A stretch of DNA of 33,320 nt from assembly GCA_903902075.1 (NCBI GenBank), contig CAIUTH010000187.1, positions 1 through 33,320 on the forward strand. Reading direction: 5' to 3'. Source of the stretch: an uncultured Alphaproteobacteria bacterium. Lineage in GTDB: Bacteria > Pseudomonadota > Alphaproteobacteria > Micropepsales > Micropepsaceae. The position numbers and the translations under genes are program-made. The first letter of the stretch is position 1. Every line of letters starts with the position of its first letter. Of the stretch, positions 1-33,320 are shown one piece after another. Below the pieces are notes generated by a model. It did not search any database and was not told where the DNA came from. It saw nothing but the letters and a program-made list of their open reading frames with translations.

Positions 1-294
1 CACCAGAATTTCGGGGCCGACCGTCAGCCCGGCCGCGCCGACGCGGGCAATTTCGTCCAGCAGCGACCAGGGATCCACCACCACGCCGTTGCCGATGATG
101 GAGCGCTTGCCCTGCACAACGCCCGACGGCAACAGCGACAGCTTGTAGGTCTTGTCCCCCACCACGATGGTGTGGCCGGCATTGTTGCCGCCCTGGAAGC
201 GCACCACCATGTCGGCGCGGTTCGACAGCCAGTCGATGATCTTGCCTTTGCCTTCGTCGCCCCATTGGGCGCCGATCACCGTGACGTTGGACAT
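1..294 (-). CDS. purA: Adenylosuccinate synthetase, N-terminal part (runs off the left edge)
   Basis: First committed step from IMP to AMP: GTP-dependent joining of IMP and aspartate to adenylosuccinate in the cytoplasm. The visible 98 residues start [18 protein letters not shown], the family's glycine-rich IMP/GTP-binding start. Asp13 and His41 (in NNAGH) fall at the positions of the two catalytic residues of the E. coli enzyme. The start is the ATG complementary to 292-294; the family motif begins a few residues later, so no earlier start is needed. The 3' part lies outside the window, so completeness cannot be judged. The upstream gene on the same strand (RcnB-like) ends about 137 bp away, with a probable terminator between, so purA probably has its own promoter. 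Identification is very secure. Confidence 0.96.
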
Positions 295-325
295 GCTGAT
301 AAACCCGTACCTTGCTGACGCTCAA

Positions 326-343
326 CCTGTGGTGAGCCACAGG
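326..343. repeat. Perfect inverted repeat CCTGTGG-TGAG-CCACAGG upstream of purA
   Basis: Seven-bp perfect arms (326-332 and 337-343) with a 4-base loop, 32 bp upstream of the purA ATG on the purA side of the gap. It could be a hairpin in the purA 5' UTR or an operator for a dimeric regulator. There is no T-run next to it, so it is not an obvious terminator. The function is unknown; I report only the symmetry. Confidence 0.45.
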
Positions 344-389
344 CACGGTGGCGGCTTATAGCAGCTAAGGGACGGGGTGTAAGGGCAAA

Positions 390-419
390 GGTGCCGCACT
401 CACGGTAAAATGCGGCGCC
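390..419 (-). terminator. Probable terminator of the RcnB-like gene
   Basis: Read on the minus strand, 12 bp after the RcnB-like stop, GGCGCCGCA (419-411) pairs with TGCGGCACC (398-390) with one mismatch around a 12-base loop. A short T stretch follows. The position just beyond a stop codon supports a Rho-independent terminator; the T-run is short, so efficiency is uncertain. Confidence 0.45.
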
Positions 420-431
420 AGGCCAAAAACC

Positions 432-1157
432 TCAGTAAAACACGTCATATTGCACGGTAATTACTTCGCCGCTGTCCCGGTCCACCAGCAGGGCGTCATT
501 GCCAACCCGCACCCAGATCGCGCCATAGGGGGGCGGCGGAAGGTCATAGGCGCCAAAATCGCTCAGCCAGTAATCGCGCGCCCAGAAGGCCGACGGCAGG
601 AATTCGCCGAAGGTCCAGCGATGGTCATACCAGCCGGCGGGGCGGCGATAGTCGGGACCGCGGAAGCGGCGCGAGGCGCGGAAGTCGCGGTGATAGTCGC
701 GGAAGCTGCTGAAGTCGTGGCGCTGGCCACTATAGCCGCGATTGCCATAGCGGTTGTCGCCGCGATAATTCTGGCCGTTGTCGCGATAGTCGCGATTGTC
801 CCGGTTATCGTAGCCGCGATAGTCGCGGTTGTTGCCGCCGCGATTGTAATCGCGCCCCTGCTGCGGCGCCGCTGCCTGCGGCTGGGCGCCCCCACGATCA
901 ACCCTGTTACCCCTGTCGACGTTCTGGCCGGGAAAGGTCCCCTGCGGCGCCTGGTTGGTGAAGCTGGTGGGACCGCCATTTCCGCCGCGCTGCGGCTGGC
1001 CGGGCGGCGGCTGCACGCCAAGCTGCCGCTGGGCCTGGTCCTGCACCTGTGGCGCGACGCTGGCCTTACCGATTCGGTTCGGATTGTTTTCGGGCTGCGC
1101 CCAAGCCGGCGCCATCAGCAGCGTCAGGGCGGCAGCGGAAATCAGCAATTTGCGCAT
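432..1157 (-). CDS. RcnB-like periplasmic protein with a Gly/Arg/Asn/Tyr-rich middle
   Basis: A 241-residue exported protein. Residues 1-20 (MRKLLISAAALTLLMAPAWA) form a clear signal peptide. Residues 21-100 are Gln/Pro/Gly-rich, 101-143 are a low-complexity Arg-Asp-Tyr-Asn-Gly stretch, and about 175-241 match the RcnB family end (WYDHRWTFGEFLPSAFW, then YGAIWVRVGNDALLVDRDSGEVI). E. coli RcnB modulates nickel/cobalt efflux in the periplasm, but alphaproteobacterial members are many and mostly unstudied, and no RcnA efflux gene is visible here, so a metal role is only a family hint. I start at the ATG complementary to 1155-1157 because it gives a perfect signal peptide. The frame stays open further upstream, but that would hide the signal peptide and run into the divergent acetyltransferase gene. 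Confidence 0.82.
   Translation of the reverse strand: MRKLLISAAALTLLMAPAWAQPENNPNRIGKASVAPQVQDQAQRQLGVQPPPGQPQRGGNGGPTSFTNQAPQGTFPGQNVDRGNRVDRGGAQPQAAAPQQGRDYNRGGNNRDYRGYDNRDNRDYRDNGQNYRGDNRYGNRGYSGQRHDFSSFRDYHRDFRASRRFRGPDYRRPAGWYDHRWTFGEFLPSAFWARDYWLSDFGAYDLPPPPYGAIWVRVGNDALLVDRDSGEVITVQYDVFY
729..857. repeat. Low-complexity region in the RcnB-like gene
   Basis: Imperfect tandem units around 'cgcgatagtcgcg' and 'cgcgattgt' encode residues 101-143, a mix of RDYR, NRDN, YRGD and NRGY words. It is a degenerate coding microsatellite likely to vary in length between strains. The opposite strand is open in other frames here only because of this composition. Confidence 0.6.
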
Positions 1158-1238
1158 GATAATCTGTCCTGAAAATAGCTTGGGTATAACCGATAGTGAC
1201 GGTTTGGGTTCCACGCCCGCAACCCTAAGGTCCAAGGG

Positions 1239-1703
1239 ATGAGCGATTTTTTGATCCGCACTGCAACGGCCTCCGATGCGCCCGCCATTGTGGCGTTGAT
1301 CCGGGAACTGGCGGACTATGAAAAGCTTGAGGCCGGTTTCGCCCTGGACGAAGCGGCCGTGATCCGCGACTTGTTGGGCACGGCCTGCCATACCGACCTG
1401 GCGGTGGTGGATGGCGCGGCGGTGGGCATTGCCGTCTGGTTCTGGACCTACAAGACCTTCGGCGCCGCGCGCGGTCTGTATGTGGAAGATCTGTATGTGC
1501 AGCCGGTCTTTCGCGGGCGTGGCCTGGGCCGGGCCCTGCTGGCGCATCTGGCCGGCAAGGCCGAAGGCAGTTTCATGGAGTGGCAGGTGCTGGACTGGAA
1601 CACCCCGTCGATTGAATTCTACAAGAGCCTGGGCGCAGGCCCGCGCGACAGTTGGATCAACTATCGCCTTCAGGGCGAAGCGCTTCGGGAGCTCGCATCA
1701 TGA
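1239..1703 (+). CDS. GNAT-family N-acetyltransferase
   Basis: A 154-residue single-domain GNAT protein expected to transfer an acetyl group from acetyl-CoA to an amine. The acetyl-CoA pyrophosphate loop is seen in LYVQPVFRGRGLGRALL (around residues 86-102; R-G-R-G-L-G matches Q/RxxGxG/A). The N-terminal IRTATASDAPAIVALIRELADYEK and the C-terminal WNTPSIEFYKSLGA are typical of the diamine acetyltransferase (SSAT-like) subgroup, so a small polyamine or amino acid is a plausible substrate, but this is inference. The stop codon overlaps the folA start (ATGA, 1700-1703), implying translational coupling with folA. It is divergent from the RcnB-like gene across about 80 bp, which must hold its promoter. 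Confidence 0.9.
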   Translation: MSDFLIRTATASDAPAIVALIRELADYEKLEAGFALDEAAVIRDLLGTACHTDLAVVDGAAVGIAVWFWTYKTFGAARGLYVEDLYVQPVFRGRGLGRALLAHLAGKAEGSFMEWQVLDWNTPSIEFYKSLGAGPRDSWINYRLQGEALRELAS

Positions 1704-2173
1704 GTGAGATCGTGCTGGTCGTGGCCATCGCGGACAATGGCGTCATCGGCAAGGATGGCGGCATTCCCTGGCACATTTCCGAAGACCTGAAGCGCTTCAA
1801 GGCGCTGACCCTGAACCATACCATCGTAATGGGGCGCAAGACCTGGGACTCGCTGCCCAGAAAGCCGCTGCCTGGCCGGGTCAATGTGGTGGTGACGCGG
1901 CAAAGGGATTGGCGCGCCGAAGGGGCGATCACCGCATCCTCGCTGGGCCAGGCGACGGCAGGCACCTCCGGCACGGTGATGGTGATCGGCGGCGCGGAGA
2001 TTTACGAACGGGCATTGCCGCTGGCCTCGCGGATCGAGCTGACGGAAGTGCACAAGAACTTTGACGGCGATGCGCGGTTCGAACTGGACCGCAGCGGCTG
2101 GCGCGAGACGGCGCGCGAGGATCACGTCACACCGGACGGCCTGCGCTACAGCTACGTCACGCTGACGCGGTAA
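1700..2173 (+). CDS. folA: Dihydrofolate reductase
   Basis: NADPH-dependent reduction of dihydrofolate to tetrahydrofolate, supplying one-carbon carriers for thymidylate, purine and methionine synthesis. At 157 residues it is of usual chromosomal DHFR length. Visible motifs: VVAIADNGVIGKDGGIPWH at the N-terminus (substrate and nicotinamide pocket), the acidic EDLKRFK helix, MGRKTWDSLP (NADPH binding), and VIGGAEIYE near residues 93-101 (dinucleotide loop). The start ATG at 1700 overlaps the acetyltransferase stop. The gene ends only 3 bp before the stop of convergent mrp, leaving no room for a private terminator. No thyA is seen next to it, unlike in many bacteria; that gene would be elsewhere. 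Confidence 0.96.
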   Translation: MSEIVLVVAIADNGVIGKDGGIPWHISEDLKRFKALTLNHTIVMGRKTWDSLPRKPLPGRVNVVVTRQRDWRAEGAITASSLGQATAGTSGTVMVIGGAEIYERALPLASRIELTEVHKNFDGDARFELDRSGWRETAREDHVTPDGLRYSYVTLTR

Positions 2174-2176
2174 CGG

Positions 2177-3325
2177 TTATTCGATAACGATTTTTGGCGC
2201 GGGCTTGCTGGCGGCTTCCAGCGAGACCGCAACCTTCTTCGCCAGTTCCAGGAAGGCCTGCGCTTCGGGCCCATCCGGTGCCGAAACGGCGACCGGCGTG
2301 CCGGCGTCGGATGTTTCGCGGATGCGCGGCACCAGCGGAATCTCGCCCAGGAACGGCACGCCCAGCTTCTCCGCCGTCTCGCGCGCCCCGCCATGGCCGA
2401 AGATGGCATGGGACGAGCCGCAATCGGGACAGGTGAACATGGACATGTTCTCCACGATGCCCAGGATCGGCACTTGGGTCTTGTTGAACATGGCGATGCC
2501 CTTTTTGGCATCGATCAATGCGATGTCCTGCGGCGTGGAAACCACCACGGCGCCTTTCAGTGGCACGCGCTGGGCGATGGTAAGCTGGGCATCGCCGGTG
2601 CCGGGCGGCATATCCAGCACCAGCACGTCCAGCGGCGCCCAGGCGACATCGGTCAGCATCTGCGACAGGGCGCTCTGCACCATGGGGCCGCGCCAGATCA
2701 TGGCTTCGTCTTCCTTGACCAGGAAGCCGATGCTCATGGTCTTGAGGCCATGCTTTTCGATCGGGATCAGCGTGTTGCCGGTGCTGCCGGGCTTTTCGGT
2801 GATCGCCAGCAGGCGCGGCAGCGAGGGGCCATAGATATCGGCGTCCAGCAGGCCGACTTTCAAACCCAGCCGCGACAGCGACAGCGCCAGGTTGACCGCG
2901 ACGGTGGACTTGCCGACGCCGCCCTTGCCGCTGGCCACGGCGATGATGTTCTTGACCCCGGGCAGACCTGCCGGCGGCGGCGGCGCCTGACGTGCCTGCG
3001 GCTGGCGCGGCGTGGGCTTGGCGGGCGCGTGACTGTGCGCATGGCCGGCATGGTCGTCATGCGCGTGGCCGCCATGGTCTTCGTGCGCCGTCAGCACGGC
3101 GGTGACGGACTTGACGCCTTTCACACCCAGCACCATCGCTTCGCAGATCTTGCGCAGGGGTTCGGACTGCGGCCCGCGTTCGGCGGCGACTTCCAGCACA
3201 AAGCCGACATGGCCGTCTTTCACGACCAGGCCTTGGATCATGTCCTGCTGCACCACGGTGCGGCCGCTGGCCGGGTCGATCACCTGGTCCAAAGCCTTGA
3301 GAATGTCGTCGCGGGTTGCGCTCAT
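2177..3325 (-). CDS. mrp: Mrp/ApbC iron-sulfur cluster carrier ATPase with a His-rich linker
   Basis: A 382-residue P-loop NTPase of the Mrp/NBP35 family, thought to carry or transfer Fe-S clusters in the cytoplasm. Residues 1-80 are a MIP18/DUF59-like domain (DDILKALDQVIDPASG). Residues 81-99 are His-rich with eight His. A Pro/Gln/Ala linker follows, then the ATPase from about residue 123, with the deviant Walker A ASGKGGVGKST (131-141), DADIYGPSLPRLL, VLDMPPGTGD, and the bridging cluster ligands Cys299 and Cys302 (TCPDCG). The start is the ATG complementary to 3323-3325. The upstream gap carries an 18-bp-period direct repeat. It is convergent with folA. The His-rich insert is unusual in amount and might bind Fe, Zn or Ni. 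Confidence 0.95.
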   Translation of the reverse strand: MSATRDDILKALDQVIDPASGRTVVQQDMIQGLVVKDGHVGFVLEVAAERGPQSEPLRKICEAMVLGVKGVKSVTAVLTAHEDHGGHAHDDHAGHAHSHAPAKPTPRQPQARQAPPPPAGLPGVKNIIAVASGKGGVGKSTVAVNLALSLSRLGLKVGLLDADIYGPSLPRLLAITEKPGSTGNTLIPIEKHGLKTMSIGFLVKEDEAMIWRGPMVQSALSQMLTDVAWAPLDVLVLDMPPGTGDAQLTIAQRVPLKGAVVVSTPQDIALIDAKKGIAMFNKTQVPILGIVENMSMFTCPDCGSSHAIFGHGGARETAEKLGVPFLGEIPLVPRIRETSDAGTPVAVSAPDGPEAQAFLELAKKVAVSLEAASKPAPKIVIE

Positions 3326-3366
3326 GGGCAGGGGATATAGCCCCGGCGGACTCCAAAAACCAGTAA

Positions 3367-3394
3367 CCGGAGCGACGGCGAGAGCCGGAGCGAC
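3367..3394. repeat. Direct repeat CCGGAGCGAC x2, 18-bp period, upstream of mrp
   Basis: CCGGAGCGAC occurs at 3367-3376 and again at 3385-3394, separated by GGCGAGAG, about 40 bp before the mrp start. The second copy can also pair with 3409-3417 around an AT-rich loop, giving an imperfect hairpin that could end the lipoprotein transcript. The repeat could be an operator or a chance GC-rich duplication. Confidence 0.35.
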
Positions 3395-3430
3395 TTAAAT
3401 TAAGGAGCGTCGCCGGCGGCCTTCCAGGGA

Positions 3431-3895
3431 CTATGTGCGCGGATTGCCGGAGAAGACCTTGTGCACCACGCGGCCATTCATCACGAGCAGGATGACATCG
3501 GCCGACCAGCGTTCACCGCGGCCGGGATGGAAAACATAGCCGGTGCAATAGGCCTGGGCGCGTATGCAGGCCTGCACGGCGGGGTTTAGATGTTCCCTGC
3601 GCATCCCGGTGGCGGGCAGGAAGCGTTTTTCGATGTTCAGATAGGACAGCACATCCACAGTGCCGGTGTGGGCATCGAAGCCCAGGTTGGCCAGATCCTC
3701 GGCATGGGTCATGCCCGGCACGATCCGATCAAAGGCTTCCGCCGCCTGGTCATGGCTTTCGAACGGGCTAGCGCCGGCCGCTTTCTGGTCCGGTAGGAGG
3801 CCGCCGCAGCCCGCCAGCACCACCAGGCTGCCACAGGCCAGCAGCAGGAAGCAGAGCAGCGAGAGCAGTCTACGATGGGCGTCCAGCCTTATCAT
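3431..3895 (-). CDS. Small predicted lipoprotein of unknown function
   Basis: A 154-residue protein with a basic, then hydrophobic N-terminus and the lipobox LAGC (Cys30, around 27-30), so it is most likely lipidated and anchored in the inner or outer membrane. LLAC at Cys21 is a second, less likely, lipobox. The mature part contains AAEAFDRIVPGMTHAEDLANLGFD, which resembles the SmpA/BamE-like 'I..GMT..ev...LG' substrate-recognition pattern, and then YLNIEKRFLP and a paired-Cys stretch (VQACIRAQAYCTGY). I do not recognise a named family with certainty. The start at the ATG complementary to 3893-3895 has a good AAGGA ribosome-binding site. It is divergent from degP, whose envelope-protease role fits an envelope theme. 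Confidence 0.75.
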   Translation of the reverse strand: MIRLDAHRRLLSLLCFLLLACGSLVVLAGCGGLLPDQKAAGASPFESHDQAAEAFDRIVPGMTHAEDLANLGFDAHTGTVDVLSYLNIEKRFLPATGMRREHLNPAVQACIRAQAYCTGYVFHPGRGERWSADVILLVMNGRVVHKVFSGNPRT

Positions 3896-4055
3896 GGGTT
3901 GTTCCTTTCAAGCCGCATGCCTTGGAACCTTGGAAAGACCGGCTCGGCGGCAAAGTGAAAAAACCACGTCAAAGGCCGGTTTTTCCTGTCTGTTTCGCGC
4001 ATAGCTGCCTAGACTGACTCCCGATTCCTCCCTTCACGTTCCCAGGAACGAACAG

Positions 4056-5474
4056 ATGCGCCGCTTTCAAATTCTTTGTGCCATTTTGGCGCTCGCCGCC
4101 GTGCCCGCCGCCGCGCGTCCGGCGCCCGATTCCTTTGCCGATCTGGCGGCCAAGCTGCTGCCGTCCGTGGTCAACATTTCTACCAGCCAGACCCTGAAGG
4201 CGCCGCCGCAAGGCGCCATGCCGCAACTGCCGCCCGGCTCGCCGCTGGAAGACCTGTTCAAGAATTTCCTGGGCCCCAAGCCCAACGCGCCGCGCCATGT
4301 CACGTCGTTGGGCTCGGGCTTCATCATCGATCCGTCGGGCTACATCGTCACCAACAACCATGTGATCGAGGACAGCGACCAGATCACCGTGTCGTTGCAG
4401 GACGGCACCCAGATGCCGGCCAAGGTGGTGGGCCGCGATGCCAAGACCGACATCGCACTGTTGAAAGTGACGCCCAGGAAGCCGTTGCCCGCCACCCATT
4501 TCGGCGACAGCGACAAGGCCCGCATCGGTGACTGGGTGATCGCGATCGGCGATCCCTTCGGCATCGGCTCGACCGTCACCGCGGGCATTGTCTCGGCGCG
4601 CAACCGTAACATCAATGCCGGTCCCTATGACGATTTCATCCAGACCGACGCGCCGATCAACCGGGGCAATTCCGGCGGCCCGCTGTTCGACGTGGACGGC
4701 AATGTCATCGGCATCAATTCGCAGATCTACACGCCCAGCGGCGGCAGCGTCGGCATCGGCTTTGCCATTCCCGCCAACCTGGCGCGCGAGGTAGTGAACC
4801 AGTTGCGCCAGTTCGGCATTGCGCGGCGCGGCTGGATCGGTGTGCGCATCCAGCCGGTGACACCGGAGATCGCCGAGGGACTGGGACTGCCCACCACCCA
4901 GGGCGCGCTGGTGGCCGATGTCACCAAGGGCGGACCGGCCGCCAAGGCGGGGTTGTACAATGGCGACCTGGTCACCGGCTTTGACGGCAAGGCGGTGCCC
5001 GACGACCGCGCCCTGCCGCGCATCGTAGCCGACACGCCCATCGGCAAGACCGTGAACATGGATGTGCTGCGCAAGGGCCGCAAACAGACCCTGCGCATCA
5101 CGGTGCAGAAGCTGGCCGACGACGCCAAGGCCGACAAGCCTTCCAAGGCGCCGCCCGCGCCGGTGAAGAACCAGAGCAAGCTGTCGCAACTGGGCCTGTC
5201 GCTCGGCGCGCTGGATGGCGGCGCGCGCGCCAAGTTCAAGATTGGCGCCGGCGTGCAGGGCGTGCTGGTGAGTTCGGTTGAGGCCGGCAGCCCGGCGGCC
5301 GAGAAGAATCTGCGCCCCGGCGACGTGATCGTGGAAGTGGCGGGCCAGCCGGTGAAGACGCCGGACGATGTCGCCAAGCGCGTCGGTGGCGACGTCAAGG
5401 CCGGCAAGAAAAGCGAGCTGATGCTGATCAATCGCGACGGCGATTTAACTTACGTAGGGTTGAAGCTGAACTGA
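4056..5474 (+). CDS. degP: Do-type periplasmic serine endoprotease (DegP/HtrA/DegQ family)
   Basis: A 472-residue periplasmic protease/chaperone that degrades misfolded envelope proteins. A signal peptide (residues 1-20, ending AVPAAA) precedes a trypsin-like domain with all three catalytic residues: His102 (NNHVIED), Asp132 (KTDIALLK) and Ser206 (RGNSGGPLF). Two PDZ domains follow, around residues 255-350 (GWIGVRIQPVTPEIAEGLGL) and 375-472 (GVQGVLVSSVEAGSPAAEKNL). The two-PDZ layout and length are those of DegP/DegQ/MucD. I cannot separate these subtypes from sequence alone; the short Q-linker region might favour the DegQ/MucD side. The ATG is preceded by AGGA at a 10-base distance. The following gene begins 9 bp after the stop and is probably co-transcribed. 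Confidence 0.94.
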   Translation: MRRFQILCAILALAAVPAAARPAPDSFADLAAKLLPSVVNISTSQTLKAPPQGAMPQLPPGSPLEDLFKNFLGPKPNAPRHVTSLGSGFIIDPSGYIVTNNHVIEDSDQITVSLQDGTQMPAKVVGRDAKTDIALLKVTPRKPLPATHFGDSDKARIGDWVIAIGDPFGIGSTVTAGIVSARNRNINAGPYDDFIQTDAPINRGNSGGPLFDVDGNVIGINSQIYTPSGGSVGIGFAIPANLAREVVNQLRQFGIARRGWIGVRIQPVTPEIAEGLGLPTTQGALVADVTKGGPAAKAGLYNGDLVTGFDGKAVPDDRALPRIVADTPIGKTVNMDVLRKGRKQTLRITVQKLADDAKADKPSKAPPAPVKNQSKLSQLGLSLGALDGGARAKFKIGAGVQGVLVSSVEAGSPAAEKNLRPGDVIVEVAGQPVKTPDDVAKRVGGDVKAGKKSELMLINRDGDLTYVGLKLN

Positions 5475-5483
5475 GGAGCGCGC

Positions 5484-5798
5484 ATGGGCATCCTGGTCAT
5501 CTGTTCCTACCGGCCGCATGCCGGCCATGAAGACGAAGCCCGCATGCTGATGGCCGGCCATGTGCCGCTGCTGCGCGATCACGGCTTGATCACCGACCGT
5601 CCCGTAATTCAGGGCGTTGCCCAGGACGGCGCGCTGGTGGAAATCTTCGAATGGGAAAGCGTGGAGAAATCGCGCGGCGCCCCGACGATTGCCGAGATCG
5701 GCGCTCACTGGCAAGCGATGAGCGCGGTGATGGATTTCGTGCCGCTGGCGGAACTGCCCGAAGCTAAGCACCCCTTCGCGCACTTCAATCCGATTTGA
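5484..5798 (+). CDS. Small hypothetical protein, possibly a dimeric alpha-beta barrel (ABM/YCII-like) fold
   Basis: A 104-residue soluble protein without a signal peptide or membrane segment. The pattern, a beta strand at the start (GILVICSYRPHAGHEDEARMLMAGHVPLLRDHGL), then strands VIQGVAQDGALVEIFEWES, then a helix and PTIAEIGAHWQAMSAVMDFVPLAELP, resembles the antibiotic-biosynthesis-monooxygenase/EthD-like ferredoxin fold, but I cannot name a specific family. It has a strong GAGGAG ribosome-binding site 5 bp before ATG and lies 9 bp after degP, so it is likely the second gene of that operon. Its last 14 bp overlap the end of convergent serB. Confidence 0.7.
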   Translation: MGILVICSYRPHAGHEDEARMLMAGHVPLLRDHGLITDRPVIQGVAQDGALVEIFEWESVEKSRGAPTIAEIGAHWQAMSAVMDFVPLAELPEAKHPFAHFNPI

Positions 5799-6642
5799 TG
5801 ATTTCTGAATCGCTGTAGCCCTGCAGGTAGAGCAGGGCGGTCAGGTCATTGTGCTGGATGGCAGCACCGGCAGAAGCCGCCACCACCGGCTTGGCGTGAT
5901 AGGCGACACCCATTCCCGCCTTCTGGATCATGGCCAGATCGTTGGCGCCGTCGCCCACCGCCAGGGTTTCGGCAAATTCGATTTTCAAGGTGTCGACCGC
6001 TTCTTCCAGCGCCTGAAGCTTGGCCTGGCGTCCCAGAATGGGGGTGGAGACTTCACCGGTCAGGTGCGTGCCGTCATCCAGCAATGTGTTGCCGCGTTCG
6101 GCATGAAAGCCCGCCGCTTCCGCCACCCGCCGGGTGAAATAACCAAGGCCGCCCGACACCAGCATGGTGTGGGCGCCATGGGCCCGCATGGTCGCCAGCA
6201 AGGATTTGGCGCCGGGATTGAGCCGCACCCGCTCCGCATAGGTGCGCTCCAGCGCGTCCAGCTTCAGGCCCTTGAGCATGCCGACGCGCTCGATCAGCGC
6301 CGCCTCGAATTCCAGTTCGCCGCGCATGGCGCGCTCGGTGATGGCGGCGATCTGGGGCTTCAGCCCCGCCATGTCGGCCAGCTCGTCCAGGCATTCGACA
6401 TTGATGATGGTGGAATCCATGTCCGCCAGCAGCAGCTTCTTGCGGCGCTTGGCGGTGGCGACCAGGTTGATGTCTAGGCCGAAGCCCTCGGTGCGCTGGC
6501 GCGCTTCGGCCAACGCTGCCACCTCGTTTGCGATGGGCAGATCAAAGGCATGGCCTTCCGACAGGATTTTTGCCGGACCATTGTCCAGACCCCGGAAAAT
6601 CTCCGGCGCTGCGCCCTTGCCGATGACATTCAGAACAAACAT
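5785..6642 (-). CDS. serB: Phosphoserine phosphatase
   Basis: The last step of serine synthesis: hydrolysis of O-phosphoserine to serine by a HAD-superfamily phosphatase. The 285 residues contain the nucleophile motif DMDST (Asp74, Asp76), the substrate-specificity segment NVECLDELADMAG, motif II MLVSGGLGYFT and motif III AVGDGANDLAMI. The N-terminal ~65 residues form a short ACT-like region, as in other alphaproteobacterial SerB. I use the ATG complementary to 6640-6642; an in-frame ATG at 6657 would add five residues but lies inside miaA. The start is 9 bp from the divergent miaA start, an extremely tight arrangement (see findings). It overlaps the preceding convergent gene by 14 bp at the 3' end. 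Confidence 0.95.
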   Translation of the reverse strand: MFVLNVIGKGAAPEIFRGLDNGPAKILSEGHAFDLPIANEVAALAEARQRTEGFGLDINLVATAKRRKKLLLADMDSTIINVECLDELADMAGLKPQIAAITERAMRGELEFEAALIERVGMLKGLKLDALERTYAERVRLNPGAKSLLATMRAHGAHTMLVSGGLGYFTRRVAEAAGFHAERGNTLLDDGTHLTGEVSTPILGRQAKLQALEEAVDTLKIEFAETLAVGDGANDLAMIQKAGMGVAYHAKPVVAASAGAAIQHNDLTALLYLQGYSDSEIIKSD

Positions 6643-6651
6643 TGTGCCGCC

Positions 6652-7563
6652 ATGCATGATGATGCCGTCCTTATTGCAGGGCCTACCGCGAGCGGCAAGT
6701 CGCAGGCTGCGATGGAACTTGCCGAACAGATCGGCGGCGTGGTGATCAATGCCGATTCCATGCAGGTCTATCGCGAAGCGCCGATCCTGACGGCGCAACC
6801 CTCGGAAGCCGACAAGGCGCGGGTGCCGCATCTGCTCTATGGCAACATCAGCGCGCGCAAAGTCTATTCGGTGGGACGCTGGCGCGAAGATGCGGCCCTG
6901 GCGATTGCGCAGGCGCGCGCGATGAAACGTGTGCCCATCTTCGTGGGCGGCACCGGCATGTATTTCATGGCCCTGACCGAAGGGCTGGCCGACATTCCGC
7001 CCACGCCGCCGGAAATCCGCGATGCCGCCCGCGCCTTGCTGGACGATATCGGTGTGGAAGCCCTGCACGCCAGGCTGACCGACCGCGATCCGGTGACCGC
7101 ATCCCGGCTGCGCCCTTCCGATCCGCAGCGCGTGCTGCGCGCCTTTGAAGTGTTTGAGGCCACGGGTCGTCCCTTGGCGGAATGGCAGGGCGCGCCCACC
7201 GCGCCGCTGCTGAAGAATGCCAAGCTCGCATCATTCGTGCTGGACCCGCCGCGTCCCGAACTGCGCGCCCGCATCGCGGCGCGGTTCGAAGCTATGCTGG
7301 ACGAAGGCGGTCTGGACGAAGCCCGCGCCCTGGAAGGCCTGGATCCCGCGTTGCCGGCCGCCAAGCTGCTGGGCCTGCGGCCGCTTCAGGCCCTGGCGGC
7401 GGGAACCCTGACCCGGGCGGAGGCGCTGGACGGGGCCATCACCGCCACCCGCCAATTCGCCAAGCGCCAGATGACGTGGTTTCGCAACCGAATGCCACAT
7501 TATATCTGGTTTGATCCACTTGTTAGCAATATAATTACACAATACAGGCGAAATACTGCGTGA
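6652..7563 (+). CDS. miaA: tRNA dimethylallyltransferase (A37 isopentenylation)
   Basis: Transfers the dimethylallyl group from DMAPP to A37 of tRNAs that read UNN codons, improving decoding fidelity. At 303 residues it is of usual length. The P-loop GPTASGKS is at residues 10-17. Further motifs are INADSMQVY (substrate-binding Asp), FVGGTGMYF and the C-terminal RQFAKRQMTWFRN. The ATG at 6652 is chosen because the P-loop should lie within the first ~20 residues; an extended start would run antisense through serB. No Shine-Dalgarno is visible before ATG. MiaA-type tRNA modification is known to affect attenuation at amino-acid operons in enterics. Its placement directly before the ilv leader is therefore suggestive, though the known effect concerns tRNAs reading UNN codons. 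Confidence 0.96.
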   Translation: MHDDAVLIAGPTASGKSQAAMELAEQIGGVVINADSMQVYREAPILTAQPSEADKARVPHLLYGNISARKVYSVGRWREDAALAIAQARAMKRVPIFVGGTGMYFMALTEGLADIPPTPPEIRDAARALLDDIGVEALHARLTDRDPVTASRLRPSDPQRVLRAFEVFEATGRPLAEWQGAPTAPLLKNAKLASFVLDPPRPELRARIAARFEAMLDEGGLDEARALEGLDPALPAAKLLGLRPLQALAAGTLTRAEALDGAITATRQFAKRQMTWFRNRMPHYIWFDPLVSNIITQYRRNTA

Positions 7564-7569
7564 AATTGC

Positions 7570-7598
7570 TTGACGCCGCATCGCACCATCTTTAGGTT
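7570..7598 (+). promoter_or_regulatory. Candidate promoter of the ilv leader and operon
   Basis: TTGACG (7570-7575), then a 17-bp spacer, then TAGGTT (7593-7598). The -35 is nearly perfect and the -10 is weak by the E. coli rule, but TTGAC plus a T/A-G-rich -10 fits alphaproteobacterial housekeeping promoters. It would start RNA near 7605, just 2 bases before the leader peptide ATG, giving a leaderless upstream peptide. This is an inference from sequence only. Confidence 0.5.
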
Positions 7599-7606
7599 CC
7601 CGCGCC

Positions 7607-7654
7607 ATGATGAATTTTCTTGTAGTAATCCGGCCGCTGGCCCGCCGAAGCTGA
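7607..7654 (+). CDS. ilv operon leader (attenuation) peptide
   Basis: A 15-codon reading frame that reads MMNFLVVIRPLARRS and ends with TGA at 7652-7654. It carries Leu-Val-Val-Ile in a row (7619-7630) and one more Leu. These are exactly the end products of the ilvBNC pathway. Ribosome stalling here when charged tRNAs are scarce would control the attenuator hairpin downstream. ilvB begins 99 bases after the stop. Two ATGs in tandem (7607, 7610) could serve as the start, and neither has a Shine-Dalgarno, consistent with translation from the very 5' end of the RNA. The functional call rests on codon content, position and the hairpin; the peptide is too short for homology. Confidence 0.82.
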   Translation: MMNFLVVIRPLARRS

Positions 7655-7679
7655 CGCTTCGGGGAAGGGCATAGCGGCC
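7632..7679 (+). promoter_or_regulatory. ilv leader alternative stem structure (pause/antiterminator region)
   Basis: Two nested perfect stems. The outer pairs GGCCGCT (7632-7638) with AGCGGCC (7673-7679). The inner pairs CCGAAGC (7645-7651) with GCTTCGG (7656-7662) around TGAC, which includes the leader stop codon. A ribosome stalled on the Leu/Val/Ile codons would cover the start of the outer stem. I cannot decide by eye which pairing is the true antiterminator; the role assignment is inference. Confidence 0.5.
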
Positions 7680-7687
7680 ATGCGGAC

Positions 7688-7714
7688 AAGGGGCGGAAAC
7701 GCCCCTTTATCTTT
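7688..7714 (+). terminator. ilv attenuator terminator hairpin
   Basis: AAGGGGCG (7688-7695) and CGCCCCTT (7700-7707) form an 8-bp perfect stem with a GAAA loop, followed by TATCTTT. It lies between the leader-peptide stop and ilvB, so it is placed to end transcription before the structural genes, as in amino-acid attenuators. The U-run is interrupted, so it may be partially leaky. Confidence 0.75.
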
Positions 7715-7753
7715 GGTGCGGTTACGAGCATTGCAGGACTGAGAGACGGGACG

Positions 7754-9541
7754 ATGGACAAGGACGATACGCTGACAGCCACCCAGGCCGCCGAAACCAT
7801 GACCGGCGCGCAGATGGTCATTCGTGCGCTCAAGGATCAGGGCGTCACCCATATCTTCGGCTATCCCGGCGGCGCGGTGCTGCCGATCTATGACGCCCTC
7901 TTCAAGGTCGAAGGCATCGAGCATGTCCTGGTGCGCCACGAACAGGGCGCCGTCCATGCCGCCGAAGGCTATGCCCGCTCCACCGGCAAGCCGGGCGTTG
8001 TGCTGGTCACTTCCGGTCCCGGCGCCACCAACGCCGTCACTGGCCTGACCGACGCGCTAATGGATTCCATTCCCCTGATCGTGCTGACTGGCCAGGTGCC
8101 CACGCATCTGATCGGCACCGACGCGTTTCAGGAATGCGATACGGTCGGCATCACCCGGCCCTGCACCAAGCACAACTGGCTGGTGAAGGACGTCAACGAG
8201 CTGAGCCGAGTGCTGCACGAGGCGTTCGAGATCGCGACCACCGGCCGTCCCGGCCCGGTGGTGGTGGACATCCCCAAGGATGTCCAGTTCCAGAACGGCG
8301 CCTATCACGGGCCGCAGGCCATCCATCACCGCACCTACAAGCCCAAGACCGATCCCGACCTGTCGGCCATCGTGAAGGCGGTGGAGATGATGGCGGCGGC
8401 GAAGAAGCCCATCTTCTATACCGGCGGCGGCCTGATCAATTCCGGCCCCGAAGCGTCCAAGCTGCTGCGCGAACTGGTGGACCTGACCGGCTTTCCCGTC
8501 ACCTCGACCCTGATGGGCCTGGGCGCCTTTCCGGCGGCCCGTCCCGAATGGCTGGGCATGCTGGGCATGCACGGCACCTGGGAAGCCAATCACGCCATGC
8601 ATGACTGCGACCTGTTGATCTGCCTGGGCGCGCGGTTCGACGACCGCGTCACCGGCAAGGTCAGCGCCTTCTCGCCCGGATCGAAGAAGATCCATCTGGA
8701 TATCGACGCCTCGCAGATCAACAAGATCGTGCGCGTGGACGTGCCGATCGTCGCGGACGCGGCCAAGGCGCTGCGCGAGATGATCCGTTTCTGGAAGACC
8801 CAGAAGCACGCGGTCCAGGCCGATGCGCTGAAGGGCTGGTGGAAGCAGATCGACCAGTGGCGGACCAAGAAGTCGCTGGACTATCGGAACTCCGACAGCA
8901 TCATCAAGCCGCAATTTGCGATTGATCGCCTGTACGAACTGACCAAGCATCGCCAGGACGTCTTCATCACCACCGAAGTCGGTCAGCACCAGATGTGGGC
9001 GGCGCAGCGCTTCCATTTCCAGGAACCCAATCGCTGGATGACCAGCGGCGGGCTGGGCACCATGGGCTATGGCCTGCCGGCTGCGGTGGGCGTGCAGATG
9101 GCCCATCCGGGCGCGCTGGTGATCGACATCGCCGGCGAAGCCTCGGTCCAGATGACCATGCAGGAAATGTCCACGGCGGTTCAGTACAATCTGCCGATCA
9201 AGATCTTCATCCTGAACAACGAATATATGGGCATGGTCCGCCAATGGCAGGAAATCCTGCATGGCGGGCGCTATTCGCACTCCTATTCCGAGGCGCTACC
9301 CGATTTCGTGAAGATGGCCGAAGCCTTTGGCTGCGTCGGCCTGCGCGCGGAAAAGCCGTCCGAACTGGATGGCAAGATCCAGGAGATGCTGGCGGTGGAC
9401 AAGCCGGTGCTGTTCGACGTGCGTGTCGACCCGGCCGAGAATTGCTATCCCATGATCCCCAGCGGCGCGGCGCATAACGAGATGCTGCTGTCGCCCGACG
9501 ACGGCGGCCAGATCAGCGACGCCGGAAAGATGCTGGTCTGA
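7754..9541 (+). CDS. ilvB: Acetolactate synthase (AHAS), large catalytic subunit
   Basis: ThDP-dependent condensation of pyruvate with pyruvate or 2-ketobutyrate, the first common step to Val/Leu and Ile. The 595 residues show the three usual ThDP-enzyme domains: N-terminal pyrimidine-binding (GYPGGAVLPIYDAL; catalytic Glu63 in RHEQGA), central FAD-type (LGARFDDRVTGKV), and C-terminal pyrophosphate-binding (TSGGLGTMGYGLPAAVG, then the metal motif ending ILNNEYMGMVRQW). The metal motif reads AGEAS here, with Glu462 where many family members have Asp. The ATG at 7754 has a GAGACGGGA upstream. The gene overlaps none and is 1 bp from ilvN. Regulation is by the upstream leader peptide and hairpin. 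The ilvI and ilvB names are interchangeable for this branch. Confidence 0.97.
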   Translation: MDKDDTLTATQAAETMTGAQMVIRALKDQGVTHIFGYPGGAVLPIYDALFKVEGIEHVLVRHEQGAVHAAEGYARSTGKPGVVLVTSGPGATNAVTGLTDALMDSIPLIVLTGQVPTHLIGTDAFQECDTVGITRPCTKHNWLVKDVNELSRVLHEAFEIATTGRPGPVVVDIPKDVQFQNGAYHGPQAIHHRTYKPKTDPDLSAIVKAVEMMAAAKKPIFYTGGGLINSGPEASKLLRELVDLTGFPVTSTLMGLGAFPAARPEWLGMLGMHGTWEANHAMHDCDLLICLGARFDDRVTGKVSAFSPGSKKIHLDIDASQINKIVRVDVPIVADAAKALREMIRFWKTQKHAVQADALKGWWKQIDQWRTKKSLDYRNSDSIIKPQFAIDRLYELTKHRQDVFITTEVGQHQMWAAQRFHFQEPNRWMTSGGLGTMGYGLPAAVGVQMAHPGALVIDIAGEASVQMTMQEMSTAVQYNLPIKIFILNNEYMGMVRQWQEILHGGRYSHSYSEALPDFVKMAEAFGCVGLRAEKPSELDGKIQEMLAVDKPVLFDVRVDPAENCYPMIPSGAAHNEMLLSPDDGGQISDAGKMLV

Positions 9542-9542
9542 G

Positions 9543-10070
9543 ATGCACGATACCAAAGTGAAACTGGCCGGCGACATTGAGCGTCACACCCTGACCGTGC
9601 TGGTCGACAACGAGGCCGGCGTGCTGGCCCGCGTGGTCGGGCTGTTCTCGGGCCGTGGCTACAATATCGAAAGCCTGACGGTGGCCGAGGTGGACGCGAT
9701 GGCGCGCACATCCCGCATCACCATCGTCACCTCGGGCACGCCCGCGGTGATCGAACAGATCGAGACCCAGCTGCGCCGCCTGGTGCCGACCCACAAGGTC
9801 ACCAACTGGACCAGTGCCAAGGCCGGCATCGAGCGCGAAATGGCGCTGGTCAAGGTGGCCGGCACCGGCGAGAAGCGGGTGGAAGCGCTGCGCATGGCCG
9901 ACGCGTTCCGCGCGCGTCCGGTGGACACCACCCAGGCCAGCTTTGTTTTCGAAATCACCGGCGCCCCCTCCAAGATCGACAGCTTTGTCGACCTGATGCG
10001 GCCGCTGGGCCTTGTCGAAATCTCCCGTACCGGTGTTGCCGCGATTTCTCGCGGTCCGGACGCGATGTAA
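9543..10070 (+). CDS. ilvN: Acetolactate synthase, small regulatory subunit
   Basis: A 175-residue regulatory partner of IlvB that activates it and confers valine feedback inhibition. An N-terminal ACT domain covers about residues 10-85 (HTLTVLVDNEAGVLARVVGLFSGRGYNIESL is split over its first strands and helix). The C-terminal ALS_ss_C domain extends to residue 175 (REMALVKVAG through GPSKIDSFVDLMRPLG-like sequence). Its length equals that of the long IlvH-type small subunit, not the short enteric IlvN, so 'ilvH' would be an equally valid symbol. The start ATG is one base after the ilvB stop (TGAGATG), so translation is probably coupled. ilvC follows after 34 bp. Confidence 0.95.
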   Translation: MHDTKVKLAGDIERHTLTVLVDNEAGVLARVVGLFSGRGYNIESLTVAEVDAMARTSRITIVTSGTPAVIEQIETQLRRLVPTHKVTNWTSAKAGIEREMALVKVAGTGEKRVEALRMADAFRARPVDTTQASFVFEITGAPSKIDSFVDLMRPLGLVEISRTGVAAISRGPDAM

Positions 10071-10086
10071 TCAACCTCAATCTTAA

Positions 10087-11121
<1,035 letters not shown>

Positions 11122-11151
11122 TTTTCTTTCCCCACCGGGAAAAGAAACACC

Positions 11152-11180
11152 AAAGGCCCGGCGCCCAGCCGGGCCTTTTT
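11152..11180 (+). terminator. Strong Rho-independent terminator after ilvC
   Basis: AAAGGCCCGGC (11152-11162) pairs perfectly with GCCGGGCCTTT (11168-11178) around a GCCCA loop, giving an 11-bp stem whose 3' arm runs into five T. It closes the ilvBNC transcript and separates it from the next gene, which starts within 20 bp. Confidence 0.9.
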
Positions 11181-11195
11181 GTTGGGATGAACGAC

Positions 11196-11672
11196 ATGAC
11201 GCAACGCCCGCCGATTCCCAATCCGCCCTATACCGGTAGTTGCCTGTGCGGCGCGCTGCGCTGGCGGTTGGAGGAACGGCCGCTGGCGGTCAACGCCTGC
11301 CATTGCATCGACTGCAAGAAGCTGACCGGCGCCACCAACCTGCTGATGCTGATCGCCAAGCGCGACGCCTTCGAGGCCGAGGGGGCCGGCGATGTCTTCC
11401 GCAAGGAAGCCGACTCGGGGCGCGAGATCGACATCGTGCGCTGCGCCGATTGCGGCACCCGGTTGTGGCATGAGCCGCTGGCCTCGCCCGCGCTGGTCTT
11501 CATCGCCGCCGGCACCCTGGATGATCCCAGCTGGGTGATCCCCACCTCGCATATCTGGATCGAGCGGGCCTCGCCCGGGGTGGTGATGCAGGACGACGCC
11601 ATCAAGATCGAGGGCCAGCCCAGCGACCGTCAGGCCCTGATGGACGCTTTCACCAAGGTGTATGGCGCATGA
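11196..11672 (+). CDS. GFA-family (CENP-V/Gfa) zinc protein
   Basis: A 158-residue member of the 'glutathione-dependent formaldehyde-activating' fold. Zinc ligands are visible: CLCG (Cys16, Cys18), CHCIDC (Cys35, Cys37, Cys40) and CADCG (Cys83, Cys86), giving the two-zinc pattern of the family. The founding member Gfa was proposed to help form S-hydroxymethylglutathione; many relatives have unknown substrates. I prefer the ATG at 11196 because GGGA lies 8 bases before it; an in-frame ATG at 11187 would add three residues and sits directly after the ilvC terminator. The stop overlaps the purT start by 4 bp (ATGA), so the two are translated together. That gives a possible formaldehyde-to-formate-to-purine link, which is inference. 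Confidence 0.87.
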
Positions 11673-12859
11673 ATTTTGGAACACCGCTGTCGCCGGCCGC
11701 CGTGAAGGTGATGCTGCTGGGCTCGGGCGAGTTGGGCAAGGAAGTGGTCATCGAACTGCAGCGCCTGGGCGTGGAAACCATTGCGGTGGATCGCTATGCC
11801 GGCGCGCCCGCTGCCCAGGTCGCGCACCGCGCCCATGTCATCGACATGACCGATGCCAGGGCGCTGCGCGCCATTGTGGAACAGGAACGCCCGCATTTCC
11901 TGGTGCCGGAGATCGAGGCACTGGCGACGGATGAGTTGGTGCGGATCGAGGCCGATGGCCTGTGCACTGTCATTCCCACCGCGCGCGCCGCCCATATCAC
12001 CATGAACCGCGAACGCATCCGGGTTCTGGCGGCCGAAGAATTGAAGCTGCCGGTTTCGCCTTATGCTTTTGCCTCCTCGCTGGAGGAATTGCAGGCGGCG
12101 TGCGAGCGCATCGGCTATCCCAGCTTCGTCAAGCCGGTGATGTCGTCTTCGGGCAAGGGCCAGTCCAAACTGAAATCGGCGGCCGATGTTCCCGCAGCCT
12201 GGGAAAAAGCGCTCAGCGCCGGCCGGGTGCGCGAAGCCCGCGTCATTGTTGAAGGCGAGGTCCAGTTCGATTTCGAAATCACCCAGTTGACCGTGCGGGC
12301 CAAGGATAGCACCCATTTCTGCGCCCCCATCGGCCATGTCCAGAAGGATGGCGACTATGTCGAAAGCTGGCAGCCCCAGGCGATGAGCGCAAAGGCGTTG
12401 GAACGGGCGCGCGACATGGCGGGCAAGGTCACCGGCGCGCTGGGTGGGTTGGGTATCTTCGGGGTCGAGCTGTTCGTGAAGGGCGACGAAGTCTGGTTCT
12501 CGGAAGTCTCGCCCCGCCCGCATGACACGGGCCTGGTCACGCTGGTCTCGCAGCAGCAATCGGAATTCGCTCTGCATGCCCGCGCCATCCTGGGGCTGCC
12601 GGTGAATACTGATATGGCTTCGCCGGGCGCGTCAGCCGTGATCTATGGCGGCGTCGATGCCAAAGCGATGACGTTCGATGGGGTGGACGCAGCGCTCAAG
12701 GTGCCGGGCAGCGAGCTGCGCCTGTTCGGCAAGCCGGAATCTTTTGTGAAGCGCCGCATGGGCGTGGCGCTGGCGCGCGGCGCCGATACCGATGAAGCCC
12801 GCGCCCGCGCCAGCCGCGCAGCCGCCTGCGTGAAACCAGTTGTTTACCCGTCACGGTAA
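11669..12859 (+). CDS. purT: Formate-dependent GAR transformylase
   Basis: ATP-grasp enzyme that makes formyl-GAR directly from formate, ATP and GAR, a folate-free alternative to PurN in purine synthesis. The 396 residues contain the N-terminal pre-ATP-grasp motif [10 protein letters not shown] (around 16-25), [12 protein letters not shown], the ATP-grasp phosphate loop [11 protein letters not shown], and the metal-binding end [14 protein letters not shown]. Length and order match E. coli PurT (392 residues). Translation is coupled to the GFA-family gene by a 4-bp overlap. Only about 90 bp separate it from the downstream kinase, with a small hairpin in between. Confidence 0.95.
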
Positions 12860-12872
12860 CTTCACAAATTTT

Positions 12873-12894
12873 GCCGCTTTGTTGAGCGGCCTTT
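12873..12894 (+). terminator. Possible weak terminator after purT
   Basis: GCCGCT (12873-12878) pairs with AGCGGC (12885-12890) around TTGTTG and is followed by CTTT. It is placed 13 bp after the purT stop and fits a weak Rho-independent terminator; the six-bp stem and short T-run leave doubt. Confidence 0.45.
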
Positions 12895-12951
12895 AACCGC
12901 CCGCATACGCCGCGCCCCTAGGGTGCCCCCGCGATCACGGGATTTTTCAGC

Positions 12952-14148
12952 ATGACGGGGCAGGGCGAGGATCTGACGGCAGGGATGCTGGCGGCGCGCA
13001 CGCCCGCGCTCAGCGAACGCACCAGCTGCGGCGAGGTGTTCGACTGGTTCGTCGCCCATCCGGCCGTTCCCGCCGCCGCCATCCTGCACAGCCAGACGGG
13101 CCAGGTACTGGGCTTGATAAACCGCTTCATCTTTTTCGCCAGTTACGCCAAGCCGTATGTCCCCGAACTCTTCAGCCGGAAATCCATCCTCAAGCTGGCC
13201 AATGAAGCACCCCTGATCGTGGATGCCGATGTGCGGCTGGCCGATCTGGGCGCCACCCTGCTGGTGGAAAATCCTGACGCCCTGATCGAATGCTTTGTGG
13301 TGACACGGCGCGGCCGCTACCTGGGCGTTGGCACCGGCGAGGCGCTTCTACAGGGCAAGCTCAAGTTGTTGCAGGCCCGCGAAGACGAACTGTCCCGCGC
13401 CCTGACGGCCGAGACCCGTGCCAATGCCGCCAAGAGCGATTTCCTGGCGCTGATGAGTCATGAGCTGCGCACGCCCCTGAACGCCATCATCGGATTTTCC
13501 GAAATTCTGGGCACCGAGATGATGGGCCCGCTGGGCCATCCCCGTTACCGCGAATATGCCAATGACGTGCATGGCGCAGGCAAGCATCTGCTGGCGCTGA
13601 TCAACGACATTCTGGACCTGTCCAAGGCGGCGGCCGGCAAGTTCGAGCTCGCCTGCGAGGAAATTGCGCCCGCCGACATCATCAGCGAATGTCTGCGCCT
13701 GACGCGCGGCAAGGCGCATGAAGGCGGGTTGCGGCTGGGCTGCGAGCTGGCGCCCGGCCTGCCCAACCTGATGGTAGACCGGCTGCGCTTCAAGCAGGCG
13801 CTGCTCAACCTCTGCTCCAATGCCATCAAGTTCACCCCGCCGGGCGGAAAGGTCCATGTCACTGCCTACCAGGGCGATGACGGCAGCTTTGTGCTGAAGG
13901 TTGCTGATACCGGCATCGGCATGACGGCGGAGCAAATCCCGCTGGCGCTGGAGCCGTTCCGCCAGATCGCCTCGCCCTTCGCGCGCAACACCGAAGGCAC
14001 CGGGCTGGGACTGACGCTGGTCAAGTCGCTGATCGAATGCCATGACGGCACGCTGGATATCGAAAGCATCCTGCACAAGGGCACTACGGTGCGCCTGACC
14101 CTGCCGCCGGAGCGCACCATCCGCCGTCTGACGGCTCTGAGCGCCTAG
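12952..14148 (+). CDS. Soluble sensor histidine kinase with a CBS-like N-terminal region
   Basis: A 398-residue cytoplasmic sensor kinase: no signal peptide or membrane segment is visible. Residues ~1-135 look like two degenerate CBS-type units (AAAILHSQTGQVLGLINR; ALIECFVVTRRGRYLGVG), a sensor that could bind nucleotides. A short helix (135-165) leads to HisKA with the phospho-acceptor His170 (LMSHELRTPLNAIIGFSE). HATPase_c follows, with the N-box QALLNLCSNAIKF, G1 VADTGIGM and G2 GTGLGLTLVKSL. The catalytic motifs are all intact. No response regulator lies in the window, so it is an orphan; the closest relatives may be PleC/DivJ-like kinases by HisKA type. It is convergent with the ABC ATPase gene and their TAG stops share one CTAG. 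Confidence 0.88.
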   Translation: MTGQGEDLTAGMLAARTPALSERTSCGEVFDWFVAHPAVPAAAILHSQTGQVLGLINRFIFFASYAKPYVPELFSRKSILKLANEAPLIVDADVRLADLGATLLVENPDALIECFVVTRRGRYLGVGTGEALLQGKLKLLQAREDELSRALTAETRANAAKSDFLALMSHELRTPLNAIIGFSEILGTEMMGPLGHPRYREYANDVHGAGKHLLALINDILDLSKAAAGKFELACEEIAPADIISECLRLTRGKAHEGGLRLGCELAPGLPNLMVDRLRFKQALLNLCSNAIKFTPPGGKVHVTAYQGDDGSFVLKVADTGIGMTAEQIPLALEPFRQIASPFARNTEGTGLGLTLVKSLIECHDGTLDIESILHKGTTVRLTLPPERTIRRLTALSA

Positions 14149-15431
14149 GTCGGGTTTTCCAGGGAGAAGGCCGCGGCATCATCGTCGTAGCTGAACAGCT
14201 CGCCGAAGCGCGCCCAGGACACCACTGTCTTCAGGGTCTCTTCCGCCGCATCCTCGGGCATATGGTCTTCCAGCTCGTCCAGGAAGCGGGTCTTGGGCGC
14301 CGAATGGCTGACGCGTTCGTCCAGCACCTTGCGGATATGGGCGGCCAGCGGCACATGGTTCTGCAACGCGCGGGAGAAGATTTCCTTGCGCTCGTTCAGC
14401 TCGCTGTCGGCGAACCGCTTGCCCATATGGGTCAGCTTGATGTCGCCGCCTTCCACTTCCGCCAGCCGCAACAGCTGCATGGCTTCGGCCACCGGAAACA
14501 GTTCATCCACTTCCAGTTCCTGTTCATAGGCAATGTCGGGCAAGTCGGCCTTGCCGTTATAGGGCGCCGCCGACAAGGCCTCGATCAGGCCGGAAATCTG
14601 GTTGGGCGAAACATGGCTCAGCGGCATCTCGATGGCGGCCGCGCCCACCTGCTGGCGCATGCGCTCCACCCGCCGGGCGGTCATTTCGACATAAATCTTG
14701 TCGACATAATCCTCGAACTGGGGGCTGGTGCGGTCGCGCGGCTGGGGCAGGTCGATCTTGATCTCTGAGGCAACCCGTCCGGGATTCGACGAGAACAGCA
14801 GGACCCGGTCGCACATCAGCACTGCTTCCTCGATATTGTGCGTCACCAGGATGATGCCCTTGATCGGCAGCTTGCGATTGCCCCACAGCTCCACCAGATC
14901 GGTGCGCAGATTTTCCGCCGTCAGCACGTCCAGCGCGCTGAACGGCTCGTCCATCAGCAGGATGTTGGGATGCACCACCACGGCGCGGGCAAAGCCCACG
15001 CGCTGGCGCATGCCGCCGGACAATTCGCGCGGATAGGCGCTTTCGTAGCCGTCCAGGCCGATCAGGTCGATGGCGGCCAGCGCCCGCTCGCGCATTTCGC
15101 GGGCCGGCAGGTTCAGCGCTTCCAGCCCCAGCTGCACATTCTCCAGCACTGTCATCCAGGGAAACAGCGCAAAGCCCTGGAACACCATGGCCACGCCTTG
15201 CACAGGCCCTTCGATGGGAGCGCCCATGTAGGACAGAGCGCCGCCCTGCGGCCGCGACAGGCCCGCGATCAGGCGCAGCAGGGTGGATTTGCCCGAGCCG
15301 GAACGCCCCAGCAGGCCGACGATCTCACCGTCCTTCAGGGATAGGTTGACGTCGTCCAGCACCAGCAATTCCTCGCCGCCGCCGCGCGGAAAGGTTCGTT
15401 TGACATTTTTCACGTCCAGAAGGTTCACCAT
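14145..15431 (-). CDS. ABC transporter ATP-binding protein, NitT/TauT type, with C-terminal AAA-associated domain
   Basis: A 428-residue ATPase of an importer of the nitrate/sulfonate/taurine class. Residues 1-~250 are the NBD: Walker A GRSGSGKST (42-50), Q-loop VFQGFALFPW, signature LSGGMRQR, Walker B ILLMDEPFSALD and H-loop VTHNIEEA. Residues ~265-428 are an extra domain (PLSHVSPNQISGLIEAL, DELFPVAEAMQLLRLAEVEGG, HIRKVLDERVSH), resembling the 'AAA-associated' C-terminal domain found on a subset of these ATPases, whose role is unknown. It starts 7 bp after the permease stop on the same strand, so it is co-transcribed. No substrate-binding protein accompanies it. The substrate cannot be inferred. 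Confidence 0.9.
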   Translation of the reverse strand: MVNLLDVKNVKRTFPRGGGEELLVLDDVNLSLKDGEIVGLLGRSGSGKSTLLRLIAGLSRPQGGALSYMGAPIEGPVQGVAMVFQGFALFPWMTVLENVQLGLEALNLPAREMRERALAAIDLIGLDGYESAYPRELSGGMRQRVGFARAVVVHPNILLMDEPFSALDVLTAENLRTDLVELWGNRKLPIKGIILVTHNIEEAVLMCDRVLLFSSNPGRVASEIKIDLPQPRDRTSPQFEDYVDKIYVEMTARRVERMRQQVGAAAIEMPLSHVSPNQISGLIEALSAAPYNGKADLPDIAYEQELEVDELFPVAEAMQLLRLAEVEGGDIKLTHMGKRFADSELNERKEIFSRALQNHVPLAAHIRKVLDERVSHSAPKTRFLDELEDHMPEDAAEETLKTVVSWARFGELFSYDDDAAAFSLENPT

Positions 15432-15438
15432 CAGACCC

Positions 15439-17163
15439 TCATGTTAGCCGGAATTTGCGTTCGGCGTACCAGTAGAGCGGCCGCCACAGGATGCGGTTAA
15501 CCACAACTACGAAACAGCTCATCACCGCGGTGCCCAGCACGACATGGCGGAAGTCGCCCGAAGTCACCGCGTCGGCGATATAGGCGCCCAGGCCATGCGC
15601 CCGCAGGGTGCGGGTGCCCCAGCTGACCACTTCCGCCACGATGGAGGCGTTCCAGGCGCCGCCCGAGGCGGTGATGGCGCCAGTAACGTAATAGGGGAAC
15701 ACCGCGGGCAGGGCGACGCGCCTCCACCACAGCCAGCCCTTCACGCCAAAATTGTCGGCGGCGTCGCGCAGTTCCTGCGGCATGGTGCTGGCGCCGGCGA
15801 TGACATTGAACAGGATGTACCATTGGGTGCCCAGCACCATCAGCGGCGACAGCCAGACATCGGGATTGAGGTCCCAGATCACGATCACCGACACCACCAG
15901 CGGGAACAGGATGTTGGCGGGGAAGGATGCCAGGAACTGCGCCACCGGCTGCACGATGGCGGTCAGGCGCGGGCGCAGGCCCACATAGATGCCGATCGGC
16001 GTCCAGATCAGGCTGGCCAGCGCAATCAGAACCAAAACGCGCAAAAGAGTGAGGAAGCCCAGCCCCACCGCCGTCGCCAGGTCCCCCCAGGTCAGGTTGC
16101 CATGAGCAAAGTCGAAGATGCGGTATGCGGCATACAGGCTGAGCACGCCCAGGATGGCGTACCACACGAAGCTGGCGACCCGGCTGTCCACGTCGCGGGT
16201 GGCGGCGCGGATGCCGAAGCTGGGCGGATGCCAGTAATAGGACCAGCGCATCATCTGGTCGAAGGGCGCGGTCAGCAGATCCAGAAAGCGCGAGCGGCGA
16301 TAGACGTTCAGCGCCCAGGATTGCGGCTGTTCCTCGCTTTGTTCGTTGCCGATACGGAATCGGTCAGCCCAGGCGACCAGAGGGCGGAACATCAGCTGGT
16401 CATAGATCATGATCACGACCAGCATGGCGCCGATGGCTTCGAAGATGGCGGGCAGGTTCTTCTGGGCGATGGCGACCGCGATCCAGCTGCCGATGCCGGG
16501 CAGGGCGATGTTGGTCTTGCCCACGCTGATCGCCTCGGACAGGGTGACGAAGAACCAACCGCCGGACATGCTCATCATCATGTTCCAGATCAGCGGCGGG
16601 GTGGCGAAGGGCGCCTCGATGCGCCAGAAGCGCGCCCAGCTGTTCAGACCGAACATGCGGCCTGCCTCTTCCAATTCCGGCGGCACGGTGCGCAGCGACT
16701 GATAGAAGCTGAAGGCCATGTTCCAGGCCTGGCCGCAGAAGATGGTGAAAACGCAGGCCAGCTCGGCGCCGAATACCCGCCCCGGCGTCAGCGACAGGAA
16801 CCAGACGATGGTGACCGACAGGAAAGACAGGATCGGCACCGACTGCAGGATGTCCAGCAGCGGCACCAGCAGGGTTCCGGCGCGGGCATTTTTCGCCGCC
16901 CAGGTGGCATAGGTGAAGGTGAAGGCCAGCGACACGGCCATGGCGATCAGCATCCGCAGCGCCGTGCGCAGGGCATAGCCGGGCAGATCGCCCAGGTTCA
17001 GCTGCAGGTCGTGGCCGGTAATGGAGCTGAGGGGGTGGACCAGGAAGCGGCTGACATCGGCAAAGGCGATGATGAAGGCCAGTACCAGGATCGCCGCCAG
17101 CAGGTCCCAACGGCTGGGCAGCAGGCGGCGTGCTTCGATCGAGACGGGCGGCAGGATCTTCAT
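15439..17163 (-). CDS. ABC transporter permease, two fused transmembrane domains (NitT/TauT-like)
   Basis: A 574-residue inner-membrane protein made of two tandem binding-protein-dependent permease domains, about 85-300 and 380-570. Each carries an EAA loop that contacts the ATPase: EEAGRMFGLNSWARFWRIEAP in short form (EEAGRMFGL...RIEAP) and RDAADNFGVKG...RRVALP. About 12 hydrophobic segments are visible, including one before the first domain. Most NitT/TauT importers use two copies of one short permease; this fusion makes an asymmetric single-chain channel. The start is the ATG complementary to 17161-17163 with GAGG upstream; the open frame further upstream codes for Pro/Arg-rich filler and is rejected. 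It is the first gene of a two-gene operon with the ATPase. Confidence 0.88.
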   Translation of the reverse strand: MKILPPVSIEARRLLPSRWDLLAAILVLAFIIAFADVSRFLVHPLSSITGHDLQLNLGDLPGYALRTALRMLIAMAVSLAFTFTYATWAAKNARAGTLLVPLLDILQSVPILSFLSVTIVWFLSLTPGRVFGAELACVFTIFCGQAWNMAFSFYQSLRTVPPELEEAGRMFGLNSWARFWRIEAPFATPPLIWNMMMSMSGGWFFVTLSEAISVGKTNIALPGIGSWIAVAIAQKNLPAIFEAIGAMLVVIMIYDQLMFRPLVAWADRFRIGNEQSEEQPQSWALNVYRRSRFLDLLTAPFDQMMRWSYYWHPPSFGIRAATRDVDSRVASFVWYAILGVLSLYAAYRIFDFAHGNLTWGDLATAVGLGFLTLLRVLVLIALASLIWTPIGIYVGLRPRLTAIVQPVAQFLASFPANILFPLVVSVIVIWDLNPDVWLSPLMVLGTQWYILFNVIAGASTMPQELRDAADNFGVKGWLWWRRVALPAVFPYYVTGAITASGGAWNASIVAEVVSWGTRTLRAHGLGAYIADAVTSGDFRHVVLGTAVMSCFVVVVNRILWRPLYWYAERKFRLT

Positions 17164-17552
17164 GTCCGGCGGGCCTCGAGGGCGGGTGTTGGGACGGTTT
17201 CCTGCCGCCCCGATAAGCGCGTTCGGCGGATGAGGCAACCTCTTTGACGCGCTTGCACAATAGGGCGTGGGCCCGGTGTCGGGGTGACGGTTCCATGAAG
17301 CCGAAAGGCGGACCCGGCAGCGAGCCGGGGCCAAAATGTTGTTTACACTGGCAATTTACCGACAGGCCGCCCACAGGTCATTTCGCTCCTGCACCTGTGG
17401 CTATTGCGCCACCGGTCGAATTCAGCGTAAAACCGCCCCAGCGCATGGGAAAAAACAGAGGATTATCCGCTGCTTAGCCCCAAGCGTGCGCATCGTAAAA
17501 ATTTCACGGGCGGAACGGCGACAGGTCAATGACGCAAGGCGTGACGAGCAGA
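17164..17552. other. Intergenic region between divergent permease and leu leader
   Basis: About 390 bp without a convincing gene. It contains a small stem (CCCGGC 17313-17318 with GCCGGG 17324-17329) near the permease, an AT-rich patch around 17334-17360, the inverted repeat at 17371-17400, and further AT-rich DNA near 17440-17505. The promoters of both divergent units must lie here. I do not see a -35/-10 pair strong enough to call. Confidence 0.6.
17371..17400. promoter_or_regulatory. Inverted repeat CCACAGGT-N14-ACCTGTGG, candidate operator
   Basis: Two perfect 8-bp arms (17371-17378 and 17393-17400) with 14 bp between them, about 208 bp before the permease ATG and 150 bp before the leu leader. 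The centre-to-centre distance of 22 bp, two helical turns, suits a dimeric DNA-binding regulator better than an RNA hairpin with a 14-base loop. The regulator is unknown. Confidence 0.45.
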
Positions 17553-17657
17553 ATGGCGAAGGGTGGAATTTCCGCCCGTGCCTCTGTACGCGCCAACACG
17601 CAGCCCCGTCCTTCCCTCGGTTCTTCGCACACGCTTCTTCTTCTTAGCTGCCCCTAG
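17553..17657 (+). CDS. leuA leader (attenuation) peptide with four consecutive Leu codons
   Basis: A 34-codon frame beginning MAKGGISARA and ending SSHTLLLLSCP, stop TAG at 17655-17657. Four CTT Leu codons in a row (17634-17645) lie 9 bases before the stop, plus one CTC Leu at 17616. It is followed at once by a strong GC hairpin and then leuA 100 bp downstream. This is the arrangement of a classic leucine-operon attenuator: ribosome stalling at the Leu run under leucine shortage. The exact start is uncertain. ATG 17553 has no good Shine-Dalgarno, and an in-frame GTG at 17541 is possible. The downstream Leu run and stop are the secure parts. It is one gene of a pair with the ilv leader. Confidence 0.8.
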   Translation: MAKGGISARASVRANTQPRPSLGSSHTLLLLSCP

Positions 17658-17700
17658 GCGCTCATCGCGCGCGAATGGTCGCGCGCATGGTGTTTAGGGG
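17651..17700 (+). terminator. leu attenuator hairpin before leuA
   Basis: The core stem GCGCGCGA (17667-17674) pairs with TCGCGCGC (17679-17686) around ATGG. An outer stem pairs CCCCTA (17651-17656) with TAGGGG (17695-17700). The outer stem overlaps the leader stop codon, so a ribosome that reaches the stop would disturb it while one stalled on the Leu codons would not cover the core. There is no clear U-run after the core (ATGGTGTTTA), so the mode could be transcriptional or translational; I favour attenuation by position. Confidence 0.6.
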
Positions 17701-17757
17701 ATCAACGCAACAGGAGAATCGAAGCCGCGTATGCGGCGAACAGAAGGACTACTTGTC

Positions 17758-19320
17758 ATGGCCACCAACACTACCGAAACGACCCCGATTCAGATCTTCG
17801 ACACCACCCTGCGTGATGGCGAGCAGTCGCCTGGCGCCGCGATGAGTCACGAAGAAAAAATGCAGATCGCCGAACTGCTGGATGAAATGGGCGTCGACAT
17901 CATCGAAGCCGGCTTTCCGATTTCTTCCCAGGGAGATTTTCGCGCTGTTCAGGAAATCTCCAAGCTGGTCAAGCGCGCCTCGGTGTGCGGTCTCTCCCGC
18001 GCCGGTTTCAAGGATATCGACCGTGCCGGCGAAGCCCTGAAGGGTGCATTTCGGCCCCGGATTCACACGTTTATTTCCACCAGCCCCGTGCACATGAAGC
18101 ACAAGCTGAACATGGGCGAGAATGCGGTTCTGGAAGCGATCGGCGCGTCGGTGACGCGCGCCCGCAACTTCACCGACGATGTGGAATGGTCGGGCGAAGA
18201 CGCCACCCGCACGGTGCCCGATTTCCTGTGCCGCTGTGTCGATGTCGCCATCAATGCCGGCGCCACGGTGATAAACGTGCCCGACACGGTGGGCTATTCC
18301 ACGCCGCAGGAATATTTCGACATCATCAAGATGTTGCGCGAACGCGTGCCGAACGCCGACAAGGTGATCTTCTCCACCCATGTCCATAACGATCTGGGCC
18401 TGGCGGTGGCGAACTCCCTGGCCGGCGTACTGGCGGGTGCGCGCCAGGTGGAATGCACCATCAATGGCATCGGCGAGCGCGCCGGCAATGCCGCGCTGGA
18501 AGAAATCGTGATGGCGCTGAAAGTGCGCAAGGACATCATGCCCTTCACCACCGGCATCAACACCACCATGCTTAACCGCGCTTCCAAGCTGGTCAGCAAC
18601 GTCACGGGCTTTCCGGTCCAGTACAACAAGGCGATCGTGGGCAAGAACGCCTTCAGCCATGAGTCCGGCATCCACCAGGACGGCATGCTGAAGAATGTCG
18701 AAACCTACGAAATCATGCGGCCCGAGGATGTGGGGGTGAACGCCACCTCCCTGATGCTGGGCAAGCTGTCCGGGCGCCATGCCTTCAAGGACAAGCTGGA
18801 AAGCATGGGTTATGTGCTGGAGACCGAAGCCTTCGAAGACGCCTTCAAGCGCTTCAAGGACCTGGCCGACAAGAAAAAGCACGTGTTCGACGAGGATATC
18901 GCAGCCCTGGTTGACGACGAGATCATGCGCGGCCAGGACACGATCTCGATCAAGGCGCTGCGGGTGGAATCGGGCACCGGCATCATCCCGGTGGCTTCGC
19001 TGACCCTGGATGCGGCCGGTGTGGTCAAGAGCGTGACGGTGAGCGGCGATGGCCCGGTGGACGCCATTTTCATGGCCATCCGCGAGGCCTATCCCCACAC
19101 CGCGACGCTCCAGCTGTTCCAGATCAGCGCCGTGACTGAAGGCACCGATGCCCAGGCGCAAGTCAGCGTCCGGCTGGAAGAAAATGGCCGCACCGTCACC
19201 GGCAAGGCGTCGGACACCGACACCATGGTGGCGGCGGCCTATGCCTATGTGAATGCGTTGAACAAGCTGCTGGTGAAGCGCGAGAAGCAGGCGCCCGAAG
19301 CCCTGTCGGTCGCGCGATGA
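17758..19320 (+). CDS. leuA: 2-Isopropylmalate synthase
   Basis: Condenses acetyl-CoA with 2-ketoisovalerate (made by the ilvBNC products) to 2-isopropylmalate, committing carbon to leucine. The 520 residues show the HMGL-like TIM barrel with DTTLRDGEQSPG (catalytic and metal Asp) and the HVHNDLGLAVANSL metal-binding His pair. The C-terminal LeuA allosteric domain, which confers leucine feedback inhibition, starts near residue 390. This is the long LeuA1 form, complete. I use the ATG at 17758 with AAGGA 10 bases before it; an in-frame ATG at 17731 would add nine residues that families do not need. Expression should depend on the upstream Leu-rich leader and hairpin. Confidence 0.96.
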   Translation: MATNTTETTPIQIFDTTLRDGEQSPGAAMSHEEKMQIAELLDEMGVDIIEAGFPISSQGDFRAVQEISKLVKRASVCGLSRAGFKDIDRAGEALKGAFRPRIHTFISTSPVHMKHKLNMGENAVLEAIGASVTRARNFTDDVEWSGEDATRTVPDFLCRCVDVAINAGATVINVPDTVGYSTPQEYFDIIKMLRERVPNADKVIFSTHVHNDLGLAVANSLAGVLAGARQVECTINGIGERAGNAALEEIVMALKVRKDIMPFTTGINTTMLNRASKLVSNVTGFPVQYNKAIVGKNAFSHESGIHQDGMLKNVETYEIMRPEDVGVNATSLMLGKLSGRHAFKDKLESMGYVLETEAFEDAFKRFKDLADKKKHVFDEDIAALVDDEIMRGQDTISIKALRVESGTGIIPVASLTLDAAGVVKSVTVSGDGPVDAIFMAIREAYPHTATLQLFQISAVTEGTDAQAQVSVRLEENGRTVTGKASDTDTMVAAAYAYVNALNKLLVKREKQAPEALSVAR

Positions 19321-19345
19321 CGGCTTTTGTAGCGAAATGAAACGG

Positions 19346-19375
19346 CCGGCCCCGGATAAAGCGCGCCGGGGCCGG
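19346..19375 (+). terminator. GC-rich terminator-like hairpin after leuA
   Basis: CCGGCCCCGG (19346-19355) pairs perfectly with CCGGGGCCGG (19366-19375) around a 10-base loop; the flanks AA and TT could extend it slightly. It lies 26 bp after the leuA stop and before mreB. There is no long T-run, so it may act as a pause or a weak terminator. Confidence 0.6.
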
Positions 19376-19404
19376 TTAATCCAAGGAATGGCGCTTGCAG
19401 GTTT

Positions 19405-19420
19405 TGGAAACGGCTTTCCA
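19405..19420. repeat. Inverted repeat TGGAAA-CGGC-TTTCCA before mreB
   Basis: Perfect 6-bp arms (19405-19410 and 19415-19420) in the gap before mreB, 21 bp upstream of its ATG. It could be an operator or a small stem in the mreB 5' UTR; there is no further evidence for a role. Confidence 0.3.
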
Positions 19421-19426
19421 GGTTAG

Positions 19427-20485
<1,059 letters not shown>

Positions 20486-20512
20486 ACCCGCGCGGGCAGG
20501 GGCCGCGCTTAT

Positions 20513-21514
20513 ATGGCAAACGCCTGGAAAATCGCCCGCAAAAGCAATGCCCAGCTTCCGCTGGTCATCGTCATTGCGCTTGCGGTCGTCCTGGTGTTGC
20601 TGGGCAAGGCCCAGAGCGGCCTCCTGGACAAGGCGCGGGTCCATGTCACCGACATGCTGGTGCCCGTGCTGCAAACCGTGCGGGCCCCCGTGGCAGGCTT
20701 TGGCCGCTGGATGGGTTCGGTCACCGAGATTTTCTCGGTCTATCAGCAGAACCTGAAACTGAAGGAAGAAAATGCCCGCCTGCGCCAGTGGCGCAACGTG
20801 GCCATCGTGCTGCAGGGCCGGGTGGGGCGCTACCAGACCCTTTTGCATGCCGTGCCCGATCCCCAGATGAATGCCGTGCTGGCGCGGGTGATCGGCCGGG
20901 CCAACCGTCCCTTCCTGCAGACCATGATCCTGGACGCCGGCCGCGAGCACCATGCCCTGCCGGGCCAGGCGGTGGTGGATGCCCGCGGCATGATCGGACG
21001 CATCTACCTGACCGGCAGCCGCACCAGCTGGGTGATCCTGCTGACCGACCTCAACAGCCGCATCCCCGTCACTATCTCCGCCTCGGCGGGCAATAGCGGC
21101 AACATCCAGGCGATGATGACGGGCGACAACAGCGCCTATCCCACTCTCGACATGGTGTCCCACACGGTCACGCTCCATGACGGCGACCAGGTCACCAGCT
21201 CCGGCGATGGCGGCTTGCTGCCGTCCGGCCTGCCCATCGGCACGGTGGTCAGCGACGGTAGCGGCGGCTGGCGCGTGGCGCTGCTGGCCGATCCCGGCGC
21301 CAGCCAGGATGTCGAGATCCTGAATTTCTCCAAGCCGCCGGAAATCCCGCCCGCCACTGCGCAGCTGCCGGTGGAGGCCGCCGGCCTGAAGCCGCAAGTC
21401 CTGCAGCCGCCGCCCGCTCCGGCACCGGTCGCCGCCGCGCCGGTCACGCCCAAGCCCAAGCCTGTCGTGACACCGGTCGATCCGGCCGCGCCGGCCGAAG
21501 TCATGGAGCGCTGA
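20513..21514 (+). CDS. mreC: Cell-shape protein MreC
   Basis: A 333-residue bitopic inner-membrane protein linking MreB to periplasmic penicillin-binding proteins. One N-terminal membrane segment (LPLVIVIALAVVLVLLG, around residues 17-33) is followed by a coiled coil (YQQNLKLKEENARLRQW) and then the beta-rich MreC domain (NAVLARVIGRANRPFLQTM, GQAVVDARGMIGRIYL). The C-terminal ~60 residues are Pro/Ala-rich (PPPAPAPVAAAPVTPKPKP) and probably disordered, an extension common in alphaproteobacteria. It starts at ATG 20513 after an AGGGG, and stops 2 bp before the mreD start. Confidence 0.95.
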   Translation: MANAWKIARKSNAQLPLVIVIALAVVLVLLGKAQSGLLDKARVHVTDMLVPVLQTVRAPVAGFGRWMGSVTEIFSVYQQNLKLKEENARLRQWRNVAIVLQGRVGRYQTLLHAVPDPQMNAVLARVIGRANRPFLQTMILDAGREHHALPGQAVVDARGMIGRIYLTGSRTSWVILLTDLNSRIPVTISASAGNSGNIQAMMTGDNSAYPTLDMVSHTVTLHDGDQVTSSGDGGLLPSGLPIGTVVSDGSGGWRVALLADPGASQDVEILNFSKPPEIPPATAQLPVEAAGLKPQVLQPPPAPAPVAAAPVTPKPKPVVTPVDPAAPAEVMER

Positions 21515-21516
21515 CC

Positions 21517-22068
21517 GTGGCCAGCCTGGAACGCGCCAGTTCAGCACCTCGTTTTCGTTTCCTGGTCGCGCTGGTACCGCTGCTGTTCGGCCTGACCTGC
21601 GTCTTCATCGCCAACATTCCCATTTCCATCCTGGGCGGCTTGGTGCCGTCACCGCTGCTGGCGCTGGTGCCGGTCTATTTCTGGTGCCTGGTACGGCCCG
21701 ACCTGATGACCCCGGCCGCGGCGCTGGCCATCGGCTTTTCCGAGGACGTGATGTCGGGCGGCCCGCCGGGCGTCTGGACCCTGTCCTTTGTGCTGACCTA
21801 TGCCCTGGTGGCGCGCCAGCGCGATAGCTTTGCCGGCCTGTCGGGACTGGTGGCCGTGGTGGGCTTTGCCGCGGCCAGCGCCTTTGCCTGTGCCGTGGCC
21901 TGGATGACGGTGGCGTTCCTGGCGTTCCTCACGCCGGGTGTTCACCTGCCGCCGCTGGCGCCCATCATCGGTGAGCTGGCGATGACGGTGCTGTTCTATG
22001 CCCCCACCGCCTTGGTGGCCGGCTGGCTGCATCATAGACTGGTCGGCGCATCGCGAGGCGACATCTGA
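21517..22068 (+). CDS. mreD: Cell-shape membrane protein MreD (GTG start)
   Basis: A 183-residue polytopic inner-membrane protein of the elongasome, probably with five or six membrane segments (FLVALVPLLFGLTCVFIA; LLALVPVYFWCLVRPDLM; LSGLVAVVGFAAASAFACAV and others). The motif YFWCLVRPDLMTPAAALAIGFSEDVMSGGPPG is the family hallmark in the middle loop (YFW...RPDL...G...D...G.P.G). Translation starts at GTG 21517, two bases after the mreC stop, with GGAG 9 bases before it inside the mreC end. The stop codon overlaps the mrdA start (TGATG). Confidence 0.9.
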   Translation: MASLERASSAPRFRFLVALVPLLFGLTCVFIANIPISILGGLVPSPLLALVPVYFWCLVRPDLMTPAAALAIGFSEDVMSGGPPGVWTLSFVLTYALVARQRDSFAGLSGLVAVVGFAAASAFACAVAWMTVAFLAFLTPGVHLPPLAPIIGELAMTVLFYAPTALVAGWLHHRLVGASRGDI

Positions 22069-24020
22069 TGCCGCTGTTCGATAAGAAGGACAAAAGCCGC
22101 TACGCCACCTTCACCCGCCGCTCGGTGGGCATGGGCGCGGGCATGACGGCGGTGTTCGCGGTGCTGGCCGGACGCCTGTACCAGCTGCAGATCCGCGACG
22201 GCGACCAGTACATGGTCGAGGCCGAGGACAACCGCGTCTCCGAACGCCTGATCGCGCCGCCGCGCGGCCGCATCATGGACCGTTTTGGCGTCGAACTGGC
22301 CAACAGCCGGCGCAACTACCGCGTGCTGCTGGTCAGCGAACAGGCCACCGAAGGCGTGGCCCAGGCGCTGGACACGATCGGCAAGGTGATCGTGTTGAGC
22401 GACCAGCAGAAGAAGAAAATCCAGCACGACATCGCCATGAACAAGAAGTTCGTGCCGGTGCCAGTGGCCGAGAACCTGACATGGGACGAGTTCAGCCGCG
22501 TCAACCTGCATCTGCCCTACCTGCCGGGCGTGCAGTGCGATGTGGGCGAAACCCGCGACTATCCCTTTGGCAAGGAGCTGGTGCATATCCTGGGCTATGT
22601 CGCTTCGGTGTCGCCCCAGGAGATCGACAAGGACGCCGATCCCCTGATGAGCCTGCCGGGCATGCGCATCGGCAAGCGCGGCATTGAAAAACAGTTCGAC
22701 AAGCAGATTCGCGGCAGCGCCGGCGCTTCCCGCGTCGAGGTCAACGCCTATGGCCGCATCATCCGCGAGCTGGGCAAGGATGCCGGCGAGCCGGGCGAAG
22801 ATATTTACCTGACCATTGACCGCGAGGTGCAGGCGCTGGCCGACCAGAGGTTGTGCGATGAAAGCGCCGCCATGGTGGTGATGGACGTCAACAATGGCGA
22901 TGTCATCGCGCTTTCGTCCACGCCGGGCTTTGATCCCAACTGGTTCAACACCGGGCTGACCAACAGCCAGTGGCACGACCTCACCACCTCCGATCACAAG
23001 CCGCTGCTTAACAAGGTCACCAGCGGCATCTATCCGCCCGGCTCCACCTTCAAGCTCGCGGTGGCGCTGGCCGCCATCGAGGCCGGTATCGCCACGCCGG
23101 ATTACCGCGTCACCTGCAATGGCCGCATCACGGTCGGCAACCACACGTTCAACTGCTGGGCCTGGACGACCTACCATCACGGGCATGGCTCGCTGGATGT
23201 CGAAGGCGCCATCAAGAATTCCTGCGACGTTTTCTTTTACGAAACCGCGCGCCGCGTCGGCATCGACAAGATCCATCAGGCCGCGCGCAAACTGGGCCTG
23301 GGGGCGCCCACGGGCATCGAACTGCCGGGTGAACATTCCGGATTGATGCCGTCTAGCGAATGGAAGCAGAAGACCTACAAGCAAGCCTGGCAGCAGGGCG
23401 ACACGCTCAGCGTCGCCATCGGCCAGGGCTATGTGACCGCCACGCCGCTGCAGCTGGTGCAGCAGACCGCGCGGCTGGCCAGCGGCAAGGCAGTCAGCCC
23501 GCGCATCGTCCATTCGGTGGGCGGCAAGCAGGTAGCCCGGCCCGAAGTCGCAAGGCTGGACGTCAGCGACGAGGCGCTGGCCCGGGTGCGCAGCGGCATG
23601 AACCGGGTGATGAATGAAGGCGGCGGCACCGCCTTTAATTGGCGCATCACCGAGCCTGGCTTTGAGATGGCGGGCAAGACCGGCACCGCCCAGGTCCGCG
23701 CCTATTCCCAGGAGGAACATGCGCGCGGCATAACCAAGAACAGTGCCCTGGACTGGAAGCTGCGCGACCATGCCTTGTTCATCGGCTATGCGCCGGTGAT
23801 CGATCCGAAATATGCCATTGTCAGCATCATCGAGCATGGCGCAGTGCAGGCCCATCCCCATGTCGCCATGGCGCGGGACGTGATGCTGCTGTGCCAGCAG
23901 CGCGATCCCTCGCGCATGCCGGCCGCCTGGCCGGTGACCAATTCCGCCAGCGCCGCCCCGCCCCGGGTACAGGGCGCCGCCCAGCCCATGTCGCCCCAGC
24001 CGGTGAAGGCAGGCGGCTGA
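22068..24020 (+). CDS. mrdA: Penicillin-binding protein 2 (elongation transpeptidase)
   Basis: The class B transpeptidase that cross-links peptidoglycan during elongation, partner of RodA. The 650 residues show one N-terminal membrane segment (around 19-38), a dimerisation/pedestal region (about 40-240) and a transpeptidase domain with SxxK at Ser326 (GSTFK), SxD at Ser385-Asp387 (NSCDVF) and KTG at 537-539 (GKTGTAQ). The SxD second motif is usual for PBP2. The C-terminal ~35 residues are Pro/Ala/Gln-rich and probably disordered. Its start overlaps the mreD stop and its stop overlaps the rodA start (both TGATG), so the three are coupled in translation. Confidence 0.97.
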   Translation: MPLFDKKDKSRYATFTRRSVGMGAGMTAVFAVLAGRLYQLQIRDGDQYMVEAEDNRVSERLIAPPRGRIMDRFGVELANSRRNYRVLLVSEQATEGVAQALDTIGKVIVLSDQQKKKIQHDIAMNKKFVPVPVAENLTWDEFSRVNLHLPYLPGVQCDVGETRDYPFGKELVHILGYVASVSPQEIDKDADPLMSLPGMRIGKRGIEKQFDKQIRGSAGASRVEVNAYGRIIRELGKDAGEPGEDIYLTIDREVQALADQRLCDESAAMVVMDVNNGDVIALSSTPGFDPNWFNTGLTNSQWHDLTTSDHKPLLNKVTSGIYPPGSTFKLAVALAAIEAGIATPDYRVTCNGRITVGNHTFNCWAWTTYHHGHGSLDVEGAIKNSCDVFFYETARRVGIDKIHQAARKLGLGAPTGIELPGEHSGLMPSSEWKQKTYKQAWQQGDTLSVAIGQGYVTATPLQLVQQTARLASGKAVSPRIVHSVGGKQVARPEVARLDVSDEALARVRSGMNRVMNEGGGTAFNWRITEPGFEMAGKTGTAQVRAYSQEEHARGITKNSALDWKLRDHALFIGYAPVIDPKYAIVSIIEHGAVQAHPHVAMARDVMLLCQQRDPSRMPAAWPVTNSASAAPPRVQGAAQPMSPQPVKAGG

Positions 24021-25174
24021 TGGCGCTTCGTCCCTACGCCGCCGCCAAGCGCACTCTGTCCTTCGCCGACAAGCTACTGGAAGTGAATTGGGGGCTGGTG
24101 CTTCTGATTTGCATGATCGGCTGTGCCGGCATCGCCATGCTCTATTCCGTGGCCAATGCGCATTTCCAGCCCTGGGCGCTGCGCCAGATCGGCCATTTCA
24201 CCCTGGGTCTGATCGTTATGCTGGCCGCGTCGGTGATCGACATACGGGTGTGGATGTCGCTCGCCTATCCGGCTTATGGCTTTGCGTTGCTGCTGTTGGT
24301 GGCGGTGGACGTGGTGGGCCATGTGGGCCTGGGCGCCCAGCGCTGGATCTCGCTGGGACCGCTGGACCTGCAGCCGTCGGAACTGATGAAGATCGGGCTG
24401 GTGCTGGCGCTGTCGCGCTTTTTGCACGGCAAGAGCATCGAGGAAGTCTCCAAGCCGGTCCCGCTGGCCATTGGCCTGGCCATGATCGGCATTCCTGCCA
24501 TCTTCGTGGTGCTGCAACCCAATTTGGGCACCACCCTGATCATCCTGGCCGATGGCTGCTCGCTGCTGTTCCTGGCGGGACTGAGCTGGTGGTGGATCGC
24601 GCCGACCCTGGGGGCAGTGGCGGCCGCCGTGCCGCTGGCCTGGCGTTTCGTGCTGCATGACTATCAGAAGGCGCGGGTCGAGACCTTCATCCATCCCGAA
24701 GCCGATGCCCTGGGCAAGGGCTGGAACATCACCCAGGCCAAGATCGCCATCGGTTCGGGCGGGGTGGCCGGCAAGGGCTTCACCCAGGGCACCCAGAGCC
24801 GGCTGAACTTCCTGCCCGAAAAGCAGACCGACTTCATCTGGACCAGCTTCTGCGAGGAATTCGGCTTTGTCGGCGCCCTGGCGCTGCTGGTGCTGTTCGC
24901 GGTGGTGATCTTCTATGGCGTGCAGACGGCGATGAGCGCCCGCAGCCAGTTCGGCCGCCTGCTGGCCATGGGCATCATCCTGAACTTCATTTTCTACATC
25001 ATGATCAACGGGCTGATGGTGATGGGCCTGATCCCGGTGGTGGGGATTCCCATGCCGCTTCTGTCCTATGGCGGCAGCGCCATGCTGACGGTGATGTTCG
25101 GATTCGGCCTGCTGATGAGCGTGCACATCCACCGCCAGGTGGAAATCCCGCGCCATTCCGGCGGCATCATCTAG
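24020..25174 (+). CDS. rodA: SEDS glycosyltransferase RodA
   Basis: A polymerase of peptidoglycan strands during elongation, working with PBP2. The 384 residues show about ten membrane segments, and family motifs RWISLGPLDLQPSELMKI, QPNLGTTLIILADG and FLPEKQTDFIWTSFCEEFGFVG (the last carries conserved SEDS residues), then IPVVGIPMPLLSYGGSAML. The ATG at 24020 overlaps the mrdA stop. It is the last gene of the mreB-rodA operon; a hairpin and a tRNA follow. A longer N-terminus starting inside mrdA is possible in frame but has no membrane-protein character. Confidence 0.96.
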   Translation: MALRPYAAAKRTLSFADKLLEVNWGLVLLICMIGCAGIAMLYSVANAHFQPWALRQIGHFTLGLIVMLAASVIDIRVWMSLAYPAYGFALLLLVAVDVVGHVGLGAQRWISLGPLDLQPSELMKIGLVLALSRFLHGKSIEEVSKPVPLAIGLAMIGIPAIFVVLQPNLGTTLIILADGCSLLFLAGLSWWWIAPTLGAVAAAVPLAWRFVLHDYQKARVETFIHPEADALGKGWNITQAKIAIGSGGVAGKGFTQGTQSRLNFLPEKQTDFIWTSFCEEFGFVGALALLVLFAVVIFYGVQTAMSARSQFGRLLAMGIILNFIFYIMINGLMVMGLIPVVGIPMPLLSYGGSAMLTVMFGFGLLMSVHIHRQVEIPRHSGGII

Positions 25175-25199
25175 GCCGGTTTTGGGGCTGAAAACGGCC
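25174..25199 (+). terminator. Hairpin at the end of rodA
   Basis: GGCCGGTTTT (25174-25183) pairs with AAAACGGCC (25191-25199) with one bulged G and a GGGGCTG loop, overlapping the last base of the rodA stop. The sequence after it is A-rich, not T-rich, so it is a doubtful intrinsic terminator. Confidence 0.4.
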
Positions 25200-25234
25200 C
25201 AAAAATCCATTCACAGGGGTTCCCACACCTTTTC

Positions 25235-25264
25235 TGGACAGGGGGGTTATCCCTCTGCTATGAG
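25235..25264 (+). promoter_or_regulatory. Candidate promoter of tRNA-Lys
   Basis: TGGACA (25235-25240), 18-bp spacer, TATGAG (25259-25264). The -35 matches 5/6 and the -10 4/6 of the housekeeping consensus. Transcription would start near 25271, about 36 bases before the mature tRNA. Confidence 0.5.
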
Positions 25265-25306
25265 GCCGCTCCCCGGAAGGAAAACCAAGCCTTTCGGATA
25301 GTGTTT

Positions 25307-25382
25307 GGGTGATTAGCTCAGTTGGTAGAGCAGCTGACTCTTAATCAGCTTGTCGTAGGTTCGATCCCTACATCACCCACCA
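25307..25382 (+). tRNA. tRNA-Lys (anticodon CUU)
   Basis: A full cloverleaf: acceptor GGGTGAT with ATCACCC, D arm GCTC-AGTTGGTA-GAGC, anticodon arm GCTGA-CTCTTAA-TCAGC with anticodon CTT at the middle of the loop, T arm GTAGG-TTCGATC-CCTAC, discriminator A and an encoded CCA. It reads AAG lysine codons. The 3' end lies 13 bp from the convergent membrane-protein gene. No integrase or att duplication is seen, so this tRNA is not occupied by an island here. Confidence 0.97.
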
Positions 25383-25395
25383 CTCCTCCCAGCAA

Positions 25396-26148
25396 TCAGT
25401 GGCCGATCATTCGTAGCGCCAGCGGCATCCAGCCGGGCCAATGATAGATCGCGGACGTGATCGCCTGCACCGCCAGTATCCAGGGCACGGCGATCCAATA
25501 GACCGGATGCACGCGGCCGTGCGTCAGGCGGTCATAGACCATCGCCGCCGCGATCATGACATCAGGGCCCAGATAGGATTGGGCTGCGAATCCCAAGAAT
25601 CCGTCGCCCCAGTGGATGATGATCCACGGGCCGATCCAGCGTCCGAACGCGGCCGGCAATAGCATGATCGTCGCCAGCAAAATCAGCCGTTTGTGTGCCG
25701 CCGAATCTTTCCGCAGCAACAGCCCGGGAATGGCGAAGCTGGGGAACAAAATCATGTCCGTCAGCGGCACGATTATGAAGGCCAGCATCTCATTTTGTCC
25801 GGCTTCGAAGTGGGCCCGGCGGCTGACCAGGGCTGTGGCCACGCCCAGAACGACCATGACCGGCACCAGCGCCACCGCCACCAGGCCCAGCTTGCGGTGG
25901 ATGTCGGTGCGCCGCGAACGGATCAGCCAGATCTGCGCCGTGAACAGGAGCATCCATCCCGTGAAGACCACCGCATGGACATGCACGATCAGGGGCGGAA
26001 ATGGCGCCCGCCCCTTGAGCTGCCCATGAAGTTCGGGGCCAAACCCCATGGCGATGGCGATCCAGGACAAGGCAGCAAAGACCAGGAAAAAGGCGCGGTC
26101 ATGCCTGTGATGCGGCGCGAAGGTTGACGGGGCGGGATTCTCAGCCAC
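25396..26148 (-). CDS. Polytopic membrane protein of unknown function (GTG start)
   Basis: A 250-residue integral membrane protein with about seven hydrophobic segments, starting with AFFLVFAALSWIAIAMGFG. Histidines occur near membrane segments (LIVHVHAVVFTGWMLLFTAQ, DIHRKLG, HKRL), which recalls heme-binding or DUF2306/b561-like membrane proteins, but I see no motif that names it. The start is GTG, complementary to 26146-26148, which overlaps the end of the small upstream gene by 8 bp, so the two are likely coupled. A His-rich N-terminus (HHRHD) precedes the first segment. Function unknown. Confidence 0.75.
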   Translation of the reverse strand: MAENPAPSTFAPHHRHDRAFFLVFAALSWIAIAMGFGPELHGQLKGRAPFPPLIVHVHAVVFTGWMLLFTAQIWLIRSRRTDIHRKLGLVAVALVPVMVVLGVATALVSRRAHFEAGQNEMLAFIIVPLTDMILFPSFAIPGLLLRKDSAAHKRLILLATIMLLPAAFGRWIGPWIIIHWGDGFLGFAAQSYLGPDVMIAAAMVYDRLTHGRVHPVYWIAVPWILAVQAITSAIYHWPGWMPLALRMIGH

Positions 26149-26326
26149 GTTTGCGGCTCCAGGCGCGCCAAAGGCGGTACGCGATCACAAGGGCGAGAAG
26201 CGCCAGAAGCCCGTCGCTGACCTTGCTGCCGACATGCAGCATGCCGTGCGCCGAGGCGAGGAAAATTCCCGCCCAGGCGAGAATGCATCCGGTTATCAAA
26301 AAGGCATCGAAGCGGCCTGCCGACAT
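26141..26326 (-). CDS. Small two-helix membrane protein of unknown function
   Basis: A 61-residue protein with two hydrophobic segments (AFLITGCILAWAGIFLASA; LLALLALVIAYRLW) and a basic tail WSRKRG, so it should sit in the inner membrane with the tail inside. It is preceded by AGGG 8 bases before the ATG complementary to 26324-26326. Its stop overlaps the start of the next membrane-protein gene, which argues that it is real and co-translated. No family is recognised; it could be a small subunit of the same membrane complex. Confidence 0.6.
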   Translation of the reverse strand: MSAGRFDAFLITGCILAWAGIFLASAHGMLHVGSKVSDGLLALLALVIAYRLWRAWSRKRG

Positions 26327-26436
26327 GCAGCGACCCTAGTCGTGCGCTCCAGCCACTTCAATCATGGCGTTCGTCGCTCTCGCAGGTCCATTGGATCTGC
26401 TCGCCGGCCGGAGCTGACGCGACAGCGGGCCGCTCC

Positions 26437-27909
26437 TCACGCATCCAGCGGATAGACCGGACGGCGCAGCCGCTTGTAGGGCAGTCGCGCAAGGTCTGAT
26501 GTGCACGGGCCGGCGGTGGAGACGGTGAAACTGGCCGCCGCGATGGGATCATAGGTGCGCCGGTGTCCCACTGCCGCCTTAATGCCGATCATGCTGAGTT
26601 TTTCCGGATCGATCCCCTGGCTGCGCCATTGGCCCAAATCCATCGGCGCCAGCCGCTTGCTGGCCAGCAGGATGGTGACCCCGCCATGACGCACCACCGC
26701 GCTGTCGCCCATGCTGACCTTGCTGCCCAGCACCACCATCTGGCTTTGCCGGTCTTCCAGCTCGAAACGTCCGTCGCTGCGAGATACCAACTCCACTTCC
26801 AGAGTGAGTGGCCCCAGGTCCAGCCGGCTGCCCTTACCGCCGATGGGCAAGGTGATGCGCCCGCCGATGGGCACGGACTTCAGCGCCGCCACGGCGGCGG
26901 CATCGGCGATGATCACGCCCGAGCCCGCCACATCATATTGGACCAGCACCCGCAGCACATCGGTGCAGTCGCCGGGTCCGCCGCCGCCGATATTGTCGGC
27001 CGGCTCGACCAGCAAAACCGGACCATGACCACGCGGCACGAATGAGCGCACCACTTCGTCCAGGTCGTGTTCTTTCGGAATGCCTTCCGCGCGCCGCGCC
27101 CATGCAATCTGTTCCAGCTCGCGCAGCGCCGCCTTGGCGGCTTCGTCATCGCCCTCGGTGATGATGCCGAAGGCGACGCCAGCGTCGCGCACGTCGGAAT
27201 AAGCATAGCCGCCCACCACATTCACCGCTAGAACGCCGGGGATGTCGCGCTCCATGCGACGCGCGGCTTCCTCCAGCGCATGCATGGCGCCGTCGCGGGT
27301 GCCGGTGCCGGTCGGCGGCCACACGATATTGGTTACCAGCACATGCTGGCGCGGGCGGATGCCGCTTTCCAGGCAGCGGGCCAGAAGCTCGGCGGCGCGC
27401 ACGGCGCTTTCATATGTGTCGTCATGCGGGCAGAGCCGGTAGCAAACCAGTCCGTCGGACAGCGCGCTCATCTCCTGGGTCAGGGTGGCGTGCAGGTCAT
27501 AGACCCCGAAGATCGGCAGGTGTTCGGCGCCGGGGATGGCGCGGATGCGTTTCAACAATTCGCCGTCCACGTCTTCCAGTTGCGTGGTGACCATGGCGCC
27601 GTGCAGTGACAGGAAGATCCCGTCCAGGGTGCTGGCTTGCGCCCGCAGCACCGGCTCCACGTCCTGCCAGAACAGCTCGAACACCGCGTGTTCGACCATG
27701 CCCGAGGCGCCGCACAGGTAATTGGCGGTGGGGATCACCTCCCAGCCCAGGCGTTTGGCGGTGGCCAGGAATCCGTCCACCTGCGAGCCGTCGCCGATGC
27801 GGTCCAGCAGCTCCTGGCCGCGATGGATCATAAAATCGCCCAGGGTGGTGCGGTCGTCGGTGAAGCTGTGGGTCTCGTGGAAGATGCCCGCCAGCAGGAT
27901 TTTGGTCAC
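26437..27909 (-). CDS. M81 family metallopeptidase (MlrC / microcystinase-C-like), GTG start
   Basis: A 490-residue member of the M81/DUF1485 family; the named member, MlrC, degrades linearised microcystin, but most members likely act on other small peptides. Recognised motifs: AGIFHETHSF near the N-terminus (putative metal His/Glu), SLHGAMVT, FGVYDLHATLT, CPHDDTYE, and EPADNIGGGGPGDCTDVL near residue 320, all typical. The start is GTG, complementary to 27907-27909, with AGAGG about 8 bases upstream; a longer open frame upstream is rejected because it would cover the divergent dehydrogenase start region. It is divergent from the quinoprotein gene over 46 bp. No signal peptide, so it is cytoplasmic. 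The substrate is unknown. Confidence 0.9.
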   Translation of the reverse strand: MTKILLAGIFHETHSFTDDRTTLGDFMIHRGQELLDRIGDGSQVDGFLATAKRLGWEVIPTANYLCGASGMVEHAVFELFWQDVEPVLRAQASTLDGIFLSLHGAMVTTQLEDVDGELLKRIRAIPGAEHLPIFGVYDLHATLTQEMSALSDGLVCYRLCPHDDTYESAVRAAELLARCLESGIRPRQHVLVTNIVWPPTGTGTRDGAMHALEEAARRMERDIPGVLAVNVVGGYAYSDVRDAGVAFGIITEGDDEAAKAALRELEQIAWARRAEGIPKEHDLDEVVRSFVPRGHGPVLLVEPADNIGGGGPGDCTDVLRVLVQYDVAGSGVIIADAAAVAALKSVPIGGRITLPIGGKGSRLDLGPLTLEVELVSRSDGRFELEDRQSQMVVLGSKVSMGDSAVVRHGGVTILLASKRLAPMDLGQWRSQGIDPEKLSMIGIKAAVGHRRTYDPIAAASFTVSTAGPCTSDLARLPYKRLRRPVYPLDA

Positions 27910-27955
27910 GTCCGTGCCTCTGTTATCTTTTGGCAAGAGGATCGCTGCGGGCACG

Positions 27956-30016
27956 ATGAAAAACAACAAGAAGCTATGGGTACTGGCCGCGGGCCTGCTG
28001 GCCGCCGCAATGCCCGCGTTCGGGCAGGGCAAGGATTGGGCGCTTTATGGCGGCGAGGGCGGGCGGCGCTTTTCCAGCTTGGCACAGATCACCCGCGCCA
28101 ATGTGGGCAAGCTGGAACAGGCCTGGCGCTTCGACATGGCCGAGGCGGGCGATCCCCAGACCCATCCCCTGGCAGTGGGCGGCATCGTCTATGCCTATAC
28201 CCCCGGCCTGGACACCATCGCGCTGGACGGGGCGACGGGAAAGCTGAAATGGCGTTTCCATTCCGGGGTCAAGGCGGGCGGGCCGCAGCGCGGCCTCAGC
28301 CTTTGGCGCAAGCGAAAAGAACGTCGGCTGTTCGCGGCGGCCGGCACCTATCTCTATGCGCTGGACCCGGCCACCGGAAAGCCACTGGTCGATTTCGGCG
28401 ATGGCGGCCGCATCGATTTGCGTGCCGGGCTGAATCGCGACGTGGACAAGATCAGCCTGGCGCTGACCGCGCCCGGCACCATCTGGCGCGACATGATCAT
28501 CATGGGCTTCCGCACCGCCGAAAGTGCACCGGCCGCCCCCGGCGATATTCGCGCCTTTGACGTGCATAGCGGCAAGCTGCGCTGGAGCTTCCACTCCATC
28601 CCCCATCCGGGCGAGCCGGGTTATGAAAGCTGGCCGGCGGGCTATTGGAAGACCGGTGGCGGCGCCAATGCCTGGTCCGGCATGGTGCTGGACGACAAGC
28701 GCGGCATCGTCTTTGCGCCCACCGGTTCAGCTGTCAGCGATTTTTACGGCGCCGACCGCACGGGCGACAATCTGTACGCCAACAGCCTGCTGGCACTGGA
28801 TGCGAGCACGGGAAAGTTGCTCTGGCATTTCCAGGGCGTGCATCACGATATTGCCGACCGTGATTTTCCCTCGCCGCCGGTGCTGCTGACCGTGACGCAC
28901 AACGGCAAGCGCATTGATGGGGTGGCCCAGGCGACCAAGCAGGGATACCTGTTCGTACTGAACCGCCTCACCGGCAAGCCGCTGTTTCCGGTAACGGAAA
29001 TGCCTGTGCCGCAAAGCGAGCTGGAAAAGCTATCGCCCACCCAGCCAGTGCCGTCGCTGCCCGCGCCTTATGCCCGTCAGCATCTGAGCGAAGGCCTGCT
29101 GACCAATCGCACGCCGCAGGCGCATGCCTGGGCAGTCGAGCAGTTCCGCGGCTTTGCCAATGACGGGCCGTTCCCGCATATGCGGCTGGGCCAGCAGACA
29201 TTGGCTTTTCCCGGTTTCGACGGCGGGGCGGAATGGGGCGGCCAGGCATCGGCGAACGGCATCCTGTATCTCAATGCCAATGACGTGGCCTGGACCGGCG
29301 GATTGGCCGACAGCGCCGCAGTCCATGGGGCGGGCGCGCGGCTGTACCAGGACAATTGCGCCGGCTGCCATGGCGCCGACCGCAAGGGCGCACCGCCCGC
29401 CTTCCCGTCGTTGCTGGACAGCAAGCTCATCGATGGCCAGATGGCCGAGGTGATCCGAAGCGGTCGCGGCCGCATGCCGGCGTTCAATTTCACGGGCGAG
29501 AAAATGGCGGCGCTCCTGACTTACGTTCGTAGCGGCGAAGACAAGGAAATGGCGGCCACACCTGCCGCCGGCGCGTCCCCCGCCTATCGATTCACCGGCT
29601 ATCGCAAGTTCCTGGACCCCGACGGCTATCCGGCGGTGGCGCAGCCCTGGGGCACGCTCAGCGCCATCGATCTCAACAGCGGCGCCTATCTGTGGCGTAT
29701 TCCGCTGGGCGAGTATCCCGCGCTGGCGGACAAGAGCACCGGTTCGGAAAATTACGGCGGCCCGATCCTGACAAAGGGCGGGGTGCTGTTCATCGCTGCC
29801 ACCCTGTATGACAAGAAAATCCGCGCCTTCGATCCGCGGGACGGCAAGCTGCTCTGGCAGGCGCAGCTTCCTTATGCCGGCAACGCCACCCCCATCACCT
29901 ATATGGCCGGGGGCAGGCAATATGTGCTGATCCAGGCCGACAATGCGCGCGACAAGAAATCGCCGCAGGGCGCGGCCTATATCGCCTTCGCCTTAATCGC
30001 TAAGGTAAAACCATGA
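27956..30016 (+). CDS. Quinoprotein (PQQ-type) dehydrogenase with an embedded cytochrome c domain
   Basis: A 686-residue periplasmic enzyme, probably an alcohol/sugar dehydrogenase passing electrons to heme. A signal peptide (1-23, AAAMPAFGQ) precedes a beta-propeller with W-motif blades: DWALYGGEGGRRFSSLAQIT, ALDGATGKLKWRFH, ALDASTGKLLWHFQ, VHHDIADRDFPSPPVLL and GYLFVLNRLTGKPLFPV are glucose-dehydrogenase-like. A cytochrome c unit sits at about 460-525, with CAGCH at 468-472 and a Met ligand candidate at Met507 (RGRMPAF). The last propeller blades follow it (AIDLNSGAYLWRIPLG; AFDPRDGKLLWQAQ), so the heme domain is inserted, not appended. The ATG is chosen to give the signal peptide. It overlaps the SDR gene by 4 bp. 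No PQQ synthesis genes are in view. Confidence 0.9.
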   Translation: MKNNKKLWVLAAGLLAAAMPAFGQGKDWALYGGEGGRRFSSLAQITRANVGKLEQAWRFDMAEAGDPQTHPLAVGGIVYAYTPGLDTIALDGATGKLKWRFHSGVKAGGPQRGLSLWRKRKERRLFAAAGTYLYALDPATGKPLVDFGDGGRIDLRAGLNRDVDKISLALTAPGTIWRDMIIMGFRTAESAPAAPGDIRAFDVHSGKLRWSFHSIPHPGEPGYESWPAGYWKTGGGANAWSGMVLDDKRGIVFAPTGSAVSDFYGADRTGDNLYANSLLALDASTGKLLWHFQGVHHDIADRDFPSPPVLLTVTHNGKRIDGVAQATKQGYLFVLNRLTGKPLFPVTEMPVPQSELEKLSPTQPVPSLPAPYARQHLSEGLLTNRTPQAHAWAVEQFRGFANDGPFPHMRLGQQTLAFPGFDGGAEWGGQASANGILYLNANDVAWTGGLADSAAVHGAGARLYQDNCAGCHGADRKGAPPAFPSLLDSKLIDGQMAEVIRSGRGRMPAFNFTGEKMAALLTYVRSGEDKEMAATPAAGASPAYRFTGYRKFLDPDGYPAVAQPWGTLSAIDLNSGAYLWRIPLGEYPALADKSTGSENYGGPILTKGGVLFIAATLYDKKIRAFDPRDGKLLWQAQLPYAGNATPITYMAGGRQYVLIQADNARDKKSPQGAAYIAFALIAKVKP

Positions 30017-30714
30017 AGCAGGCACTGATCACCGGCGGGGCACGCGGCATCGGGTTGGGCATTGCCGAGGCAATGCTGGCGGCGGGCTATGCCGTCACCG
30101 TCACCGGGCTGACGGCGGAGGAAATCGCCACAGTCCCTGCGCGCGACCATCTAGTGGCGGTTCAGCTCGACGTCACCAGCGATGCCGAAGTCGCTGCCTG
30201 CATACGCAAGTTCAAGCAACTCGACGCGCTGATAAATTGTGCCGGTATCGTCCTGCGCGACGGCAAGGAATTCACCATCGAAGGATTCCAGAAAGTCATC
30301 GACGTCAATCTCACCGGCACCATGCGGATGTGCCTGGCCGCGCAGCCACTGCTGGAACAGTCGGGCGGGGCGATCGTCAACACCGCTTCGGTCTGGTCCT
30401 TTTTCGGCGGCGGGCTGGTGCCGGGTTATACCGCCTCCAAGGGAGGGGTGGCGCAGCTGACCAAGGCGCTGGCGGTGGCCTGGGCGCCCACTATCCGCGT
30501 CAATGCCATCGCGCCGGGCTGGGTGGAAACGGCGCTGACAGCGGCCGCCCGCGCCGACGCCGCGCGTTCGCAGGCCATTATCGACCGCACGCCGCAGGGC
30601 CGCTGGGGCAAGCCGCAGGATATCGGCGGCGCGGTGGTGTTCCTGTGCTCGGAGGGCGCCGGATTCATCACCGGCACGGTGCTGCCGGTGGATGGCGGCT
30701 ATACCGCCAAATAG
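30013..30714 (+). CDS. Short-chain dehydrogenase/reductase (classical SDR)
   Basis: A 233-residue NAD(P)H oxidoreductase. The Rossmann cofactor motif is TGGARGIG (7-14), followed by NCAGI and the catalytic Tyr139-xxx-Lys143 (PGYTASKGG), with the structural Ser/Thr in NTASVWSF. The end, GFITGTVLPVDGGYTAK, is the usual FabG-like tail. Its ATG overlaps the quinoprotein stop (ATGA), so the two are coupled and may act on the same alcohol or its keto product. The substrate cannot be told; the FabG, gluconate-5-dehydrogenase and sugar-dehydrogenase groups share these motifs. Confidence 0.92.
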   Translation: MKQALITGGARGIGLGIAEAMLAAGYAVTVTGLTAEEIATVPARDHLVAVQLDVTSDAEVAACIRKFKQLDALINCAGIVLRDGKEFTIEGFQKVIDVNLTGTMRMCLAAQPLLEQSGGAIVNTASVWSFFGGGLVPGYTASKGGVAQLTKALAVAWAPTIRVNAIAPGWVETALTAAARADAARSQAIIDRTPQGRWGKPQDIGGAVVFLCSEGAGFITGTVLPVDGGYTAK

Positions 30715-30778
30715 CGCCGCCGCACTTTCATCCCCGGCCCAGACAGCGTAGTTTGCGCGCCCAACAACGGAGATTTTC

Positions 30779-30916
30779 ATGGCCGCACGCCGCAACAATG
30801 CCCGCAAGAAAGACAAACGCCGCCGTCACGCGGACACCCGCAAGAAGGCCGCCGCCGCTTCTGCTGCCGCCCAGGAACGTCCCGCGCAGCAGCCGCGCCG
30901 CGCCCCGAAGGCCTGA
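30779..30916 (+). CDS. 45-residue strongly basic Ala/Lys/Arg-rich protein
   Basis: Starts MAARRNNARKKDKRRRH and ends RRAPKA, stop TGA at 30914-30916. Sixteen of 45 residues are Lys/Arg, three are acidic, and an Ala-rich stretch (AAAASAAAQ) links the basic ends. That composition is like the histone-H1-like or AlgP/Hc1-type tails, so nucleic-acid binding is plausible but not shown. A clean GGAG lies 6 bases before the ATG, on an otherwise gene-free stretch between the SDR and cupin genes, which supports real translation. It is easily missed because of its size. No named family is recognised. Confidence 0.65.
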   Translation: MAARRNNARKKDKRRRHADTRKKAAAASAAAQERPAQQPRRAPKA

Positions 30917-30932
30917 ATAATACGGGCCGGAG

Positions 30933-31442
30933 ATGGACAATTCCCGCATTCCCTATCGGCATCCCCAGCCCAAGGAGTCACCGCCCGAACTGGTGATCCC
31001 ATCCGCCATTCCGGATGATGAACGGGTCTGGGTACCGCAGGGCGAGAATGTCTGGTTCCGGCCCCTGTGCCTGTGCGCCTCGCGCGGCTACTGGATGAAC
31101 CTGCTGCGGGTTCGCAAGTCCGGCGTGCTGTCGCGCCATCGCCATCCCCAGCCGGTGCATGGCTATGTCATCAAGGGCCGCTGGCGCTATCTGGAGCATG
31201 ACTGGGTCGCGCAGGAAGGCGGCTATGTCTATGAGGCGCCGGGCGAAACCCATACCCTGGTGGTGGACGAGGGCGTGGAAGAGATGATCACCCTGTTCCA
31301 GGTCAATGGCGTGATGATCTACGTCGATCCCGATGGCGCCGTGCTGGGATACGAAGATGTCTTCACCAAGATCAACCTGTGCCGCGCCCATTACGAGAAA
31401 GTCGGCCTGGGCGCCGGTTACGTCGATCAGTTCATTCGCTAG
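30933..31442 (+). CDS. Cupin, 2,4'-dihydroxyacetophenone dioxygenase-like
   Basis: A 169-residue cupin of the DAD family (non-heme iron dioxygenases that split aromatic ketone C-C bonds in founder enzymes; many relatives uncharacterised). Metal ligands: HRHPQPVHG (His residues plus the acidic/ring site) in cupin motif 1 near residues 68-76 and GETHTL in motif 2 near 106-111. The only possible in-frame start is ATG 30933, because a TAA lies five codons upstream; the GGAG is directly against the ATG, an unusually short spacing. The previous gene ends 16 bp before it. It is convergent with the TPR/OGT gene; their TAG stops share one CTAG. Confidence 0.82.
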   Translation: MDNSRIPYRHPQPKESPPELVIPSAIPDDERVWVPQGENVWFRPLCLCASRGYWMNLLRVRKSGVLSRHRHPQPVHGYVIKGRWRYLEHDWVAQEGGYVYEAPGETHTLVVDEGVEEMITLFQVNGVMIYVDPDGAVLGYEDVFTKINLCRAHYEKVGLGAGYVDQFIR

Positions 31443-33320
31443 GCCTTGACCGCGAAGCTCTTGGGATTTTCGCCGGCCAGCCAGGTCTTCCACATCGTTT
31501 CATAAGCCGCTTCGATGTGCCTGGTGAAAGCCGCGGTGTCGAACAGGGCGCACGTGGCCTTGTTCCTGGCCAGCTTGTCTTTCAGCGACTTCAGTGCCTT
31601 GGGATCATTGCCCAGCTTGATCGCCAGCGCTTCGAAATCACGGGCGTTTGCGGTGATCAGCTCGGGCAATCCCGCCGCAGCCAGCAGGCTGGCGGCGACG
31701 CGGCCCGGGAACGTCGTGCCGGTTTGGGTGATCAGCGGCACGCCGGTCCACAAGGCATCGCTGCCCGTAGTGTGGGCGTTATAGGGCAAGCCATCCAGGA
31801 ACAGGTCGGCCAGTGACAGCCGCGCCAGGTGCAGGTCGGTATCCAGCTCGGGCGCGAAAATCAGCCGTTCGGCCGTGACACCCCGTTGCGCGGCTTCCTT
31901 GCGCAGATTGTCGGCATAGGGCGCGGGGCTTTCCAGCAGCCATAGCACGCTGCCATCCACGTCTTTCAGGATCCGCATCCAGCTGTCGAAGGTCGAAGGC
32001 GTCAGCTTGTAGGCATTGTTGAAATTGCAGAGCACCACACCGGTCTCGGGCAGCCCGGCTTCGGCCCGGCTCGGCACCCGCGCGATGGGACGGCCCTTGT
32101 CATCATTGGCCTGATAGCTGCCGGGCAGGGTGACGACTTCCTCGTCATAGAAGCCGTGCTCGGCGGCGGGGATCACCGTGCTGTCGGCGATGATGTAATC
32201 CATGTAGTTGGCGCCCAACGTGGCGGGGAAGCCCAGGTAGCTGACCTGCACCGGGGCGGCGCGATGAGCGAACACGCCCGAGCGGGCCTTGCCGAAATAG
32301 CCGTTCAGATTGACCAGGATGTCGATCTCCTCGGCGCGGATGCGCGCCGCGGCGTCGGCGTCATGCAGCGCGCCGATGTCGATCCACTTGTCGAAGGCCT
32401 TTTCCAGCCTGGCGCGCAGCTCGCCGCCGTCATGGACGCCATTGTCCAGCGCCACCAGTTCGAAGCGGGCGCGGTCATGGCGCTCATACAGGCCAGCCAT
32501 CAGGATGGCGGTGGCCTGCTGGCGGAATTCGCCCGACAGATAGCCGATGCGGATTTTCTTGTGGCCCTTGCGCGAGGCAGTGTCGAACGGCGCGGCGGCC
32601 ATCGGCGGATATTTGTCATGGCCCCAGATGCGCGAGCAGGTTTGGGAATCCTGCGGATTTTCCCCAATGGCCTGGAAGATGAAGGGCTGCACGATGCGCG
32701 CGCCATTGCGCAGGCCCGCTTCAATCGCCGTCTTGTTGACGTCAAAGCCGCGCCAGTCGGCGCAATACATCCGCATATGAACCAGTTCGCCCAGGGCATA
32801 AGGATAATGCGGGTCTAGCACCAGGCCGCGCTCCAGATCGGCCAGCGCCGCCTCGGGCTGCCGGATGCTCCAATAGCTGTAACTGCGGTTGATCATCGCC
32901 TCGGCATAGTCGGGGCGGACCTTGAGCGCACGGCTGTAGCATTCGATGGCGCCGGCAAAATCCTGCTGGTCGCGGCAGACATTGCCGCGCCAGTTCAGCG
33001 CCACGGCATTGCCCGGATCGATGCTCAGGACCTGGTCAAAGCTGAGAATGGCCTCCTCGTAGCGCAGCAGGTCGCGCAGGACTAGGCCGCGATTGCCCCA
33101 GGCTTCCGCGAAATTGGGTTCCAGGGACAGGGCGCGGTCCAGGCTGTCCAGCGCCTCGGCCGGGCGCTTGAGATTGCGCAGCGCCAGGCCGCGATTGTTC
33201 AGCATCTCGGCATTGGTCCGGTAGGCATCCATCACGGCGTCAAAATCGGCAAGCGCCTCTTCGGCGCGCTGCAGGTCCAGCATAATGACGCCGCGATTGT
33301 AGGTGGCGTTGGCGTCCCCG
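31439..33320 (-). CDS. TPR-repeat / O-GlcNAc-transferase-like (SPINDLY family) protein, 5' part outside the window
   Basis: At least 627 residues, open at the right edge. Upstream of the ATG at 33283 the frame reads on as another TPR half (YNRGVIMLDLQRAEEALADFD spans it), so the true start is beyond the window. The first part is TPR units (NNRGLALRNLKRPAEALDSL; WGNRGLVLRDLLRYEEAIL; LNWRGNVCRDQQDFAGAI). The C-terminal glycosyltransferase-41-like domain follows, with IGYLSGEFRQQATAILMAG, VSYLGFPATLGANYMDYI, FNNAYKLTPSTFDSWMRIL, DLFLDGLPYNAHTTGSDALW and TFPGRVAASLL, the standard order for bacterial SPINDLY/OGT-like proteins. It likely glycosylates a protein such as flagellin, but no flagellar gene is in the window. 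Confidence 0.9.
   Translation of the reverse strand, partial: GDANATYNRGVIMLDLQRAEEALADFDAVMDAYRTNAEMLNNRGLALRNLKRPAEALDSLDRALSLEPNFAEAWGNRGLVLRDLLRYEEAILSFDQVLSIDPGNAVALNWRGNVCRDQQDFAGAIECYSRALKVRPDYAEAMINRSYSYWSIRQPEAALADLERGLVLDPHYPYALGELVHMRMYCADWRGFDVNKTAIEAGLRNGARIVQPFIFQAIGENPQDSQTCSRIWGHDKYPPMAAAPFDTASRKGHKKIRIGYLSGEFRQQATAILMAGLYERHDRARFELVALDNGVHDGGELRARLEKAFDKWIDIGALHDADAAARIRAEEIDILVNLNGYFGKARSGVFAHRAAPVQVSYLGFPATLGANYMDYIIADSTVIPAAEHGFYDEEVVTLPGSYQANDDKGRPIARVPSRAEAGLPETGVVLCNFNNAYKLTPSTFDSWMRILKDVDGSVLWLLESPAPYADNLRKEAAQRGVTAERLIFAPELDTDLHLARLSLADLFLDGLPYNAHTTGSDALWTGVPLITQTGTTFPGRVAASLLAAAGLPELITANARDFEALAIKLGNDPKALKSLKDKLARNKATCALFDTAAFTRHIEAAYETMWKTWLAGENPKSFAVKA

Follow-up and report, generated by a model that had tools for sequence, protein, structure and literature searches.

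A leucine leader peptide with its stop codon in a covarying hairpin stem precedes leuA in much of the Alphaproteobacteria and most likely belongs to a translational attenuator

In a stretch of 33,320 nucleotides from an uncultured alphaproteobacterium of the Micropepsaceae (contig CAIUTH010000187.1, hereafter the window) we have analysed the region upstream of leuA and found a leucine leader which extends over much of the class and which, judging from covariation and folding statistics, is most likely a translational attenuator. Comparison with relatives or RNA folding brings out a translated ORF, a covarying hairpin that contains the stop codon, a pairing between the leader and the leuA ribosome-binding site (RBS), and a fixed place before leuA. 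The features referred to throughout are the following, SD standing for Shine-Dalgarno.

17507-17528, forward strand: conserved block immediately 5' of the leader start (cgggcggaacggcgacaggtca), which contains an SD-like AGG (17523-17525); a similar block is found in relatives.
17529-17657, forward strand: leader ORF of 42 codons (MTQGVTSRMAKGGISARASVRANTQPRPSLGSSHTLLLLSCP, then stop), from frame reading and frame-preserving length changes in relatives.
17553, forward strand: ATG, internal alternative start of the leader ORF, with an open frame of 34 codons.
17608-17623, forward strand: anti-SD segment A, inside the leader ORF, GTCCTTC (17608-17614) plus GTTC (17620-17623), from the minimum-energy fold, covariation and the cognate test.
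17634-17645, forward strand: four consecutive CTT Leu codons, from the sequence and from Leu at matching positions in relatives.
17651-17661, forward strand: 5' arm of the hairpin (CCCCTAGGCGC), including the stop TAG at 17655-17657, from fold and covariation.
17667-17686, forward strand: apical part of the hairpin (GCGCGCGA/TCGCGCGC), variable among relatives, from fold and alignment.
17690-17700, forward strand: 3' arm of the hairpin (GTGTTTAGGGG), without a U-run after it, from fold and covariation.
17711-17724, forward strand: purine-rich segment (CAGGAGAATCGAAG), pairing with the Leu-codon region in the minimum-energy fold.
17738-17749, forward strand: leuA ribosome-binding region, GAAC (17738-17741) plus the SD GAAGGAC (17743-17749), partner of A, from fold and alignment.
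17758-19320, forward strand: leuA, 2-isopropylmalate synthase, 520 aa from ATG 17758, with NCBIfam TIGR00973 and NF002087 above cut-offs.

The leader frame ends with CTT CTT CTT CTT AGC TGC CCC TAG (17634-17657), encoding a C-terminal LLLLSCP before the stop. A preliminary description, made from the letters of the window, had located the four CTT codons and the in-frame TAG correctly but had placed the stop directly after the run, whereas three codons (AGC TGC CCC) lie between them. The 34-codon frame that it proposed is indeed open from ATG 17553, but ATG 17529, which gives 42 codons, is the likelier start: it is preceded by ACAGG, and a simple start-picking rule places the start 123-132 nt before the stop in 57 of 66 relatives from the same order. 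A block similar to 17507-17528 precedes the leader ATG in the order relatives listed (23 of 66), and this block (GGGCGGAACGGCGA) may be part of the transcript start, the leader RBS or an operator. Segments 17505-17515 and 17570-17580, the one at the block before the leader start and the other in the leader ORF, form a perfect 11-bp inverted repeat. As a candidate helix hiding the leader's own start it was rejected, the cognate pairing being no better than non-cognate ones in 66 relatives (p 0.90).

Length variation among the relatives bears directly on translation. The landmark CGTCCTTC, or a near variant of it, is found close to the stop in 47 of 70 order relatives, and its distance to the stop is a multiple of three in all 47 testable cases, over five lengths (42, 45, 48, 51 and 54, in 2, 3, 12, 26 and 4 cases); the spacer between hairpin and leuA, which served as the untranslated control in the same 47 sequences, is distributed 16/15/16 across the three frame classes. 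Because all landmark-to-stop length changes are multiples of three, the comparison indicates that the leader ORF is translated. Thus, what the sequences point to is a translated leader ORF with codons for the amino acid of the pathway, as is the mark of a ribosome-mediated attenuator, and the leucine leader peptide already put forward in the preliminary description is, on this comparative evidence, real.

The relatives were gathered with two filters, which condition the reading of some counts. In the order, sequences were required to carry CTN at codon -4 relative to a stop and three or more Leu among the final 12 codons, with no requirement for a hairpin, and 70 of 73 distinct stretches passed; those that failed were L013, which is cut by the contig end, L076, whose genome has a match to the covariance model R1 (see below), and L090. 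Of 133 stretches from elsewhere in the class, 87 scored at least 5, 78 passed a hairpin-like filter as well and 75 were left after duplicate removal; because this filter was applied, hairpin percentages for the rest of the class are partly by construction. Leu occupies codon -6 in 139 of 144 relatives and codon -5 in 98 of 144, counts that are raised by the filter, as the selection itself asked for Leu at -4 and for three Leu among the final twelve codons. It is also the rule in relatives that the last Leu codon lies three codons before the stop, a spacing that was used in picking them and hence has no evidence value. Codon -4 is CTT in 134 of 144 relatives (its first letters were selected), and at positions -5 to -7 CTT accounts for 153 of 319 Leu codons and CTG for 52, while in eight genes of the window CTG makes up 231 of 292 Leu codons and CTT only 14 of 292. 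Rare Leu codons are suited to the sensing of starvation.

The hairpin comprises an outer stem (17651-17661/17690-17700) of 11 bp including G-U pairs, and an apical core (17667-17674/17679-17686) of 8 perfect pairs, which confirms the core at 17667-17686, the outer stem spanning 17651-17700 and the stop codon within it, all as originally noted. Its conservation was evaluated across the class in alignment A2, which holds 84 of 90 references (L202, L205, L216, L219 and L223 were omitted for long loops and L224 for a short loop, and stretches extending more than 62 nt past the stop were dropped beforehand). In this alignment 92.2% of cells of the 11-bp stem are paired, compared to 28-54% when one arm is slid by 1-3 columns and 84.8% when the 3' letters are shuffled; 8 of the 11 pairs have changed on both sides and one is invariant. 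The middle base of the stop codon is itself in a pair, GC in 50 sequences, AU in 28, GU in 5 and other in 1, and UGA and UAG/UAA stops are mostly paired with the matching 3' arm. Variants with CCTC often come with GAGG (7 of 11 among the matches listed), and the single CCCTTAA variant carries TTAAGGG. Within the order, where sequences were not selected for a hairpin, all seven stop-stem pairs are present in 65 of 70 and six in the other 5. These comparisons indicate that the stop codon is a covarying stem base across the class. The Leu run and the hairpin, on whose conservation in related alphaproteobacteria the preliminary description had made its claim depend, are both conserved, and the claim was not refuted.

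The order relative L090 (G062) has a similar hairpin with CAG at the position of the stop codon, the next in-frame stop, a TGA, being two codons on as judged by eye, and its genome has no R1 match. In L113 (G045) an 18-codon leader (MQKHSTHQALLALRLTIA, then stop) has TTTTT right after the stop-in-stem hairpin, and this lineage possibly uses intrinsic termination.

The minimum-energy fold of 17600-17775 is a single long rod of -70.9 kcal/mol in which GTCCTTC pairs with GAAGGAC, GTTC with GAAC and the Leu-codon region with 17711-17724, with the hairpin at its tip. Relative to shuffled sequences its z is -3.7, and -3.9 for 17500-17790, with none of 200 shuffles folding as well in either case. In alignment A1 (61 of the 70 order sequences, near-identical rows being removed) 74.3% of the cells of the whole rod are paired, whereas sliding gives 42-50% and shuffling 70.7%. 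For the SD helix the figure is 79.4%, with 6 of its 7 pairs changed on both sides, in an alignment that misaligns this helix for genera with the anti-SD elsewhere; the helix between the purine segment and the Leu codons, with 66.5-74.5% of cells paired and few changes on both sides, has the weaker support.

We have compared the pairing of each leader with its own leuA RBS and with those of others in 87 related sequences, namely the 75 from the rest of the class and 12 from the order. For the leader interval -40 to -5 the energy is -16.2 kcal/mol with the own RBS and -13.1 kcal/mol with others' (p 4e-10), the p-values here and elsewhere being calculated on related sequences, so that the events are not independent. 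The median z is -0.9 and 16 of 87 cognate pairings are in the best 5% of non-cognate ones: the signal is clear when summed and modest per sequence. The advantage is also observed for -50 to -15 and -60 to -25 (p 2e-4 each), is hardly present for -70 to -35 (p 0.06) and -90 to -55 (p 0.09), and is absent for -110 to -75 and -130 to -95 (p 0.5; 86-87 sequences).

Controls in which leader codons are replaced by synonymous ones, or the leader flank is shuffled, go in the same direction. In the order, 50 of 70 leaders have z below -1 and one above +1 when codons are drawn from the pooled leaders (p 7e-13), and 33 of 70 and four, respectively, when the usage of the window is applied (p 6e-8); the leader of the window itself has z -0.9 in the genome-usage version of this control, and L022, L031, L089, L093, L096 and L105 are at or above zero. 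Upon shuffling of the leader flank, the median ensemble-fold z is -2.7 in the order (46 of 69 below -2) and -1.2 in the rest of the class (17 of 66 below -2), with no sequence above +2 in either set. Pairing with the leader takes up a 0.48 share of the RBS in native sequences and 0.38 in shuffled ones, in both sets, the native share being the higher in 56 of 69 (order) and 51 of 66 (rest of class). These shuffles are the unpicked counterpart of six example folds which were picked, five of them for strong scores, among scores of which at least 29 of 86 had z below -1.5 and at least 4 of 86 above +1.5. One of the six is Paracoccus denitrificans, in which the Leu codons themselves pair with the leuA SD and the z of the whole fold is only -1.8. 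A leader structure that sequesters the RBS downstream, the arrangement known from ermC, is thus observed in silico and comparatively. The preliminary description had suggested a translational output, which these data support; it had missed the partner, a segment of the leader ORF that pairs with the leuA SD and supplies a concrete mechanism.

We consider it quite probable that a leucine-responsive translational attenuator lies before leuA, and we infer its leucine response, the direction of the switch and the site of stalling as follows. By default the leader RNA would adopt the long imperfect rod, with segment A on the leuA SD, the Leu-codon region on the purine stretch 3' of the hairpin and the stop-in-stem hairpin as cap, and leuA translation would be off. 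The conservation of the hairpin is stricter than a mere cap should need, which counts against this explanation. With sufficient leucyl-tRNA the ribosome would reach the stop near the tip of the rod and depart, and the rod would re-close; with leucyl-tRNA in short supply it would stall at the Leu codons of the leader. A ribosome stalled on CTC 17616-17618 would cover A and free the leuA start; alternatively, A would be covered by a ribosome queued behind one stalled on the CTT run. Because this CTC, at codon -13, is the first Leu codon of the window's leader and lies inside A, and because Leu makes up only 53 of the 1724 residues upstream of codon -16 in 66 leaders of the order, the first stall in leucine shortage would fall on the anti-SD, and stalls on the CTT run would act via the rest of the rod or through queueing.

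This scheme of stall sites, drawn from static folding, was evaluated by masking the ribosome footprint in the fold and determining the cost of opening the RBS. In the order (n=69) the mean cost is 10.1 kcal/mol for the free leader, 8.3 with a ribosome at the stop and 6.9-7.8 with one on the Leu run, and it is 5.4, 5.0 and 5.3 kcal/mol when the ribosome is placed 10, 14 and 18 codons ahead of the stop. For the other members of the class (n=67) the corresponding values are 8.1 kcal/mol free, 6.3 at the stop and about 5.5 at positions between the Leu run and codon -10, with higher costs further upstream. For the leader of the window, placing a ribosome on the CTT run achieves only a partial opening of the RBS (7.1-9.9 versus 10.1 kcal/mol), and the cost is 6.1 kcal/mol with the ribosome 14 codons before the stop; for this reason the model has to rely on the CTC codon within A or on queueing of ribosomes. 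In the order overall, opening is best with A covered, also at codon -18, where Leu is not required. The masking computation thus favours an opening of the leader structure by a stalled ribosome, only in part as regards the CTT run.

The absence of a U-run bears on the other possible outputs. In the window none follows position 17700 (the next bases are ATCAACGC), and TTTT occurs within 10 nt past the 3' arm in only 5 of 144 relatives, in line with the earlier expectation of an output other than intrinsic termination. This is compatible with a Rho-linked attenuation, in which the RNA is folded, leuA is left untranslated and Rho ends the transcript in the leader or in early leuA, the output being the level of mRNA. 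Untranslated mRNA is open to Rho, and such termination would also be compatible with the translational attenuator as its consequence: we find it unlikely as the explanation of the element, and possible as a secondary effect. Classical transcription attenuation, in which the hairpin would be an intrinsic terminator relieved when a ribosome stalled at the Leu codons covers the 5' arm, is in our opinion distinctly improbable. A ribosome stalled at the last Leu codons could cover the nearby 5' arm, the stem of L113 is directly followed by TTTTT, and the ilvB leader of the same window has such a form; however, apart from the missing U-run, the two terminator-like hits of our scan count T's which belong to the 3' arm of the larger stem, and the pairing between leader and RBS would be left unexplained. 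An intrinsic terminator, that is a GC hairpin directly followed by a U-run, was therefore rejected. Very improbable is a reading in which the conserved RNA is the binding site of a regulatory protein and the leader peptide is secondary, as the consulted portion of PMC1262725 argues for the LEU element: the hairpin base is conserved in sequence too (an A right after the 3' arm in 109 of 144 relatives), but frame preservation and the choice of rare codons argue that translation matters, and pairing is kept where the letters change (CCTC/GAGG, CCCTTAA/TTAAGGG).

The distribution of the element was analysed with the covariance model R1 (61 positions, threshold E up to 0.01), for whose construction leuA leaders from many of the genomes later scanned were used. 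It yields one match in each of 64 of 192 genomes of the class, from 49 families; with this single match per genome, the element was not seen before other genes in these 64. A leuA match is listed for 62 of them, in all 62 on the same contig and strand and starting 41-428 nt after the motif (for G047 a weaker leuA match was used in this placement). Of the R1 matches on leuA upstream stretches (see below), the more independent part are the 17 at loci outside the filtered class set, namely L114, L129, L144, L147, L148, L152, L172, L173, L176, L182, L186, L198, L199, L207, L215, L220 and L227. In L114 (G057), whose motif is at 629-682 on the minus strand, the leuA match begins 428 nt after the motif, and in between there seems to be an ORF of cupin-like appearance by eye. 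On the gene strand of leuA upstream stretches from outside the order, R1 matches 92 of 130 (67/83 plus 25/47). Within the order it matches 78 of 96 genomes: of the 75 in which leuA was matched at E 1e-150, 73 carry it, and of the 21 others, 5. One genome of the order, G107, is alone in having two matches (C68:870-935 and C185:4594-4661), of which the second may reflect a duplicate contig, a mixed assembly or a second copy.

In a draw from the phylum, 59 of 249 genomes match R1; 58 belong to the class, and the one from outside it has E 0.007, the number of non-class genomes among the 249 not being given. One of 34 hits of a pattern search, L054 (titled beta proteobacterium), was rejected as due to chance: it is without leuA and its frame is without a Leu run (AIHLSGP). 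The leuA start motif is present in the other 33 hits. Carriers include Methylobacterium bullatum (E 1e-11), Rhizomicrobium electricum (6e-9), of a genus placed in Micropepsales by NCBI, and Phaeobacter inhibens (7e-7). The genus of the window includes Rhizomicrobium electricum, as the leuA upstream stretch L085 of a same-genus genome is identical to L062, which comes from the named record. Weak matches come from Paracoccus versutus (0.0099) and from Paracoccus denitrificans (0.021, beyond the limit of 0.01), the Paracoccus element being a more diverged form. At curated scores Rfam 15 has no match to the leader, the only match in the window being a tRNA at 25307-25379, and permissive Rfam scans of the leader and eight related loci gave, at the leaders, only matches below curated scores.

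In proteobacteria, attenuation by amino acids is mostly presented in teaching as a matter of transcription termination. In the enteric leu operon a leader peptide with a run of Leu codons has a U-tract terminator as its output; the leader described here likewise has a Leu run in a leucine-pathway leader peptide, but no U-tract terminator. The window also contains an ilvB leader peptide (MMNFLVVIRPLARRS, then stop; 7607-7654), followed up to 7714 by a GC hairpin and a T-rich tail (GGGGCGGAAACGCCCC, TTTATCTTT), with ilvB, the acetolactate synthase large subunit gene, at 7754-9541. The ilvB leader is a classical attenuator in form, and the leuA leader is of another kind.

The nearest system in logic is the LEU element upstream of leuA in Actinobacteria, for which the sections of PMC1262725 drawn on here describe pairing of the leuA SD with the run of Leu codons and propose a pseudoknot. 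Both have a Leu-run leader peptide before leuA and leader RNA on the leuA SD, and no terminator is described in those sections (PMC1262725). Unlike the LEU element, the SD partner in the window (17608-17614) is upstream of the CTT run and not the Leu run itself, a feature of the LEU element which Paracoccus denitrificans does have; also unlike it, the leader has a stop-in-stem hairpin, which the same part of PMC1262725 does not describe for LEU. Changes in the Streptomyces leuA leader resulted in a behaviour unlike classical attenuation (PMC1262725, same sections), which by analogy may be taken as a warning for an attenuation reading here. The scheme also resembles the translational attenuation of ermC, as described in the part of PMC10219788 consulted, in that a stall in the leader ORF would expose a hidden SD, whereas the signal would be uncharged leucyl-tRNA at Leu codons and not an antibiotic. 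In Sinorhizobium meliloti a translated sORF lies upstream of leuC, not leuA (PMC10117765, in the portion consulted). We recognised no description of an alphaproteobacterial leuA leader in the open literature, where an earlier prediction is possible (Vitreschak 2004, Lopatovskaya 2010), nor does one appear in the consulted portions of PMC7298713, PMC4833913, PMC6429828, PMC5082802 and PMC10272879.

On balance we lean towards regarding this element as an RNA switch absent from Rfam 15, in which Leu starvation would be read by a leader ORF that masks the leuA RBS, with rare CTT codons at a fixed distance from the stop and the stop codon in a covarying stem, such that leucine synthesis in much of the class would be set mainly at translation initiation and not at transcription termination. 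It is unusual for the three letters of a stop codon to serve at the same time in a covarying stem, and this gives a sharp handle for testing. A model of 61 positions is enough to find the element, which is present in tractable species (Phaeobacter inhibens, Methylobacterium bullatum, Rhizomicrobium electricum, Paracoccus). If this is true, a large part of the class uses RBS masking for leuA, in parallel to the LEU element; this would point to more than one origin of translational leucine leaders.
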